Below, piece by piece: positions 1 through 64,000 of a stretch of 64,000 bases of DNA. This stretch comes from Pseudotabrizicola algicola (lineage in GTDB: Bacteria; Pseudomonadota; Alphaproteobacteria; Rhodobacterales; Rhodobacteraceae). The notes beneath the pieces were generated by a model. That model saw only the letters and a program-made list of their open reading frames with translations. It ran no database searches and had not been told where the DNA came from. Every line of letters begins with the position of its first letter. Position 1 is the first letter of the stretch. Location: the NCBI RefSeq assembly GCF_010915705.1, contig NZ_JAAIKE010000006.1:1-64000 (forward strand), in the 5' to 3' direction. Position numbers and translations under genes: made by a program.

Positions 1-70
1 GGTAATCCTCCCCATGGTTAAGGGGATGCGGAAGTAGAATTTTCTCGGCAGGATGAACGAGGAGATTCCG

Positions 71-334
71 ATGAAGAAGAGCCGTTTCACCGAAGCCCAG
101 ATCATGGGCGTGCTGCGCCAGGCGGAGGGCGGGATGCCCGTTCCCGAGTTGTGCCGCGAGCACGGGATCAGCAGCGCGACGTTTTACAAGTGGCGGGCCA
201 AGTATGGCGGCATGGATGCATCCATGGTGAGCCAGATGAAGGCTCTTGAGGATGAGAACCGGCGGCTGAAGCGCATGTTCGCCGATCTCAGCATGCAGGC
301 CGATCTGCTTCGAGAAGCTCTTGGAAAAAAGTGA
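71..334 (+). CDS. IS3-family transposase OrfA (helix-turn-helix subunit)
   Basis: The 87-residue product starts MKKSRFTEAQI and has the typical IS3 OrfA plan: an N-terminal helix-turn-helix (EGGMPVPELCREHGISSATFYKW, given here only as its location, residues 18-40) and a C-terminal leucine zipper-like helix (LEDENRRLKRMFADLSMQ, about residues 59-76). OrfA binds the element ends and represses or, fused to OrfB, directs transposition. I chose the ATG at 71 because GAGGAG lies 6-8 bases upstream and family members start here; an in-frame ATG at 53 would add six residues. The end overlaps the orfB frame at a slippery site. Intact, but without a complete orfB it is probably only a regulator or inert. 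Confidence 0.85.
   Translation: MKKSRFTEAQIMGVLRQAEGGMPVPELCREHGISSATFYKWRAKYGGMDASMVSQMKALEDENRRLKRMFADLSMQADLLREALGKK
325..331 (+). other. Programmed -1 frameshift heptamer A AAA AAG
   Basis: The last orfA codons read gga aaa aag tga, so A AAA AAG is in the correct phase for tandem -1 slippage. The orfB frame is exactly the -1 frame and is open here. IS3 elements use this signal to make the OrfAB transposase. In this copy slippage would make OrfA joined to the OrfB N-terminus and then HsdR sequence. Confidence 0.7.
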
Positions 335-2085
335 CGCGGCCAGCTCAGCGCCGGGAGTTGGCCGAGAAGGCGGTGGCGATGAAGGGGGTCAGCATTGCGC
401 TGGCCTGTCGTGCGTTCGGCGTCAGCGAGACCTGTTTCCGCTACAGCCCGAAGCGTGACGACGAGAACGAGATGATCGCCGACCTGCTAGTCGGGCTGTA
501 TGATTTCATCTCGGAGGCCTGGACCGCCCGGATCACGGAGCTGGAGAAGGATCTGGTTCATGTGTCCGACGATCAGGAACGCGTAATCCGCACGCAGCAG
601 ATCGAATGGATGCGGAAGACCGAGATGGCTGTCGTGGTCAGCGACGAGCGGGGCGAGGTTCAGAAGTTCAAGAACTGGGGCCTCGACATCATCCCGCACC
701 GCAAGCGGATGAAAGATGGCTTAACGATCAAGGAAGTGGTCGGCGGACGGGAGGTCGAAAAGCGGCTCGACGTGGAAACTGCCTTCAAGCGCGATGACCA
801 CCCGTTCCGGATCGTGATCGTGTGCGCGATGTGGCTGACCGGCTTCGACGTGCCGTCACTGTCGACCCTGTATCTCGACAAGCCCCTGCAGGCGCACATT
901 TTGATGCAAGCCATCGCCCGCGCCAACCGGGTCAAGGAAGGCAAGAACAACGGCCTGATCGTCGATTATTGCGGGATCCTAAAGAACCTGCGGAAAGCAC
1001 TGGCCACGTTTGCAGGCCACACCGGAGGCAGTGGTCCGCTTGGCGGTGGCGAGGGTGAGCCAACCGTTGATCCGTTGAACCCGGAAGAGGCCCTGCTTGC
1101 CGAGCTTGCAGAGGCTATCCAGATCGTGCGCGAAGGCCTGCGAGCGGATGGCTTCGGCCTGGAACGGCTGCACGTGGAAGATGGCTTCAAAAAGCTGAAG
1201 GCACTCAAGGATGCCAAGGAACTCATCAACGCGAATGACGAGTCTCGGAAGCGGTTCGAAATCGCGGCACGGGCGGTGTTTCGCAAATACAAGTCCTGCC
1301 TGACCTTCGCGAAGGTCGAGACCTTCAAGTCTGACTATCAGGCAATCAACTACATCTACAGTTCGCTCCAAGAGGACAAGATGGCTGCTGATACGTCAGC
1401 GATCATCCAGAAGCTGAATGCAATTGTGGCGGAGGCCATCGACATCCGGCCTGATGGCGAGGGCGAGCGGGTCTTTGACATTTCAAAGGTTAATTTTGAA
1501 CTCCTGCGAAAAGAGTTTGCCAAAAGCGAACGCCCGGCCAGTGACGTTCAAGACCTCCGGACCGTTCTTCAGGAACGGCTGGCAAAGATGCTTGCGGCCA
1601 ACCCAACCTTGACTGACTTCCAGGACCGCTTCGACAAGATCGTGGCGGAATACAACAAGGAAAAGGACAAGAACACAATCGAGGCCACCTTCGAAGCGCT
1701 GATGAGGATTGCCGCCGATTTGGAAGATGAGGCGCAAGGCCACGTAGCGCTTGGCCTGACACTAGAACAAAAGCCCGTTTTCGACCTTCTGATGCGGGAT
1801 GACCTATCGAAAGAAGAGATCCGGCAGATCAAGTCAGTATCGGTCGAAATTTTGAAGGCGATACAAAGGCGCATGGAGGAGGTGCAAGACCTTTTTGAAA
1901 AGCAGAGCACCCGCGACGGGCTTCGCCAAGAGATCTATGACCTGCTTTACGATGACCGCACAGGTCTGCCCGCATCAAAGTATGGCGAAGATACGCTTTC
2001 CGAAAAGACGGACGCCATTTTCCAACACTTCATGCACCAATTTGACTATGGCACGGACGCTGGCGCGCATCCCCGCTCTGGATGA
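331..2085 (+). pseudogene. hsdR: In-frame chimera: IS3 OrfB N-terminus fused to type I restriction HsdR C-terminal part
   Basis: One open frame of 584 codons with a GTG start. Residues 1-56 are IS3 OrfB (MTRPAQRRELAEKAVAMKG and following). From residue 57 (YDFISEAW) the protein is HsdR: DMAVVVS-like EMAVVVSDE, GLDIIPHRKRM, AMWLTGFDVPSLSTLYLDKP and helicase motif VI QAIARANRV, followed by a long helical DUF3387-type C-terminus. The PD-(D/E)XK nuclease, Walker A, Walker B and most of RecA lobe 1 are absent, so cleavage and ATP-driven translocation are not expected. No hsdM or hsdS is in view. The ending YGTDAGAHPRSG is unlike the usual HsdR end and may be another truncation. An IS-mediated adjacent deletion is the simplest origin; an assembly join at the IS is the alternative. 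Confidence 0.8.
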
Positions 2086-2369
2086 GAACAGCAGATTTCT
2101 CTGTCTTAAACCTAAAAGCGCCCAAGCGGCAGATCTTGACTGGTCTGAGTTCGGTGATCTCACCCTGAAGGCTTCCAGCAGCCCTCAAGTGATCAACACC
2201 TGCATGGCGACCGAAGTGTGGAGCAGTTACCTTCGTTGCCCCAAAGCCCCTCTCCTAAAAATCGCGGCGAAGGGCGCACATCACAAAATCAACGCCTTAC
2301 AAAACCTTTGTCCCGGACCGGCCAAACTTTACCCCAAACGGCAGCAACTATGCCCCGATTTACAGGAGT
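2086..2369. other. Intergenic region without a recognised gene
   Basis: Between the hsdR remnant and the 3' end of the complex I subunit gene. Base composition is noticeably less GC-rich than the chromosome to the right. Short frames exist in several phases, but none has a ribosome site or a recognisable domain. It may be residual acquired DNA from the restriction locus. No right end of the IS is visible. Confidence 0.5.
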
Positions 2370-2681
2370 TCAGTGCGTCCACGCGCCGCGGCGGTCGGTG
2401 GCGAAGTTCTCGCCATAGCCGCGCGCGCGGATCAGCGGCTTGCGGGCCTTGGGCAGGACCACCTCGTAGTCGATGCCCTTCGCCTGCGCATAGGCCTCGG
2501 CCGCGTCGCGCGTGTCAAAGCGCAGACGAACCTGCGCCTGCGTGTCATCCGACGAGGTCCAGCCCATCAGCGGGTCCACCTCGCGCGCGGTGGCAGGCAC
2601 GAAATCCAGCACCCAACCCTTGGTCTTGGCCGTGCCGGATTGCATCGCGGTTTTGGCGGGCTGATAGATGCGGGCGCGCAT
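2370..2681 (-). CDS. NADH dehydrogenase accessory subunit, NDUFS4-like (ETC complex I subunit)
   Basis: The 103-residue protein ([20 protein letters not shown] at its start) matches the ETC complex I subunit family, the alphaproteobacterial relative of mitochondrial NDUFS4/18 kDa. Hallmarks are the WVLDFVP segment, the GWTSSDDT motif and the [16 protein letters not shown] helix near the middle. It should sit on the peripheral arm of respiratory complex I, stabilising the N-module. The ATG at 2681 has AGGAGG seven bases upstream; the longer open frame to 2762 has no such site. The gene stands alone, divergent from uvrB and away from the nuo operon, which is usual for this accessory subunit. 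Confidence 0.88.
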
Positions 2682-2975
2682 GGGAAACCTCCTGAACAGA
2701 CAGCCCCCATATGCCGGAAAACGGGGGGAAAGTGCAAGCACGAAGGCACGGGGGCAGCGCAAGGCAAGGGCTGCCGGTTGACCACGGGGTGTGGGTGGGG
2801 TGTGGTGCGATCAACCGGCAGCGTCAGTTGCTGCTTGCCTGTTGACTGTGCCAAACTCCGCCCCGCCCTTCAACCAAAAGATGCAATTTTTCATCGTGTT
2901 TTCGTTAAAATTGAACGGCACTTCTTAACCTTGACGCAACGAGGGTTAATGTTCCCCTCACAGCCTCTTTAACCG

Positions 2976-2990
2976 GAACAAAAACGGAAT
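2976..2990 (+). promoter_or_regulatory. Candidate LexA (SOS) box upstream of uvrB
   Basis: GAAC-N7-GAAT lies 42 bases before the uvrB start. The alphaproteobacterial LexA operator is GAAC-N7-GAAC, so this is one mismatch from consensus. The box lies between weak hexamers TTTAAC (from 2969) and TACATT (2991), where a repressor could block RNA polymerase. uvrB is a common SOS target. Experimental support cannot be seen here. Confidence 0.5.
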
Positions 2991-3031
2991 ACATTGACCT
3001 TTCCGCGACTCGACCGGAGCGAAGGACCGCC

Positions 3032-5212
3032 ATGCCCCACAACAATGCCAACGCCCTGACCGCCCGCCCCGAGGTCTTGACCCGGCCCAAGCTGGAAGGC
3101 GGGCGGCGCTTTGTGATGTCGACCCCGTTTCAGGCCGCAGGCGACCAGCCCACCGCCATCGCCGAACTGGCAGCGGGGGTGCTGGCCGGAGAGCAAAATC
3201 AGGTGCTGCTCGGGGCCACCGGCACCGGCAAGACCTTCACCATGGCCAAGATCATCGAGGAAACCCAGCGCCCCGCCATCATCCTTGCGCCCAACAAGAC
3301 TCTGGCCGCGCAATTATACGGCGAATTCAAAGGCTTCTTTCCCGACAACGCGGTGGAATACTTCGTTTCCTACTACGATTACTACCAGCCCGAGGCCTAT
3401 GTGCCCCGCTCGGACACCTATATCGAGAAGGAAAGCCAGATCAACGAACAGATCGACCGCATGCGCCACTCGGCCACGCGGGCGCTGCTCGAGCGGGACG
3501 ATGTCATCATCGTCGCCTCTGTCTCCTGCATTTACGGCATCGGCTCGGTGGAAACCTATTCGGCGATGACGCAGGATCTGGTGGTCGGGCAAAGCTATGA
3601 CCAGCGCAAGGTCATGGCAGAACTGGTGGCGCAGCAATACCGCCGCAACGATCAGGCGTTCCAGCGCGGCAGTTTCCGCGTGCGCGGCGACAGTCTCGAG
3701 GTCTGGCCCGCCCACCTCGACGACCGCGCGTGGCGGTTCAGCTTTTTCGGCGAAGAGCTTGAATCCATCGTGGAATTCGACCCGCTGTCGGGGGCCAAGA
3801 CCGACACGTTCAAGCAGATCCGCATCTATGCCAACAGCCATTACGTCACCCCGCGCCCGACGATGCAGCAGGCGGTTCTGGGCATCAAGAAAGAGCTGCG
3901 CCAGCGGCTCGACCAGCTGGTGAACGAAGGCAAGCTGCTCGAAGCCCAGCGGCTGGAACAGCGCACCAATTTCGACCTCGAGATGCTGGAGGCCACCGGC
4001 GTGTGCAACGGCATCGAGAACTATTCGCGCTACCTGACGGGCCGCGCCCCGGGCGAGCCGCCGCCGACCCTGTTCGAATTCATTCCCGACAATGCCATCG
4101 TCTTTGCCGACGAATCCCATGTCTCGGTGCCGCAGATCGGCGCCATGTATAAAGGCGACTACCGGCGCAAGTTCACGCTGGCCGAACACGGCTTCCGCCT
4201 GCCCTCCTGCATGGACAACCGCCCGCTGAAGTTCGAGGAATGGGATGCGATGCGCCCGCAATCGGTGTTCGTCTCCGCCACCCCCGCCGCGTGGGAGATG
4301 GAGCAGGCCGGCGGCGTCTTTACCGAACAGGTGATCCGCCCCACCGGCCTTGTCGATCCGGTCGTCGAGATCCGCCCCGTCGAGATGCAGGTCGATGACC
4401 TGCTGGATGAGATCCGCAAGGTCGCGGCGCAGGGCCTGCGCGTGCTGGTCACCACGCTGACCAAGCGCATGGCGGAAGACCTGACGGAATATTTCCACGA
4501 ACAGGGCATCCGCATCCGCTACATGCACTCCGACATCGACACCATCGAACGCATTGAAATCCTGCGTGATTTGCGGCTGGGGGCCTTTGATGTGCTGGTC
4601 GGCATCAACCTCTTGCGCGAAGGCCTCGACATTCCCGAATGTGGTCTGGTGGCGATCCTCGATGCGGATAAAGAGGGCTTCCTGCGCTCGGAAACCTCGC
4701 TGATCCAGACCATCGGCCGCGCCGCCCGCAACGCCGAAGGCCGTGTCATCATGTATGCCGACCGCGTGACGGGCAGCATGGAACGTGCGCTTCGCGAAAC
4801 CAACCGCCGCCGCGAAAAGCAACTCGCCTATAACGAGGCGCATGGCATCACCCCGCAGACGGTGAAAAAGAACGTCGAGGATGTGCTGCAAGGGCTGTGG
4901 CAGGGCGATACCGACATGGCCCGCGTCACCGCCAAGGTCGACAAGCCGATGATCGGCCAGAACCTTGCCGCCCATCTCGATGCCCTGCGCCTGCAGATGC
5001 GCAAGGCCGCCGAGAACCTCGAGTTCGAGGAAGCCGCCCGCCTGCGCGACGAGGTCAAGCGGCTGGAGGCGGTGGAGCTGACGGTGGCAGATGACCCGCT
5101 GGCCCGTCAATCCGCCGTCGAGGAAGCGGTGGACGAGGCGCAGAAGATGACAGGCCGCAGCACCGCGGGCCGCCCCGGCCAGCGCGGCGGCGTCAAACGG
5201 CGCAAGCGTTAG
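3032..5212 (+). CDS. uvrB: Excinuclease ABC subunit B
   Basis: UvrB is the damage-verification subunit of nucleotide excision repair; it is loaded by UvrA, opens the helix with a beta-hairpin and recruits UvrC. In the 726-residue protein Walker A GATGTGKT is at residues 61-68, the beta-hairpin region carries [12 protein letters not shown], helicase motifs include the DESH box (ADESHV) and QTIGRAARN, and a C-terminal UVR motif ([17 protein letters not shown]) binds UvrC. Length is slightly above the usual 670 because of an N-terminal extension of about 25 residues; the GAAGGA before the ATG at 3032 supports the long start. It is monocistronic, converges by 4 bases on the next gene, and has a candidate LexA box upstream. 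Confidence 0.97.
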
Positions 5213-5784
5213 CCCGCCGTCTCCAGCCACAGCACCCCGTCGCGGTAACCGCCGCGCCGGACATGTCCGGGCTGCGCCACTTCGGGGAAATCCCCGGCCC
5301 AGTCGCGAAAGCGGTCATTGCTCAGCACCCCGATCCCCAGATCGCGCGCGGTGCGCAGGATGAACGGGTCGGCCTGCTCTCCCTTTGGCACCACCAGCAC
5401 CTGATCTTCCGACAGGCCCAGCGCCCGCGCCAACGGCCCGTCATCCATATACCGCCCCGCCAGCTTGTATCCGGCATTGGCATCGAAGACAACGCCCGGC
5501 TCATAGCCCTGCTCGCGCAGGGCGCGCAGCACTTCCTTGAGCGTGTCGAGCCGCGGCTCGTCATTCTTCCAATGCATGATGTTGGACCCATCCACCAGAA
5601 TCGCGCCCCGCCTTTCCACGCGCCTTGGCCGCCGCGGCACAGGCGGGCGGCGCAGCATCAGCGCCAGCGCCAGAAGCGTTGCCGCCAGCGCCAGAGCCAC
5701 AGGCTCCGACCGCGCAGAACCGGTTGCCCCGTATCCGAACAGGGCGACGGCAAGAGACATCAGAAACAACAGATTGGTCATCAT
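5209..5784 (-). CDS. Membrane-anchored NYN/PIN-type ribonuclease (Zc3h12a-like)
   Basis: The 191-residue protein has two N-terminal hydrophobic helices (about residues 3-19 and 27-44), an arginine/proline-rich linker (46-59), then a compact NYN domain. The acidic nuclease residues are visible: D65 in [12 protein letters not shown]101 in VVFDAN, D139 in GEQADPFI, and D157/D161 in LSNDRFRDW, the last motif being typical of Zc3h12a-like RNases. I infer a metal-dependent endoribonuclease tethered to the inner face of the cytoplasmic membrane; the RNA target is unknown. Tandem ATGs at 5784 and 5781 have no strong ribosome site. The stop overlaps the uvrB stop by 4 bases, tail to tail. Confidence 0.75.
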
Positions 5785-5920
5785 CCGCGCAGGCTAACGC
5801 AGAGAAACGGGCGGCACCAAGGCGGAAATAGATGCAATTTGTGGCACCGGCCCTTGGATCGCGGGTCCCGAGCCGCTACCTCTGGGCCAGACCTTGCCGC
5901 CAGCCAGACCAGGACCGCCC

Positions 5921-6139
5921 GTGCTCAAGAAATTCCTCGACCCGAACCACCCGTTCTTCGCCAATGCGCTGGTGCGCTGGCTCTCTGCCGGTATTCCGGT
6001 GATCTGGGCGGGGGTGGAATTCGTCAACGGCAGCCCCGGCTGGGGCTTCGTCTTTGCCGCGCTCGGCGCGCTGGCCTTCTGGGTGCTGATCGTGCGCGGG
6101 CCGGACAAGCCGCAAGGCCCCGGCAAGCCTCAGGACTGA
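5921..6139 (+). CDS. Small two-helix membrane protein, conserved hypothetical
   Basis: The GTG start at 5921 gives 72 residues beginning VLKKFLDPNHPFFANALVRW; a TTG at 5894 would add nine less plausible residues. Two hydrophobic stretches (about residues 14-30 and 36-53) make a helical hairpin, followed by a polar GPDKPQGPGKPQD tail. The FLDPNHPFF opening recalls small membrane proteins common in Rhodobacterales, but I assign no function. The 3' end overlaps the end of the parA-like gene on the other strand by 10 bases. Confidence 0.6.
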   Translation: MLKKFLDPNHPFFANALVRWLSAGIPVIWAGVEFVNGSPGWGFVFAALGALAFWVLIVRGPDKPQGPGKPQD

Positions 6140-6756
6140 AGCCGCGCCATGATCTCGTCGGCCAGCGCGGCAATCTCCACCGCCGCCGCCGATTTGCCGC
6201 CTTCGGCCACGCCGAGCCCGTGGCCCATCGACTCGGCATAGGCCACGCGCTGGCCCAGACGCGCGCTTGCCACCTCGGCAAGGGCGCCCGCCGCCGCCGC
6301 CACCTCCTCGCCCAGCCGCGTGCCCGCCTTGCAGCGGTTCAGCACGATCAGGCAGGGGCGACTTTCGCGCGCGGCAAGGTCCAGCACGCCGTCGGTGGCC
6401 CACAGGTCGACATGGCTCGCCGCGACGGGGATCAGCACCAGCGAGGCCTCGCGCAGGCTGGGCCGCAGATCGGCGTCGATCTTGGGCGGCGTGTCGATGA
6501 TCACGATGTCATGGGCCTTGCGCAGTTTTTCGCACTCATAGCCCACGCCCCATGCGCTGGCGGTCGAAAGCTCCATCCCCGGATCGCCCAGACGCTCGCG
6601 CCGCGTCATGAACCAACGGCCAAGCGAGCCCTGCGGATCGGTGTCGAGCAAGGCCACCGTCACCCCCCGCCGCGCCAGCTCCACCGCCAGATTGACCGAA
6701 AGCGTGGTCTTCCCCGACCCACCCTTCTGCTGCGCGACCGTGATGACCTGACCCAT
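6130..6756 (-). CDS. Orphan ParA/MinD-family ATPase
   Basis: The 208-residue protein has the deviant Walker A of ParA (QQKGGSGKTT, residues 9-18, with signature lysine K11), the DTDPQGS switch motif and IIDTPP as Walker B. No DNA-binding N-terminal extension is present, so it is a small type Ib-like ParA. No parB or parS lies beside it, and the locus is not an origin region, so positioning of a protein cargo, as with PpfA-type orphan ParAs, is more likely than chromosome partition. GGGAGTG upstream supports the ATG at 6756. It may be read through from the HNH-like gene upstream (96-base gap). Confidence 0.8.
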   Translation of the reverse strand: MGQVITVAQQKGGSGKTTLSVNLAVELARRGVTVALLDTDPQGSLGRWFMTRRERLGDPGMELSTASAWGVGYECEKLRKAHDIVIIDTPPKIDADLRPSLREASLVLIPVAASHVDLWATDGVLDLAARESRPCLIVLNRCKAGTRLGEEVAAAAGALAEVASARLGQRVAYAESMGHGLGVAEGGKSAAAVEIAALADEIMARLQS

Positions 6757-6852
6757 GAAGCACTCCCGTTGCTGCGGTGCAGCATAGGGTGATTCGGGGT
6801 TGGGGGATAGGGGGATGGTTGGGAGGAGGCGTTCCAGAGATCGCCGATCAAT

Positions 6853-7689
6853 TCACACGATGGCTAAAGGAAGCTCAAGACACATCTCCAATCCACGTCC
6901 AGGAACTGGTCGAAATAAATCACCGACTCTAATCTGCGAGTTATACCTTATGAACATCTCACTTGGCGCTACCACTGCAAACCCCGCCACACAGTCCCTA
7001 TAAATTATCAAAAACGCTCCGAAATCAGTCTCATTAGACAAACTGTATCGGTAAGAAAACTTACTGCCAAAACTCTGCGAACGAGTCGCCATTTCGCCAA
7101 CGAACGGCAGAATTTCACAAATTTTTATAGGCGCCCCTGAAAAAATAAATGTGTCTACAGGGAGCCAGGTTACAGATATTCTTTTCGACTTATCCAAAAT
7201 TTCTTTTGTCTCATAGTACCAAAGCGCAGCCGTCTGCTTGGCCAACCATGGATTCAGCCAACGAGTATACAGCCTTCGGTTAACGGGCACCCTGAGAAGT
7301 TCACTTTTATGACCACCGAAGTCACAGTCTATCTCTTTTGCATCACTGCTCCAATCCTGAATGTAACTTAGAACTTCAGGGTAGTTATTTGCAACGCCCT
7401 GCATAAGTTGAAAAGTGTATGGGTTTTCAGCTTTTTCACTAACTGCATCTGCCGTAATTGATACAAACATGGAGGCGACCTGATCCAGCGAGGAAGTCCC
7501 ATGATTGCAGGACGAACATGCCGGGAACTCGAAACCCTTTGGTCTTATTTTATTTTGAAACAACGCGATCGGCGGAGCATGTTCAATAGTTGTGGCCAAA
7601 ACGCTGCCACCACAAAAAATGCAGAGCTTTCCCTCAACTAGCTTTCTGAGACCTTTATTTCTGCTACCCACGCGACGAACTACCCCCAA
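6853..7689 (-). CDS. Putative HNH-fold protein of unknown function, AT-rich (likely acquired)
   Basis: With the TTG at 7689 the product is 278 residues; a GTG at 7671 gives 272. Residues 23-63 hold C-F-C (C23, C26), IEHAPP (E36 H37) and [10 protein letters not shown] (C58, C61, N62, H63), the pattern of zinc-stabilised HNH endonucleases. The remaining 200 residues are aromatic-rich and not recognised by me. Base composition and codon use (many AAA, ATT, TTT and AGA codons) differ sharply from both neighbours, which suggests horizontal transfer. The start overlaps the thyX stop by 10 bases. Nuclease activity is an inference; a zinc-binding non-catalytic role is possible. Confidence 0.6.
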
Positions 7690-8585
7690 ACCCCCTCAAA
7701 CTCCCGCCACTCGCCCTTGCTCATCCCGCTGTCTTCCTGCGTCACCACCTCGCCCGCCAGACGCCGTTTCAGCACCGCGATCGCCTTGGCACTCAGCGTC
7801 ACCCCGCCCATGCGGTAATCCTCGAAGGCGGCATAGGCCAAAGGCACCCAGTCCTTGACGCAGGCCGCAATCGCCTCGGCATAGACGCGGATTTCATATT
7901 GGGCGTGGGCGTCGGCGCGCAGGCGCAGGAAGTGGAACAGGTTGTGCAGGTCGGTCTTCCAGTACCACTGGGTATAGGTGTTCATCGGCAGGTTCATCCG
8001 CGCGAGTTCCCGCGCCAGCCCCTGCTGACCGTCCTGCGACAACATCTGCTCATAGCTGTCAAACGCCTGCCCCGCGTCGCGTTTGAGCATTTCCAGCACC
8101 CGCGCGGCCTCGGCCCCCTCCAGCACCGCGCCGCGCCCCTGATTGTTGACCGTGCTCTGCGCGGCCAGCTGCTCGGGGGCGGGGATGTAGAATTCGCGGT
8201 CCAGAATCGAATAGCGGGCAGAGTATTCGTTCACATTGGCGGTGCGGTGGCGGATCCACTGGCGGGCCACGAAGACCGGCAGTTTCACATGCAGCTTGAT
8301 CTCGCACATCTCGAACGGGGTCGAATGCCAGTGCCGCATCAGATAGCGGATCAGCCCCTCGTCATTCGACACATGCTTGGTGCCGGCGCCATAACTCACG
8401 CGGGCGGCCTGCACGATGGCGGCATCGTCGCCCATGTAGTCGATCACGCGGATGAAGCCGTGGTCCAGCACCTCATGCGCGCGGTACAGATGCGCCTCCA
8501 TCCCCTCGCTCACCGCACGCAAGGTGGGGCGCGGCGTGCTGCGGGCAGCCTCGATTTCGGCGATCTGGTCAGGGGAAAGCGGCAT
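7680..8585 (-). CDS. thyX: FAD-dependent thymidylate synthase
   Basis: ThyX converts dUMP to dTMP with methylene-tetrahydrofolate, FAD and NADPH. The signature [15 protein letters not shown] (RHRx7S) is present, along with [20 protein letters not shown] before it and a C-terminal [20 protein letters not shown] segment that contacts nucleotide and flavin. The ATG at 8585 (301 residues, [11 protein letters not shown]) follows GAAAGG by eight bases; a GTG at 8615 would extend it by ten residues. Length is within the family range. The gene is followed with a 10-base overlap by the AT-rich HNH-like frame, which probably inserted at its 3' end. Confidence 0.95.
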
Positions 8586-8784
8586 GGGACGGGCCTTTCG
8601 AATCCGGGCGTTCACAACATGTGGGCGTCATTGGCGCGCAGGATACGAGAGGTTGGGGAACCGTCGCAAGGGTGCGCGGCAATTCTGCATCAGGCGCCTG
8701 TGCAGGCGCATGGATTCATTGACACAATGCCGTGAGAAAGGCAGTTTTGTCCGCAAAATAACACCTATAATCGAGCAGGTAATC

Positions 8785-9888
8785 ATGAAGTGGCGTGTGA
8801 TCGCGGTCCTCGGGGCCGGTCTGGCCGTGGCAAGCTGTGGCAGCGGCGGCAACCCGTTTGGCAACGCACCCCAATGCGGCGGCAACCCGCTCGCAGGCAC
8901 CCCCTGCCCCGACCCGACCCCGCCCGACCCGACGCCGACCCCGCCCGAAGACGGGCCGGGCGGCCTGCCCGGCACCGAGACGCCCAGCGCCGCCACGCCC
9001 ATCATCCGCTATGAAGACGTCAGCGACGACACCGGCAACGGCTATGCGCAGGGCTTCACCTTCAATGCCGCCGACAACACCTATACGGTCGACAACCTCG
9101 CCTTCGACGGCGGCAACGATTATCGCAAGCGTCTGGGGCAACCCGTGGACCGGCTCGGCGGATACGAGGTCTACGAGGCGGCGGCCGAGGTGCGCGACCC
9201 GCAGACCGGCGCGCTGATCCCGCAGTTCGAACACAAGCTGCTGGCCGGTGTCAGCCGCAGCGGCCGCACCGAATTTGCCATCGTGCGCACGGGGGCCTAT
9301 CGCGGCTACGGCTTTGGCGGCTTCGTGATGAAGCGCAACGACAATTTCGTGCGCCCGCCCAATCCGCCCAGCGGGGCCAATCAGGCCGCCTATTCCGGCA
9401 ATTACGCCGCCGTGCGTGACTTCGACGGGGCCTCGGGGCTGGAATATGCCACGGGCGCGATGACCATCGCCATCGACTTCAACGACTTCAACCGCGGCGA
9501 TGCGGTCAAGGGCACCGTCAGCAACCGCCAGATTTTCGATGCCAACGGCACCAACATCACCGCGCGCGTGCTCGAAGCGATGGATGCCAAGTTCGACCGC
9601 GACGACAAGGCCCCCGCCACCCGCGAATTGCCCACGCTGGTCTTTGCGGTCGGCCCCGGTGCGATCAACGCCAATGGCGAGATCGGCGGCCTGCTCGACA
9701 GTTCCGTGATCGACTATAACGGTGACCGCGCCCGCGTGGTGACCTATGAAGCCGGCAAGTATTACGGCGTCGTCTCCGGCCCCAATGCCGACGAGGTGGT
9801 GGGCGTGATCGTGATCGAGGCCGAGGACCCGCGCATCGACGGCGTGACCGTGCGCGAAACAGGTGGCTTCATCCTCTACCGGCCATGA
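8785..9888 (+). CDS. Predicted surface-exposed lipoprotein with TbpB-like barrel (Slam substrate candidate)
   Basis: The 367-residue protein starts MKWRVIAVLGAGLAVASC, a lipoprotein signal with the lipidated cysteine at residue 18. A cysteine- and proline-rich linker (to about residue 70, with PTPPDPTPTPPE) precedes a beta-rich body. The last 150 residues carry a SGPNADEVVGVIVIE segment like the closing strands of TbpB-type eight-stranded barrels. The next gene overlaps by ATGA and encodes a Slam-like outer-membrane protein, which in Neisseria and relatives moves such lipoproteins to the cell surface. The ligand is unknown; metal or heme carriers are only examples from the family. The ATG at 8785 is preferred since it yields the signal peptide. 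Confidence 0.65.
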   Translation: MKWRVIAVLGAGLAVASCGSGGNPFGNAPQCGGNPLAGTPCPDPTPPDPTPTPPEDGPGGLPGTETPSAATPIIRYEDVSDDTGNGYAQGFTFNAADNTYTVDNLAFDGGNDYRKRLGQPVDRLGGYEVYEAAAEVRDPQTGALIPQFEHKLLAGVSRSGRTEFAIVRTGAYRGYGFGGFVMKRNDNFVRPPNPPSGANQAAYSGNYAAVRDFDGASGLEYATGAMTIAIDFNDFNRGDAVKGTVSNRQIFDANGTNITARVLEAMDAKFDRDDKAPATRELPTLVFAVGPGAINANGEIGGLLDSSVIDYNGDRARVVTYEAGKYYGVVSGPNADEVVGVIVIEAEDPRIDGVTVRETGGFILYRP

Positions 9889-11294
9889 GCGGCACGGGCG
9901 CAGCGACAGTCCGGGCGAAATCGGTCCGCCGCGCCGGCGCGGCCCTCAGGGCGGCGGCGCTCTGCCTCGGGCTGATGGCGGCAGGCGCGGTGGCACAGGC
10001 CGCGCCGCTGGTGCTGACGCCCGAAGGCATGGTGCAGATGGCGGTCACCCTTCTGGACCGCGGCGAGCCCGCACAGGCCGAACGCTTTGCCGACGCGCTG
10101 CTGCAACAAAACCCGAAGGACGCCACCGCGCTGATCCTCAAGGCACGGGCGCAGCGCGACATGGCGGCCTATCCGCAATCGCGCGCCACCGCCCGCCTCG
10201 CCTGGACAGGGGCCACCCTCCCCCGCGAACGCTATGGCGCGGCGATGGCCATGGCGCAGGCGCTGGCCTCGGACGGGCAAAGACTGCGCGCCCAGCTCTG
10301 GCTGCGCCGCGCGATCGATGCCGCCCCCACCGAGACCGCCCGCGCGGTCGCCGTGCGCGACCTGCGCTATGTGCGCAACCGCAGCCGCCTGTCGCTGCGG
10401 CTGGACTTTTCGGTGCGCCCCTCGTCCAACGTGAACGGCGGCACCTCCGAGCGTGTGATCGATTTTCTGGGCCTACCGCTGACCATCGCCCCCGACAGCC
10501 GCGCCCTCTCGGGCGGGGTCGTGCAGGCGGCGGCAACCGCGCAATACCGCCTCGCGGAAAGCGCCGCCGCCAAGACAGACCTGCGCTTCGGCCTCATCCA
10601 GCGCGAGGTCTGGCTTTCCTCCGCCGCCAAGGCCGCCGCCCCGATGGCCCGCGCCGGAAACTACCGCCTCTCCGGCTACGAGATCGGGCTCGACCGCGCC
10701 GTGAAACTGCCTGCCCTGCAAGGCGAGGCCACGGCGGCGCTCACCTTTGGCCACAACCGTTTTGGCGGCAGCCCGATGTCGGATTACGCCCGCGTGGATC
10801 TGGGCCTGTCGCGCCAGCTTGCACCCCGCCTGACGGTAGAATTCGGCCTCACCGCCGAACGCCAGCGGCGTCTCGATGCGCCAAACCGCTCGGCCAATAT
10901 CCTCGGCGCCAGCGCGGGGCTGACCCGGCAGCTTGACGGCGGCGACCGTGTGGGCGTCACCCTCGATCTGCGCGACACCCGCTCGCGCGCCGACAGCATC
11001 GACCACCGCGCCATCAGCGCCGATCTGACATGGACAAAGGCCGAACCGGTGCGCGGCATCGGTCTGTCGGCGGGCATGGGGCTGGCCGCCCGCGACTATG
11101 ACCGCGCCGCCCTCAGCCCCGATGGCCGCCAGGATGTGACCCTGCGGGCAGAGGCAAATCTCGCGCTGCAAGAGCTTGACCGCATGGGCTTCATGCCGGT
11201 GCTCTCGGTCAGGGCCGAGCGCACCCGCTCCAACATCGCGCTCCACCGCGCGCAATCGCTCGGCCTTGGCCTGTCGATCCGCTCAAAGTTCTGA
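9885..11294 (+). CDS. Slam-like surface lipoprotein assembly modifier (TPR + outer-membrane barrel)
   Basis: The 469-residue protein has a signal peptide (hydrophobic RAAALCLGLMAAGAVA, cleavage near residue 40), a periplasmic TPR-like region (about 45-150, with DRGEPAQAERFADALLQQNP), and from about residue 165 a long beta-strand region opening with LSLRLDFSVRPSSNVNGGT, the hallmark start of the Slam barrel (DUF560). It ends in aromatic F469, as outer-membrane barrels do. Slams help lipoproteins cross the outer membrane. Translational coupling (ATGA overlap) to the preceding lipoprotein gene points to a cognate pair. It could instead be a TPR-barrel porin of another type; the pairing argues for Slam. 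Confidence 0.65.
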   Translation: MSGTGAATVRAKSVRRAGAALRAAALCLGLMAAGAVAQAAPLVLTPEGMVQMAVTLLDRGEPAQAERFADALLQQNPKDATALILKARAQRDMAAYPQSRATARLAWTGATLPRERYGAAMAMAQALASDGQRLRAQLWLRRAIDAAPTETARAVAVRDLRYVRNRSRLSLRLDFSVRPSSNVNGGTSERVIDFLGLPLTIAPDSRALSGGVVQAAATAQYRLAESAAAKTDLRFGLIQREVWLSSAAKAAAPMARAGNYRLSGYEIGLDRAVKLPALQGEATAALTFGHNRFGGSPMSDYARVDLGLSRQLAPRLTVEFGLTAERQRRLDAPNRSANILGASAGLTRQLDGGDRVGVTLDLRDTRSRADSIDHRAISADLTWTKAEPVRGIGLSAGMGLAARDYDRAALSPDGRQDVTLRAEANLALQELDRMGFMPVLSVRAERTRSNIALHRAQSLGLGLSIRSKF

Positions 11295-11359
11295 CCGCAC
11301 GCCCTCGCCTTTCCGGTCCGCCGCGTTATGATGACCCCGGCACAGACAGGAGACATGGC

Positions 11360-11788
11360 ATGGCACTGAAATACCTGCACACAATGGTCCGGGTTCTCGA
11401 CCTCGAGGCCTCTATGGCCTTCTACCGCCTTCTCGGGCTTGAAGAAACGCGGCGGCATGACAGCGAGAAGGGCCGCTTCTCGCTCATTTTCATGGCCCCT
11501 CCGGGCCAGCCGGAATGTCCGGTGGAACTGACCTACAACTGGGATGGCGATGACGGCCTGCCGTCGGACAGCCGCCATTTCGGCCATCTCGCCTATGAGG
11601 TGGACAACATCTACGAAACCTGCGCCCATCTGCAGGCCAATGGCGTCACCATCAACCGCCCTCCCCGCGATGGCCGCATGGCCTTTGTCCGCAGCCCCGA
11701 CAACATCTCGATCGAACTGCTGCAAAAGGGCGAGGCTCTCGCTCCGGCCGAACCTTGGGCCAGCATGGAAAACACCGGCCACTGGTAA
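11360..11788 (+). CDS. gloA: Lactoylglutathione lyase (glyoxalase I)
   Basis: This 142-residue enzyme isomerises the methylglyoxal-glutathione hemithioacetal to S-lactoylglutathione. Metal ligands of the two vicinal-oxygen-chelate modules are visible: H7 (KYLHTMVRV), E56 (CPVELTYN), H76 (FGHLAYEV) and E119 (NISIELLQ). The family motif NWDGDDGL is present in altered form in the middle. ACAGGAGA six bases upstream sets the start at 11360; an overlapping ATG at 11355 is out of frame. A bidirectional hairpin terminator lies downstream. Confidence 0.95.
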   Translation: MALKYLHTMVRVLDLEASMAFYRLLGLEETRRHDSEKGRFSLIFMAPPGQPECPVELTYNWDGDDGLPSDSRHFGHLAYEVDNIYETCAHLQANGVTINRPPRDGRMAFVRSPDNISIELLQKGEALAPAEPWASMENTGHW

Positions 11789-11838
11789 AGGCACCCGCCG
11801 GGGTGACCTGAGCCCGGCGTTGAAAGACGAGTAATGGA

Positions 11839-11875
11839 AAAGGTGCAAATCCCGAACCCCCGGATTTGCACCTTT
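11839..11875. terminator. Bidirectional hairpin between gloA and soxG
   Basis: A perfect 14-bp inverted repeat (AAAGGTGCAAATCC and its complement) with a 9-base loop. It lies after gloA and facing the sox operon end. The T-runs on either side are short (TTTCTT on plus, TTTTCC on minus), so efficiency is uncertain, but the position between convergent genes fits a shared terminator. Confidence 0.7.
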
Positions 11876-11923
11876 CTTACAGCCCCAGCGCGAAGCGCCC
11901 TGCGGCAGCCAAGGGCGCGCCGG

Positions 11924-12469
11924 TCAGGCGCTCAGCGCAAGCCGCGCCTCGACCTTCGCCATCGCTTCTTCGATCTCATGCCAGGCCGTGCGCGCCATGG
12001 AACGGAAGGTAAGCAGGGTAAAGCCGCCCTCCCCTTCCGCAATCAGAACCAGAGGCATATGCCCCAGCGCAGAGCGGAACGCCTGCCCCCGCTGCGCGGC
12101 GCGCAGGTCCAGCGGAACCAGCCGCGCCAGCACGTCAACGGCGCGCGGCCCCACCAGCGTCAGCATCACCCAGGCATCGGATTGATCGCTGACCATCGCG
12201 GCCAGCCCCTCGGGCAGCGTGGCCGCGCTCGCCTCCGCCCCGATCAGAAAGGCCATGTCGCGCCCCGCCCAGACCAGCCGCGCCCCGCCACTTTCGCTCA
12301 CCGTATTCGGCGCCGGAAACGCCAGACCAAGCGCCGCGCCCACCGCCGCCGCCTGCCCCGGATAGGGCGCGATGGCGATGATCTGCGGCAGCGGGATTTC
12401 GGCCAGCGTGGTTCCGGCATGGGTGACGGGGGCCACGCCCAGCGCGGGCTTTGCAATCAGGTCAGGCAC
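11924..12469 (-). CDS. soxG: Sarcosine oxidase subunit gamma
   Basis: The smallest GcvT-like subunit of heterotetrameric sarcosine oxidase; 181 residues. It carries the family's conserved LTLVGPRAVDVLARLVPLDL and the C-terminal SMARTAWHEIEEAM helix. In the tetramer gamma contacts alpha and helps form the channel along which the iminium or formaldehyde intermediate reaches folate; it has no cofactor of its own. Its start overlaps the soxA stop by 8 bases and it closes the soxBDAG operon. Confidence 0.9.
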   Translation of the reverse strand: MPDLIAKPALGVAPVTHAGTTLAEIPLPQIIAIAPYPGQAAAVGAALGLAFPAPNTVSESGGARLVWAGRDMAFLIGAEASAATLPEGLAAMVSDQSDAWVMLTLVGPRAVDVLARLVPLDLRAAQRGQAFRSALGHMPLVLIAEGEGGFTLLTFRSMARTAWHEIEEAMAKVEARLALSA

Positions 12470-15380
12470 GCAGCTTCTCCCCCTTCGGATCGTGGAACAC
12501 CGGATCGGTCACCGTGCAGAGCACATCCACCCCGCGCAGCCGGTCGACCAGCCGCACCGTCTCGCCATGCCGCGCGCGGCCGTTGTCCAGAAATGCCAGC
12601 GCCAGATGGCTGTGGAGCGTGGGCGAATAGCCGACCGAGGTGACATAGCCCGCCGACTGCTCGCGCACCAGATCGACGCCTTGCGCGAAAAGATGCGCGC
12701 CCGCCGTGATCACGCTGTCGGTCAGCGGCTTCAGCCCCACCAGTTGCGCCCGCGCAGGCCCTGTCATGCCGGGCCGCGCAGCGGCGGCCTTGCCGATGCA
12801 ATCCTTCTTGGCGCTCACCATCTTTTCCATGCCGATGTCAAAGGCGGTGATGCGCCCGTGGATTTCGGCATGGGTGATGAAGCCCTTCTCGATGCGCAGG
12901 ACGTTCAGCGCCTCCATCCCGTAAAGCCCGCCCCCCATCGTCTCGGCCCGCGCGGTCAGGTCACGGAACAGCGCCTCGCCATAGCGGGTCGGCACCGCCA
13001 GTTCATACCCCTCCTCGCCCGAGAACGAGATGCGGAACAGCCGCCCCGCCACCCCCTGCACCGTCACGGGCGCACAGCCCATGAAGGGCAGGTCCGGCGC
13101 ATGGCCCAGCGCGCTCGCCACCAGCGCCCGAGCCTTGGGGCCAGCGATGGCGAATTGCGCCCAGCCCTCGGTGACCGAGGCAAAGCGCACCTGCCACCCC
13201 GCGCAAAACGCCTGGCTCACGAAATCGAGATGCCGCATCACCAGACCGGCGGCGGCGGTGGTGGTGGTCATCAGCCAGTGCTGATCCCCCAGCCGCGCAC
13301 AGGTGCCGTCATCCAGCACATGCCCGTCCTCGCGCAGCATCAGCCCATAGCGGACCTTGCCGACCGGCAGGGTCGAGAAGGTATTGGTATAGACAAGGTC
13401 AAGGAACCGCGCCGCATCGGGGCCCTGGATGTCGATCTTGCCAAGGGTCGAGACATCGGTGACCCCCACGCTTTCGCGCACCATGCGCACCTCGCGGTCG
13501 CAAGCCTCGCGCCATGTCGTCTCCCCGGGTTTGGGGAAATAGCTCGGCCGATACCACAGCCCCGCCTCCACCATCGGCGCACCCCGGTCACGGCTGGCCT
13601 GATCGCTGGTCAGGAACCGCTGCGGCGCAAAGCCCGCGCCCCGCCCGCCTGCCCCCATCGCGGCAATCGACACCGGCGTATAGGGCGGGCGGAAGGTCGT
13701 CGTCCCCGTCTCGGCAATGCCGCGCCCGGTGGCATCGGCCAGCACCGCCAGCGCCGCCACGTTCGAGGACTTGCCCTGATCGGGCGCCATGCCTTGCGTG
13801 GTATAGCGCTTCATGTGCTCGACGCTGCGGAACCCCTCCTGCGCCGCCAACGCCACATCCTTGACCGTGACGTCATTGGCAAAATCGAGCCAGGCCCGCC
13901 CCTTGCCCGCCACCGCCCAGAGGGGCGCGATAACATAGGGCGCATCCTCGGCGCGCGGCAACTCCACTGCGCCCGCCGCCCTGCCCAGCGCTTCCAGACT
14001 GGCCCGCGCCGCCTCGGCCCCCGATGCAAGGCAGCCGTGGGTCGAGAAACTGCCCCCCGCCGCGCCGGCCACCAACATCCCCGGCACCGCACCTTCCATC
14101 GGCACGAAGGCCGCCAGATCCTCGGACCAGCGCGGGCGACCGTTCAGGTGGCAGGTCAGATGCACCGACGGATTCCAGCCGCCCGACAGGCCCAGACACT
14201 CCACCTCCAGCCGCTGCGCGCGCCCGTCCTTGGTGAAACTAATCTCGCGCAGACCCATCCGGCCCCGCGCGCGCTGCACCACCGCCCCCTTGTGCACCAC
14301 GATCCCCGGCTCATCCGGCGCATCGGGGCGGCTGTCGAGGATCGCCGCCACCTCCACCCCCGCCGCCATCAGGCTGCGGGCCGTGGCGCGCACCGAGTCG
14401 TTGTTGGCAAACAACGCCACCCGCTTGCCCGGCACCACGCCATAGCGGTTGAGATAGGTGGCCAGCGCCGAGGCCATCATCACGCCCGGGCGGTCATTGT
14501 CCTGAAAGGCAATCCCGCGCTCCAGCGCGCCCGCCGCCAGCACCGAGCGCTTGGCCACAATGCGCCAGAAACACTCGCGCGGCAGGTTGGGGCGCGGGCT
14601 GCGGTGCAGGCCCACCCGCTCCAGCGCGCCAAAGGTGCTGTCATCATAAACGCCGGTCACCGTGGTGCGGCGCATCAGCCGCACATTGGGCAGGTCCGCC
14701 AACTCGGCCAGCACCCGCGCCACCCACTCCGCCGCGGGCGCGCCGTCGATCATGCCCTCATCGGCCAGCAGCCGCCCGCCGGGTTCGGCAGACTCATCGC
14801 ACAGGATCACATCCGCCCCGGCCCGTGCCGCCACCAGCGCCGCCATCAAACCCGCAGGCCCGGCCCCGATCACCAGCAGGTCGCAATGCGCCCAGGCCTT
14901 TTCATAAAGCCCCTCGTCATGCTTGCCCGACAACCGGCCGAGGCCCGCAGCGCGACGGATCAGCGGCTCGTAGAGCCCCTCCCAGAAGCGGCGCGGCCAC
15001 ATGAAGGTCTTGTAGTAAAACCCCGCCGACAGGAAGGGCGCGGCCAGATCGTTCACCTCCAGCAGATCAAACCCCAGCGACGGCCAGCGATTCTGGCTGC
15101 GCGCCACCAGCCCCTCGAACAGCTCCTGCACGGTCGCCCGCGTGTTGGGGGTCTGGTTCGCGGGGCCGACCACCTCCACCAGCGCATTGGGCTCCTCGGG
15201 TCCGGCGGTCAGGATGCCGCGCGGGCGATGGTATTTGAAACTGCGCCCGACAACCCGCACATCATTGGCAATCAGCGCCGAGGCGAGCGTATCACCCCGG
15301 TAACCGGCATAGCTGCGCCCGTCGAAACGGAAGGTGACCGGCCGCGTGCGGTCAATGCGGCCCTTGCCGTCGATCCTCAT
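12462..15380 (-). CDS. soxA: Sarcosine oxidase subunit alpha
   Basis: The 972-residue alpha subunit has an N-terminal 2Fe-2S-type fold without iron (GDTLASALIANDV, about residues 30-45), an NAD-binding Rossmann motif LLVIGAGPAGLMAALVAARA near residue 169, a cysteine-poor middle region, and a C-terminal GcvT-like folate-binding domain (TDVSTLGKIDIQGPDAARFL and SGEEGYELAVP). It hosts NAD and tetrahydrofolate, so oxidised N-methyl groups leave as methylene-tetrahydrofolate. Length matches the family. It overlaps soxD by 4 bases and soxG by 8 bases, showing tight translational coupling. Confidence 0.96.
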   Translation of the reverse strand: MRIDGKGRIDRTRPVTFRFDGRSYAGYRGDTLASALIANDVRVVGRSFKYHRPRGILTAGPEEPNALVEVVGPANQTPNTRATVQELFEGLVARSQNRWPSLGFDLLEVNDLAAPFLSAGFYYKTFMWPRRFWEGLYEPLIRRAAGLGRLSGKHDEGLYEKAWAHCDLLVIGAGPAGLMAALVAARAGADVILCDESAEPGGRLLADEGMIDGAPAAEWVARVLAELADLPNVRLMRRTTVTGVYDDSTFGALERVGLHRSPRPNLPRECFWRIVAKRSVLAAGALERGIAFQDNDRPGVMMASALATYLNRYGVVPGKRVALFANNDSVRATARSLMAAGVEVAAILDSRPDAPDEPGIVVHKGAVVQRARGRMGLREISFTKDGRAQRLEVECLGLSGGWNPSVHLTCHLNGRPRWSEDLAAFVPMEGAVPGMLVAGAAGGSFSTHGCLASGAEAARASLEALGRAAGAVELPRAEDAPYVIAPLWAVAGKGRAWLDFANDVTVKDVALAAQEGFRSVEHMKRYTTQGMAPDQGKSSNVAALAVLADATGRGIAETGTTTFRPPYTPVSIAAMGAGGRGAGFAPQRFLTSDQASRDRGAPMVEAGLWYRPSYFPKPGETTWREACDREVRMVRESVGVTDVSTLGKIDIQGPDAARFLDLVYTNTFSTLPVGKVRYGLMLREDGHVLDDGTCARLGDQHWLMTTTTAAAGLVMRHLDFVSQAFCAGWQVRFASVTEGWAQFAIAGPKARALVASALGHAPDLPFMGCAPVTVQGVAGRLFRISFSGEEGYELAVPTRYGEALFRDLTARAETMGGGLYGMEALNVLRIEKGFITHAEIHGRITAFDIGMEKMVSAKKDCIGKAAAARPGMTGPARAQLVGLKPLTDSVITAGAHLFAQGVDLVREQSAGYVTSVGYSPTLHSHLALAFLDNGRARHGETVRLVDRLRGVDVLCTVTDPVFHDPKGEKLRA

Positions 15381-15655
15381 GCCCGCCCCTCCGCCGCATC
15401 GGCCCCGGCCACACTCTCCACCGCAAGGATCTCATGCGTCACCGTGTTGCGGGTCACCTTCAGCCAGGAGCAGCAGCCCTGCTCGTGATACCAAAGGTCC
15501 TGCGTCACCCCGGCGGGGTTGTCGCGCAGGTGTAGGTAATCATCCCATGCCTCGGGCGGTGCGCCCTCTGCGGGACGCGCGAGGTAATCCGCCGCCCCGT
15601 AGTAATAGAATTCACGCCGGTCGCGCGGGCCGCACAGCGGGCAGGTCAGGCGCAT
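15377..15655 (-). CDS. soxD: Sarcosine oxidase subunit delta
   Basis: The 92-residue zinc-binding subunit opens MRLTCPLCGPRDRREF; C5 and C8 with a later histidine and HEQGCCSWL cysteine region match the family's zinc site. WYHEQGCCSWLKVTRNT is the strongest signature. It has a structural role in the tetramer. It lies 190 bases downstream of soxB, a gap that contains an inverted repeat, and its stop overlaps soxA by 4 bases. Confidence 0.93.
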   Translation of the reverse strand: MRLTCPLCGPRDRREFYYYGAADYLARPAEGAPPEAWDDYLHLRDNPAGVTQDLWYHEQGCCSWLKVTRNTVTHEILAVESVAGADAAEGRA

Positions 15656-15722
15656 CTTGAAAAGCCTTTCTGTTTGGCAGTCGTCGCAAGGGGCTCCGCC
15701 CCTCGGCCTGCGGCCTCACCCC

Positions 15723-15788
15723 GGAGTATTTGGGCAAGCAGCAAATCATGGGCGCGGCACCCTGCATTGCTGCTTGATGAAATACTCC
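15723..15788. repeat. Inverted intergenic repeat, 22-bp arms, shared with the glpX-recJ gap
   Basis: Arms at 15723-15744 and 15767-15788 are complementary at 19 of 22 positions (GGAGTATTTGGGCAAGCAGC on one side). The left arm is an exact reverse complement of 26380-26401. GC-rich cCCGCCGGAGGC follows the right arm and also the 26380 copy. It could fold in the soxB-soxD message and set relative subunit expression, or be a dispersed palindromic element. Confidence 0.65.
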
Positions 15789-15845
15789 CGCCGGAGGCAT
15801 CCGACAGGCGGGCAAGGCGAAAAGCGGTCAGACCCATCGCGCCCC

Positions 15846-17096
15846 TCAATGCAGGTTGTGCTGGCTGCCGGTGCCTTCTTCGTCGAGAAGGTGGCCGGTG
15901 GCAAAGCGGTTCAGCCGGAAGCGGGCGGCGACGGGATGGCTTTCGCCGGTGGCCATCAGATGCGCCATGCAATATCCGCTGGCCGGCACTGCCTTGAAGC
16001 CGCCGTAGTTCCAGCCCGCATCGATGAACAGCCCGTCGACCGGCGTGCGGTCGATGATGGGCGATCCGTCGGGTGTCATGTCCATGATCCCGCCCCAGGA
16101 CCGCAGCACGCGGGCGCGGCCGATCATCGGCATCAGCGTCATGCCCGCCTCCATCACATGCTCGACCATCGGCAGGTTCCCGCGCGAGGCATAGCTTGCG
16201 TAGAAGTCGAGGTCGCCCCCGAAGACCAGCCCGCCCTTGTCGGACTGGCTGATGTAGAAATGCCCCATGCCGAAGCTGATCACATGGTCGATCACCGGCT
16301 TCAGCCCTTCGGTCACAAAGGCTTGCAGGATATGGGATTCGATCGGCAGCCGCAGCCCCGCCATCGCCGCCACCTGTCCCGAGCGGCCTGCCACCACCAT
16401 GCCCACCTTCCGCGCCCGGATCGCGCCGCGGGTGGTCTGCACGCCGGTGACGCGGCCATTCTCGATGTCGATCCCCGTCACTTCGCAATTCTGGATCAGG
16501 TCCACCCCGCGCCGGTCGACAGCGCGGGCATAGCCCCAGGCCACCGCATCATGCCGCGCGGTGCCGCCGCGCGGGTGCAGGAGCCCGCCATAGATCGGAA
16601 AGCGCGTGTTGTCGAAGTCGAGATAGGGCAACAGCTCGCGCACCCCCTCGCGGTCCAGCAGCACCGCATCATCGCCCTGGTTGATCATCGCATTGCCGCG
16701 GCGGGCAAAGGCATCGCGCTGGCCATCGGAATGGAACAGGTTGATCAGCCCGCGCTGCGAGTGCATCACGTTGTAATTGAGATCCGCCTCCAGCCCTTCC
16801 CAGAGCTTGAGGCTGTGCGAATAGAATTCGGAATTGCCCGGCAGGAAGTAGTTCGCCCGCACGATCGTGGTGTTGCGCCCGATATTGCCCGAGCCGAGGT
16901 ATCCCTTTTCCAGCACCGCGATATTGGTCAGACCGTGGTTCTTGGCCAGATAATAGGCGGTCGACAGCCCGTGCCCGCCGCCGCCGATGATCACCGCGTC
17001 ATATTCGGCCTTGGGGGCGGGATCGCGCCAGGCCGGTTTCCATCCGGTGTTTCCGAACAGACCCTGTGCAATCACCCTGAAGCCGGAATAGCGCAT
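15846..17096 (-). CDS. soxB: Sarcosine oxidase subunit beta
   Basis: The 416-residue flavoprotein subunit oxidises sarcosine. It begins MRYSGFRVIAQGLFGNTGW, with the FAD Rossmann motif VIIGGGGHGLSTAYYLA at residues 36-52. The segment HPRGGTARHDAVAWG (174-188) contains conserved histidines, one of which carries covalent FMN in this family. GWNYGGFKAVPASG near the C-terminus closes the FAD site. I chose the ATG at 17096 because GGAAAGG lies upstream and family proteins start here; the frame is open to 17195. It is the first gene of the sox operon, with a palindrome about 85 bases upstream. Confidence 0.96.
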   Translation of the reverse strand: MRYSGFRVIAQGLFGNTGWKPAWRDPAPKAEYDAVIIGGGGHGLSTAYYLAKNHGLTNIAVLEKGYLGSGNIGRNTTIVRANYFLPGNSEFYSHSLKLWEGLEADLNYNVMHSQRGLINLFHSDGQRDAFARRGNAMINQGDDAVLLDREGVRELLPYLDFDNTRFPIYGGLLHPRGGTARHDAVAWGYARAVDRRGVDLIQNCEVTGIDIENGRVTGVQTTRGAIRARKVGMVVAGRSGQVAAMAGLRLPIESHILQAFVTEGLKPVIDHVISFGMGHFYISQSDKGGLVFGGDLDFYASYASRGNLPMVEHVMEAGMTLMPMIGRARVLRSWGGIMDMTPDGSPIIDRTPVDGLFIDAGWNYGGFKAVPASGYCMAHLMATGESHPVAARFRLNRFATGHLLDEEGTGSQHNLH

Positions 17097-17180
17097 GTCA
17101 GACCTTTCCCCGACCCGAAGCCCTCTGGCGGCACTAAAGCGGGTCCGCCGCAGATAAGCAAGGATCGCGGCCCGCGCCTT

Positions 17181-17213
17181 GGCCATCCGCGACATTGTGT
17201 GTCGCAGATGGCC
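17181..17213. repeat. 33-bp palindrome in the soxB leader / gdhA 3' region
   Basis: GGCCATC-c-GCGACA, a five-base spacer, then TGTCGC-a-GATGGCC. The 13 of 14 matched pairs make a strong dyad between the gdhA stop (17223) and the soxB start (17096). No T-run follows on the minus strand, so an ordinary intrinsic terminator is unlikely; a dimeric regulator site controlling soxBDAG or an RNA hairpin ending gdhA are the choices. Confidence 0.55.
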
Positions 17214-17222
17214 AGAGCCGCC

Positions 17223-18653
17223 TTACAGGCCCTTGGAGCGGTAGGATTGTGCCACCCGCCCGATCGACACCAGATAGGCCGCCGTGCGCAGGTCATCCAC
17301 ATCGTCGCGTTCGTGCCAGACCTTGCGCATCGCCTGATAGGCGGTGCGCATCGTGTCATCCAGACCCGAGCGCACCAGCGCCAGCTCGTCCGATCCGGTC
17401 AGGAACTTTTCCTTGAAATCGGGCGACAGGGTCCAGCCCAGCCCCTGATCGGCCGACAGCCGTTCCAACTCCTCGACCAGAATGCGCGAGCGGGCCTCCT
17501 CGGCGCGGCGCTGCATGCGGCCAAAGCGGATGTGCGAGAGGTTCTTGACCCATTCGAAGTAGGAAACCGTAACCCCGCCCGCATTGGCATACATGTCGGG
17601 GATGATGACCACGCCCTTCTCGCGCAGGATCTCGTCGGCGCCGAAGGTCACCGGCCCGTTCGCCGCCTCGACGATCAGCGGCGCCTTGATCCGCGCGGCA
17701 TTGCCCATATGGATCACCCCCTCCAGCGCCGCCGGAATCAGGATGTCGCACTCGGCCTCGATCAGCGTGCTGCCATCGTCGACAAAGGCCGCTGTCGGAT
17801 AGCCCTTGATGCTGCCATGCTTGACCATCCACTGCCGGATGTCCTCGATGTCCAGCCCGCTCTCGCTGTGCAGCGCGCCGTCGCGTTCGATCACCGCCGT
17901 GATCTTGCAGCCATCCTCCTCGCTCAGGAACTTGGCGGCGTGATAGCCCACATTGCCAAGCCCCTGCACGATCACCCGCTTGCCCTCCAGCCCGCCGGTC
18001 AAACCCGCCTTGGCGATATCCTCGGGGTGGCGGAAGAACTCCTGCAACGCATATTGCACGCCGCGCCCCGTCGCCTCCACCCGGCCCTGAATCCCGCCCG
18101 CATGCGGCGGCTTGCCGGTCACGCAGGCATTGCCGTTGATATCGGTCGTGTTCATCCGCTTGTACTGGTCGGCGATCCACGCCATCTCGCGCTCGCCGGT
18201 CCCCATATCGGGCGCGGGCACGTTCTGCGCCGGATGGATCAGGTCGCGCTTGATCAGCTCATAGGCAAAGCGGCGGGTGATGAGCTCCAGCTCGTGCTCC
18301 TCCCAGGCGCGCGGGTCGATGCACAGCCCCCCTTTCGATCCGCCAAAGGGCGTCTCCACCAGCGCGCATTTATAGGTCATCAGCGCCGCCAGCGCCTCCA
18401 CCTCGTTCTGGTTCACCGACAGCGCATAGCGGATGCCGCCCTTGACCGGCTCCATATGTTCCGAATGCACCGAGCGGTATCCGGTGAAGGTCTCGATCTT
18501 GCCGCGCAGGCGCACACCGAAACGCACCGTATAGGTCGAGTTGCACACGCGGATCTTCTGCTCCAAGCCGGGGCTCAGATCCATCAGCCGCACGGCGCGG
18601 TTGAACATCAGATCGACCGACTCGCGAAAACTCGGCTCTCCATCCCTGATCAT
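17223..18653 (-). CDS. gdhA: Glu/Leu/Phe/Val-type glutamate dehydrogenase
   Basis: Oxidative deamination of glutamate (or the reverse) with NAD(P). In 476 residues, PVKGGIRY and PFGGSKGGLCIDP hold the substrate and catalytic lysines, PAPDMGTGEREMAW supplies the catalytic aspartate region, and VQGLGNVGYHAAKF is the nucleotide-binding loop. The C-terminal IIPDMYANAGGVTVSYFEWVKN motif matches GdhA. AGGAGG eight bases upstream fixes the start at 18653. It lies upstream of soxBDAG on the same strand, separated by 126 bases with a palindrome, so co-transcription is possible. Confidence 0.93.
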   Translation of the reverse strand: MIRDGEPSFRESVDLMFNRAVRLMDLSPGLEQKIRVCNSTYTVRFGVRLRGKIETFTGYRSVHSEHMEPVKGGIRYALSVNQNEVEALAALMTYKCALVETPFGGSKGGLCIDPRAWEEHELELITRRFAYELIKRDLIHPAQNVPAPDMGTGEREMAWIADQYKRMNTTDINGNACVTGKPPHAGGIQGRVEATGRGVQYALQEFFRHPEDIAKAGLTGGLEGKRVIVQGLGNVGYHAAKFLSEEDGCKITAVIERDGALHSESGLDIEDIRQWMVKHGSIKGYPTAAFVDDGSTLIEAECDILIPAALEGVIHMGNAARIKAPLIVEAANGPVTFGADEILREKGVVIIPDMYANAGGVTVSYFEWVKNLSHIRFGRMQRRAEEARSRILVEELERLSADQGLGWTLSPDFKEKFLTGSDELALVRSGLDDTMRTAYQAMRKVWHERDDVDDLRTAAYLVSIGRVAQSYRSKGL

Positions 18654-19023
18654 GCCATTCCTCCTGACGGGCCGGGCGCGGCGGACGGCGCCCCGGGGTT
18701 ACGCTAGCGGTCCGCTCGGCCCAGTTCACCGCAAAAACTGACGCGTGAATCCAGAAATAACGAATCGAATCGTAGCGATTTGTCGGCATTTCACGCCAAA
18801 CGGATGGCGCGCTGCGCATCCGTCAGCCGCTCTGCGTTTCCCACTCTAGCACAATTCGCACCACAATCCGCGATTGTTTCCAGAACGGCAACGCCAGCCC
18901 GCCCGCGCCCCGGCTTGCCATAATTTTGCCCCGCCCCCTCGCTTAGGTGAACGGTGTTTAACAAAGCTGTAGACCCGTGGGGGCGGTTCTGCGGCGCATA
19001 GCGACTTGGGATCGGACCGCAGA
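18654..19023. other. Divergent promoter region between gdhA and the tadG-like gene
   Basis: 370 bases with no coding signal. Stretches of lower GC (AATAACGAATCGAATCGTAG near 18755) could hold the gdhA promoter. A GTGA-N7-TTAAC element at 18947-18962 faintly resembles the CtrA half-site pair, with two mismatches; I do not count it as a site. No hairpin terminator was seen. Confidence 0.4.
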
Positions 19024-20721
19024 ATGAAGAGTGCTGCCATGAGGTTTTCGCGGAAATCTGCCCTGCGTTTTGCACGCGACGAAGACGGCCACATCCTTAT
19101 CTTCACCACCGTGATGCTGACGCTGATGCTGATGCTCGCAGGGATCGGGGTCGATATCATCAACTTCGAAACCATGCGCACCAAGCAGCAGCAGACGCTG
19201 GACCGCGCCACGCTGGCCGCCGCCTCGCTCACGCAGCAACTGGATGCCGAAGCGGTGGTGCGCGATTACTTTGCCAAGGCCAACATGACCGACCATCTGC
19301 GCTCGGTCTCCTTCGAGCGCACCTTCAACGCCTCGACCGTGCGCGCCGAGGCCGAGAAGGAAATCACGCCGATCTTCATGAACCTCTATGACATGTCCAA
19401 CAGCACCAAGCTGGTGGCGCGCGGCCGCGCCAGTGCCGAACAGCGCATCAACAACATCGAAATCGTGATGGTGCTCGACGTGTCGGGGTCGATGAACGAT
19501 TCAAGCCGGCTGGTGAACCTCAAGACGGCGGCGAACGAATTCATCGACACCGTGCTCGATCAGGATACAGAAAACCGGGTGTCGATCAGCATCGTTCCGT
19601 TCAACGGACAGGTGAACCTGCCCGAAAACATGCAGCAGCTGTTCACCAACCGGATCGACGATCATGGCGTCGCCACCGTGAACTGCTTTGATCTGCCCAG
19701 TTCGGTCTACGGCAACCTGTCGCTGCCCCTCAACACCGCGATGCCCGTCACCGCCCACGCCGACACCTATTCGACGACCACAACCGGCAGTTACATCGCG
19801 CCCACCCATTCCAATGCCGTGGTGAACACCGGCAACCGCTGGTGCCCGCCCACCGTCAACGGGACCGTCAGCAATACCAATTTCATCCGGGCGCCCACCA
19901 ACAACCGCACCGCGCTCAAGGCGCATATCAGCGGCCTGCAGGCCATCGGCGCGACCTCGATCAACGCCGGCATGAAATGGGGCATGGCGCTGCTCGATCC
20001 CTCGGCCAGAACGCTTTATTCGGGCATGATCGCGGCCGGCCAGACACCGTCCTACTTCAACAACCGTCCCTTCAACTTCGGCGACCGCGAAGCGATGAAG
20101 ATCGTCGTGCTGATGACCGACGGTGAACACTTCGCCGAAGAACGGGTCAACGCCGGTTTCCGTGCCGGAACCTCGCCGATCTGGCGCGGCAACTCCGACA
20201 CGCTGTTTTCCATCTTCCATTCGTCGCGTGTGAACACCTCCTCTGCCACCAACATCTGCAACAGCCGCCCCTTCTATGTGCCGCATCTGAACGCATGGCA
20301 TTCGCGCCCGTGGAACAGCACTACGCCGTCCAGCTCGACCTGCTACAGCACCACCGCCACCTACAGCGGGGCGACACAGCAGACATGGCCGCAGGTCTGG
20401 AACAGCGTGCGGGTGGCATGGGTGGCACAGCAGCTTTATGCGCGCCCGCTGGGCCTCACGCAGGCCAATGCGATGAACGCCATCCGCACCCAGACGCCGA
20501 CCTCCACGATGGACAGCCAGCTTGCCAACGTCTGCGGTCAGGCCCGCGCGCGCAACGTGCTGGTCTACGGCATCGCCTTCGAGGCCCCGCCGAACGGCCA
20601 GACGGCGATTGCCAACTGCGCCTCCTCGCCCGCGCATTACTTCAACGCGCAGGGGCTGGAAATCCGCACCGCCTTCCGCTCCATCGCGACCAACATCACC
20701 CAGCTGAAGTTGACCCAATGA
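19024..20721 (+). CDS. TadG-like pilus assembly protein with von Willebrand A domain
   Basis: The 565-residue protein opens with a basic stretch and RFARDEDGHILIFTTVMLTL, the TadE/G prepilin-like membrane helix (about residues 20-48). The vWA domain begins at IVMVLDVSGSMNDS, a complete MIDAS motif (DxSxS), with VLMTDGEH later. TadG proteins act in the envelope with Flp/Tad pili, but no secretion ATPase (tadA) or pilin is nearby. Starts at 19024 and 19039 are both possible; 19024 keeps the full basic N-terminus. The end overlaps the next gene (ATGATG). Confidence 0.8.
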   Translation: MKSAAMRFSRKSALRFARDEDGHILIFTTVMLTLMLMLAGIGVDIINFETMRTKQQQTLDRATLAAASLTQQLDAEAVVRDYFAKANMTDHLRSVSFERTFNASTVRAEAEKEITPIFMNLYDMSNSTKLVARGRASAEQRINNIEIVMVLDVSGSMNDSSRLVNLKTAANEFIDTVLDQDTENRVSISIVPFNGQVNLPENMQQLFTNRIDDHGVATVNCFDLPSSVYGNLSLPLNTAMPVTAHADTYSTTTTGSYIAPTHSNAVVNTGNRWCPPTVNGTVSNTNFIRAPTNNRTALKAHISGLQAIGATSINAGMKWGMALLDPSARTLYSGMIAAGQTPSYFNNRPFNFGDREAMKIVVLMTDGEHFAEERVNAGFRAGTSPIWRGNSDTLFSIFHSSRVNTSSATNICNSRPFYVPHLNAWHSRPWNSTTPSSSTCYSTTATYSGATQQTWPQVWNSVRVAWVAQQLYARPLGLTQANAMNAIRTQTPTSTMDSQLANVCGQARARNVLVYGIAFEAPPNGQTAIANCASSPAHYFNAQGLEIRTAFRSIATNITQLKLTQ

Positions 20722-21254
20722 TGTCCCGCCTGCGCTCGCTCTTTCGCCCCTTCCGCAAGGATGAACGCGGCCTTGCCTCGGTGGAGTTCGCCCTGTTCTT
20801 CCCGGTCTACATCAGCATGTTCTTCTGGGCCGCCGAACTGGGCATCATCACCATCAAGTCGGTGATGCTCGATCACGCGCTCGACGTGTCGATGCGCGAG
20901 CTGCGCCTTGGCCTGATGCAGAACCCCACGCAAGAGACGCTCAAGCAAAGCATCTGCAACCGCGCGCGGATCATCGGCAATTGCGAAGACCAGATGATGA
21001 TCGAACTGCAATCGGTGTCGACGGTGACATGGGCCATGCCGCAAACCCCCGTCACCTGCGTGAACAATGACGAGGAAATCCAGCCCGTCGTCAATTTCGA
21101 TCTGGGCCGCCAGCAGGAACTGATGCTGGTGCGCGCCTGCATCGTGCTGCCGGTGCTGTTCCCGAACATGATCTTCGGCCGGCAGCTTTTCCGCGATGGC
21201 TCGGGCGGCATCGGCATCGCCTCGATTTCGTCTTTCGTGAACGAACCGTCTTGA
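20718..21254 (+). CDS. TadE-like membrane-anchored pseudopilin
   Basis: The 178-residue protein has a basic N-terminus (RLRSLFRPFRKDERG), then SVEFALFFPVYISMFFWAAELG, the TadE signature glutamate followed by a hydrophobic helix (residues 21-45). A periplasmic region holds three cysteines (about residues 75-120) that could form disulfides. Start ATGs at 20718 and 20721 overlap the tadG stop, so it is translationally coupled. It should act with its two neighbours at the membrane. Confidence 0.78.
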   Translation: MMSRLRSLFRPFRKDERGLASVEFALFFPVYISMFFWAAELGIITIKSVMLDHALDVSMRELRLGLMQNPTQETLKQSICNRARIIGNCEDQMMIELQSVSTVTWAMPQTPVTCVNNDEEIQPVVNFDLGRQQELMLVRACIVLPVLFPNMIFGRQLFRDGSGGIGIASISSFVNEPS

Positions 21255-21273
21255 TCATCGGGAAAGGATCGCC

Positions 21274-21864
21274 ATGAAAACCCCCCTGACCCTGCTCCGC
21301 CACGCCCTGCGCCGCTTCCGCCGCAACGAAGACGGGCTCGCCTCGGCCGAGATGATCCTCGTGCTGCCGCTCTACCTGTTCTGCATCCTCGGCACCTTCA
21401 CCTTCTGGGATGCCTTCGACGTGGCCAACCGCTCGCAAAAGGCATCCTACGCGGTGTCCGACCTCATCACCCGCAAGCAGGACAACGTGACCGAGGTCTA
21501 TGTGCAGGGCATGTTCAACACCATGCAATACATGATGGGCCCCTCGCTGCCGACCCGCACCCGCATCACCTCGGTGTTCTACAGTCAGGCCCGCGCAAGA
21601 TACGAGGTGCTGTGGTCCCGCTCCAGCGTCCCCACCATCCCGCGCCTCACCACCGAAACCCTGCCGACGATCCAGAGCCACCTGCCCGTGATGTATGACG
21701 GCGACGCGCTGATCGTGGTGGAAACGACGGTGGAATTCCGGCCGATCCTCGGCGCGGTCGACATGATCATCAACGACATCGACACCGGCCCGATGCGCAA
21801 CGTCGTCGTCACCCGCCCGCGCTTCCTGCCCAAGATCTGCATGCAGGGCGTCGCCTGCGGCTAA
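21274..21864 (+). CDS. TadE/TadG-like membrane protein
   Basis: The 196-residue protein has the same plan as the gene before: basic RHALRRFRRNEDG, then SAEMILVLPLYLFCILGTFTFW as the TadE-like helix with its glutamate (residues 25-47), and a beta-rich extracytoplasmic part ending KICMQGVACG. GGGAAAGGA upstream of the ATG is a good ribosome site. It is the third gene of the unit; 19 bases separate it from the second. The paired terminal cysteines may be bridged. Confidence 0.72.
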   Translation: MKTPLTLLRHALRRFRRNEDGLASAEMILVLPLYLFCILGTFTFWDAFDVANRSQKASYAVSDLITRKQDNVTEVYVQGMFNTMQYMMGPSLPTRTRITSVFYSQARARYEVLWSRSSVPTIPRLTTETLPTIQSHLPVMYDGDALIVVETTVEFRPILGAVDMIINDIDTGPMRNVVVTRPRFLPKICMQGVACG

Positions 21865-21925
21865 GGCCAGCCGCCCCCCGCAGCCGCGCCCCGACCTGCG
21901 GGCGCGGCAAACCGGCCTGCGGCAC

Positions 21926-22438
21926 TCAGCGCGGCTTGATCAGCTCGTCCAGCACCTCGGCCATGTAACGCGCCTCGTGCCGGTGGGTCACGCCGCCCAC
22001 GCCCACCGACCGCCCCAGCCGCCACCACAGCCCCGGCGCCCAGCCGCGCGGGCCGCTCTGCCGCAGCGAAAGCGTGAACCCCCCCGCCGGCTTGAAGGCA
22101 AACACCCCGCGATTGACCGCGCGGATATCCTCCACCCGCGCCAGCACCATGCCCGACCCGTCGCGCAGCACCTCGCGCGTCAGCACCAGCGACGCGCCGC
22201 TCACCTGCCACATGCGCACCGCCAGCCAGAGCGCCGAAACACCCAGCGCCAGCAGGACCAGAAGCCAGCCGAAAGCCGCAGGCGGAAAGGCCAGTGCCAG
22301 CCACACCAGCGTGCCCCCCAAAGCCGCCAGAATCGCCACCCCCAGCACCCGCCGCGGCGGCGATGGCCGCAGCTCGGCCAGAATCGCGCCTTGGGCCGCT
22401 GCGGGCATCTCGGGCGTCAGGTCGGACGGATCGGGCAT
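21926..22438 (-). CDS. Two-helix membrane protein, possibly PH-like domain, unknown role
   Basis: The 170-residue protein, from the ATG at 22438 with GAGGAG upstream, has a cytosolic N-terminus (MPDPSDLTPEMPAA), two hydrophobic helices (about residues 33-74, LGVAILAALGGTLVWLALAF and WLLVLLALGVSALWLAV), and a beta-rich C-terminal half (SLVLTREVLRDGSGMVLARVEDI, FTLSLR) that resembles small bacterial PH-domain membrane proteins. I do not recognise the family with certainty. It converges on the Tad-like trio and is divergent from the small lipoprotein gene. Confidence 0.6.
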   Translation of the reverse strand: MPDPSDLTPEMPAAAQGAILAELRPSPPRRVLGVAILAALGGTLVWLALAFPPAAFGWLLVLLALGVSALWLAVRMWQVSGASLVLTREVLRDGSGMVLARVEDIRAVNRGVFAFKPAGGFTLSLRQSGPRGWAPGLWWRLGRSVGVGGVTHRHEARYMAEVLDELIKPR

Positions 22439-22632
22439 CGTGGCGGCTCCTCGCTCGGGTTTGCCAAGCCATAAACCAGCCGCCGCCCCCGCGATAGGGT
22501 CCAGATGCCACGCCCGTCCCCCGAAACGCGCCCCCGAAAACATCGCCCCGAGCCCCCCTTGCCCGCAACCGCGATCCTGCCTAGGCTTTGGCCCATGCGG
22601 CGCAGCCTGCCGCCGCCGACGGATGCCAGACC

Positions 22633-22887
22633 ATGCACCACCCCCGCCTTTCCCGCCGCATGGCGCTTGCCGCCTGCCTCGGCCTCGGCCTGTCAGGCTG
22701 CGCGCCCCTGCCCGATTTCGCCACCGCCACCCGCGCCGCAGCCCCCGGACCCGCGCCGGTTCTGGTGCCGATCGACGGGCTGCTGGCGCAAGCCGACGCG
22801 TTGGGCAACGGCGCCGCCGCCACCGCCCCCGTCACCGCGCGGGCCGAACAGTTGCGCGCCCGCGCCGACCGCCTGCGCCGCGAATAG
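22633..22887 (+). CDS. Small lipoprotein, conserved hypothetical
   Basis: 84 residues starting MHHPRLSRRMALAACLGLGL and then SGC, a lipoprotein signal with cysteine at about residue 23. The mature part is short, alanine-rich and ends in a helical ARAEQLRARADRLRRE. An open frame extends upstream to 22588, but the ATG at 22633 gives the correct signal peptide. Localisation to a membrane is the only supported statement. It lies 131 bases before hom. Confidence 0.6.
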   Translation: MHHPRLSRRMALAACLGLGLSGCAPLPDFATATRAAAPGPAPVLVPIDGLLAQADALGNGAAATAPVTARAEQLRARADRLRRE

Positions 22888-23018
22888 CCGCCCCCGCGCG
22901 CGCCATGCCCCGGCCCGCGTTTTTCCCGCCCTTCCGCCCGCCGGCCCGCGTTGCCTTGCCCCGACAGGCGCGCTAAGACCGCCCCGAACGCCACGCCACA
23001 GACAGACGGAGTCGCCCC

Positions 23019-24314
23019 ATGCCAGCCCCCTTGCGAATTGGTCTTGCCGGTCTGGGCACCGTCGGCATCGGCGTCGTCAAGATCGTGCAATCCCATGCCG
23101 ACCTGATCGCCGCCCGCGCGGGCCGCCCGGTCGAGATCACCGCCGTCTCGGCCCGCGATCCGCAGAAGAACCGCGACGCCGACCTGTCGACCTATCATTG
23201 GGAAGCCGATCCCGTGGCCCTCGCCCGCCGCAATGACATCGACGTGTTTGTCGAGGTGATGGGCGGCCACGAAGGCCCCGCCCGCCTTGCCACCGAGGCC
23301 GCAATCGCCACCGGCAAGGATATCGTCACCGCCAACAAGGCGCTGCTGGCCCATCACGGCCATGCCCTCGCGCTCGCCGCCGAAGCCGCAGGCCGCGTGA
23401 TCCGCTTCGAAGCCGCCGTCGCAGGCGGCATCCCCGTCATCAAGACGCTCACCGAAGGGCTGGCAGGCAACCAGATGCGGCGTGTGATGGGTGTGATGAA
23501 CGGCACCTGCAACTACATCCTCACCCGGATGCAGGCAGCGGGCCTGCCCTACGAGACGGTGTTCGAAGAGGCGCGCCAGCTTGGCTATCTCGAAGCCGAT
23601 CCGAACCTCGATGTCGGGGGCATCGACGCGGGCCACAAGCTCAGCCTGCTCGCAGCCATCGCCTTCGGCACGCGGGTCAGCTTCGACAATGTGGAACTCG
23701 AAGGCATCGGCAACGTCTCGATCGACGATATCAACCTCGCCGACGACATGGGCTATCACATCAAGCTCCTCGGTGTGGCGCAGATGACGGGCCGCGGGCT
23801 GGAACAGCGCATGACGCCTTGCCTCGTCCCCGCCGAAAGCCCGCTCGGCCAGTTGCAGGGCGGCACCAACATGGTGGTGCTCGAAGGCGACTCCGTGGGC
23901 CAGATCGTGATGCGCGGCGCGGGCGCGGGCGCAGGCCCCACCGCCAGCGCGGTGATGGCCGATGTCATCGACATCGCGCGCGGCACTCGGCTCTCCACCT
24001 TTGGCCGCCCCGCCGCCTCGCTGGCCGAACCTGTGGCCGCGAAATCCGCGACGCCCGCGCCCTATTACCTGCGCATGACGCTGCTCGACAAACCGGGCGC
24101 GCTGGCCAAGATCGCGACAGCACTGGGCGAGGCAGGCATCTCCATCGACCAGATGCGCCAGTTGAACCAGCCCAACGAGGCCGACAACAAGGCCACCGTG
24201 CTGATCGTGACGCACAAGGCGTCGCCTGCCGATGTCGCCTATGCGCTGGCCCAGTTCGACACGACAGGCGTGCTCATCGGCGCCCCCGCCGCCATCCGCA
24301 TCGAAGAGGTCTGA
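23019..24314 (+). CDS. hom: Homoserine dehydrogenase
   Basis: Reduces aspartate semialdehyde to homoserine for threonine, methionine and isoleucine. The 431-residue protein has the NAD(P) fold (LAGLGTVGIGVVK, residues 9-21), the KDIVTANKALLAHHG segment, the catalytic region FEAAVAGGIPVI and MGVMNGTCNYIL, and DPNLDVGGIDAGHKLSLLA with the proton-relay lysine. A C-terminal ACT domain (about residues 350-430, YYLRMTLLDKPGALAKIATA) indicates feedback control by threonine, as in other long Hom proteins. It is followed by a non-coding repeat region. Confidence 0.96.
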   Translation: MPAPLRIGLAGLGTVGIGVVKIVQSHADLIAARAGRPVEITAVSARDPQKNRDADLSTYHWEADPVALARRNDIDVFVEVMGGHEGPARLATEAAIATGKDIVTANKALLAHHGHALALAAEAAGRVIRFEAAVAGGIPVIKTLTEGLAGNQMRRVMGVMNGTCNYILTRMQAAGLPYETVFEEARQLGYLEADPNLDVGGIDAGHKLSLLAAIAFGTRVSFDNVELEGIGNVSIDDINLADDMGYHIKLLGVAQMTGRGLEQRMTPCLVPAESPLGQLQGGTNMVVLEGDSVGQIVMRGAGAGAGPTASAVMADVIDIARGTRLSTFGRPAASLAEPVAAKSATPAPYYLRMTLLDKPGALAKIATALGEAGISIDQMRQLNQPNEADNKATVLIVTHKASPADVAYALAQFDTTGVLIGAPAAIRIEEV

Positions 24315-24454
24315 TCCCGCCCGCCACTTCGCTGGACCTGCCTGCCCTTCTGCCTCCGCCAGACCTCGCAGCGCGGCCCCAAGGCATTTGCCCCCAGCGT
24401 CGCGGCAGCGTCAGGGCGGAGCGGACGGCGGCGACTGCGGCACGACAGGGCAAG

Positions 24455-25085
24455 CGCCTTGCGCGCGCCCATCCTGCTCGCCGCCAGATCCGTCACACCC
24501 TGCCCGCCGCCTCCGCCGCCAAGCCCGCCCCCCGCGCGCCCCTTCGTTCGCAAATGCCGCCCGCAATCAGACTCCAACCGCCCCCCTGCCCCGCCCCGCA
24601 CAGGCCCCCAATCGCTCGCCCATCCCTGCTCCTCGACATGCTGCGCGGGAACTACAATGGGGGTCTGAAGTGCCTTGCGCGCGCGGTTATCCCTGCTCCC
24701 GCCAGATCCGTCACACCCCTGCTCGCCGCCTCCCCCGCCAAGCCCGCCCCCGCACGGGCCCCTTCGCTCGCAAATGCCGCCCGCAGTCAGACTCCAACCG
24801 CCCCCCGCCCCGCCCCGCACAGGCCCGCAAGCGCACCCCCATCCCTGCTCGTCGACATGCTGCGCGGGAACTACAATGGGGGTCTGAAGTGCCTTGCGCG
24901 CGCGGTAATCCTTGCTCCCGCCAGATCCGTCACACCCCTGCCCGCCGCCTCCCCCGCCAAACCCGCCCGCCAAACCCGCCCGCCCACGCGCGCGCCCCTT
25001 TGTCTGCAAATGCCGCCCGCAGTCAGACTCCAACCGCCCCCCTGCCCCGTCCGGCACAGGCCCCCAATCGCACGCCCTCCCCCCT
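24455..25085. repeat. Tandem repeat, about 2.9 units of 216-230 bp, C-rich on the plus strand
   Basis: Three units begin near 24455, 24671 and 24890. The phrase CGCCAGATCCGTCACAC recurs at 24482, 24700 and 24919. Two 54-base blocks at 24633-24686 and 24852-24905 are identical and exactly 219 apart; the third unit ends before that block and has a duplicated 12-mer (GCCAAACCCGCC). Long frames cross the region in several phases, but they follow from the low stop frequency of C-rich DNA and lack ribosome sites. Possible roles are tandem small RNA genes, a protein-binding array, or simple expansion. Confidence 0.8.
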
Positions 25086-25194
25086 TCCTGCGCAACTGCC
25101 TCCCCGCAGGCGCAATCTGGCGCGCCGCCGCCCCTCGGCCCCGCCGCTCCCGCTCAAATCCTTACCGTTTCCTTAACACACACAGATCAACGCT

Positions 25195-25223
25195 TTGAAA
25201 TACCTCAAGATCGTCCCTGTAAC
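25195..25223 (+). promoter_or_regulatory. Candidate sigma-70 promoter of glpX
   Basis: TTGAAA (25195-25200), a 17-base spacer, then TGTAAC (25218-25223). This is 137 bases before the glpX start, in the one less GC-rich stretch of the gap. An element TTAC-N7-TTAA at 25162-25176 just upstream resembles a CtrA site with one mismatch. Confidence 0.4.
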
Positions 25224-25360
25224 ACGCGGGGCAATGCAGGCATCGCCGCCTTTTCAGGCGGGGCCGCGATTTCCCCGAAGGTTAGCGCCATCAGGCTTGC
25301 CCCCATCGGACAGGGCAGGCTAAACCCGAAGCCAAAGCATTTCCCGAAAAAGGACAGATC

Positions 25361-26341
25361 ATGCCCGTCGCCCCGCCCAAAGTCGCCGAGTTTCAGGACC
25401 GCCTGCTCTCGCTCGGCCTCGCCCGCGTGTCCGAGGCCGCGGCCTTGGCCAGCGCCAACCTGATCGGCCGCGGCGATGAGAAAGCCGCCGACCAGGCCGC
25501 CGTGAACGCCATGCGCGACCAGCTGAACCTGCTCGACATCAAGGGCGTCGTCGTGATCGGCGAGGGCGAGCGCGACGAGGCCCCGATGCTCTACATCGGC
25601 GAGGAGGTCGGCACCGGCAACGGCCCCGCCGTCGACATCGCCCTCGATCCGCTCGAAGGCACCACCCTCACCGCCAAGGACATGCCCAACGCCCTGACCG
25701 TGATCGCGATGGCCCCGCGCGGCAGCCTCCTGCACGCCCCCGACGTCTACATGGACAAGCTCGCCATCGGTCCCGGCCACCGCCCCGGCACCGTCACGCT
25801 GGCCATGACCCCCTCCGAACGCGTCTCCGCCCTCGCCGCCGCCAAGGGCTGCTCGACCAATGACATCACCGTCTGCGTGCTGGAACGGCCCCGCCACGAA
25901 GAGATGATCGCCGAGATCCGCTCCACCGGCGCCGCCATCCGCCTCATCACCGATGGCGACGTCGCGGGTGTCATGCACTGCGCCGAACCCGACCTGACCG
26001 GCATCGACATGTACATGGGTTCCGGCGGCGCACCCGAAGGCGTGCTGGCGGCGGCGGCCCTGAAATGCATGGGCGGCCAGTTCTTCGGCAAGCTCCTCTT
26101 CCGCAACGATGACGAGCGCGCCCGCGCCCGCAAGGCCGGCATCGAGAACTTCGACCGCGTCTACACCCGCGACGACCTCGTGCGCGGCGACGTGATCTTC
26201 GCCGCGACCGGCGTGACCGACGGCAGCCTGCTTGCCGGCATCCGGCGCGAGCCCACCCACCTGACCACCGAAACCATCCTGATGCGGTCGAAAACCGGCT
26301 CGGTGCGCCGCATGACCTACCGCAACCCGATCCGCCGCTGA
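25361..26341 (+). CDS. glpX: Fructose-1,6-bisphosphatase class II
   Basis: Hydrolyses fructose 1,6-bisphosphate in gluconeogenesis (and sedoheptulose bisphosphate in some relatives). Metal- and phosphate-binding motifs are present: GRGDEKAADQAAVNAM (residues 37-52), VVVIGEGERDEAPML, and DPLEGTTLTAKDMPNALTV, with GSGGAPEGVLAAAALKCMGG near residue 225. The 326-residue length is typical. AAGGA seven bases before the ATG sets the start. It lies downstream of the 219-bp repeats and upstream of recJ. Confidence 0.95.
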   Translation: MPVAPPKVAEFQDRLLSLGLARVSEAAALASANLIGRGDEKAADQAAVNAMRDQLNLLDIKGVVVIGEGERDEAPMLYIGEEVGTGNGPAVDIALDPLEGTTLTAKDMPNALTVIAMAPRGSLLHAPDVYMDKLAIGPGHRPGTVTLAMTPSERVSALAAAKGCSTNDITVCVLERPRHEEMIAEIRSTGAAIRLITDGDVAGVMHCAEPDLTGIDMYMGSGGAPEGVLAAAALKCMGGQFFGKLLFRNDDERARARKAGIENFDRVYTRDDLVRGDVIFAATGVTDGSLLAGIRREPTHLTTETILMRSKTGSVRRMTYRNPIRR

Positions 26342-26379
26342 CTTGGCGGGGGCGCAAACCATGCCCTGCTCCCCCTCCA

Positions 26380-26430
26380 TTGCTGCTTGCCCAAATACTC
26401 CCGCCGGAGGCGTTCCCCGGACGCCTCCGG
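26380..26430. repeat. Copy of the sox intergenic repeat followed by a hairpin
   Basis: 26380-26401 (TTGCTGCTTGCCCAAATACT plus CC) is the exact reverse complement of 15723-15744. It is followed by a 10-bp inverted repeat CCGGAGGCGT (26404-26413) / ACGCCTCCGG (26421-26430) that could end glpX transcription, although no T-run follows. It appears to be a dispersed intergenic element. Confidence 0.6.
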
Positions 26431-26479
26431 AGCCACATTTCAGGTTGAAGCGCCGCCCCCGCTGGTGCAGACCAAAACG

Positions 26480-28225
26480 ATGACACGCGCATTCCTCAAC
26501 GTCGAAGCCTCTGTCCTCGGTCGCCGCTGGACCGGCCCTGCCGTCGAGGAGGAACGCCTCGCCGAGGCGATGGCGCAGCAGACCCGGCTGCCGATGGCGC
26601 TTTGCCACACGCTGGTGCGGCGCGGGGTGTCGCCCGCCGATGCGCCGGCCTTCCTCGCCCCCGTCCTCCGCGATCTGCTGCCCGATCCGCTGACCCTGCG
26701 CGACATGGGACCTGCGACCGACCGTTTCCTCCATGCCCTGCGCCAGCGCCAGCGCATCGCCATCTTCGCCGATTACGATGTCGATGGCGGCGCTTCTGCC
26801 GCGCTGTTGATCGTCTGGCTGCGCGCGATGGGGCGCGAGGCCACGCTTTATATTCCCGACCGGATCGACGAGGGCTATGGCCCGAATGTCCCCGCGATGC
26901 AGGCTTTGGGCGCGGCGCATGATCTGATCCTCTGCGTCGATTGCGGCACGCTGAGCCACGAGCCGATTGCGGCGGCGGGCTGTGATGTGGTGGTACTGGA
27001 TCACCATCTGGGCGCAGAGACGCTGCCCCCCGCCGTCGCCGTGGTGAACCCGAACCGGCAGGATGAAAACGGCGATCTGGCGCATCTGTGCGCCGCTTCG
27101 GTGGTGTTCCTGATGCTGGTCGAGGCCAACCGCCGCCTGCGCGCCGAGGGCGTGCAAGGGCCGGACCTGATGGCGATGCTTGATCTGGTGGCGCTGGCCA
27201 CGGTGGCGGATGTGGCCCCGCTGGTCGGGGTCAACCGCGCGCTGGTGCGGCAGGGCCTGCGGGTGATGGCACGGCGCGAACGGACAGGTCTGGTGGCCCT
27301 GTCCGATGTGGCGCGGATGGATCAGGCCCCCACCCCCTATGCGCTGGGTTTCGTGCTGGGGCCACGGGTGAACGCGGGCGGGCGGATCGGGCAGGCCGAT
27401 CTGGGCGCACGGCTGCTGGCCTGCGATGATCCGCGCACCGCCGCCGCAATGGCCGCCCGGCTGGATGAGCTGAACACAGAGCGGCGCGAGATCACCGAAC
27501 GTGTGCGCGAAGAAGCGATGGCACAGGCCGAGGCGCGAGGCGCGGATGCCCCGCTTGTCTGGGCGGCAGGCGAGGGCTGGCACCCCGGCGTGGTCGGCAT
27601 TGTCGCCGCCCGCCTGAAAGAGGCCTTCAATCGTCCTGCAATCGTGATCGGGCTGGAGGGCGGCATCGGCAAAGGGTCTGGCCGCTCGGTCACAGGGGTC
27701 GATCTGGGGGCCGTGGTGCAGCGGGCAGCCGCCGAAGGCGTCTTGCTCAAGGGTGGCGGGCACAAGATGGCAGCCGGGCTGACGGTCATGCAAGAGCGGC
27801 TGGACGAAGCCATGACGCGGCTGGCGGATTTGCTCGCGAGGCAAGGCGCAGGCAGCGAGGAGCCACGCGATCTGCGGATCGACAGCCTGCTGATGCCCTC
27901 GGCCTGCACCCCCGGCTTTGTCGAGCAGATCGAGGCCGCCGGTCCCTTCGGCCAAGGCGCGCCCGCCCCGAGATTCGCCTTTGCCGATATCGGCGTGGCA
28001 CCGCGCCGGATCGGCGAGAAGCACCTGAAGCTGGTGCTGTCGGACGGGATGGGCGCGCAGGTGGAGGCGATGGCCTTCGGCGCCTTCGACTCGCCGCTGG
28101 GGCCGGCGCTTGACGGCGCAGGTCACCGCCGTTTCCATCTGGCCGGACGGCTGGAACTGAACCACTGGGGCGGTCGCACAAAGGTGCAACTGCGACTGGA
28201 CGACGCCGCCCCCGCTTCCGGCTGA
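26480..28225 (+). CDS. recJ: Single-stranded-DNA-specific exonuclease RecJ
   Basis: RecJ is a 5'-3' exonuclease in recombination and mismatch repair. The 581-residue protein has DHH-family motif I IFADYDVDGGASAALL, motif II CVDCGT, motif III VVLDHHLG, and the DHHA1 motif GSGRSVTGVDL with KGGGHKMAAG. The C-terminal OB region (FGQGAPAPRFAFADI) is present. The ATG at 26480 gives MTRAFLNVEAS, the usual alphaproteobacterial start; the frame is open upstream but covers the intergenic repeat. No strong ribosome site is visible. tRNA-Glu follows on the same strand. Confidence 0.94.
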   Translation: MTRAFLNVEASVLGRRWTGPAVEEERLAEAMAQQTRLPMALCHTLVRRGVSPADAPAFLAPVLRDLLPDPLTLRDMGPATDRFLHALRQRQRIAIFADYDVDGGASAALLIVWLRAMGREATLYIPDRIDEGYGPNVPAMQALGAAHDLILCVDCGTLSHEPIAAAGCDVVVLDHHLGAETLPPAVAVVNPNRQDENGDLAHLCAASVVFLMLVEANRRLRAEGVQGPDLMAMLDLVALATVADVAPLVGVNRALVRQGLRVMARRERTGLVALSDVARMDQAPTPYALGFVLGPRVNAGGRIGQADLGARLLACDDPRTAAAMAARLDELNTERREITERVREEAMAQAEARGADAPLVWAAGEGWHPGVVGIVAARLKEAFNRPAIVIGLEGGIGKGSGRSVTGVDLGAVVQRAAAEGVLLKGGGHKMAAGLTVMQERLDEAMTRLADLLARQGAGSEEPRDLRIDSLLMPSACTPGFVEQIEAAGPFGQGAPAPRFAFADIGVAPRRIGEKHLKLVLSDGMGAQVEAMAFGAFDSPLGPALDGAGHRRFHLAGRLELNHWGGRTKVQLRLDDAAPASG

Positions 28226-28242
28226 TCAGATCGTTTTTCCTC

Positions 28243-28271
28243 TTGCGAGTCAGTGGGAAGCCCACTAGATA
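28243..28271 (+). promoter_or_regulatory. Promoter of tRNA-Glu
   Basis: TTGCGA (28243-28248), a 17-base spacer and TAGATA (28266-28271), ending 17 bases before the mature tRNA. Good match to the housekeeping sigma consensus in spacing and position. Confidence 0.6.
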
Positions 28272-28288
28272 CCCCTCACCGACAGCGT

Positions 28289-28363
28289 GGCCCGTTCGTC
28301 TATCGGTTAGGACACCAGGTTTTCAACCTGGGAAGAGGGGTTCGACTCCCCTACGGGCTGCCA
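28289..28363 (+). tRNA. tRNA-Glu (anticodon TTC)
   Basis: A 75-base cloverleaf with encoded CCA. The acceptor arm GGCCCGT pairs with ACGGGCT (one G-T pair), the anticodon stem CCAGG/CCTGG encloses TTTTCAA with TTC as anticodon, and the T-arm is GGGG-TTCGACT-CCCC. It reads GAA and GAG by wobble. Only one copy is in this window. Confidence 0.96.
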
Positions 28364-28759
28364 CTTTCCCCTGATCTATAGACTAAAGAACTGTCACCGG
28401 GCGCATCTGACCCCGGGGTGACCTCTTGTCTGGCGGCGGTTGCCAGTTCGAGATGGTAGCCGCAAACACAAACTCGGCGACGCGGCGAAGAGCATCGAAC
28501 CGGTCGCCGGAAGTCGCTATTATGTGAAGGTGCAGATGCGACCTCCGGCGGGGGCCCAACCAAAATCCCGCGAAGCGTGGCCCGACGGGCAGAAGCGCAT
28601 TCAAGCCCGCGATGGGCGTTGCGGGGCCAATCGCGCCCGCGGCACACCTGCCACCCACCCCCAAGCTGAAAGACCCTTGAAAAGCCGCCGCGCTGCGCCA
28701 TCCCTTGTGGCGCGGGGCCGACGGGCGGTTGATCCGGGGCAGATGGGGTGGCGGCGACG
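28364..28759. other. Intergenic region after tRNA-Glu, possible relic
   Basis: 396 bases without a convincing gene. Minus-strand frames (for example 28383-28664, ending GQMRPVTVL) look semi-proteinlike but have no ribosome site and no family I know. The position 3' of a tRNA gene is where integrated elements often leave remnants, yet no repeat of the tRNA 3' end was found downstream. Confidence 0.4.
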
Positions 28760-29338
28760 ATGATCCAGACAGAGAAATTTGCGCAAATCGAGGTGCAATC
28801 CGCTGCCGCCCTGCGCGACTGGCTTACGCTGCACCATGCGCAGTCAGACAGCGTGTGGCTCGTCACATGGAAGAAGGCCCCCGGCGCGCCCTATGTCCCG
28901 GTCAGTGAGGTGCTCGATGAACTGGTGGCCTTCGGCTGGATCGACGGGGTCCGGCGCAAGCTGGATGCGCATCGGACCATGCAGTTGATCTCGCCCCGCA
29001 AGCAACAGGCCTGGGCGGCAACCTACAAGCAGCGCGCCGCGCGGCTGGAGGCCGAGGGCCGGATGCACCCCGCCGGACTCGCGGCCATCGCCGCGGCCAA
29101 AGCGGCGGGTCGCTGGGATGAAACGGCAGCGGTTGACGCGCTGCAGGTGCCGCCGGATCTGGCCGAGGCGCTCGCCGCCAGCGGCAGCGCGGATCGGTTT
29201 TTCAGCGCCGCGGCCCCCAGCTACCGGCGCAATGTGCTGCGCTGGCTTCACAATGCCAAACGCGCCGAAACGCGCGCGGCACGCATCGCGCAGATCGTGA
29301 CCGCCTCGGCACAAGCGCGAAAACTGCCGCAGCTTTGA
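28760..29338 (+). CDS. YdeI/OmpD-associated family protein
   Basis: The 192-residue protein matches the YdeI/OmdA family: WLTLHHAQSDSVWLVTWKK near the start, SEVLDELVAFGWIDG and the RKQQAWAATYKQRAARLEAEGRMHP segment, and the C-terminal FFSAAAPSYRRNVLRWLHNAKR helix pair. YdeI has been tied to bacteriocin or antimicrobial peptide protection in enterobacteria, but the biochemical function is not settled. The ATG at 28760 is preferred; a GTG at 28748 adds four residues. No clear ribosome site is seen. Confidence 0.8.
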   Translation: MIQTEKFAQIEVQSAAALRDWLTLHHAQSDSVWLVTWKKAPGAPYVPVSEVLDELVAFGWIDGVRRKLDAHRTMQLISPRKQQAWAATYKQRAARLEAEGRMHPAGLAAIAAAKAAGRWDETAAVDALQVPPDLAEALAASGSADRFFSAAAPSYRRNVLRWLHNAKRAETRAARIAQIVTASAQARKLPQL

Positions 29339-29363
29339 CCCGCCGCAGGGCGGGCCAAACGCG

Positions 29364-30134
29364 TCAGTCCAGCATCTGGGTGGCCAGAGCGAACTCGGTC
29401 AGCTCGTCCTCGACCAGAATGTAGATGCTGGCGGGCGGGGTCTGCATGGCGCGGGCCGACAGGCGCAGGTCAATCCCCATCTCGCCAAGATAATCCAGCA
29501 CATCGGCCTGCCCGTGCTGGATGCTTTCCACCGCGACAAAGGCGGGCAAAAGCGTGTTTTCCCCGAAATAGTGTTGATGCACCCCCACCATCGCGCCGCG
29601 GCTGACCCGTCGCTCGGCCCCGCCTGCAAGGATATAGGGACAGGCCGAAAAGCAGGCCGCGCCACCTTGCATCAAGGTCGGCAGTCCGGCCGCGCGGATC
29701 TGGCGGCCAATCTCCAGCGCATCGGTGACCGATCCGCCGGGGCTGTGCAGCGCGATCTGGTCGGGCAAAGTGCCGCGCGCTGCAAGATAATCGGCAAAAC
29801 GGGCGCTGTCGCCGGGTTCGATCGCGCCCTCGACCAAGAGGGTTTTGCGCCCCTCGACCTCGGTTTCCGTGAATTGCAATCGCGCCGGAACGGAATCGCT
29901 GCGGGGAAATTCGGGCGAAGCGGGCTGCTGGCGCGGCAGGTCGCGCGGTGCATAGCGGCGGGTCTGGTCCCCCGGCCGCACCGGCACGGCGGCGGGCGGG
30001 GCCGGGTTGGACTGGAAGAGACCGGGCAGCACCTGCTGGAAGTCGCCGGCGATGATGAGTCCGGCAAGGGCAATCTGCACCATCAGCATCGCCTGCAACA
30101 CCCGCCCCGACCGGGGCACCCGCAAACCGCGCAT
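29364..30134 (-). CDS. Membrane-anchored ClpP/crotonase-fold protein (COG3904-like)
   Basis: The 256-residue protein has one N-terminal hydrophobic helix (residues 13-30), a proline-rich linker to about residue 80, and a ClpP-like domain. Oxyanion-loop motif LHSPGGSVTDALEIGRQI is at 129-146; the likely nucleophile is S163 in ACFSACPYILAGG, and H186/H188 in VGVHQHYF may be the base. I infer a periplasmic serine hydrolase or peptidase, though catalysis is not proven in this family. Its ATG overlaps the stop of the preceding membrane protein gene (TGATG), so the two products are coupled. Confidence 0.7.
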   Translation of the reverse strand: MRGLRVPRSGRVLQAMLMVQIALAGLIIAGDFQQVLPGLFQSNPAPPAAVPVRPGDQTRRYAPRDLPRQQPASPEFPRSDSVPARLQFTETEVEGRKTLLVEGAIEPGDSARFADYLAARGTLPDQIALHSPGGSVTDALEIGRQIRAAGLPTLMQGGAACFSACPYILAGGAERRVSRGAMVGVHQHYFGENTLLPAFVAVESIQHGQADVLDYLGEMGIDLRLSARAMQTPPASIYILVEDELTEFALATQMLD

Positions 30135-31474
30135 CAGCGGGTGCCGCTGATGAGGTGCGGCGGCGGCACATCGGGCTGGGCTGCTGGCCCCGCAGGCTCT
30201 GCCGCAGCCATGCGCAGGGGTTCCGGCGCGGCAACCGGGGCAGAGCCGGGGCCCGTTGCAGGCGGCGGCTCCAGCGCCCGCAGGGCCATCACGGCGGCAC
30301 GGACCTCGGCCAGCGTCATGGTTTCCTCGGGCGCGACGGTGCCGCGCTCGGCCCTGATCGCGCCTTGCGCCACCATCATGATCAGCACCAGCACGGCAGG
30401 CAGAAGATCGATCGCAATCGCCCCCGCCCAGGACGGGATGAAATCGCCCGCATAGCGCAGCACCGCATCGGCGGTCGATATCGGAGCATAGGTGGTATCA
30501 TCCGGGGTGGGCATCGCCAGCACCTCGTCCGCCGCCGCCTTCAGGGTGGTGGCACGCTGGGCAAGCAGGGTCAGCACCGCATCAATGGTGCTGCGCTGGT
30601 CGCTGCGGATGCTGTCGGTTGATCCGTCAAGCTCTGGCACCACGACCGAGGCCGACAGATCCTGCGCCGCCCGCGCGACAAGGGGGGCGACCGACAGCTG
30701 GCGCAACTGCGCGATCAGCCCCGCCAGCCGCACCGATTCTTCGGCAAACTCCACCGATCTTTGCTCGACGTCCCCGACCGAGGCGGTCAATGCCCGCATC
30801 CTGCTCAGGATCTGGTTTCCTTCGGCGAAAGCGGCATCGACCAAGGGGCCTTGCGCGGCAATCTGGGCCTCCAGCCCGGCCAATTCATCGGCTTTCTGGA
30901 TCAGCACCCGAAACACCGCCCCCCGCCCCGCGGTGCCGGAAAGATTGCCCGTTGCCTCTTGCGCCGACAGGTCCTGAAAGCTCTGGCGCGTGCGCGCCAC
31001 ATCAAGGCCAAGCCCCTGCGCGGCGACCGCCACACGGTGCGCCTGCTCCAGACCGACCTGATACTGCTGCACCGTCTTGGCCAGATGCTGCTCGACCGCC
31101 GCCGATCCGGCCAAGGCCGCCGCGTTCAGCCAGCTTGACATTGCGATGATCGCCAAAGACCCCAGCGCCATGGACAAAAACAGGCCCAGACGCGACGCCG
31201 CCGACCGCATCGCGGGCAAGAGCCGGATCAGATAGCTCCAGAACACGAAGATCGCCACCGAGACCGCCAGCGAATAGGCGACCGCCGCAAAAAAGGTCAG
31301 CGCGCCGCTGTTGTTCAAGAGCGAGGACACGCCAAGGTAGGTGTAAATCCCCGATGCCACCGACAAAACGCCCAAAGCCATCGGCGTGAATGTCTCCAGC
31401 GCGGACAGATGGCCCTCTATCTCGCGCGCGGCATGCAGGCCACGGGCTTCGGCGGACGTGGGGGGCGGGGTCAT
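30134..31474 (-). CDS. Four-helix membrane protein with long coiled coil, unknown function
   Basis: From the ATG at 31474 (AAGGAG upstream) the product has 446 residues. Hydrophobic helices lie at about 30-50, 58-84, 95-116 and 352-375. Between helices 3 and 4 is a region of about 230 residues, mostly helical (VEQHLAKTVQQYQVGLEQAH and onwards), probably periplasmic coiled coil. The C-terminal tail is proline- and alanine-rich. I recognise no family. Coupling to the ClpP-like gene suggests a membrane scaffold, adaptor or substrate of that protein. Confidence 0.6.
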   Translation of the reverse strand: MTPPPTSAEARGLHAAREIEGHLSALETFTPMALGVLSVASGIYTYLGVSSLLNNSGALTFFAAVAYSLAVSVAIFVFWSYLIRLLPAMRSAASRLGLFLSMALGSLAIIAMSSWLNAAALAGSAAVEQHLAKTVQQYQVGLEQAHRVAVAAQGLGLDVARTRQSFQDLSAQEATGNLSGTAGRGAVFRVLIQKADELAGLEAQIAAQGPLVDAAFAEGNQILSRMRALTASVGDVEQRSVEFAEESVRLAGLIAQLRQLSVAPLVARAAQDLSASVVVPELDGSTDSIRSDQRSTIDAVLTLLAQRATTLKAAADEVLAMPTPDDTTYAPISTADAVLRYAGDFIPSWAGAIAIDLLPAVLVLIMMVAQGAIRAERGTVAPEETMTLAEVRAAVMALRALEPPPATGPGSAPVAAPEPLRMAAAEPAGPAAQPDVPPPHLISGTR

Positions 31475-31684
31475 GGTGCGGCGGCTCCTTGATGCGACGC
31501 CGGAACCCGGCAGGCGGACCTGCGCAAGATAGGCGCGCGGCCCCGTGCCGCCAAATGCCAACAGCGTGATCGCCGCCTTCTGCTCTTTGCATCGCCTGCC
31601 CCGCGCAGGGAACCTCGCAAAGGCCGGGGCGTTGACTCCGGCAAGCGGGCCATTTGCCCGCATCCCAAATCAAAAAGGTTCATC

Positions 31685-32143
31685 ATGTTGATTGATCGCT
31701 TCTGGAAAGAAATGGAAAGCGTGCATTCCGCCATGTTGTCGGTGGGCGATGCGCGCCATGTGCCGATGTCGCCCTATGCCCGCAAGGAGGACCGCGCCAT
31801 CTGGTTCATCACCGCGCAGGGCACCGCGCTTGTCGAGGCGATCACAAGCGGCCAAAGCGATGCGTCGCTGATCGTGACGGGCGAGAGCAACATCCACGCC
31901 CGCATCGAAGGCAGCGCCAGTCTTGTGCAGGATCGCGCCAAGCTCGAAGAGCTGTGGAACCCTGTGGCCAGCAGCTGGTTTGACGGCATCGATGATCCCG
32001 ACATCCGCCTGATCCGCCTTGTGCCTACCGAGGCCGAGGTGTGGTTGACCTCGGGCGGGATGGGCTTTGCCTTCGAGCTGGTCAAATCCAAGCTGACCGG
32101 CAAACAGCCTGACACGGGCGAGCATTTCAGCGTGACGTTCTAA
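31685..32143 (+). CDS. Pyridoxamine 5'-phosphate oxidase-like general stress protein
   Basis: The 152-residue protein belongs to the split-barrel flavin-binding family of general stress protein 26. Visible features are the N-terminal FWKEMESVHSAMLSV helix, the DRAIWFITAQGTALVEAI strand, and WFDGIDDPDIRLIRLVPTEAEVW near the end. The family binds FMN or FAD; a substrate is not known. The gene is single, with a strong terminator after it. The start at 31685 (ATGTTGATTGATCGC) follows AAAAAGG at moderate spacing. Confidence 0.85.
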   Translation: MLIDRFWKEMESVHSAMLSVGDARHVPMSPYARKEDRAIWFITAQGTALVEAITSGQSDASLIVTGESNIHARIEGSASLVQDRAKLEELWNPVASSWFDGIDDPDIRLIRLVPTEAEVWLTSGGMGFAFELVKSKLTGKQPDTGEHFSVTF

Positions 32144-32164
32144 GCCCCCGTTTCGCCCACAACG

Positions 32165-32198
32165 GCCCCCGCCCCCTCATTTGGGGGCGGGGGCTTTT
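32165..32198 (+). terminator. Intrinsic terminator of the stress protein gene
   Basis: A perfect 12-bp stem GCCCCCGCCCCC / GGGGGCGGGGGC with a six-base TCATTT loop, followed by TTTT. It lies 21 bases after the stop at 32143 and before the convergent treY end. Confidence 0.9.
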
Positions 32199-32235
32199 CA
32201 ATGTGCCGCATTGGCGGCGTGCGGGGATCGGCCCT

Positions 32236-34470
32236 TCACGCCGCCTGTTCATCCGCTTCATGGCGCAGCACCGGCTCGCGCCCCGGACGGATCTCGGCGC
32301 AAATCACCCCGCTCGCCGTTTGGCGGCGCACCAGATAGCCGCGCCCTGCCGCTTCGACCTGCGTTCCGCCTGCGCCGCGCAGGTCGCTGATGCGGCGCGC
32401 CCGCAGGGACAACAGGCTGCGCGTCAGCCGATACTTGCGCCCCGCGAAATCCTGTTGCTGGTCCAGCGCCGAGAGCGCCTTAAGGTCAACCGCACGGCGG
32501 TTGTCAGGATCGGTGAGGCTGAAGGACGGCCCCTCGCAGCCGCGGTAAATATCGGGCACCCCGCGTGCCAGCAGCTTCAGGGCCAGTTGCACAAGCGACA
32601 GCACCTCGCCACGGTCGATCAGGGCCGCCGCCGCTTCGGGAAGATTGGCCTGCCACAACACCGTCAGGGCCCGCGCAAGGCCAAGGGCCGGGGCCTCGGC
32701 GGCATCATTAGGGTAGCCCGGCACGGAGATCTCTTTCGCCTCGCGCATCGCCTTTTGCAGATAGCCCGCTACGCGCTCTGCCAGATCGGGCGCAAGGTCG
32801 GCGGGCTGCCATGCGGCCAGCAGGCTGTGCATCAGCGTCCAGAGTTCTTCCTTGCGCATCCCGCCCGCAAGCGCGGCCTGCACCCGCGGCAGCGCGCAGG
32901 TCTCGTGCCACAGCACCTGCACGGCATCGGGCAGCACCGCGCAGGCCACCAGACGCATGCGAGCATCCTCGCTGCGCTTGGTGTCATGCGTCGAGGTCAG
33001 CACCATGGCCCCTGCGGGCATCGACGCCCAGGTTTGCGCAAATTCCTCGGGCGGCAGGGTCGGCGCCTCGGGCGAGGCCCCCACCTCACAGGCGGCAGGA
33101 TAGGGAACAAAGCGGTAAAGCGCGGTATCTTCGGCAGATTTCGCCAGAACCGCCCCGCTTGTCTGCTGGAAGAGATCGCGGAACGCGGCTTCCTCGGGCG
33201 ATTGCGCCTCTGCCAGCACATCGATCAGACGCAGCGCGGTCAGGGGCGGACGCAACGTGGCGGCCACATGCGCGCGCATCGCGTCCAGCGGCGCGGCGGC
33301 ATCTTCTGCCGCCTGGTGCGCCTCGCCGAAATAGGTGCGATAAACCGGCATCCCCTCCAGCATCCCGATCACCGATTGGCGCAAGGTTTCGGGGCCGGGG
33401 TCATGCTCCGGATCATCCTTGAGTGCCGCGCGCGCAAGATCGACCAGGCGCAAGACCTCGGCGGCCAGATCATGGCGCAGAATATCCCGCTTGGCCGCTG
33501 TCAGCGTGGCCGCATAATCCGTGCCGCGCGCCACCGCGCCAGACCACAGCGCCCCGAGCGCGGCAACTCCGGCGGGCGGGGTCAGCACCCGCGCTATGTC
33601 GCGCGCGTGTTCATATCCGGTCGTGCCTTCGACCGGCCAGTCAGGCAAAGGCTCATCCCCCACAAGGATCTTTTCGACCCAGATCGGCACATCCGGCCCA
33701 ACCCTGCCGCGCAGGCGTTCCAGATAGGCCCCCGGCGCGCGCAGCCCGTCGATATGGTCGATCCGCAACCCCTGCACATCGCCCCGCGCCACCAGATCAA
33801 GCACGAGCGCATGCGTGTCATCAAACACCTCGGGGCGGTCGACCCGCATGCTGATCAGATCGGTGATGTTGAAAAACCGCCGATGGGTGATGCTGTCGCT
33901 GCCCGCCTGCCAATCCGCCAGATGCCAGCTTTGCCGCTCCAGCACCTCTTCCAGCGGCCCCTGCGTGTCACCCTGCAAGGGCAGCCGCAGATCGTCCACA
34001 ACCAGAACCGGGCCAAGGCGCGCGTCCTGTCCCACGTGCAGGGCCCCCTCGGCCAGAAGCGCCTGAACCGGGCGCGCCAACCACGGCAGCACCAGACGGC
34101 CCGCCGACCAGTCGATGTCGAAATGCTGCGCATAGCGGCTGGCCTGCCCGTGCCGCAGCACATCCACCAGCCACGGGTTTTCCAGCGAAAAGGCCGTGTG
34201 ATTGGGCACGATGTCAAGGATGATGCCAAGGCCCCGCGCCCGCGCCGCTTCGGCAAGGCGCCGGAACCCCTCCAGACCGCCCAAGGCCGGATCAATCTCG
34301 TCGGGGCGCGTCACATCATAGCCGTGAGTGGAGCCTGTCGTCGCCGTGAACACCGGCGAAAGATAAAGATGGCTGATACCAAGGCGGGTCAGGGCATCGA
34401 TATCCGCGATAACCGTGTCAAAATCCACGCCGTTGCGCATTTGCAGGCGATAGGTGGCAAGTGGCAGCAT
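32236..34470 (-). CDS. treY: (1->4)-alpha-D-glucan 1-alpha-D-glucosylmutase (maltooligosyltrehalose synthase)
   Basis: TreY turns the reducing end of maltodextrins into a trehalosyl unit, later released by TreZ. The 744-residue protein opens MLPLATYRLQMRNGVDFD, followed by GISHLYLSPVFTATTGSTHG, DIVPNHTAF, the nucleophile motif GLRIDHIDGLRAPG, the acid VEKILVGDE and the late STHDTKRSEDARMR, in GH13 order. The ATG at 34470 follows AAGGAAAA; the frame is open to 34584. TreZ, GlgX and glycogen genes are not in the window, so the partner is elsewhere. It converges on the stress protein gene. Confidence 0.95.
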   Translation of the reverse strand: MLPLATYRLQMRNGVDFDTVIADIDALTRLGISHLYLSPVFTATTGSTHGYDVTRPDEIDPALGGLEGFRRLAEAARARGLGIILDIVPNHTAFSLENPWLVDVLRHGQASRYAQHFDIDWSAGRLVLPWLARPVQALLAEGALHVGQDARLGPVLVVDDLRLPLQGDTQGPLEEVLERQSWHLADWQAGSDSITHRRFFNITDLISMRVDRPEVFDDTHALVLDLVARGDVQGLRIDHIDGLRAPGAYLERLRGRVGPDVPIWVEKILVGDEPLPDWPVEGTTGYEHARDIARVLTPPAGVAALGALWSGAVARGTDYAATLTAAKRDILRHDLAAEVLRLVDLARAALKDDPEHDPGPETLRQSVIGMLEGMPVYRTYFGEAHQAAEDAAAPLDAMRAHVAATLRPPLTALRLIDVLAEAQSPEEAAFRDLFQQTSGAVLAKSAEDTALYRFVPYPAACEVGASPEAPTLPPEEFAQTWASMPAGAMVLTSTHDTKRSEDARMRLVACAVLPDAVQVLWHETCALPRVQAALAGGMRKEELWTLMHSLLAAWQPADLAPDLAERVAGYLQKAMREAKEISVPGYPNDAAEAPALGLARALTVLWQANLPEAAAALIDRGEVLSLVQLALKLLARGVPDIYRGCEGPSFSLTDPDNRRAVDLKALSALDQQQDFAGRKYRLTRSLLSLRARRISDLRGAGGTQVEAAGRGYLVRRQTASGVICAEIRPGREPVLRHEADEQAA

Positions 34471-34610
34471 CGGGTTTTCCTTGTGCGCAGGCGGGTGAAA
34501 GGCGGCAGATGACCGCGCAGCGGGGCGCGCGCGGGCCTGAGGGTCCAACCCGCGCAAGGCCAACAGGTTCCACCCTTTGCGCAACGCGGAACCCCCGCTA
34601 GACTGGACCC

Positions 34611-34829
34611 ATGTCTAACCGCCCCGCAAAACACTCGCTCACCCTGCACGGACACCGCACCAGCGTCACGCTGGAGCCCAGTTTCTGGGATGCCTTCCGC
34701 GCGATTGCCACCGAGAGCGGCGAGACCGTAAATGCGCTCGCCGCGCGCATCGACGCGGGCCGTCAGGGTGATGAAGGACTGGCCTCGGCCATCCGCGTGT
34801 TTGTCCTGCAGCATTATCGCGGCAAATAG
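34611..34829 (+). CDS. Ribbon-helix-helix domain protein
   Basis: 72 residues. [27 protein letters not shown] is the ribbon and first helix of the RHH_4 family, followed by [13 protein letters not shown] and a C-terminal helix ending YRGK. The family is presumed to bind DNA as a dimer, but its targets are unknown and it may act on a distant gene. The ATG at 34611 is in the 140-base gap between the divergent treY gene and purQ. Confidence 0.8.
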
Positions 34830-34905
34830 GCCAATCGCACACTGGAAGCGCGCCTTCGCTTGCGCTATGGGGCAAGGCAGATCGCACCATCAGGGAGAGT
34901 CCCCC

Positions 34906-35574
34906 ATGAAAGCCGCTGTCATCACCTTCCCCGGATCGAACTGCGACCGGGATCTGGCATCGGCCTTTGCACAGGCGGGCTTTCAGGTGGCGCGCGTCTG
35001 GCACAAGGACACCGACCTGCCCCCCGGTGTCGATGTCGTGGGCGTGCCGGGCGGATTTTCCTTTGGCGACTACCTGCGCTGCGGCGCGATTGCCGCCCAA
35101 TCCCCCATCGCGGCGGCGGTCAAGGCCCATGCCACCCGTGGCGGTTATGTGCTGGGCATCTGCAACGGCTTTCAGGTGCTGACGGAAATGGGGCTGCTGC
35201 CGGGCGTGCTGATGCGCAACGCAGGGCTTAAATTTGCCTGCAAAACCGTCGCACTGCGCGTCGCCACCACCGACAGCCCCTATACAAGCACCTATGGGCG
35301 CGGGCAGGAAATCCTGATCCCGATCGCGCATCACGATGGCAATTACACCACCGATGCCGAAGGTCTGGCGCGTCTGCAGGGCGAGGACCGCATCGCCTTT
35401 ACCTACGCGCAGAACCCCAACGGCTCGATGGGCGACATCGCGGGCATCCTATCGGAAAACCGCCGTGTGCTGGGCATGATGCCCCACCCAGAGCGCGCCT
35501 GCGAGCCGGTTCACGGCGGCACCGATGGCGCCGGAATGTTCAAATCTCTGATGGGCGGGATGGCGCTTGCCTGA
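34906..35574 (+). CDS. purQ: Phosphoribosylformylglycinamidine synthase subunit PurQ
   Basis: Glutaminase subunit of the three-part FGAM synthase (PurL, PurQ, PurS) in purine synthesis. The 222-residue class I amidotransferase has [16 protein letters not shown] at the start, the nucleophile cysteine in [16 protein letters not shown], and the H-E pair in [19 protein letters not shown] upstream fixes the ATG at 34906. purS and purC are on the other strand about 11 kb away, and purL is not in the window. Confidence 0.97.
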
Positions 35575-35621
35575 CCGACCCCGGCTTGAGACGCACCTGA
35601 CCACAGCCTAGAGTCGCGCGC

Positions 35622-37391
35622 ATGGCGGACACACGGCTTCCCAACGACCAGACAGACGACGCGCAGGGCATCTCCTGGCGCGTGAAACTTGTTGTGGCGC
35701 TGATGATCGTGCTGGCCGTGGGGGTGGTGCTGGTCACCAACCGTTGGCTCACCGAGCGATTCTCGGAAACCACGCGCAACAGGGCCGACCTGCGGCTGGC
35801 GCTCTATTCGGGCAATATGATTTCCGAATTGCAGCGCACCTCGGTGGTGCCGCTCTTGCTGTCCACCGACCCCGCCTTTGGCGAGGCGCTGCGGCAGGGC
35901 AATTTCTCGCAGACCTCCCAGCGGCTTATCAAGGTGCAGTCCGAGATCGGGGTGGCCTCGATCATGCTGATGGACCGTGATGGCCGCGTGGTGGGCGCGA
36001 CCAACCGCAATCTCTTGGGCACGCTCTATCGCACCGAAAGTTTCTACGTCGATGCTTTGCGGGCCAAGGATACGATCTTTACTGCCGCGCGGCGCGGCAC
36101 GGCGGGGTTCGATTTCACCTATTCCCGCTCGATCATCGTGGATGGCCGCCCCGTGGGGGTGATCGCGGTCGCGGTCGACCTGATGAAATACGAACGCGCC
36201 TGGGCCGGTTTTCAGGATGCGGTGCTGGTCACCGACAGCGAAGGCACCGTCATTCTGGCCACCGAACCGCGCTGGCGCGGCCTGCCGCTGGCCGAGGCGC
36301 TGGCGGTGCGCGAGGAACGCTCGGCCATCGGGCGCGCGCTGCAGGCCACCGCCGACTGGGCGCAAAACCCGCCCGATGCCTATCTTGCCGGTCAGGCCGT
36401 GATGAAGACCGAGGCGCGGGTGCCGTTCCGTGGCTGGCGCATGGTCACCTTCACCGCCTATGATTCGGTGCGCGAGCGGGTGAATGGCGTTCTGGCGCTG
36501 GAAATCATGGGCTTTGCCATCCTGCTGGCGCTTACCTTCTATGCCCTGTCGCGCAAGGCATGGTCGCAAAGCATGAGCTTCCGGCGCGAGTCGGCGGAAC
36601 TGCGGCTGCTGAACGCCCGTCTGCAACGCGAGATTGCCGAACGCGAGAAGGTGCAGAAAGACCTTGCCGTGGCCGAACTCACGCTGGCGCAATCGTCAAA
36701 GCTGGCGGCCTTGGGTGAAATGTCGGCCGCCGTCAGCCACGAGTTGAACCAGCCGCTCGCCGCGATGAAAACCTATCTCGCCGGCGCGCGACTGTTGTTA
36801 CAGCGCCGCCGCCCCGAGGAAGCCCTGTCGTCGTTCCAGCGCATCGACGACCTGATCGAACGCATGGGCGCGATCACCCGCCAGCTCAAATCCTACGCCC
36901 GCAAGGGCGGCGAGGCGTTCGAGCCGGTGGATATGCGTCAGGCGCTCAGTTCGGCGCTGTCGATGATGGAGCCACAACTCAAGGCGCGCGTGGTCAAGAT
37001 CACGCGCACCCTGCCCCGCCAGCCGGTGATGGTGATGGCAGACCGCATCCGTCTGGAGCAGGTGATCATCAACCTGCTGCGCAACGCGCTGGATGCCACC
37101 AAGGACCGTCAAGGCCCGCAGATCGACCTGATCCTGAGCCAAGGGGATACCGCCATGCTGATGGTGCGTGACAACGGCCACGGGATCGCCGATCTGGATA
37201 ACCTTTTCGAGCCTTTCTACACCACCAAAAAGCCCGGCGAGGGTGTCGGCCTTGGTCTTGCGATCTCTTCGGGGATCGTGGGCGATCTGGGGGGCCGTCT
37301 GACCGCGCGCAATGCCGAAGGCGGCGGCGCGGTGTTTGAAATGCAATTGCCCCTGATGGGGCCGATAAAAGAGCAGGAAGCTGCGGAATGA
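35622..37391 (+). CDS. dctB: C4-dicarboxylate transport sensor histidine kinase
   Basis: The 589-residue DctB-type kinase has TM1 (about residues 22-42), a periplasmic double-Cache-like sensor, TM2 (about 295-312), a coiled coil, the phospho-acceptor H373 in SAAVSHELNQPLAAM, and an HATPase with N box VIINLLRNALDAT, G1 VRDNGHGI and G2 GEGVGLGLAISSGI. It should sense succinate, malate or fumarate and phosphorylate DctD, whose gene follows after seven bases. No dctA or dctPQM transporter is in the window. The ATG at 35622 lacks an obvious ribosome site. Confidence 0.9.
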   Translation: MADTRLPNDQTDDAQGISWRVKLVVALMIVLAVGVVLVTNRWLTERFSETTRNRADLRLALYSGNMISELQRTSVVPLLLSTDPAFGEALRQGNFSQTSQRLIKVQSEIGVASIMLMDRDGRVVGATNRNLLGTLYRTESFYVDALRAKDTIFTAARRGTAGFDFTYSRSIIVDGRPVGVIAVAVDLMKYERAWAGFQDAVLVTDSEGTVILATEPRWRGLPLAEALAVREERSAIGRALQATADWAQNPPDAYLAGQAVMKTEARVPFRGWRMVTFTAYDSVRERVNGVLALEIMGFAILLALTFYALSRKAWSQSMSFRRESAELRLLNARLQREIAEREKVQKDLAVAELTLAQSSKLAALGEMSAAVSHELNQPLAAMKTYLAGARLLLQRRRPEEALSSFQRIDDLIERMGAITRQLKSYARKGGEAFEPVDMRQALSSALSMMEPQLKARVVKITRTLPRQPVMVMADRIRLEQVIINLLRNALDATKDRQGPQIDLILSQGDTAMLMVRDNGHGIADLDNLFEPFYTTKKPGEGVGLGLAISSGIVGDLGGRLTARNAEGGGAVFEMQLPLMGPIKEQEAAE

Positions 37392-37398
37392 GGTTTTC

Positions 37399-38727
37399 AT
37401 GTCGCGCGCAATGAAGGTGGCCATCGTCGATGACGAGGCCGATATGCGTCAATCCATCAGCCAGTGGCTGGCCCTGTCGGGCTTCGATACCGAAACCTAT
37501 GCCAGTGCCGAGGATGCGCTGAAGGGCATCAGCGCCGATTTTGCGGGCGTGGTTGTCAGTGACATCAAGATGCCCGGCATGGACGGGATGGCCTTTCTCA
37601 AACGGTTGATGAGCATGGATTCCGGTCTGCCCGTCATCATGATCACCGGCCACGGCGATGTGCCGATGGCGGTCGAGGCAATGCGCGTGGGGGCCTATGA
37701 CTTTCTGGAAAAGCCGTTCAACCCCGACCGCATGACCGAACTGGCCAAGCGTGCAACGCAGGCCCGCCGCCTCACGCTCGACAACCGCGCGCTGCGGCGC
37801 GAATTGTCGGACGGCTCGGTGCTGATGAAGAAGCTCATCGGCGGCAGCCCTGTGATGGAACGGCTGCGTGAAGACATCCTCGATCTCGGGCAGGCCGACA
37901 GCCATGTGCTGATCGACGGCGAAACCGGCACCGGCAAGACGCTGGTGGCCCATGCGCTGCATGCGGTGGGGCCGCGCGCGGCCAAGAAATTCGTGACCAT
38001 CTCTTGCGCCGCATGGTCGGAAGACCAGCTTGCCGCCAAACTCTTCGGCCCCGCCGAAGATGGCAGCATCCCGCTTGTCGAGGAAGCGCGCGGCGGCACG
38101 CTCTGCCTTGAGGATGTGGAGGCGCTGAGCCAGTCGCTGCAAGCGCGTCTTCTGACGCTGATCAACGAAGGCGGCACCCCGCCGGAAACCCGTATCATCG
38201 CCATCTGCAACGAACACGCCCCCGACAAGACGCTGGAAGACGCCCTGCGCGCCGATCTTTACTATCGCCTGGGTGCCATGACGATCCTTTGCCCGCCGCT
38301 GCGGTCGCGCGGCGAGGATATCCTGACGCTGTTCACCCGCATGTCGGAACAGTTTGCCGAAGAATACGGCTGCGACGCGCCGCAGGTCACCGCGCAAGAG
38401 GCCGCGCAACTGCTGCAGGCGCCTTGGCCCGGCAATGTGCGCCAGCTGGTCAACATCGCCGAACGGGCCGTGCTGCAGAACCGGCGCGGGTCGGGGTCTA
38501 TCGCCAGCCTCCTGATGGCCGACAACGAAGCCTCCGGCCCCGCGATGACAACGGAAGGCAAGCCGCTGAAAGAATATGTCGAAAGCTTCGAGAAAATGCT
38601 GATCGACAACACCATGCGCCGCCACAAGGGTAGCATCGTCGCCGTGATGGATGAACTCTGCCTGCCGCGTCGGACGTTGAACGAGAAGATGGCGAAATAT
38701 GGCTTGCAGCGGCAGGATTACACCTGA
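37399..38727 (+). CDS. dctD: DctD-type response regulator lacking the sigma-54 GAFTGA loop
   Basis: The 442-residue protein has a receiver domain (acidic DDE near residue 11, phospho-Asp D55 in VVVSDIKMPG, K105 region), an AAA+ domain with Walker A GETGTGKT (174-181), and a Fis-type helix-turn-helix end (MDELCLPRRTLNEKMAKYGL). Where NtrC-family proteins carry GAFTGA, this one reads LFGPAEDGSIPLVEEARGG, so the sigma-54 contact loop is missing. Walker B is GGTLCLEDVE instead of GGTLFLDEI, with the acidic pair swapped. It therefore probably does not activate sigma-54 promoters; GAFTGA-less NtrC of Rhodobacter is the nearest precedent. It is co-transcribed with dctB. Confidence 0.88.
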   Translation: MSRAMKVAIVDDEADMRQSISQWLALSGFDTETYASAEDALKGISADFAGVVVSDIKMPGMDGMAFLKRLMSMDSGLPVIMITGHGDVPMAVEAMRVGAYDFLEKPFNPDRMTELAKRATQARRLTLDNRALRRELSDGSVLMKKLIGGSPVMERLREDILDLGQADSHVLIDGETGTGKTLVAHALHAVGPRAAKKFVTISCAAWSEDQLAAKLFGPAEDGSIPLVEEARGGTLCLEDVEALSQSLQARLLTLINEGGTPPETRIIAICNEHAPDKTLEDALRADLYYRLGAMTILCPPLRSRGEDILTLFTRMSEQFAEEYGCDAPQVTAQEAAQLLQAPWPGNVRQLVNIAERAVLQNRRGSGSIASLLMADNEASGPAMTTEGKPLKEYVESFEKMLIDNTMRRHKGSIVAVMDELCLPRRTLNEKMAKYGLQRQDYT

Positions 38728-38793
38728 ACCTGTCGCATTGCTGTTACCGGCGCGGGAGTAATCACGGCGGAACCATCCTGAAAGGTGCCCTCC

Positions 38794-39699
38794 GTGACGA
38801 CCCCCGCGCAAGACTGGCTGGAAGCCGAACTCGCCGACACTTTTGACGAGGATTTCGAGCTGGAGTTGGAAGATGCCCAGCTTTCGCTCGAAATCGCGCG
38901 GATCTACAAGCAGAAGCACCCCGATACGATTGACCGGCACCGCTATTTCCATGCGCTGATCCGCATGCAGTCAGAGCTGATCAAGCTGCAGGATTGGGTC
39001 CAGTATCACAAGAAGAAGATCGTGGTGATCTTTGAAGGCCGCGACAGCGCCGGCAAGGGGGGCGTCATCAAGCGCCTGACCCAGCGGCTGAACCCGCGCG
39101 TGGTGCGCACCGTCGCCCTGCCCGCCCCGTCCGACCGCGAAAAGACGCAGTGGTACTTTCAACGCTATGTGCCGCACCTGCCCGCAGGCGGCGAAATCGT
39201 CCTGTTTGACCGCAGCTGGTATAACCGCGCCGGTGTCGAGCGGGTGATGGGCTTTGCCAGCGAAGACGAAGTCGAACAGTTCTTTCACGATGTGCCGGAA
39301 TTTGAACGCATGCTGGTGCGCTCCGGGATCACCGTCATCAAATACTGGTTCTCCATCACCGATGAGGAACAGCAGATGCGCTTCCTCATGCGCATCCATG
39401 ATCCGATGAAGCAATGGAAGCTGTCGCCAATGGACCTGCAAAGCCGGGTGCGGTGGGAGCACTATACCAAGGCGAAAGAGGAAATGATGGCCCGTACCAA
39501 CATTCCCGAAGCGCCGTGGTATATCGTGGAAGGCAATGACAAGAAGCGCGCGCGGCTGAACTGCATCGCCCATCTGCTCAGCCTCATCCCCTATGAGCCT
39601 GTCCCGCATGACGAGGTTCACCTGCCCGAACGCGTGTTCAACCCCGATTACGAACGCGCCGTGCTGCCGCCAGAACTCTACGTTCCCGCCCGCTACTGA
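38794..39699 (+). CDS. ppk2: Polyphosphate kinase 2
   Basis: PPK2 transfers phosphate between polyphosphate and nucleotides, commonly making GTP or ATP. The 301-residue single-domain protein has Walker A FEGRDSAGKGGVIK, the lid region RVVRTVALPAPSDREKTQWYFQRYV, and Walker B VLFDRSWYNRAGVERVMGF. This is the one-domain class I layout. A GTG at 38794 with GAAAGG eight bases upstream is the best start; the GTG at 38785 is too near that site. No ppk1 or ppx lies nearby. The long rne leader follows. Confidence 0.93.
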   Translation: MTTPAQDWLEAELADTFDEDFELELEDAQLSLEIARIYKQKHPDTIDRHRYFHALIRMQSELIKLQDWVQYHKKKIVVIFEGRDSAGKGGVIKRLTQRLNPRVVRTVALPAPSDREKTQWYFQRYVPHLPAGGEIVLFDRSWYNRAGVERVMGFASEDEVEQFFHDVPEFERMLVRSGITVIKYWFSITDEEQQMRFLMRIHDPMKQWKLSPMDLQSRVRWEHYTKAKEEMMARTNIPEAPWYIVEGNDKKRARLNCIAHLLSLIPYEPVPHDEVHLPERVFNPDYERAVLPPELYVPARY

Positions 39700-40122
39700 C
39701 CGGATTCGGCCGCGCCACGAGGGCAGCGGGTCGGTGTCGTGCACAAATTGCCCATTGCCCTTGCGCGCGCTTTGCCGCTAGGGTTGGCGAGCATGGGCAG
39801 TCCCATGTTCAGAATTCTCTGCAAGCCATGGCCGATGCGATGAAACGCGACGCGCGGGCAAGCAGCCGGATCGGCCGCAAGGCTGTTGTCATTGCCCGTA
39901 AGTCGTTGGACAACCGGGCTTTTTGAAGGTGGGGGGCTTTGCCCCTCAGACGTGAACCGCGATGACGCGCGCGACAAAGACGATGAACGGCGTGGGGTGC
40001 CCAATGGGCATTCTGCCGTCACGCCTGACGCGCGAGCCCGCCCGAACAAGACGCCGCAACCCGTATCAATGCCCCTCCGGTCCGCCAGAGGGGTTGATGC
40101 GTTTGAGGCGCAATGGAATGAT
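39700..40122 (+). promoter_or_regulatory. Long rne leader with hairpin next to the ribosome site
   Basis: 423 bases without a convincing gene precede rne. At 40065-40098 ATCAA-tg-CCCCTC pairs with GAGGGG-TTGAT across a ten-base loop, ending 24 bases before the chosen start. GGGGC-TTT-GCCCC lies near 39933-39948, and TGCCC-AAT-GGGCA at 40001-40013. In E. coli the rne 5' leader folds to mediate RNase E autoregulation; an analogous role here is inference. An open frame runs through the leader but has no start signals. Confidence 0.4.
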
Positions 40123-42894
40123 ATGGCTAAGAAAATGCTTATTGATGCCACCCACGCCGAGGAAACTCGGGTTGTGGTGGTCGACGGAAACAAGGTCGAG
40201 GAATTCGACTTTGAAACCGTCAACAAACGCCAGCTTGCTGGCAACATCTACCTTGCCAAGATAACGCGGGTCGAACCCTCGCTTCAGGCAGCCTTTGTCG
40301 ATTACGGCGGCAACCGGCACGGATTTCTGGCCTTTGCCGAAATCCACCCCGATTACTACCAGATCCCGGTGGCAGACCGAAAAGCGCTGATCGAAGAAGA
40401 ACGCGCCTTTGCCCGTGCCGAGGAAGAGGAAGAAAACCGCCGCTCGCGCCGCCGCGCGCCGCGCCCCAAGCCGGCCGCCGAAGAGGCCAAGGCGCAGGAT
40501 GCCGTGACCTCGGGTCCGGCGGGCATGGATGTGGTCGATCTGGACGAAGATCACGATGGCGAAACGGCAGAGGCACCCGCCACCGCCGCCACGCAAGACC
40601 ACGCGGACCACGGCCACGACCATGCGGCAGATCACGGCGCGGAAAACGGCGCCGAGAACGGCAATGGCGAGACGCCCTACCGCGCGATGGACCACGCCTC
40701 GGACACCGACGATGAAATCGAATCCATCGCCGAAGAGGACGTGGCCGAAGAAATCAGCGCCCCGCGCAAACCCCGTGCGCGGCGCTACAAGATTCAGGAA
40801 GTCATCAAGGTCCGCCAGATCATGCTGGTGCAGGTGGTCAAGGAAGAACGCGGCAACAAGGGTGCCGCGCTGACCACCTATCTGTCGCTTGCAGGCCGTT
40901 ACTGCGTGCTGATGCCCAACACCGCGCGCGGGGGTGGGATCAGCCGCAAGATCACCAATGCCGCAGACCGCAAGAAGCTCAAGGAAATCGCCGGCGAGAT
41001 CGAAGTACCGGAAGGCGCAGGCCTCATCATCCGCACCGCAGGCGCCAAGCGCACCAAGGCGGAAATCAAGCGCGATTACGAATACCTGATGCGGCTGTGG
41101 GAACAGATCCGGGAACTTACGCTCAAATCCATCGCCCCTGCCCCGATCTATGAAGAGGGCAACCTCATCAAGCGCTCGATCCGCGATCTCTATAACCGCG
41201 AGATCGACGAGGTTCTGGTCGAAGGCGAAGACGGGTTCCGCACCGCCAAAGACTTCATGCGCATGATCATGCCCAGCCACGCCAAGGCGGTGCAGCGCTA
41301 CACCGACCCGACGCCGCTGTTTGCGCGCTATCAGGTCGAGGGCTATCTGGCCGGCATGTTCAACCCCGTGGTCCAGCTCAAATCGGGCGGCTACATCGTC
41401 ATCGGCATCACCGAGGCGCTGGTGGCCATCGACGTGAACTCGGGCCGTGCCACCAAGGAAGGCTCCATCGAGGAGACCGCGCTGAAAACCAACCTGGAGG
41501 CCGCCGAAGAGGTGGCACGCCAGTTGCGCCTGCGTGACCTTGCGGGCCTGATCGTGATCGACTTCATCGACATGGAAGAGCGTCGCAACAACGCCGCCGT
41601 CGAGAAGCGCCTGAAAGACAAGCTGAAAACCGACCGCGCCCGCATTCAGGTCGGCCGCATCTCGGGCTTCGGCCTGATGGAGATGAGCCGTCAGCGCCTG
41701 CGCCCCGGCATGCTCGAATCCACCACCCAGCCCTGCCCGCATTGCCACGGCACCGGACTGATCCGGTCGGATGATTCGATGGCCCTGCAAGTGCTGCGCG
41801 CGCTGGAAGAGGAAGGCACGCGCAAACGCTCCAAAGAGGTGCTGCTGCGCGCGCCCATCGGCATCATCAACTATCTGATCAACCAGAAGCGTGAGCATAT
41901 CGCGCTGATCGAGGCCCGGTATGGCATGGCGGTGCGGCTCGAAGCCGATCCGTCGATGATCAGCCCCGATTACACCATCGAAAAGTTCAAGACCGCGCTG
42001 CGCGTGGTGCCGGAACCGGGTTCGGTGATTTCGGGCAACTCCAGCCTGATGGGCGCACCTGTCGCCGAGGAAGAGGACGAGGATCTGCCGATCGAAGCCG
42101 AAGCCGAGGACGAGGCCGAGACGGAAGAACCCGCCGAAGCCGAGGCCAAGGCAGAAGGGACCGAACCGCGCCAATCGGACGGCAACGGCAAGAAAAAGCG
42201 CCGCCGCCGCCGCCGCCGCAAGGGCGCTGGCGCGAATGGAACCGACGCCGAGGGCAATGCCACGTCGGATGATGCCGATGGTGATGAGGGTGACGAGGTC
42301 GATGGCGCCGAGGCTGCCACTGATGCGGTGGTCGCCGAAGGTGCAGCACCAGAGGTGCCCGCAGCAGAGGCCGGTGCAGAGGCCCCCGCGGCAGAGCCCG
42401 AAGCGCCGAAAAAGCGCAGCCGCTCGCGCAAGCCGAAGGCGGCCCCCTCCGAGGCCGTGACCGAAGCCGCCGCGACGCCCGAGGCCGAACCGGCACCGGA
42501 AGGCGCGTCAGCGCCGGAACCAGAGGCTACCGAAGCCCCGAAGAAGCGCAGCCGGTCCCGCAAGCCCAAGGCAAAAGAGGCTGAAGCCGCGCCAGAAGCC
42601 ATCGCCGAAGCCGTTCCGGCGGCAGCATCGGCCCCGGTGACAGAGGCAGCGCCCGAAGCCGGCTCTGCCGGACCTGTGGCCGAGGCTCCTGCGGCCGAAC
42701 CTCCGGCGGCAGCGCCGGAAGCTGCGTCGCAGGTCGAGGCCACTCCGGCCCTGCAACCCGCGCCCGGCGACGAAGCGGCGGCGGCACAAACCGGATTGCA
42801 GGTTGATCCCGGCCTCGCCTCCGCGCCAGAACCGGAAGCCGACGACACCCCCGCCAAGCCCAAGCGCAAGGGCTGGTGGTCGCTGGGTCGCTGA
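40123..42894 (+). CDS. rne: Ribonuclease E
   Basis: RNase E is the main endoribonuclease and degradosome scaffold. The 923-residue protein has the S1 domain (residues 36-100 and 220-260) split by an acidic, His/Asp-rich insert (about 100-218, with DHADHGHDHAADHG), the 5'-sensor and RNase H-like parts, catalytic aspartates in VAIDVNSGRATKEGS and IVIDFIDMEERRN, and the zinc-link cysteines CPHCHGTG. From about residue 644 the tail is disordered: acidic blocks, an arginine run (KKKRRRRRRRKG) and two copies of PKKRSRSRKPKA. The ATG at 40123 is preferred; 40135 is possible. Confidence 0.95.
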   Translation: MAKKMLIDATHAEETRVVVVDGNKVEEFDFETVNKRQLAGNIYLAKITRVEPSLQAAFVDYGGNRHGFLAFAEIHPDYYQIPVADRKALIEEERAFARAEEEEENRRSRRRAPRPKPAAEEAKAQDAVTSGPAGMDVVDLDEDHDGETAEAPATAATQDHADHGHDHAADHGAENGAENGNGETPYRAMDHASDTDDEIESIAEEDVAEEISAPRKPRARRYKIQEVIKVRQIMLVQVVKEERGNKGAALTTYLSLAGRYCVLMPNTARGGGISRKITNAADRKKLKEIAGEIEVPEGAGLIIRTAGAKRTKAEIKRDYEYLMRLWEQIRELTLKSIAPAPIYEEGNLIKRSIRDLYNREIDEVLVEGEDGFRTAKDFMRMIMPSHAKAVQRYTDPTPLFARYQVEGYLAGMFNPVVQLKSGGYIVIGITEALVAIDVNSGRATKEGSIEETALKTNLEAAEEVARQLRLRDLAGLIVIDFIDMEERRNNAAVEKRLKDKLKTDRARIQVGRISGFGLMEMSRQRLRPGMLESTTQPCPHCHGTGLIRSDDSMALQVLRALEEEGTRKRSKEVLLRAPIGIINYLINQKREHIALIEARYGMAVRLEADPSMISPDYTIEKFKTALRVVPEPGSVISGNSSLMGAPVAEEEDEDLPIEAEAEDEAETEEPAEAEAKAEGTEPRQSDGNGKKKRRRRRRRKGAGANGTDAEGNATSDDADGDEGDEVDGAEAATDAVVAEGAAPEVPAAEAGAEAPAAEPEAPKKRSRSRKPKAAPSEAVTEAAATPEAEPAPEGASAPEPEATEAPKKRSRSRKPKAKEAEAAPEAIAEAVPAAASAPVTEAAPEAGSAGPVAEAPAAEPPAAAPEAASQVEATPALQPAPGDEAAAAQTGLQVDPGLASAPEPEADDTPAKPKRKGWWSLGR

Positions 42895-42910
42895 CCTTTG
42901 CACATTCTGA

Positions 42911-42940
42911 CGGGGGCGGCAGAACCATCTGCCGCCCCCG
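42911..42940 (+). terminator. Hairpin terminator after rne
   Basis: A perfect 12-bp stem CGGGGGCGGCAG / CTGCCGCCCCCG with a six-base AACCAT loop, 16 bases after the rne stop. Only CTGCTTT follows, so the U-tract is weak, but the stem is very stable. Confidence 0.7.
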
Positions 42941-43063
42941 CTGCTTTGACGCGAACGTCCGCCTTTGTCCGATATTTCACTCACACCACGCCGATGTGAC
43001 ACCCCGCCCCCGTGACGCGCGCGGCGCGTCAAGCTATCACTGCCCCAAAGGGGACACGCGGCC

Positions 43064-43822
43064 ATGTTCGGAATAGACCTGATCGACGCAGCCTTGCTGC
43101 CCGCCATGCTGATTGCACTGGCAGCGGGGGTGCTTTCGTTCCTCTCGCCTTGTGTGCTTCCCATCGTGCCGCCCTATCTGGCCTATATGGGCGGCATCTC
43201 GATGGGCGACATGCGCGACAATGCCACCGCGCGCCGCAGGGTGATCCTGCCCGCGCTGTTCTTCGTGATGGGGCTGTCGACCGTCTTCCTGCTGCTGGGG
43301 TTCACCGCCTCGGTCTTCGGCGCGTTCTTCCTGCAAAATCAGGTGCTTTTCGCGCGCATCTCGGGTGTGGTGGTTATTGTCTTCGGCCTGCATTTCCTTG
43401 GCCTGTTCCGCATCCCGATCCTTGACCGGGAGGCGCGGCTCGATGCGGGCGATCGCGGCGGCACCGCCCTTGGGGCCTATGTGCTGGGCCTCGCCTTCGC
43501 CTTCGGCTGGACCCCCTGCATCGGCCCGCAACTGGGCGCCATCCTGTCGCTTGCGGCGCAGGAAGGCTCTGTGCAGCGCGGCACCATGCTGCTTGCGGTC
43601 TATGCGCTTGGCCTCGGCCTACCCTTCCTGCTGGCCGCCCTCTTTGTCGAACGCTCGCTCGGCGTGATGCAGCGGCTCAAACCCCACATGAAGACCATCG
43701 AGCGCGTGATGGGGGTTCTCTTGCTTGTGGTCGGGCTGGCGCTGGTCACCGGGGCCTTCACCGATTTCAGCTGGTGGCTTCTGGAAACCTTCGACCGTTT
43801 GGGCATCCCGCTGCTGGGCTGA
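43064..43822 (+). CDS. ccdA: Cytochrome c biogenesis protein CcdA (thiol-disulfide transporter)
   Basis: CcdA carries electrons across the inner membrane to reduce apocytochrome c and other periplasmic thiols. The 252-residue protein is strongly hydrophobic with six predicted helices, and the two redox cysteines sit in FLSPCVLPIVPPYLAYMGG and FGWTPCIGPQLGAIL. The length is typical of minimal CcdA without extra domains. Its partner thioredoxin-like proteins are not in the window. Confidence 0.93.
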   Translation: MFGIDLIDAALLPAMLIALAAGVLSFLSPCVLPIVPPYLAYMGGISMGDMRDNATARRRVILPALFFVMGLSTVFLLLGFTASVFGAFFLQNQVLFARISGVVVIVFGLHFLGLFRIPILDREARLDAGDRGGTALGAYVLGLAFAFGWTPCIGPQLGAILSLAAQEGSVQRGTMLLAVYALGLGLPFLLAALFVERSLGVMQRLKPHMKTIERVMGVLLLVVGLALVTGAFTDFSWWLLETFDRLGIPLLG

Positions 43823-43881
43823 CAGCTTTCCCCTTATTTCTGCCCGAAATGCCGCCTAGACTGCGCAGGCAGGAGGGGCGG

Positions 43882-45114
43882 ATGGCCAAGATAGACCCGA
43901 TCACGACCGACACGGCAGCACAAGGCACACGGCCTTTCCGCCGCCGCGTGTTCTATATTCCGGGCTACGATCCCATCCATCCGCGCCGCTACCGCGAACT
44001 CTACCGCCGCGAGGCCGCCGAACAGGCCGCGATTTCGGGCTATCAAATCACCCTGCAGCCCAAGCAAACCAAGGGCCCCTATGGCTGGCGTGCCGAGGGT
44101 GTGATCGGGGGCGCGCGGGCCGAGGCCGATGTTCAGGTGCTGGTCTGGTCCGACATCGTGCGCGACAGCATGTCAAACACCATTCCCGCCACCTATGCCC
44201 AGCTTGTGCGCACGGCATGGGCCTATATCGGCTCGGGCGCGCTGTTCCGGCTGATGCGTCTGCGCAAGGGGCCGGTGATTGCCGCGCTTTATCCCATCGT
44301 GTTCCTGCTGGCGCAACTTGCCCTTGCCTGCGCCATCGGCTGGGGCTTCGGCACGCTGCTGGCGCAGTCTGTCCACCCCGCGCTGCTCGCAGCCGGTGTG
44401 CTTCCGGTGCCGTTCATCCTGCGCTGGTTCAAGGCGCATGATAACAAGGTCTTCGCCTATTACCTGATGCATGATTACGCCTTCTCCGCCCGCTGGAACG
44501 GGGCCAACCCGCCCGCGCTTGAAACGCGGATGGCCGAGTTTGCCGCCACGATCCGCGCGGCACTCGAGCCTGACTGTGACGAGGTGCTGGTGGTCGGCCA
44601 TTCTTCGGGCGCACATCTGGGCGTGTCGATCCTGTCCGACCTCTTGCGCACCGGCCTGCCCGCCGGCCACCCGCCGCTGGCCTTCCTGTCCCTGGGCCAA
44701 GTGGTGCCCATGGTCAGTTTCCTGCCCGGAGCCACCCGCCTGCGCGCCGATCTGGCCTTCCTGTCCACCCGTGACGACATCACATGGGTCGATGTAACCG
44801 CTCCCGGCGATGGCTGCGCCTTTGCGCTTTGCGATCCGGTGGCGGTGACGGGCGTTGCGCCAGAGGGGCAGCGCTGGCCGCTGGTGATCTCGGCCGCCTT
44901 CACGCAAACCCTGTCGCCCGCACGCTGGAAGGCTCTGCGCTGGCGCTTTTTCCGGCTGCATTTCCAGTATCTCTGCGCCTTTGACCGCCCCGGCGATTAC
45001 GATTATTTCCAGATCACCGCAGGGCCAAAGACCCTTGCGACCCGCTATGCCAACCGCGCCCCGTCCAAAAGCCGCATCACCCGTGCGGTCAACCGCTTTA
45101 GACACACGGCATGA
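43882..45114 (+). CDS. Membrane-associated alpha/beta-hydrolase-like protein
   Basis: The 410-residue protein has VFYIPGYDPIHPRRYREL near the N-terminus, two hydrophobic helices (about 131-160 and 163-181), and a nucleophile elbow VVGHSSGAHLG with S241. The elbow, the strand before it (DEVLVV) and the GYDP oxyanion-like loop suggest an esterase or thioesterase fold interrupted by a membrane hairpin. The substrate is unknown. AGGAGG before the ATG at 43882 is a strong ribosome site. The stop overlaps the P450 start (ATGA), so the two work together or share expression. Confidence 0.7.
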   Translation: MAKIDPITTDTAAQGTRPFRRRVFYIPGYDPIHPRRYRELYRREAAEQAAISGYQITLQPKQTKGPYGWRAEGVIGGARAEADVQVLVWSDIVRDSMSNTIPATYAQLVRTAWAYIGSGALFRLMRLRKGPVIAALYPIVFLLAQLALACAIGWGFGTLLAQSVHPALLAAGVLPVPFILRWFKAHDNKVFAYYLMHDYAFSARWNGANPPALETRMAEFAATIRAALEPDCDEVLVVGHSSGAHLGVSILSDLLRTGLPAGHPPLAFLSLGQVVPMVSFLPGATRLRADLAFLSTRDDITWVDVTAPGDGCAFALCDPVAVTGVAPEGQRWPLVISAAFTQTLSPARWKALRWRFFRLHFQYLCAFDRPGDYDYFQITAGPKTLATRYANRAPSKSRITRAVNRFRHTA

Positions 45115-46460
45115 CGCCTCCCAAGCCTATACCCCGCCCCGACCGCATCTCGCTCTGGCGTCACCTGCGGCTGTTCCGGCAAGATATTCTCTCGGCCCAG
45201 CCCGCACGGCTTTACCGCGCCTGGATGGCCGAATTCAGAACGCCGTTCTTCCGCAGCTATCTGTGCAACGATCCGGCACTGGTCGATCTTGTGCTCAAGA
45301 CCCGCCCCGATGATTTTCCCAAGTCGGACCGCATTCGCGAAGGGCTGAACCCGCTCCTCGGCAACTCGGTCTTTGTCACCAATGGCGCGCAATGGAAGCG
45401 ACAGCGCCGGATCATCGATCCTGCCTTCGAAGGCGGCCGTCTGCGCGACACTTTCCCCGCCATGTGGGATGCCGCCCGCGCCGCCACCGCCCGCCTCGCC
45501 GAGGGAGAGGTGGAGGTCGAGGAAGCAATGAGCCACGCCGCCGCCGATGTGATCTTCCGCACCCTGTTTTCGATCCCCATCGAGCATCAGACCGCCCAAG
45601 AGGTGTTTCACGAATTCCGCGCCTACCAGCGAACCCAGCCCATCCTGAACCTTGCCGCCTTCCTGCCGCTCCCGCGCTGGGTTCCGCGCCTGCACCGCCG
45701 CAGCACCCTGCGCGCTGCCGCCAGAATCCGCGCCCTCATCACCCGCATGACAATGGCGCGCGCCGCCGAAATCGCCGCAGGCACTGCCCCCGATGATCTG
45801 GCCACCAAGATCATGCTCACCCCCGACCCGCAGACCGGCCAGCGCTTCGACACCGGGGAAATGGTCGATCAGGTCGCCATCTTCTTCCTCGCAGGGCATG
45901 AAACCAGCGCCTCCGCGCTCGCCTGGGCGCTCTACCTGCTCGCGACCCACCCCGAGGCACAAGACCGCGTCGCCGCCGAGGCCGCAACCCTGCCAGCCGA
46001 GGCCGATTTCGCAGCCCTGTCAAAGCTGAAATTCACCCGCGACGTGTTCCGCGAAACCCTGCGGCTCTACCCGCCGGTGCCGATGATGGTGCGCGAAAGC
46101 GCCTGCCCCGAAACCTTCCGGGGCCGCAGTCTTGCCCCGGGCGCACAGATCGTGCTGTCGCCCTGGCACTTGCACCGCCATGAACGGCTCTGGGCCAATC
46201 CCGATGGATTCGATCCTGACCGCTGGACGCGCGAAGACAACAAGACCTGCGCCCGCGACGCCTACCTGCCCTTCTCGGCAGGCCCCCGTGTCTGCACCGG
46301 CGCAGGCTTTGCGATGGTCGAAGGCACGCTGCTGCTGGCGCACCTGATCCGCGCCTACCGCTTCGCGCCGATCGAAGGCGCGACGCCGGTCCCCGTCGCG
46401 CACCTCACCGTGCGGGCAGCGGATGGCATCCGCCTCGCACTCACGCGGCGTCCGGTCTGA
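45111..46460 (+). CDS. Cytochrome P450
   Basis: The 449-residue P450 has the I-helix AGHETSAS, K-helix ETLR, the PERF-like DPDRWTRED, and the heme loop FSAGPRVCTGAGFA with C395 as the heme thiolate. Its organisation (GRSLAPGAQIVLSPWHLHRH) is closest to class E-type bacterial P450s that act on fatty or isoprenoid substrates, but the substrate cannot be told. No ferredoxin is adjacent. It is coupled by a 4-base overlap to the alpha/beta-hydrolase gene. Confidence 0.93.
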   Translation: MTPPKPIPRPDRISLWRHLRLFRQDILSAQPARLYRAWMAEFRTPFFRSYLCNDPALVDLVLKTRPDDFPKSDRIREGLNPLLGNSVFVTNGAQWKRQRRIIDPAFEGGRLRDTFPAMWDAARAATARLAEGEVEVEEAMSHAAADVIFRTLFSIPIEHQTAQEVFHEFRAYQRTQPILNLAAFLPLPRWVPRLHRRSTLRAAARIRALITRMTMARAAEIAAGTAPDDLATKIMLTPDPQTGQRFDTGEMVDQVAIFFLAGHETSASALAWALYLLATHPEAQDRVAAEAATLPAEADFAALSKLKFTRDVFRETLRLYPPVPMMVRESACPETFRGRSLAPGAQIVLSPWHLHRHERLWANPDGFDPDRWTREDNKTCARDAYLPFSAGPRVCTGAGFAMVEGTLLLAHLIRAYRFAPIEGATPVPVAHLTVRAADGIRLALTRRPV

Positions 46461-46497
46461 TCTGCATTTTCTGTCTGAAAATATCCTCGGGGGGTCC

Positions 46498-46516
46498 GGG
46501 GGGCAGACAGCCCCCC
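46498..46516. terminator. Hairpin between the P450 gene and purS
   Basis: GGGGGGC / GCCCCCC with an AGACA loop, in the 85-base gap between convergent genes. It is preceded by CTGTCTGAAAATATCCTCGG, which resembles an intergenic motif often seen in this order (from memory). No T-run on plus; AT-rich sequence on the minus side. Confidence 0.45.
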
Positions 46517-46545
46517 GCCACCGCCAGCCGCGCGCGGCACCGGAG

Positions 46546-46785
46546 TCAGAGAATCTCGACGCGGTAGGACTCGATCACCGTATTGGCCAAAAGCTTCTCG
46601 CACATGGCCTTCACCTCAGCCTCGGCTGCCACGGCATCGGTTGCCGCCAGATCAAGCTCGATCACCTTACCCTGACGCACCCCCTGCACCCCGGCAAAGC
46701 CGAGCGTTCCAAGCGCATGGCGAACAGCTTCACCCTGCACATCCAGAACGCCGGCCTTCAACATGATGGTGACACGGGCTTTCAT
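46546..46785 (-). CDS. purS: Phosphoribosylformylglycinamidine synthase subunit PurS
   Basis: The 79-residue PurS is the small bridging subunit of FGAM synthase, holding PurL and PurQ together. It opens MKARVTIMLKAGVLDVQGEA, then GVQGVRQGKVIELDL and a C-terminal ANTVIESYRVEIL, matching the family end to end. It is downstream of purC on the minus strand (120-base gap). purQ is 11 kb away, an unusual separation from the more common purSQ pair. Confidence 0.95.
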   Translation of the reverse strand: MKARVTIMLKAGVLDVQGEAVRHALGTLGFAGVQGVRQGKVIELDLAATDAVAAEAEVKAMCEKLLANTVIESYRVEIL

Positions 46786-46905
46786 GGCAATTCCCCAAAT
46801 GGCTGTCCGATTTTCGCCCCACCCTTAGCGCCCCCTCCCCTTCGGAGCAAGAGGGCGCGCGGAGCTCACAAGCCGCAAGGCGGCCCGTCCCTCCGATGGG
46901 GCCAG

Positions 46906-47676
46906 CTAATTGATCAGCGTCGGCTTGGTCGTATGGGTGACATTGGTCGGCAAGACCCCCAGACGCCGCGCAAGCTCGGTATAGACGTCGGCCATCGGCC
47001 CGGGTTCCGCTACGGGCTGCCCGTCGCCCCGGTCGATCACAGGGCGCATGTCCCACAGCCGACAATTGTCGGGGCTGATCTCGTCAGCGACGATCAGGCG
47101 CATGTAATCGCCTTCCCAGACCCGCCCGACCTCGATGCGGAAATCGGCCAGACGCACGCCCACGCCCATCATGACACCCGAAAGGAAATCATTCACCCGC
47201 AGGGCAAGGGCCACCACATCATCCAGATCCTGCTGGCTGGCCCAGCCGAAGGCGACGATGTGCTCTTCCGCAACCATCGGCGACGAAAGCCGGTCATCCT
47301 TGTAGTAGTATTCGACAATCGGACGCGGCAACGCGGTGCCTTCGGGAATCCCCAGCTTGGTCGACAATTCGCCGGCAGCGAAATTGCGCACGACCACTTC
47401 CAGCGGCAAAATCTCGGCCATGCGCACCAGCTGCTCGCGCATGTTCAGCCGTTTGAGGAAATGCGTCGGCACCCCGATGCTGTTCAGCCCGGTCATGAAG
47501 AATTCCGACAGGCGGTTGTTCAGCACCCCCTTGCCTTCGGTGCCTTTCGCTTCGGTCGTCACCGGCGCTTCGGACGAGATGCCTTCATCCTTGAAATACT
47601 GGATCAAGGTGCCGGGTTCCGGGCCATCATAGAGGATCTTGGTTTTTCCCTCATAGACCTTCTTGCGCCGTGCCAT
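46906..47676 (-). CDS. purC: Phosphoribosylaminoimidazole-succinocarboxamide synthase
   Basis: PurC (SAICAR synthase) joins aspartate to CAIR using ATP. The 256-residue protein has the nucleotide-binding start KVYEGKTKILYDG, NNRLSEFFMTGLNSIGVPTHF, EVVVRNFAAGELS, the DFRIEVGRVW motif and the signature IVADEISPDNCRLWD. It ends THTTKPTLIN in place of the longer E. coli end. GGAGAG upstream of the ATG at 47676 is a good ribosome site. It leads the purC-purS unit. Confidence 0.97.
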   Translation of the reverse strand: MARRKKVYEGKTKILYDGPEPGTLIQYFKDEGISSEAPVTTEAKGTEGKGVLNNRLSEFFMTGLNSIGVPTHFLKRLNMREQLVRMAEILPLEVVVRNFAAGELSTKLGIPEGTALPRPIVEYYYKDDRLSSPMVAEEHIVAFGWASQQDLDDVVALALRVNDFLSGVMMGVGVRLADFRIEVGRVWEGDYMRLIVADEISPDNCRLWDMRPVIDRGDGQPVAEPGPMADVYTELARRLGVLPTNVTHTTKPTLIN

Positions 47677-47936
47677 GAACTCTCCAAGAGAAATGCATCA
47701 AGGGGCGGTGAAGCACCGCCCCGTCTGTCTTTGACAGGCCTATACGGGAAGCCCGCCCTGTCTGCAAGCCAGAGGCCACGAAAGACACCCCGCGGGGACC
47801 AGCCCCTTTTGCACCTGCGCCCGCGGCGTCCCGTCTTCCCCTGTGACAAAGCGGGCAGGCACATGATCCGCCTCTTGCGGCAGGGCGGCGGGAAGGGCAT
47901 ATCAGACCAAAGACTACTCCAACAAAGGGGCCGCCC

Positions 47937-48251
47937 ATGACCACCTTCGACGACCGCGAAAACGCCTTCGAAAACAAGTTCGCCCATGATGCCGAAATGC
48001 AGTTCCGTGCCGAGGCGCGGCGCAACAAGCTGGTGGGCCTCTGGGCGGCGGGCCTGATGGGCAAATCGGGTGACGAGGCCGCGGCCTATGCGATGACGGT
48101 GGTCGAAGCCGACTTCGAGGAAGCCGGGATCGAGGATGTGGTGCGCAAGGTTGCCGCCGACCTGAACGGCAAGGCCACGGCGGACGAAATCCGCGCCAAG
48201 ATGGCCGAACTGCTCGTCACCGCCAAAGCCCAGTTGATGACCGAGATCTGA
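47937..48251 (+). CDS. F1-ATPase inhibitor zeta (DUF1476)
   Basis: The 104-residue protein matches the zeta subunit of Paracoccus denitrificans: TTFDDRENAFENKFAHDAEMQF with the inhibitory N-terminal helix, then RRNKLVGLWAAGLMG and a four-helix bundle ending AELLVTAKAQLMTEI. In alphaproteobacteria zeta blocks ATP hydrolysis by F1, saving ATP when the proton gradient falls. The gene is divergent from purC. GGGGCC before the ATG is the ribosome region. Confidence 0.93.
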   Translation: MTTFDDRENAFENKFAHDAEMQFRAEARRNKLVGLWAAGLMGKSGDEAAAYAMTVVEADFEEAGIEDVVRKVAADLNGKATADEIRAKMAELLVTAKAQLMTEI

Positions 48252-48383
48252 GAGCGCGCGCGAAAGGCCCCCCCCGCGCGGGCCGACCTTTCGCGCCAGC
48301 CCTTGCCCGCTGCGGCTTGCGCTGCACCTTCAGGCGCACGCCCCGCGACATCCCTGTTCCCGCCCCTTCACCCCGAGGCCCCG

Positions 48384-49400
48384 ATGCCACAAGATGCCCT
48401 GTCCAAACTGCTTTCCACCCGCGACTGGCTGATGGCCGATGGTGCCACGGGGACAAACCTGTTCAACATGGGACTGTCCTCGGGCGAGCCGCCCGAGTTC
48501 TGGAACATCGACCAACCCGACAACATCCGCAAACTCTATCGCGGTGCGGTCGAGGCAGGGTCCGATATCTTTCTGACCAACACCTTCGGCGGCAACGCCA
48601 GCCGCCTGAAACTGCATCAGGCGCAGGACCGTGTGCACGAATTGAACCGTGTCGGTGCGGCCCTCGGGCGCGAGATCGCGGATGCCTCGGGGCGCACGGT
48701 GGTCGTGGCAGGCTCGGTCGGTCCGACGGGCGAGATTTTCGAGCCGATGGGCACGCTGACCCACGCTTTGGCGGTCGAGATGTTCCACGAACAGGCCGAG
48801 GGGCTGAAAGCGGGCGGCGCCGATGTGCTCTGGATCGAAACGATCAGCGCGCCCGAGGAATACAAGGCCGCCGCCGAAGCCGCCGCCCTTGCCGGAATGC
48901 CGTGGTGCGGCACCATGAGCTTTGACACCGCAGGCCGCACGATGATGGGCACCACCTCGGCAGCGATGGCCGAGATGGTGGAAAAGCTGGCCAACCCGCC
49001 GCTGGCCTTCGGCGCAAACTGCGGCGTCAGCGCGTCAGATCTGATGCGCACCGTTCTGGGGTTTGTCTCGACCGGCACCGCCCGCCCGATCATCGCCAAG
49101 GGCAACGCCGGGATTCCGAAATATCATGACGGCCATATCCATTATGACGGCACGCCGGAACTGATGGCCGAATATGCCGTGCTGGCGCGCGATGCAGGCG
49201 TGCGGATCATCGGCGGCTGCTGCGGCACCATGCCGGAACATCTCAAGGCGATGCGCGCGGCACTGGAGGCAACGCCCAAGGGCCCGCGCCCGACGCTCGA
49301 GGATATTTCGGCCAAGCTCGGCGGCTTTTCCTCGGCCTCCGATGGCACCGGCGACACGTCGAACGATCCCAAGCGCGAGCGCCGCAGCCGCCGCGGCTGA
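48384..49400 (+). CDS. Homocysteine S-methyltransferase domain protein (split MetH / betaine-homocysteine methyltransferase)
   Basis: The 338-residue barrel is the homocysteine-binding half of B12-dependent methionine synthase on its own. WLMADGATGTNLF opens the barrel; the zinc cysteines are C213 in GANCG and C279/C280 in IIGGCCGTMPEH. It is often annotated as betaine-homocysteine methyltransferase in Rhodobacterales. A separate corrinoid protein (50746-51441) is close by, so the likely reaction is transfer of methyl from methylcobalamin to homocysteine. The C-terminal tail (DPKRERRSRRG) is basic and disordered. The ATG at 48384 starts the conserved region. Confidence 0.85.
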   Translation: MPQDALSKLLSTRDWLMADGATGTNLFNMGLSSGEPPEFWNIDQPDNIRKLYRGAVEAGSDIFLTNTFGGNASRLKLHQAQDRVHELNRVGAALGREIADASGRTVVVAGSVGPTGEIFEPMGTLTHALAVEMFHEQAEGLKAGGADVLWIETISAPEEYKAAAEAAALAGMPWCGTMSFDTAGRTMMGTTSAAMAEMVEKLANPPLAFGANCGVSASDLMRTVLGFVSTGTARPIIAKGNAGIPKYHDGHIHYDGTPELMAEYAVLARDAGVRIIGGCCGTMPEHLKAMRAALEATPKGPRPTLEDISAKLGGFSSASDGTGDTSNDPKRERRSRRG

Positions 49401-49494
49401 GGGGTGCCTTGCGGCAGGGATCGCACGCCGGATGGCTCCCGCAGGGTCAGTTTCCCCCAAGGGGCTATGCCGTTGAACCCGTGACCTTCGCCGG

Positions 49495-50583
49495 TCAGAA
49501 CAGCGCCAGCTGATCCCCCGCACGCGGCGGCGGCGCAAAAAGATCGCAGCGCAGCGGTGGCATCTGCTTGGCAAGCCCCAGCCGCGCCACCGCCTTGTCA
49601 AAGCGCTGCGCAACAAGATCGGCCCAGATGCCCTCGCCGCGCATCCGCCGCGCCCATTGCGCATCATAATCCTGCCCGCCGTGCATCTCGCGCACCCGCG
49701 CCATCACCTTTGCCGCCCGCTCTGGCACATGCTGCGCCAGCCAGTCCTGAAACAGCGGGGAAACCTCGCGCGGCAGGCGCAGCACAATCCAGCTTGCGGC
49801 CTGCGCCCCTGCCGCACGGCAGGCCGCCAATATCCGCTCCAGCTCTGAATCCGTCAGCCCCGGAATCACCGGCGCGATCATCACCCGCACCGGGATCCCC
49901 GCGTCCGACAGCCGCCGGATCATCTGCAGCCGCCGCTCCGGCGCGGGCGCGCGCGGCTCCAGCCGCCGTGACAGACCGGCATGCAGCGTGGTCACCGAAA
50001 TCCCCACGCGCAAGAGACCGCGCGCCGCCATCGGGGCCAGAATGTCGATGTCGCGCTCGATCAACGTGCCCTTCGTCGTGATCGCGGTCGGATGGTGAAA
50101 GGCTGACAGCACCTTCAGCACCTGCCGCATCAGTCCATGCTCAACCTCACAGGGCTGATACGGGTCCGTGTTGGTGCCAAGCGCCACCGTCGCCACCTTG
50201 TAGGACCGCGCCCGCAACTCGCCTGCCAACACCTCGGCGATACCCGGACGCGCGACAAGCTTGGTCTCGAAATCAAGCCCCGGCGACAGGTTCAGATAGG
50301 CGTGGCTTGGCCGCGCAAAGCAATAGATGCAACCATGCTCACACCCCCGATACGGGTTCACCGACCGGTCAAACGGCAGGTCGGGCGAACGGTTGTAGGT
50401 CAGCGCCGACCGCGGCCGCTCCAGCCGGATCTCGGTGCGCAACAGCCGTTCCTCCTCGGCGATGTCCCAGCCATCCTCGACCCGCTCCCGCCCCTGCGCC
50501 TCAAAGCGCCCGGCATGGTTGGACGACGCCCCGCGCGCGCGGATGCGCTGGCCGGGCATCAAGCTGGGATCAGGCTCTGACAT
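49495..50583 (-). CDS. Radical SAM protein, PA0069 family
   Basis: The 362-residue protein has the cluster motif YRGCEHGCIYCFARPSH (three cysteines that bind 4Fe-4S) and the PA0069-type neighbours RSALTYNRSPDLPFDRSVNP before it and LGTNTDPYQPCEVEHGL after it. TTKGTLIERDIDIL is a further conserved segment. The family is SplB-like but its substrate is unknown; photoproduct-type repair is a guess and I do not assert it. Start ATGs are 50583 and 50595; no clear ribosome site chooses between them. It lies between the two methionine synthase parts on the opposite strand. Confidence 0.85.
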   Translation of the reverse strand: MSEPDPSLMPGQRIRARGASSNHAGRFEAQGRERVEDGWDIAEEERLLRTEIRLERPRSALTYNRSPDLPFDRSVNPYRGCEHGCIYCFARPSHAYLNLSPGLDFETKLVARPGIAEVLAGELRARSYKVATVALGTNTDPYQPCEVEHGLMRQVLKVLSAFHHPTAITTKGTLIERDIDILAPMAARGLLRVGISVTTLHAGLSRRLEPRAPAPERRLQMIRRLSDAGIPVRVMIAPVIPGLTDSELERILAACRAAGAQAASWIVLRLPREVSPLFQDWLAQHVPERAAKVMARVREMHGGQDYDAQWARRMRGEGIWADLVAQRFDKAVARLGLAKQMPPLRCDLFAPPPRAGDQLALF

Positions 50584-50745
50584 CGGCCATAACATGAACG
50601 TATCATGAACATAATTCAAGCCCCGACACGCCCCACCCCCCTTGCTGTCGGCTTTCATTCCGGGCATGTCGTAAACCGCAAAGTCGCAAGGCCGATTTGG
50701 CCCCATGCAGACTGCAAGACACCCCCGCCGCAGGAGCGCTCCCCC

Positions 50746-51441
50746 ATGGCCGACGACGAAATCATCCTTGCCGATCTTTCGGATGACGAACTTGTGCTGC
50801 AAATGCACGATGACCTTTACGACGGCCTGAAGGAAGAGATCGAGGATGGCGTGAACATCCTGATCGAACGCGGCTGGACGCCCTATGACGTGCTGACCAA
50901 GGCTCTGGTCGCGGGCATGACCATCGTTGGCAACGACTTCCGTGACGGTATCCTCTTCGTGCCCGAAGTGCTGCTGTCCGCCAACGCGATGAAGGCGGGC
51001 ATGCATATCCTCAAGCCGCTGCTGGTGGAAACCGGCGCGCCGCGCATGGGCAAGATGGTGATCGGTACCGTCAAGGGCGACATCCACGACATCGGCAAGA
51101 ACCTTGTCGCCATGATGATGGAAGGCGCAGGCTTCGAAGTGCTCGATCTGGGCATCAACAACTCGGTCGAGAAGTATATCGAGGCGCTGGAAACGGAAAA
51201 GCCCGACATCCTCGGCATGTCGGCGCTGCTGACCACGACCATGCCCTACATGAAGGTCGTGATCGACACGATGAAGGAAAAGGGCCTGCGCGACGATTAC
51301 ATCGTTCTGGTCGGCGGCGCGCCGCTGAACGAGGAATTCGGCCGCGCGATCGGCGCCGATGCCTATTGCCGCGATGCCGCCGTCGCGGTGGAAACCGCCA
51401 AGGCCTGGGTCGCCCGCAAGCACAACCAGATGGGGGCCTGA
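50746..51441 (+). CDS. Corrinoid (B12)-binding protein, MetH cobalamin module
   Basis: The 231-residue protein has a helical cap (residues 10-95) and a B12-binding Rossmann fold with GDIHDIGKNL (H114 as lower axial cobalt ligand), SALLTTTMPYM and VGGAPLN. This is the stand-alone corrinoid module of a split methionine synthase or of a related methyltransferase. AGGAGCG upstream of the ATG at 50746 is a good ribosome site. With the homocysteine-binding protein at 48384 it makes two of the parts; a folate-binding part and a reactivation domain are not in the window. A strong terminator follows. Confidence 0.9.
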   Translation: MADDEIILADLSDDELVLQMHDDLYDGLKEEIEDGVNILIERGWTPYDVLTKALVAGMTIVGNDFRDGILFVPEVLLSANAMKAGMHILKPLLVETGAPRMGKMVIGTVKGDIHDIGKNLVAMMMEGAGFEVLDLGINNSVEKYIEALETEKPDILGMSALLTTTMPYMKVVIDTMKEKGLRDDYIVLVGGAPLNEEFGRAIGADAYCRDAAVAVETAKAWVARKHNQMGA

Positions 51442-51479
51442 CCCCTTTTCGGCGCAGACACCGCGCCCGCCAGACAATG

Positions 51480-51510
51480 CCCCGGCGTCACCGACGTCCG
51501 GGGTTTTTTT
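51480..51510 (+). terminator. Intrinsic terminator after the corrinoid gene
   Basis: CCCCGG-CGTC and GACG-t-CCGGGG pair across an ACC loop, followed by seven T. It lies 38 bases after the stop at 51441 and is one of the best terminators in the window. Confidence 0.92.
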
Positions 51511-51577
51511 GTTGTATTTTGGGCTTCACATTTCTGAAACGAGCGACCACATTCGAGTCAAGGAAAAGGAGTATGGA

Positions 51578-51733
51578 ATGCCCCTCCCCCTGTTCTTGGC
51601 AATGCTGGCCTTTGTCATCACCGCCGCCGGCGCAACGCTCGCCCTTGCGATCTGGGCGCAGGTGCCGCTGCTGGCGCTCGCCTTGGCAACCCTTGCGGGC
51701 AGCTTCATGCTCGGCCTGCGCCAGTGGCGCTGA
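51578..51733 (+). CDS. Small hydrophobic membrane protein (51 residues)
   Basis: MPLPLFLAMLAFVITAAGAT starts a 51-residue protein with two hydrophobic helices (about 3-24 and 28-45) and a short basic end (GLRQWR). AAGGAAAAGGAG lies seven bases before the ATG, a very good ribosome site, and the gene starts a new transcript after the terminator. Its end overlaps the DUF1638 gene start by 10 bases. I know of no function; coupling suggests it partners the DUF1638 protein. Confidence 0.6.
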   Translation: MPLPLFLAMLAFVITAAGATLALAIWAQVPLLALALATLAGSFMLGLRQWR

Positions 51734-52401
51734 CCTCCCTCGACGATGACACGCTGACTACCGCCGGCCTGACCCTATCGGGCAGCAACACGGCAGAGGC
51801 AGAGCGGGTGCTTCTCGTCGCATGCGGCGCGCTCGCGCATGAAATCCTCGCGCTCAAGCAGGCGAATGGCTGGACCCATCTCGACCTGCAATGCCTTCCC
51901 GCCAACCTGCACCTCTGGCCGGACCGGATTCCCGCCGCGGTGGAGCAGGTGGTGACCAACCGTCGCGCCGATTATGCGCAGATCTTCGTGGTCTACGCCG
52001 ATTGCGGCACCGGCGGGCTGTTGCAGGCCAAATGCGCCGAACTGGGTGTCGCCATGATCGAAGGACCGCATTGCTACAGCTTTTTCGAAGGCAACGCCGC
52101 CTTTGCCGCAAAGGCCGACGAAGAGTTCACCGCATTCTATCTCACCGATTTTCTGGTGCGCCAGTTCGATGCCTTCGTCTGGCGCCCTATGGGCCTCGAC
52201 CGCCATCCCGAACTGCGCGACATGTATTTCGGCAATTACACCACCCTGATCTATCAGGCCCAGACCGATGACCCCGCGCTGGATGCCAAGGCCGCCGACT
52301 GCGCGGCTCGGCTGAACCTCGCCTATCAGCGGCGGTTCACCGGCTATGGCGATCTTGCTACCGCCTTGGCACAGGTTGCAGGCCCCGCCGCCGCCCCTTA
52401 A
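51724..52401 (+). CDS. DUF1638 family protein
   Basis: The GTG start at 51724 gives 225 residues. DUF1638 features are VLLVACGALAHEILAL, the LDLQCLPANLHLWP segment, a VVYADCGTGG loop with cysteine, and EGPHCYSFFEGN, followed by AFYLTDFLVRQFDAFVW. The C and H residues could bind a metal or corrinoid. In several genomes DUF1638 genes sit near corrinoid methyltransferases (from memory); here the corrinoid gene is the upstream neighbour, which fits that link. Reaction unknown. Confidence 0.8.
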   Translation: MALTSLDDDTLTTAGLTLSGSNTAEAERVLLVACGALAHEILALKQANGWTHLDLQCLPANLHLWPDRIPAAVEQVVTNRRADYAQIFVVYADCGTGGLLQAKCAELGVAMIEGPHCYSFFEGNAAFAAKADEEFTAFYLTDFLVRQFDAFVWRPMGLDRHPELRDMYFGNYTTLIYQAQTDDPALDAKAADCAARLNLAYQRRFTGYGDLATALAQVAGPAAAP

Positions 52402-52458
52402 TCTCCACCGCCTGACCCGCGCCCGCCACGGCCCGCACGGGTCCTGCCCGGAGGTGCC

Positions 52459-53826
52459 ATGCGTCTAGATCTCGCCCTGTCCGAACTTGCCTTTCTGGGC
52501 AACCGCCTCAGCACCGCGCGCGCGGTCTGCGACCAGCACAGCCAGTCCGAAAGCCATATCCGCAGCCGCAGCCCCGATGCGGTGGCCTATCCCGAAACCA
52601 CCGCCGAAGTGGCACAGATCGCCCGCATCTGCACCAGACACGGCATCCCGATGACCGGCTGGGGCGCAGGCACCTCGCTCGAGGGCCATGCCCTCGCCGC
52701 CCACGGCGGCCTGACGCTCGATTTCAGCCGCATGAACGCCGTGCTCGCCGTCTATCCCGAAGACATGCTGGCCGTGGTGCAACCCGGCATCACCCGCGAA
52801 GCGCTCAACGCCGATCTGCGCGCCACCGGCCTGTTCTTCCCGGTCGATCCCGGTGCCAATGCCAGCCTTGGCGGCATGGCGATGACGCGGGCCTCCGGCA
52901 CCACTGCGCTGCGCTACGGCACCATGCGCCACAACGTGCTGGGGCTCGAGGTGGTGCTGGCCAATGGTCAGATCATCCGCACCGGTTCCTGCGCGCCGAA
53001 ATCCTCGGCAGGCTATGATCTGACGGCGCTCCTCGTGGGTTCCGAAGGCACGCTGGGCCTTGTCACCGAACTCACCCTGCGCCTGCATGGCCAGCCCGAG
53101 GCGGTCTCTGCCGCCATCTGCGCCTTTCCCGACATCGCGGGCGCGGTGGACTGCGTCACCGCCACCATCCAGATGGGCCTGCCCCTTGCCCGGATCGAGT
53201 TTCTCGACACCGAGGCGGTGGCCGCCTGCGCCGCGTGGTCAGGCCAGACCCTGCCGCCCACCCCGCATCTGCTGGTCGAGTTTCACGGCAGCCCGCATGG
53301 CGTCGCCGAACAGGCCGAACGCTTTGGCGACATCGCCCGCACGCATGGGTGCCGTGGCTTCCAATGGGCAAAGGCGCAAGAAGACCGCGCCCGCCTGTGG
53401 AAGATGCGGCATCAGGCCTACCCCGCCATCCTCGCCAGCCGTCCGGGCTCTACCGCTATTGTCACCGATGTCTGCGTGCCGATCTCGGCACTTGCCGAGG
53501 CGGTCGAGGAAACGCGCGCCGATATCGCAGGCTCGCCCATCCCCGGCCCGATCCTCGGCCATGTCGGCGATGGCAACTTCCACGCCATCCTGCTGGTGCG
53601 GCCCGACGATCCCGCCGAGGCCGCTGCCGCAAAACACCTCGCCGACCGCATGGCCGACCGTGCCCTGCGGCTGGGAGGCACCATCACGGGCGAGCATGGC
53701 ATCGGCATGGGCAAACTCGGCCATATGCCCGCCGAACACGGCCCTGCCTGGGCGGTGATGGGGGCCATAAAACAGGCGCTGGACCCGCAAGGCCTGCTCA
53801 ATCCCGGCAAGCTGGTGCCGCAATGA
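52459..53826 (+). CDS. FAD-linked oxidase, GlcD/D-lactate dehydrogenase type
   Basis: The 455-residue flavoprotein has the PCMH FAD fold (PMTGWGAGTSLEGHALAAHG, DPGANASLGGMAMTRASGTT, SSAGYDLTALLVGSEGTLGLVTE) and a C-terminal substrate cap with GHVGDGNFHAILLV and GEHGIGMGKLGHM. These match cytochrome-type D-lactate or D-2-hydroxyacid dehydrogenases; the substrate cannot be decided between lactate, glycolate and others. GGAGGTGCC before the ATG at 52459 is a strong ribosome site. The stop overlaps the next gene (ATGA). Confidence 0.9.
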   Translation: MRLDLALSELAFLGNRLSTARAVCDQHSQSESHIRSRSPDAVAYPETTAEVAQIARICTRHGIPMTGWGAGTSLEGHALAAHGGLTLDFSRMNAVLAVYPEDMLAVVQPGITREALNADLRATGLFFPVDPGANASLGGMAMTRASGTTALRYGTMRHNVLGLEVVLANGQIIRTGSCAPKSSAGYDLTALLVGSEGTLGLVTELTLRLHGQPEAVSAAICAFPDIAGAVDCVTATIQMGLPLARIEFLDTEAVAACAAWSGQTLPPTPHLLVEFHGSPHGVAEQAERFGDIARTHGCRGFQWAKAQEDRARLWKMRHQAYPAILASRPGSTAIVTDVCVPISALAEAVEETRADIAGSPIPGPILGHVGDGNFHAILLVRPDDPAEAAAAKHLADRMADRALRLGGTITGEHGIGMGKLGHMPAEHGPAWAVMGAIKQALDPQGLLNPGKLVPQ

Positions 53827-54209
53827 CCGCCGCCAATGATTTCCCCCGCGCCTTTGCACAGGCCTTCGGCAGCCAGAGTGCCGAAGCCCTCGCCGCGCTC
53901 TTTGCCGAGGATGGCAGCTTCCACATGCTGACCGGTCACTGGGCCGAAGGCCGCAGCCAGATCGCCAAGGGGATGCAGATGGAATTTGCGGGCCTCTCGC
54001 GCATGGCCCGCCTCGTCACCGGCAAGACCGCGCTGCGCCCCCTCGGCCCCGGTGCCGCCGTCTTGCATCAGCGCTTCGTTGTCACCGGCCTGCGGGACGC
54101 AAGCGGCGGAGAACTCCCGCGCATCGCCGCCCTGCTCACCGCCGTGCTCGCGGCCAAGGGCGAAGGCTGGCTCGCCCTCACCGCCACCTTCGCGATGGTC
54201 GAAGGCTGA
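53823..54209 (+). CDS. NTF2-like (SnoaL/SgcJ) family protein
   Basis: The 128-residue protein begins MTAANDFPRAFAQAFGSQ, then EALAALFAEDGSFHMLTGHWAEG, a typical NTF2-like cone entry, and ends LALTATFAMVEG. Members hydrolyse, isomerise or simply bind small molecules; no catalytic set is clear. It is translationally coupled to the flavin oxidase, so it may act on the same metabolite. A longer frame upstream is antisense-free but belongs to the oxidase region. Confidence 0.7.
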   Translation: MTAANDFPRAFAQAFGSQSAEALAALFAEDGSFHMLTGHWAEGRSQIAKGMQMEFAGLSRMARLVTGKTALRPLGPGAAVLHQRFVVTGLRDASGGELPRIAALLTAVLAAKGEGWLALTATFAMVEG

Positions 54210-54334
54210 ACCGGAGCCCCCTGCCTGCACCTCGCTGGAATACCCCCGCGCGGAGCGCTCCTCTCTCCCTGACGGTCGATCCTCGCAGCCCCCTCCCCCG
54301 CGAGAAGCGCCCGAAGGGAGCGCCGAGCCGTGCG

Positions 54335-55975
54335 CTACCCCAACAGCGCGCGCGCAGCCTCGCGTGCGGCATCGCTCACCGTATCGCCCGACAGCATGCG
54401 CGCGATCTCTTCCACCCGCTCGGCCGCCGACAGGGGCAGCACGGTCGACAGGGTCTGCCCGTCAACCACCCGCTTTTCCACCCGCCAATGATGCGCGCCC
54501 AGTGCCGCCACCTGCGGGCTGTGCGTCACCACCAGAACCTGCGCCGTGTCCGACAACAGCTTCAGCCGCCGCCCCACCGCATCGGCGGTCGCGCCGCCGA
54601 CGCCACGGTCGATCTCGTCGAAAATCATCGTCAGCCCCTCGGCCTGCCCGGTCAGACAGACCTTCAGCGCCAGCAGGAAGCGGCTCAACTCCCCGCCCGA
54701 GGCAATCTTGTTCAGCGGCCCCGACGGCGCGCCGGGGTTGGTGGCCACGGTGAAGGTCACCTCATCGGCCCCCTCCGGCCCCGCCTCGCCGCGCGTCACC
54801 GCGGTGGCGAACACCGCACGCTCCATCTTGAGCGGGGCCAGTTCCGCCGCCATCGCGCGGTCCAGCCGCGCCGCCGCCTCGACCCGCGCCGCCGTAAGCC
54901 GCGCGGCTTCGGCGGTCCATGCCGCCTCGGCCTCGGCCACCGCACGCTGGAGCGCCCCGATGCCCGCCTCGCCATTGTCCAGCGCCTGCAAGCGCGTGCG
55001 CAGGCCCGCCGCAAAGCCGCCCAAGTCATCCGGCAGCACCCCGTGCTTGCGTGCCAGCGCGCGAATGGCGAACAGCCGCTCTTCCACCGCCTCCAGATCG
55101 CCGGGGTTCACGTCCAGCCCCGCCAGACAGGCCTCGACCCCCGCCTGTGCCTCCGACAATTCGATCAGCGCGCGGCCAATCGCCGCCAGCGGCGCCTCCA
55201 GCGCGCCCTCCGCCCGGTCGGCAGCGCCTTCCAGCCAGCGTGTCGCATCGCGCAACGCGGCCTCGGCCCCGTCCTCGGACAGCATCTGCAACGCCCGCGC
55301 CACATCTGCCCGGATCCGCTCGGCCCCTTGCATGGCACGGCGGCGCATATCCAGCGCCGCCTCCTCGCCGGGTTCGGGGTTCAGCTTGTCGAGTTCCGCC
55401 ACCGCGTGGCGCAGGAAATCTTCTTCCGCCCGCGCCGCCGCCAACGCCGCCTCCGCCTCGGCCAGTGCCGCGCGCGCCACCCGCGCCGCAGCCCAGGCCC
55501 GGCGCGAGGCCGACAGGTCCAGCCCGGCGAAGCTGTCCAGCAAGGCGCGATGCCCGCGCGGGTTCAAAAGCCCGCGGTCATCATGCTGGCCGTGCAGCTC
55601 CACCAGGCCTTCAGACAGCGCCCGCAGCACCTCGCCCGACACCCGGCGATCATTGACGAAAGCGGTCTTGCGCCCATCCGCGGTGTTCACCCGTCGCAGG
55701 ATAAGCTCATCCTCGGCCTCGATCCCCGCCTCGGCCAGCACCGCATGGGCGGCATGGCCCGCTGGCAGGTCGAACACCGCCGTCACCTCGCCCTGCGCGG
55801 CACCGGCGCGCACCAGTTCCGCCCGCCCGCGCCAGCCCAGCACGAACCCCAGCGCATCGAGCAAGATCGACTTGCCCGCTCCGGTCTCTCCGGTCAGCAC
55901 GTTCAGACCGGCCCCCAGATCAAGGGTCAGCCGATCAATGATCAGCACATCGCGGATATCAAGTGAACGGAGCAT
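54335..55975 (-). CDS. recN: DNA repair protein RecN
   Basis: SMC-like ATPase for double-strand break repair. In 546 residues, N-terminal MLRSLDIRDVLIIDRLTLDL leads to Walker A GETGAGKSILLDAL (residues 30-43), a coiled-coil middle (about 150-380), and the C-terminal signature LNKIASGGELSRFLLALK with Walker B LTMIFDEIDRGVGG and the D-loop/H-loop VVTHSPQVAALG. It ends the lpxC-bamD-recN segment of the division cluster. No LexA box is visible in the short upstream gap. Confidence 0.96.
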   Translation of the reverse strand: MLRSLDIRDVLIIDRLTLDLGAGLNVLTGETGAGKSILLDALGFVLGWRGRAELVRAGAAQGEVTAVFDLPAGHAAHAVLAEAGIEAEDELILRRVNTADGRKTAFVNDRRVSGEVLRALSEGLVELHGQHDDRGLLNPRGHRALLDSFAGLDLSASRRAWAAARVARAALAEAEAALAAARAEEDFLRHAVAELDKLNPEPGEEAALDMRRRAMQGAERIRADVARALQMLSEDGAEAALRDATRWLEGAADRAEGALEAPLAAIGRALIELSEAQAGVEACLAGLDVNPGDLEAVEERLFAIRALARKHGVLPDDLGGFAAGLRTRLQALDNGEAGIGALQRAVAEAEAAWTAEAARLTAARVEAAARLDRAMAAELAPLKMERAVFATAVTRGEAGPEGADEVTFTVATNPGAPSGPLNKIASGGELSRFLLALKVCLTGQAEGLTMIFDEIDRGVGGATADAVGRRLKLLSDTAQVLVVTHSPQVAALGAHHWRVEKRVVDGQTLSTVLPLSAAERVEEIARMLSGDTVSDAAREAARALLG

Positions 55976-56011
55976 AGGTTTTCCCGTAGGGCGGGGCTTA
56001 CCCCGCCATCT

Positions 56012-56866
56012 TCACAGCCATTCGCCCCGGATCATCTGGCGATAGACCTGGCTCAACCAGCTGTTGCCCTGCGCCTCGGGGGCCAGACCACGCCCCTTCA
56101 GCAGCCGGAAGCTGTCCTCGTAGAAGGGCGAGGACTGGTAGTTGAAGCCAAGGATCGCCGCCGCCGTCTGTGCCTCTGCCGTCAGCCCGAGGCCCAGATA
56201 GGCCTCCACCAGCCGGTGCAGCGCCTCTGCGGTATGGGTGGTGGTCTGGAAATCCTGCACCACGGTGCGGAAGCGGTTGATCGCCGCAGTATACTGCCGC
56301 CGCTTCAGGTAATAGCGGCCGATCTCCATTTCCTTGCCCGCCAGATGGTCAAAGGCCAGCTCGAACTTCAGCATGGCCGACCGCGCATAATCGCTGTCGG
56401 GATATTCCTCGATCACCGTGCGCATGCCCTGCAGCGCCTGAAAGGTCAGCCCCTGATCGCGGCCCACTTCGTCAATCTGGTCGTAATAGGACAGCGCCAT
56501 CAGATAGGCCGCATAGGGCGCATCATCATCGCCGGGATAGGTGTCGAGAAACCGCTGGGCGGTAGAGCGCGCCTCTTCATATTCGCGCGCCTTGTGCTGG
56601 CTGAACGCCTGCATGATCAAAGACCGCTTCGCCCATTCGGAATAGGGGTAAAGCCGTTCCACCTCTTGAAAATACCGGATCGCCTCTTTCGGCCGCGCCC
56701 CGGTCTCCAGCTGCAATTCGCCTTGTTTGTAAATTTCTTCGGCGGTGTAGCTGTCCAGCGCGCGCTCTTGCGTGCGCGGACCGCAAGCCGAGAGAAATGA
56801 CAGAATGAGCGCGATGCCCAGCCATTTCGCGCCCGATTTTCCGACTGCCATCGTCTGCCTATCCAT
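56012..56866 (-). CDS. bamD: Outer membrane protein assembly factor BamD
   Basis: Lipoprotein of the BAM complex that folds outer-membrane barrels. The 284-residue protein has a lipoprotein signal (LGIALILSFLSAC, lipidated cysteine near residue 28), then TPR repeats: YTAEEIYKQGELQLETGARP, KEAIRYFQEVERLYPYSEWA and YEEARSTAQRFLDTYPGDDDA. ATG at 56866 follows a TTG at 56869; an ATG further in is possible. It is between lpxC and recN. Confidence 0.95.
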   Translation of the reverse strand: MDRQTMAVGKSGAKWLGIALILSFLSACGPRTQERALDSYTAEEIYKQGELQLETGARPKEAIRYFQEVERLYPYSEWAKRSLIMQAFSQHKAREYEEARSTAQRFLDTYPGDDDAPYAAYLMALSYYDQIDEVGRDQGLTFQALQGMRTVIEEYPDSDYARSAMLKFELAFDHLAGKEMEIGRYYLKRRQYTAAINRFRTVVQDFQTTTHTAEALHRLVEAYLGLGLTAEAQTAAAILGFNYQSSPFYEDSFRLLKGRGLAPEAQGNSWLSQVYRQMIRGEWL

Positions 56867-56979
56867 CAAACCACCCGGATCATGCGCACCTCATGGCGCA
56901 TCATCCGCCCTGTTGCAGTCGTCCTAGCACAGAAAAATCGGCGGCGCAAAACGCCTTTGCGCCACCGGTCACAACCCTG

Positions 56980-57900
56980 TCATGCCGTTGCGGGAAGATC
57001 GCTGCGATGAACGCCCATTCCGGGCAGCTTGCCCACGGTCAGCGCACTGCATTCCACCATGCGCCACGCGGTCAAATCGGCGAAAAGCGCCACCAGCAGA
57101 CGATTGGTCAGCGCGTGGCCCGACCTTATGCCGGTGTAGCGGCCTAGAATTGGCCCACCCGCAAGATAGAGATCGCCCATCGCATCCAGCATCTTGTGGC
57201 GCACAGGCTCGTCCCGATGGCGCAGACCGCCCGGCGACAGCACACGGTCGCCCTCGAACACCACCGCATTGTCCAGCGTTCCGCCAAGCGCCAACCCGCG
57301 GGCGCGCATCGCATCCACATCGGCCTGACGGCAGAAGGTGCGGCTGTCGGCAAGTTCCCGCACAAAGGCCCCATTCGACAGGCTCAGGTGCTTGGCCTGC
57401 GAGCCGATCGCCGCCTCGTCGAAATGGATCGAGAAATCGATCTCAAGCATGTCGGCGGGGTCCAGACGGGCCACGGCCTCGCCCTCGCGCACTTCCACGG
57501 GCTTCAGCACGCGGATCGCCCGCACAGGCGCGGACTGTTCGATCAGCCCCTTGGCCAGAAACGCATCGACAAAGGCCAGCGCCGAGCCGTCAAGGATCGG
57601 CACTTCGGGGCCGTCGATCTCGATCACCGCGTTATGGATCGCACAGCCCGCCAAGGCCGCCATCACATGCTCGATGGTCGACACTTCCACACCGGACGCA
57701 TTGCGGATCAGCGTGCACAGCCGCGACGGCACCACCTGATCCCAGCGCGCGGCGATCATCGCATCGCCACTGGTCACATCAGTGCGCTTGAACCAGATGC
57801 CGTAATCTGCCGAAGCAGGCCGCACAACCATGCGCACGGGCGCGCCAGAGTGCAAACCCCGGCCTTCGAACACCACAGCGGATTTCAGCGTATTCTGCAC
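56980..57900 (-). CDS. lpxC: UDP-3-O-acyl-N-acetylglucosamine deacetylase
   Basis: LpxC performs the committed step of lipid A synthesis. The 306-residue zinc enzyme begins (GTG) MQNTLKSAVVFEGRGLHSG, with STIEHVMAALAG (E77, zinc ligand H78), PILDGSALAFVDAF and the second zinc site and base EPVRHKMLDAMGDLYLAG. ALTNRLLVALFAD closes the fold. It follows ftsZ on the same strand, separated by a strong terminator, so it may have its own promoter in the 57901-58065 interval. Confidence 0.97.
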   Translation of the reverse strand: MQNTLKSAVVFEGRGLHSGAPVRMVVRPASADYGIWFKRTDVTSGDAMIAARWDQVVPSRLCTLIRNASGVEVSTIEHVMAALAGCAIHNAVIEIDGPEVPILDGSALAFVDAFLAKGLIEQSAPVRAIRVLKPVEVREGEAVARLDPADMLEIDFSIHFDEAAIGSQAKHLSLSNGAFVRELADSRTFCRQADVDAMRARGLALGGTLDNAVVFEGDRVLSPGGLRHRDEPVRHKMLDAMGDLYLAGGPILGRYTGIRSGHALTNRLLVALFADLTAWRMVECSALTVGKLPGMGVHRSDLPATA

Positions 57901-58065
57901 AGTCAGACCCCTGGCCTATCGCAACAAAGTTGTCACGGAACAACGGAAAGATTCCCGCCTCCGTTCCCTGACAATGACTTAAGGAGTCATGAAGCCAATG
58001 CCAACTCACGCTTTATGTCGGCGCATGACAGGCACAAACAACCGCAAGATGATGAAATCAAACAA

Positions 58066-58092
58066 CAAAGCCCGCCAGACCGGCGGGCTTTG
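58066..58092 (-). terminator. Intrinsic terminator after ftsZ
   Basis: An 11-bp perfect stem CAAAGCCCGCC / GGCGGGCTTTG with a five-base loop. Read on the minus strand it is followed by TTGTTTGATTTC, T-rich as expected for termination of ftsZ. It lies 23 bases after the ftsZ stop. Confidence 0.8.
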
Positions 58093-58114
58093 CTGCAATT
58101 GTTACAAGTCTGTC

Positions 58115-59746
58115 TCAGTTCGCCTGGCGCCGCAGGAAAGCCGGGATCTCGATCCGCTCCTGATCGGCGCTCATGTCCTGCTCGTCATCATAGGACGTCA
58201 CGGGCGGCTGCTGGCGGCTCGGGGCCGGACGCTCGCTCGCCTGCGGCTCATGGCCGCCACCCGCCATACGGTTGATCAGCGATCCGATGCCAAAGCGGGG
58301 ACGAGCCTGCTCGGCGGTCTTCTGCGCAGCCGCGGGCTGGGGCGCAGCAGCGGCGGGACGCGGCGCGGCGGCCTGCCCCGGACCGCGCGACACAGCGGCC
58401 TGCAGACGGGCCAAAGCCTCGGGCGACGGGGTGCCGGCGGCACGGGGGCGCGGCGCGACAAAGGCGGCGGCGTCGTCATGCATCGGCACACCGCGCGCGG
58501 CGGCAGGCTGCGGGCGATAGGCGGGTTCTGGCAATTCGTCATGCTGCTCGGCTGCGGGCGGCGCATAGGCGGCGCGGGCCGGAGGCGCGTCGAACAGTTG
58601 CGGCTGCTGCTGCGGTTGCGGCACGGGTTGCGGCATCGGCTGCGGGGCCGGCGCCACATGCTGCACCGTCACCGCAGGCTGCGGCGCAGGGGCCGGCGCT
58701 TCGATCGGCGCGGTCAGATGCGACGGCAGCGGCGCCGCCATCGACCGGCGTGCCACCGGCGTCTCTGCCTTGGCCACGGCCACGTCAATGCCGGTTGCCA
58801 CGACCGACACGCGCAGCATGCCTTCCATCGTGGTGTCCAGCGTCGAGCCGACGATGATGTTCGCGTCGGGGTCCACCTTCTCGCGGATGATGTTCGCGGC
58901 CTCGTCGAGTTCGAACAGCGTCAGGTCATAGCCGCCGGTGATGTTGATCAGCACACCCTTGGCACCGTTCAGGCTGATTTCATCCAGAAGCGGGTTGGCA
59001 ATCGCCTTCTCGGCGGCCTGCACCGCGCGGTCTTCGCCACTGGCTTCGCCGGTGCCCATCATCGCCTTGCCCATCTCGTCCATCACGGCGCGGACGTCAG
59101 CGAAGTCGAGGTTGATGAGGCCCGGACGGACCATCAGATCGGTCACACCCTTCACGCCCTGATACAGCACGTCATCGGCCATCGCGAAGGCTTCGGTAAA
59201 GGTGGTGCGCTCATTCGCAAGGCGGAACAGGTTCTGGTTCGGAATGATGATCAGGGTATCGACCACCTTCTGCAGCGCCTCGATCCCGTCCTCGGCCTGC
59301 TTCATCCGCTTGTTGCCCTCGAACTGGAAGGGCTTGGTCACGACGCCAACGGTCAGCACACCCAGCTCACGCGCGGCCTGCGCGATGATCGGGGCCGCGC
59401 CGGTGCCGGTGCCGCCGCCCATCCCGGCGGTGATGAAGCACATATGCGCGCCTGCCAGATGGTCGACGATTTCCTCGATGGTTTCCTCGGCGGCAGCAGC
59501 CCCCACGGACGGGCGCGCGCCCGCCCCCAGACCCTCGGTCGCCTTGATCCCCATCTGGATCTTCGACGTGGCTTTGGATTGTTGCAGGGCCTGCGCGTCG
59601 GTGTTGGCCACGACGAACTCCACCCCTTCGAGGTTTTGCTCGATCATGTTGTTGACCGCGTTGCCACCTGCGCCACCCACACCAAACACGGTGATCCGGG
59701 GCTTCAGCTCTTCGCGCTGCGCGTTCACGATGAAGTTGAGTGCCAT
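58115..59746 (-). CDS. ftsZ: Cell division protein FtsZ
   Basis: Tubulin-like GTPase forming the Z-ring. The 543-residue protein has [16 protein letters not shown], the GTP-binding [26 protein letters not shown] and the T7-loop [12 protein letters not shown] long Pro/Ala/Gln-rich linker (about 320-525, with [18 protein letters not shown]) precedes the conserved C-terminal peptide [13 protein letters not shown] that binds FtsA. The linker is much longer than in E. coli but common in Rhodobacterales. A promoter candidate lies in the ftsA-ftsZ gap. Confidence 0.98.
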
Positions 59747-59860
59747 TGCCTATCCGCCTGTCTTTTGTTGTGCCGCCAGAGGTCTTCTTGCCGCCGCGTT
59801 TGATATCCTGATCGGGCCGAAGCGTCTGTCCCGGACGCGTTTTCTCCCGAATTACCCCCT

Positions 59861-59889
59861 AGAATATCCACAAGGCCGACAGTCGTCAC
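59861..59889 (-). promoter_or_regulatory. Candidate promoter for ftsZ
   Basis: On the minus strand GTGACG (59889-59884), a 17-base spacer, and TATTCT (59866-59861), 115 bases before the ftsZ ATG. It follows a hairpin with a T6 run, so ftsZ may be transcribed separately from ftsA. Confidence 0.4.
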
Positions 59890-59891
59890 TT

Positions 59892-59923
59892 AAAAAAGCG
59901 TTAGCGCCCCACAAAATATGGGG
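59892..59923 (-). terminator. Candidate attenuator/terminator between ftsA and ftsZ
   Basis: On the minus strand CCCCA-loop-TGGGG is followed by a small GCG-CTAA-CGC hairpin and TTTTTT. Stems are short, so it may only lower read-through from ftsA. Another GC-rich hairpin immediately follows the ftsA stop (about 59953-59973). Confidence 0.4.
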
Positions 59924-59975
59924 TTTGTTGCAAGAATTTCAGCGGGATTTCGCCCACCCACGCAAGGGGTGGGGG

Positions 59976-61307
59976 TCACCAGTTGTCTTTGAACCATTTC
60001 ACCACCCGCTTGAGCGACCGCGCGGGATAACGCTCGGCCGGAATCTCGAAATCCCACCATTCGTCCTGCGGATGTGCCGCGAACAGGCACAGACCCACGG
60101 TCGAGGAAAATGCCGCGCCGGTCGCCGCCTGTGGCAATCCCTGCACCCGCAGCGGACGGCCAAGGCGCACGCGCTGGCCCAGAATACGGCTGGCAAGCCC
60201 GTCCAGACCGGGGATCTGGCTGGCCCCGCCCGTCAGCACGATCTGCTGGCTTGGCAGGCTGTCAAAGCCCGCCGCGTCCAGCCGCGCCCGCACCTCTTCC
60301 AGAATTTCCTCGACCCTCGGCCGCATGATGCCGATCAACTCGGCACGGCTGACCTGACGGCGATCCTTCTCCCAGTCGCCGCTGTCCCCGCCGACCTCGA
60401 TCATCTCGCGGTCATCCATGCCGGTCGCCTGCACGCCGCCATGCTTGGTCTTGATGCGCTCGGCCACCGCCATCGGCACCATCAGACCCTTGGAGATATC
60501 GCTCGACACATGGTCGCCCCCCATGCGCACCGCATCGGCGTAGATCATGTGCTTCTTGATAAAGACCGAAATGCCGGTCGACCCGCCGCCCATGTCGATA
60601 CAGGCCGCGCCCAGCTCCTGCTCGTCCTCGACCAGTGCCGCGATGCCCGAGACATAGGCCGAAGACGCCATGCCGGCGAGTTCCAGATCACAGCGCTGGA
60701 TACAGTGCAGGATGTTCTGCACCACATTGCCGTCAATCGACAGCAGATGCATGTCGGTGGCAAGGCGGTTGCCGATCTGCCCGCGCGGATCGCCCAGACC
60801 CGAGCGGTGGTCCAGCGCAAAGTTCACCGGCTGCGCATGCAGCACCTCGCGGTCCGGCCCGATGTCGGGCAGATCGCAGGCCGCCAGCACACGGGCCACA
60901 TCCTGCTCGGTCACGACGCTGTCTTCCAGATCGATCTCGCCCGCCAGCCCATAGCTGCGCGGTTCTGCCCCCGAGAAACAGGCGATCACATGATCGACCC
61001 GCACATTGGCCATCTTCTGCGCCGCCTGCACCGCGGTGCGCACCGCGCGCTCGGTTTCCGCCATGACGGCGATTTCCCCGAAGCGCACCCCGCGCGAGCG
61101 TGTGGTCGCCGCCCCGATCACGCGGAACGACGACTGCCCCGCCATCGGTCCGACCGTGTCATCGCCGAAGCTGTCGCTTCCGTCAAACCGCAGGATCAGA
61201 CAGGCGATTTTCGAGGTGCCGATGTCCAGAATGGCAATGACGCCCCGCTGCATGGCGGCACGGCGCATGTTCCGCATGGCGCGCTGCGCCTGATAAAGAT
61301 CGGTCAT
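59976..61307 (-). CDS. ftsA: Cell division protein FtsA
   Basis: Actin-like membrane tether of FtsZ. In 443 residues: GVIAILDIGTSKIACLIL (phosphate 1), the 1C subdomain around VRVDHVIACFSGAEPRSYGL, GAACIDMGGGSTGISVF (phosphate 2), and IVLTGGASQIPGLDGLASRIL (adenosine). The C-terminal amphipathic helix SLKRVVKWFKDNW is a membrane anchor. The start at 61307 overlaps the ftsQ stop by 4 bases. Confidence 0.97.
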   Translation of the reverse strand: MTDLYQAQRAMRNMRRAAMQRGVIAILDIGTSKIACLILRFDGSDSFGDDTVGPMAGQSSFRVIGAATTRSRGVRFGEIAVMAETERAVRTAVQAAQKMANVRVDHVIACFSGAEPRSYGLAGEIDLEDSVVTEQDVARVLAACDLPDIGPDREVLHAQPVNFALDHRSGLGDPRGQIGNRLATDMHLLSIDGNVVQNILHCIQRCDLELAGMASSAYVSGIAALVEDEQELGAACIDMGGGSTGISVFIKKHMIYADAVRMGGDHVSSDISKGLMVPMAVAERIKTKHGGVQATGMDDREMIEVGGDSGDWEKDRRQVSRAELIGIMRPRVEEILEEVRARLDAAGFDSLPSQQIVLTGGASQIPGLDGLASRILGQRVRLGRPLRVQGLPQAATGAAFSSTVGLCLFAAHPQDEWWDFEIPAERYPARSLKRVVKWFKDNW

Positions 61308-62215
61308 AGCTGGCTCCTGCTGATGTCAATGCCCTGCGACTGGCGCAACTGGTTCAGCGCATAGGGCGCCAACCGCAGCACGGGGCGGTGTTCGGTTCTC
61401 AGGTCCACGGTCAGAATGTCGCGTCCCAGCAGATCGCCCGCCTGATGCAGGGCGATCAGCCGCTCGATGGCGGCAATCGGTTTGGCTTCCGGCAAAAGGA
61501 TGCGCTGGTTGCGATCCAGCACCACATCCCAGCGCCGCTCGCCCACCCGCACCAGACCGCGCACGCGGTCGGCAATCGGGGCTGCGGCGGCAAGCAGGGC
61601 CAAGGCCTCCGGCGTCGCGGCATCCGCTGCATCGCCCGCAATCAGCGGCAGATCCGGCCGGTCCGTGCGCGCGGCGAGGCTCGCCACGCGGTGTCCGGTC
61701 GCATCCAGCATCTCGATCCCGTCGGCGGTGCGCCACAACAGGGCCGGCTCCCGCTCGGTGATCGCCACCTCCAGCACGCCCCCCGTGCGCACGATCAGAT
61801 CGGCGCGCGCAATCGCGTCCAACTCCTGAATCCGCGCCCGCGCGGCGGCAAGGTCGATATCGAAGGATGATTGCGGCAGCTTCAGATCCAGCCGCGCCCG
61901 CACCACATCGGCCAGTTCGGGCGAGGCCCCCACCACCGACACCAGACTGACCATGAATTCGGGCCGGTTCTGGAACTGCGTGCGTATCTCGCTGATCCCG
62001 CCCGCAATCGCGGTGCGGCGGTCTTCATCGGCCAGCACGATCCCGACCACCAGCATCAGCACAAAGGTCGGCACCCCCACCCGGAACATCACGCGGAACA
62101 GCGGTGTCAGCCACAGGCGCTGCATGCGGTAGGCCCAGCGCGACGGCGCCGGATCGCGCCGCAGCACGTTTGGCGTCACGGGCGCAACGCGGCGCGGGGC
62201 GCTCAGCGGTTGCAT
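61304..62215 (-). CDS. ftsQ: Cell division protein FtsQ
   Basis: Bitopic divisome protein of 303 residues. N-terminal cytosolic part (to about residue 40), one hydrophobic helix ([17 protein letters not shown], about 46-62), a POTRA domain ([26 protein letters not shown]), then the FtsQ beta domain ([43 protein letters not shown]). The ATG at 62215 ([13 protein letters not shown]) overlaps ddl by 13 bases; the frame is open to 62395 but only inside ddl. Confidence 0.94.
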
Positions 62216-63120
62216 GACGCATCCTCCACGATCCACGCGCACAGCTGTGGAAAGCTGATCCCCAGATGCGCCGCCTGTTCGGGCGACAGCGAGGTCGGCG
62301 TCATCCCCGGCTGCGTGTTCGTCTCCAGAAGGATCAGCCCGTCCACACCCTTCGCCTCGTCCCAGCGAATATCGGTGCGGCTCAGCCCGCGGCACCCCAG
62401 CGCCTGATGCGCGCGCAAGGCGTAATCCAGACAGGCCGCCTCCACATCGGGCGGAAGCGCCGCAGGCACCTCGTGGCGGCTGCCACCGGGCTTGTATTTC
62501 GCGTCATAGTCATACCAGCCATCGGTGATGATATCGGTCACGCACAGCGCCCGATCTCCCATCACGCTGATGGAAAGCTCCCGCCCCGGCGCATAGGCTT
62601 CCACCATCACCTCGGCCGGCATCTCTGCGGCCAGACGCGGCGCATTGCTGCCCGGATGCACAATATACACCCCGACGCTCGAGCCTTCGTTGTTGGGCTT
62701 AACCACATAGGGCGGCGGCAGCACATGGGCCTTTTCCACCTCTTCGCGCGCCACGATCACCGACTCCGCCACCGGCAGACCGGCGGCGCGATAGACATCC
62801 TTGCTGCGCTGCTTGTCCATCGCAAGCGACGACGCCAGCACACCCGAATGCGTATAGGGAATCCGCAGCCATTCCAGCAGCCCCTGCACGCAGCCATCCT
62901 CGCCCCAGCGTCCATGCAGGGCGTTGAACACCACATCCGGCTTGATTTCGATCAGACGTGCGGGCAGGTCCGGGCCAGCATCGACCTCGACCACGTCATA
63001 TCCCGCCTCGCGCAGCGCGTTTGCACAGGCATTGCCTGTCGATAACGAAACCTCGCGCTCAGCCGAGGGTCCGCCCTTGATAACCGCCACGCGGGACACC
63101 TTGCCAGATGCACCCGCCAT
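62203..63120 (-). CDS. ddl: D-alanine--D-alanine ligase
   Basis: Joins two D-alanines for peptidoglycan. The 305-residue ATP-grasp enzyme has [74 protein letters not shown] and the metal-binding end [27 protein letters not shown] upstream supports the ATG at 63120. It lies between murB and ftsQ as in other members of the order. Confidence 0.97.
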
Positions 63121-63180
63121 TTACTGCCTCTCGAACCCCGTTCGGGTCCTTATTCTTGTTATTTTGCGCGCGGTTGGCCG

Positions 63181-64000
63181 TTACGCTTCGCCGACGCGCA
63201 TGATTTCCCACTCTAACGTGATCCCGCTGGTTTGGAAAACCTTTTTTCGCACCGCCTCGCCCAGATTTTCCAGATCGGCGGCAGTCGCCCCTCCGGCGTT
63301 GATCAGGAAATTGGAATGCATCTGGCTCATCTGCGCCCCGCCCAGCGTCGCACCGCGCATTCCTGCGTCATCGATCACCTTCCACGCCTTCAACTCGTGG
63401 CTGTCATCGGCCCGCCCGGTCGAGGAATGGCCGACCGGATTACGAAAAGTTGATCCGGCGCTGCGCTCCTTGGTGGGCTGGCTGGCGTCGCGCCTGGCAA
63501 TCTGCTCCTCCATGCGCTGCGCCAGCGCCGCAGGGTCGCCCTCCGGCGCGCGAAAGGTCGCGCTCACCACCACCGCGCCCTCGGGCAGGTCCGATTGCCG
63601 ATAGCGCAGGTTCAGCGCCGCTGCCGGAATGTCCACCACGCTGCCATCGCGCAGCACCACCCGCACGCTTTCCAGCACATCAGCCACATAAGACCCGTAG
63701 CACCCTGCGTTCATCCGCACAGCGCCCCCGATGCTGCCCGGAATGGTGCGCAGAAATGTCAGGTCCAGCCCCGCCTCGGCCGCGCGCCGCGCCACATGCG
63801 CATCCAGCGCCGCCGCTCCGGCCGTCAGCCTCCCCTCGCCCTCGATCGCAATGGCATTGAACCCGCGCCCCAGCCGGATCACCACGGCGCGCAGGCCCCC
63901 ATCCCGCACGATCAGGTTGGACCCGACGCCCATCGGGAACACCGCCACATCGGGCGGCAGCGCCGCAAGAAACGCGGCAATATCCTCAACATCCGCAGGC
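63181..64000 (-). CDS. murB: UDP-N-acetylenolpyruvoylglucosamine reductase (5' end cut by window edge)
   Basis: MurB reduces UDP-GlcNAc-enolpyruvate to UDP-MurNAc with FAD and NADPH. The 273 visible residues include the FAD site [35 protein letters not shown], and the reaction-site serine in [11 protein letters not shown], then [16 protein letters not shown] and the catalytic-glutamate helix region. The frame is open through 64000, so the first 35-40 residues are missing. Stop TAA at 63181-63183. It is 60 bases upstream of ddl. Confidence 0.96.

Follow-up and report, generated by a model that had tools for sequence, protein, structure and literature searches.

A lipoprotein cargo and a T11SS-type outer-membrane protein between thyX and gloA in Pseudotabrizicola algicola: a pair that appears to be exchanged as a cassette while the lipid-anchor stalk stays resident

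The window analysed here is a stretch of 64,000 nucleotides from Pseudotabrizicola algicola (contig NZ_JAAIKE010000006.1, positions 1 to 64,000 of the forward strand). In it, a gene for a lipoprotein, hereafter the cargo, and a gene for a putative translocator of the outer membrane, hereafter the OMP, lie between thyX and gloA. The features are listed below in window coordinates.

7680-8615, minus strand: thyX, flavin-dependent thymidylate synthase (Pfam Thy1, 193.1 bits), the resident left flank, which adjoins gloA in genomes that lack the pair
8616-8784, plus strand: intergenic region between the divergent thyX and cargo genes, 5' of the cargo; resembles the empty site of a genome of the same genus (G135) to about 8730
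8785-8907, plus strand: N-terminal part of the cargo, with signal peptide, lipid Cys18 (8836-8838), NPF stalk and the extra Cys31 and Cys41
8908-9039, plus strand: cargo linker, rich in Pro, Thr and Gly and poorly conserved; DNA homology to two genomes of the same genus ends at 8866 (G590) and 8945 (G581)
9040-9378, plus strand: handle or pedestal region of the cargo, residues 86-198
9379-9879, plus strand: C-terminal eight-stranded TbpB/fHbp-like barrel of the cargo, residues 199-365
9885-9888, plus strand: ATGA, overlap of the cargo stop and the OMP start
9885-11294, plus strand: T11SS (Slam/DUF560) OMP, putative translocator, with signal region, TPR (10020-10379), 14-strand barrel (10389-11291) and terminal Phe
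11360-11788, plus strand: gloA, glyoxalase/lactoylglutathione lyase family (Pfam Glyoxalase, 64.8 bits), the resident right flank

The cargo reading frame (8785-9888) encodes 367 amino acids and that of the OMP (9885-11294) encodes 469. Of 96 loci, 89 have the cargo stop at most 20 nt from the OMP start, the OMP starts having been picked by rule with none permitted more than 20 nt further back. A promoter scan yielded no promoter, and terminators were no commoner than expected by chance.

The OMP is a T11SS/Slam-type (SlipAM) protein, for which export of the cargo is predicted by analogy with the family. It matches PF04575 SlipAM at 24.2 bits (cut-off 22) over residues 303-454 and TPR_14 at 24.5 bits (cut-off 23.5) over residues 47-89, and SlipAM is matched by 72 of the 98 aligned OMP homologues at E<=0.01. 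T11SS/Slam OMPs are composed of an N-terminal TPR domain and an outer-membrane barrel of about 14 strands. The AF2 model of the window protein (pLDDT 82.9) has this architecture, with helices at residues 46-165 followed by 14 long strands, and Phe is the C-terminal residue in 96 of the 98 homologues. A search of the PDB with the OMP sequence returned nothing useful.

The cargo is a lipoprotein whose C-terminal barrel has eight strands and resembles those of TbpB, fHbp and hemophilin. Its lipobox, LAVAS-C18, is of the SPII type found in Slam-dependent surface lipoproteins, and the lipobox rule identified a start for the upstream ORF in 96 of 106 loci; among the other ten, which were left out, L062, L068 and L102 hold a cargo according to the profile, and L054 has a cargo fragment at its end. 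A stalk with two additional Cys (31 and 41) and two NP[FL] motifs is followed by the Pro-rich linker and a beta-rich body. The single protein had no match in Pfam or NCBIfam, and a PDB search with its sequence was likewise fruitless. When the 93 aligned homologues were searched (an alignment that omits L078, L080 and L081, in which the upstream ORF is weak, short or odd), 27 matched FHBP_C and 22 matched TbpB_B_D at E<=0.1, with best E-values of 1.1e-6 and 6.2e-7, respectively, and the cargo profile found weak fHbp matches only in the PDB (best E 0.051). The AF2 model of the cargo, which was built on a 6-row alignment and is of modest confidence (mean pLDDT 58.6; 62-86 in ten-residue blocks from residue 201 on), has eight strands at 200-365. 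Foldseek ranked TbpB 3hol first (E 8.6e-6), and the best VIA-align match was fHbp 8bk2 (Z 13.8, rmsd 3.0, 170 residues aligned), with hemophilins (8glo, 8gmm, 6om5 and 7rea) at Z ~11 and NHBA and the TbpB C-lobe also scoring high. Generic eight-strand barrels reach similar scores in VIA-align, for instance OmpX with Z 11.1, and therefore the fold assignment rests on the Foldseek ranking and the family matches. The initial annotation had described a lipoprotein with a Cys/Pro-rich stalk and a TbpB-like C-terminal barrel, whose gene overlaps by ATGA that of a Slam-like TPR-barrel protein; all of these elements are borne out, and both models contain the barrel that it had named as a check.

The same annotation had proposed that the two genes are coupled and had implied that such a pair is unusual in an alphaproteobacterium, of which the first is supported and the second is not. 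At E<=1e-3 the window OMP matches 134 of the 248 genomes that represent the family (120 of these at E<1e-20), and such loci have been published (PMC12282271, in its accessible text). The cargo profile has matches in 118 of the 248 at E<=1e-10. When strong OMP matches were set against cargo matches, both were present in 114 genomes, the OMP only in six, the cargo only in four and neither in 124 (Fisher p 2e-57), so that one partner stands alone in ten genomes; three of the four cargo-only genomes carry a weak OMP match. An OMP with no upstream cargo by profile was found at L111, L131 and L093, and L081 has a weak match only (E 3e-4). Among 20 further SlipAM loci of the family, the cargo-profile scan found four ORFs at E<=0.01, in three of the loci. 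In a class-wide sample, the OMP profile matched three of five genomes of the family and 22 of 332 others, the matches outside the family having E-values of 4e-36 or weaker. In the genus of the window, an OMP of the same clade (E<1e-90) is present in 12 of 16 genomes.

The history of the pair was compared with that of its flanks and of UvrB by means of patristic distances in 51 of 57 genomes, those with complete flanks. The distances for UvrB correlated with those for ThyX (0.38) and GloA (0.54), ThyX correlated with GloA (0.30), and the OMP correlated with the cargo (0.63), with each of these values reached in none of 300 permutations. In contrast, the correlation of UvrB with the OMP was -0.10 (reached in 270 of 300 permutations) and that with the cargo was -0.01 (164 of 300). 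These results held for cargos cut back to the lipid Cys (OMP with cargo 0.62, UvrB with cargo 0.00), and the same pattern (0.02 and -0.04 versus 0.54) had been obtained with ThyX and GloA as the reference in an earlier tree set of 65 loci, which comprised those with complete flanks out of 106. Complete scrambling is argued against by the nearest neighbours: in 11 of 51 cases the OMP ranking had the UvrB-nearest genome in its top three, and in 16 of 51 the UvrB ranking had the OMP-nearest genome in its top three, where 3 would be expected; the flanks themselves agree with UvrB only partly, the nearest genome being in the top three in 16 of 51 cases for GloA and 21 of 51 for ThyX. Within the genus of the window, identities were 87-97% for ThyX (21 pairs) and 82-96% for GloA (66 pairs), which include a partial ThyX (G587) and the empty-site genome G135, and were 22-62% for the OMP (66 pairs; 25-62% without the truncated G594) and 23-72% for the mature cargo (55 pairs). 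This pattern suggests that species exchange most of the pair with one another at a single fixed position in the chromosome.

It could be argued that this is an ordinary T11SS pair that is inherited vertically and evolves fast, so that low identity reflects rate and not exchange. Most retrieved homologues indeed lie at the same site, the branches are long, and the OMPs of the genus of the window form few clusters, with genus requiring three changes on the OMP tree, as compared with 9.1 in shuffles; so much of the OMP diversity in the genus would have been inherited or exchanged locally. However, rate would have to account for an OMP and a cargo that follow each other and not UvrB, which ThyX and GloA do follow, and for genomes in which the OMP does not go with the flanks: G590 shares with the window 97% identity in ThyX and 92% in GloA but 34% in the OMP and 29% in the mature cargo, whereas G591 and G581, at 89% in ThyX and 85% in GloA, share 57% in the OMP. 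The OMP tree argues, only marginally, against the genus as one clade (AU p 0.040; a quick tree with 10 rows from the genus and 36 others), whereas the UvrB tree permits it (p 0.82). We regard vertical descent as improbable. The end branches of the OMP tree are long, and saturation adds noise to it.

The N-terminal part of the cargo behaves differently from its body. In nine of the 12 genomes of the genus with the OMP of the pair, those with complete flanks, the N-terminal 29 residues of the cargo correlated with UvrB (0.69, reached in 2 of 2000 permutations), but their correlation was 0.00 with the body of the cargo and -0.08 with that of the OMP. The last 13 residues of the OMP correlated with the OMP body at 0.76 and with UvrB at 0.20 in the same genomes, so the right crossover would lie at or beyond the end of the OMP in most cases. 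The linkage of the two bodies within the genus is imperfect (0.34, reached in 59 of 2000 permutations; nine genomes). At the DNA level, the window and G590 are 88% similar over positions 7681-8866, a stretch that extends through cargo codon 27; there the similarity stops, to resume at 11256. Because the 29 residues track UvrB and the similarity to G590 ends at codon 27, the left crossover was probably located just past the stalk, and because these residues track species while the body does not, the pair appears to behave as a cassette that is exchanged behind a lipid-anchor stalk resident in the chromosome.

In columns 19-26 of the window cargo, with the lipid Cys excluded, conservation is 0.43, higher than in the handle and the barrel (0.31 each). 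Of 93 cargos, 72 carry a motif of the form [NQST]P[FLWIH] at most 12 residues from the lipid Cys, whereas 2000 shuffles gave 2.8 on average and never more than 11. None of seven other lipoprotein-like ORFs has the motif, a control too small to judge specificity for T11SS cargos. Conservation of this motif may come in part from linkage to the flank. The initial annotation had suggested, from the Cys/Pro-rich stalk and the lack of a neighbouring TonB receptor, that the ligand of the cargo may be new. The ligand may be so, but the stalk was rejected as a pointer to it: the two extra Cys occur in 6 of 11 cargos of the genus, on bodies unlike each other, and the equivalent stretch has no Cys in any of the 92 other cargos.

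A stalk of this kind bears on the possibility that several ancient paralogous pairs were sorted by differential loss and never transferred, which seems slightly less probable than vertical descent. Two or three OMP matches are indeed found in some genomes (G497, G129 and G163), but as a rule a genome has a single match, and a stalk that tracks species on unlike bodies demands recombination anyway.

A cargo that scavenges heme, iron or another metal in the manner of hemophilin or TbpB is doubtful to a similar degree. What speaks for it is the resemblance of the modelled fold, with hemophilins and the TbpB C-lobe among its neighbours, which would be compatible with an iron or heme cargo. On the other side, the well conserved columns of the cargo are mostly Gly, Tyr, Asp and Arg and none is His or a non-lipid Cys, and a scan of 34 window ORFs, the cargo and the OMP among them, detected no TonB-dependent receptor (the window holds 125 ORFs of at least 150 aa), in agreement with what had been remarked initially about the neighbourhood. 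The missing conserved His and the missing receptor among these 34 ORFs argue weakly against heme or iron uptake, and the published cluster 3 loci, to which we return below, are described as rarely TonB-linked in the accessible text of PMC12282271.

The constancy of the neighbours raises the question of whether the pair works as a unit with them. Among 106 loci, gloA was detected at 98 and thyX at 79, and the co-occurrence has been published, with the two genes discussed as hints of a link to folate/one-carbon metabolism, to nickel or to the response to aldehydes (PMC12282271, accessible text). However, of the 114 genomes in which the OMP had no match, 16 were examined; all 16 keep gloA and 13 have thyX, and in these 13 the two were divergent neighbours, separated by ~58-267 nt in 11 and by 600 and 1008 nt in the remaining two, as measured between match ends. 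Three of the 16 (G014, G026 and G035) have another SlipAM OMP elsewhere. G135, from the genus of the window, has an empty site, and its DNA resembles that of the window as far as about 8730 and again from immediately past the OMP stop. It follows that the two genes of the pair are jointly present or jointly absent at one defined position, and that the adjacency of thyX and gloA, which persists in pair-less genomes, is independent of the pair. Since the two genes also follow UvrB, which the pair does not, they were rejected as functional partners, and a working unit with them is very unlikely. The least likely alternative is that the OMP is a BcsC/PelB-like polysaccharide channel with the lipoprotein as its subunit and no Slam pair at all: BcsC and PelBC were the best folds in the PDB, with no Slam among the 50 matches listed, but SlipAM scores above its cut-off, the neighbours scanned contain no synthase, and the cargo has the fold of a Slam substrate.

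We therefore favor, with a probability of roughly 0.7, the explanation that this is a cargo-translocator pair in a fixed thyX-gloA slot, of which the cargo body and the OMP are replaced as a linked cassette or lost together. From what is known of the family, the cargo would be made as a Sec/SPII lipoprotein and carried to the outer membrane, where the OMP encoded alongside it, with its TPR domain and barrel, would recognize it by its C-terminal barrel and flip it to the cell surface, and the lipid and the flexible NPF-containing stalk would hold it there. Recombination in the conserved flanks would then replace body and OMP together between related species, or remove both, with the left crossover often falling within the cargo gene, immediately past the stalk. 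The chromosome would in this way keep its own promoter region and signal peptide, together with the lipid Cys and the NPF stalk, while exposed body and translocator change. The replacement pattern is seen directly in the trees and similarities, and the crossover mechanism is what we infer from it.

Replacement of an exposed protein together with its matched exporter would fit diversifying or frequency-dependent selection at the surface, imposed by phages, grazers, competitors or the recognition of a ligand; housekeeping iron uptake would fit it less well. A more specific form of the cassette explanation is possible, although we put it forward only tentatively: the site may be a modular display slot, in which the host supplies promoter, signal peptide and a lipidated NPF(-Cys) stalk, cassettes of body and matched translocator are recombined across species, and the slot diversifies the surface against phages, grazers and rivals. 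Translocation would then be pair-specific, and exporter and cargo would therefore have to travel together; the NPF near the lipid would be a host-encoded sorting or spacing signal common to all cassettes. The exchange pattern raises the questions of whether exporter-cargo specificity is enough to force joint movement and which surface factor selects for replacement of the pair, and it makes the pair a useful natural case in which to study the selection that acts on such surface proteins.

Among known systems, the closest is the cluster 3 T11SS of Grossman et al. 2025 (PMC12282271), whose accessible text describes, in 11 strains of Rhodobacteraceae/Roseobacteraceae, a syntenic locus with thyX, a T11SS OMP, gloA, DUF1194 and, in 10 of the 11, a barrel lipoprotein. 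The window pair, from its family and gene content, would belong with these, as it shares thyX, an SPII cargo with a C-terminal eight-strand barrel, the T11SS OMP and gloA, and Sulfitobacter delicatus, named in that cluster, is also locus L006 of the present set. Unlike the loci of Fig. 8 of that article, the window has no DUF1194 nearby, the sole DUF1194 match of its genome being on another contig (G000:C24, the window being on C26); in the accessible text DUF1194 is near 102 of 145 loci, including all 11 of Fig. 8, so it is accompanying and not defining. That thyX and gloA appear as mere flanks here weakens one functional lead for the cluster 3 pairs, which are common in Rhodobacteraceae. The accessible text does not contain the words "recombination" or "exchange", and the titles and abstract openings listed by a literature search, with most subscription journals outside its scope, gave no account of the exchange of such pairs. 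As with Slam1 and Slam2 of Neisseria and their substrates TbpB, LbpB, HpuA and fHbp (PMC5449769 and PMC8406197, accessible parts), a SlipAM-type OMP lies beside a lipoprotein with a TbpB-like barrel; the present pair differs from them in that no TonB receptor was found among the scanned neighbours, the sequence is distant and the cargo has a single handle-barrel unit. In its single handle-plus-barrel architecture the cargo resembles the hemophilin-type cargos of TXISS-1B OMPs (VIA Z ~11), which are almost all soluble according to the accessible part of PMC8406197, whereas the window cargo has a lipobox and its family has no well conserved His or non-lipid Cys. The pair is therefore not new in kind, and what this analysis adds to the known systems is the co-occurrence counts, the empty sites, the cassette exchange that the trees suggest and the apparently resident stalk.

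Three further features of the window lie outside the genes of the lipoprotein cargo and its SlipAM (PF04575) outer membrane translocator:

331-2085, near the left end of the window, an ORF with a match to the C-terminal region of the R subunits of type I restriction enzymes
6853-7689, minus strand, a 278-aa ORF adjoining thyX
8717-8729, between thyX and the cargo gene, a perfect inverted repeat, CATTG-ACA-CAATG

The inverted repeat is a possible operator, and it is also kept in G135, a genome of the same genus in which thyX and gloA are present and the cargo-translocator pair is absent. The ORF adjoining thyX had no Pfam match, and tblastn found no homologue of it in the stretches of 105 other loci, many of which end shortly past thyX; an HNH-type protein is suggested by its two CxxC motifs.

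Two or three translocators of the window type per genome were observed in G497 (loci L228 and L251), G129 and G163; such genomes are few, and the copies lie on separate contigs or are widely spaced. Further SlipAM outer membrane proteins are encoded at other places in the family genomes (loci L206-L225), several of them scoring far higher, and the cargo profile gave weak matches among the ORFs of 3 of these 20 loci.
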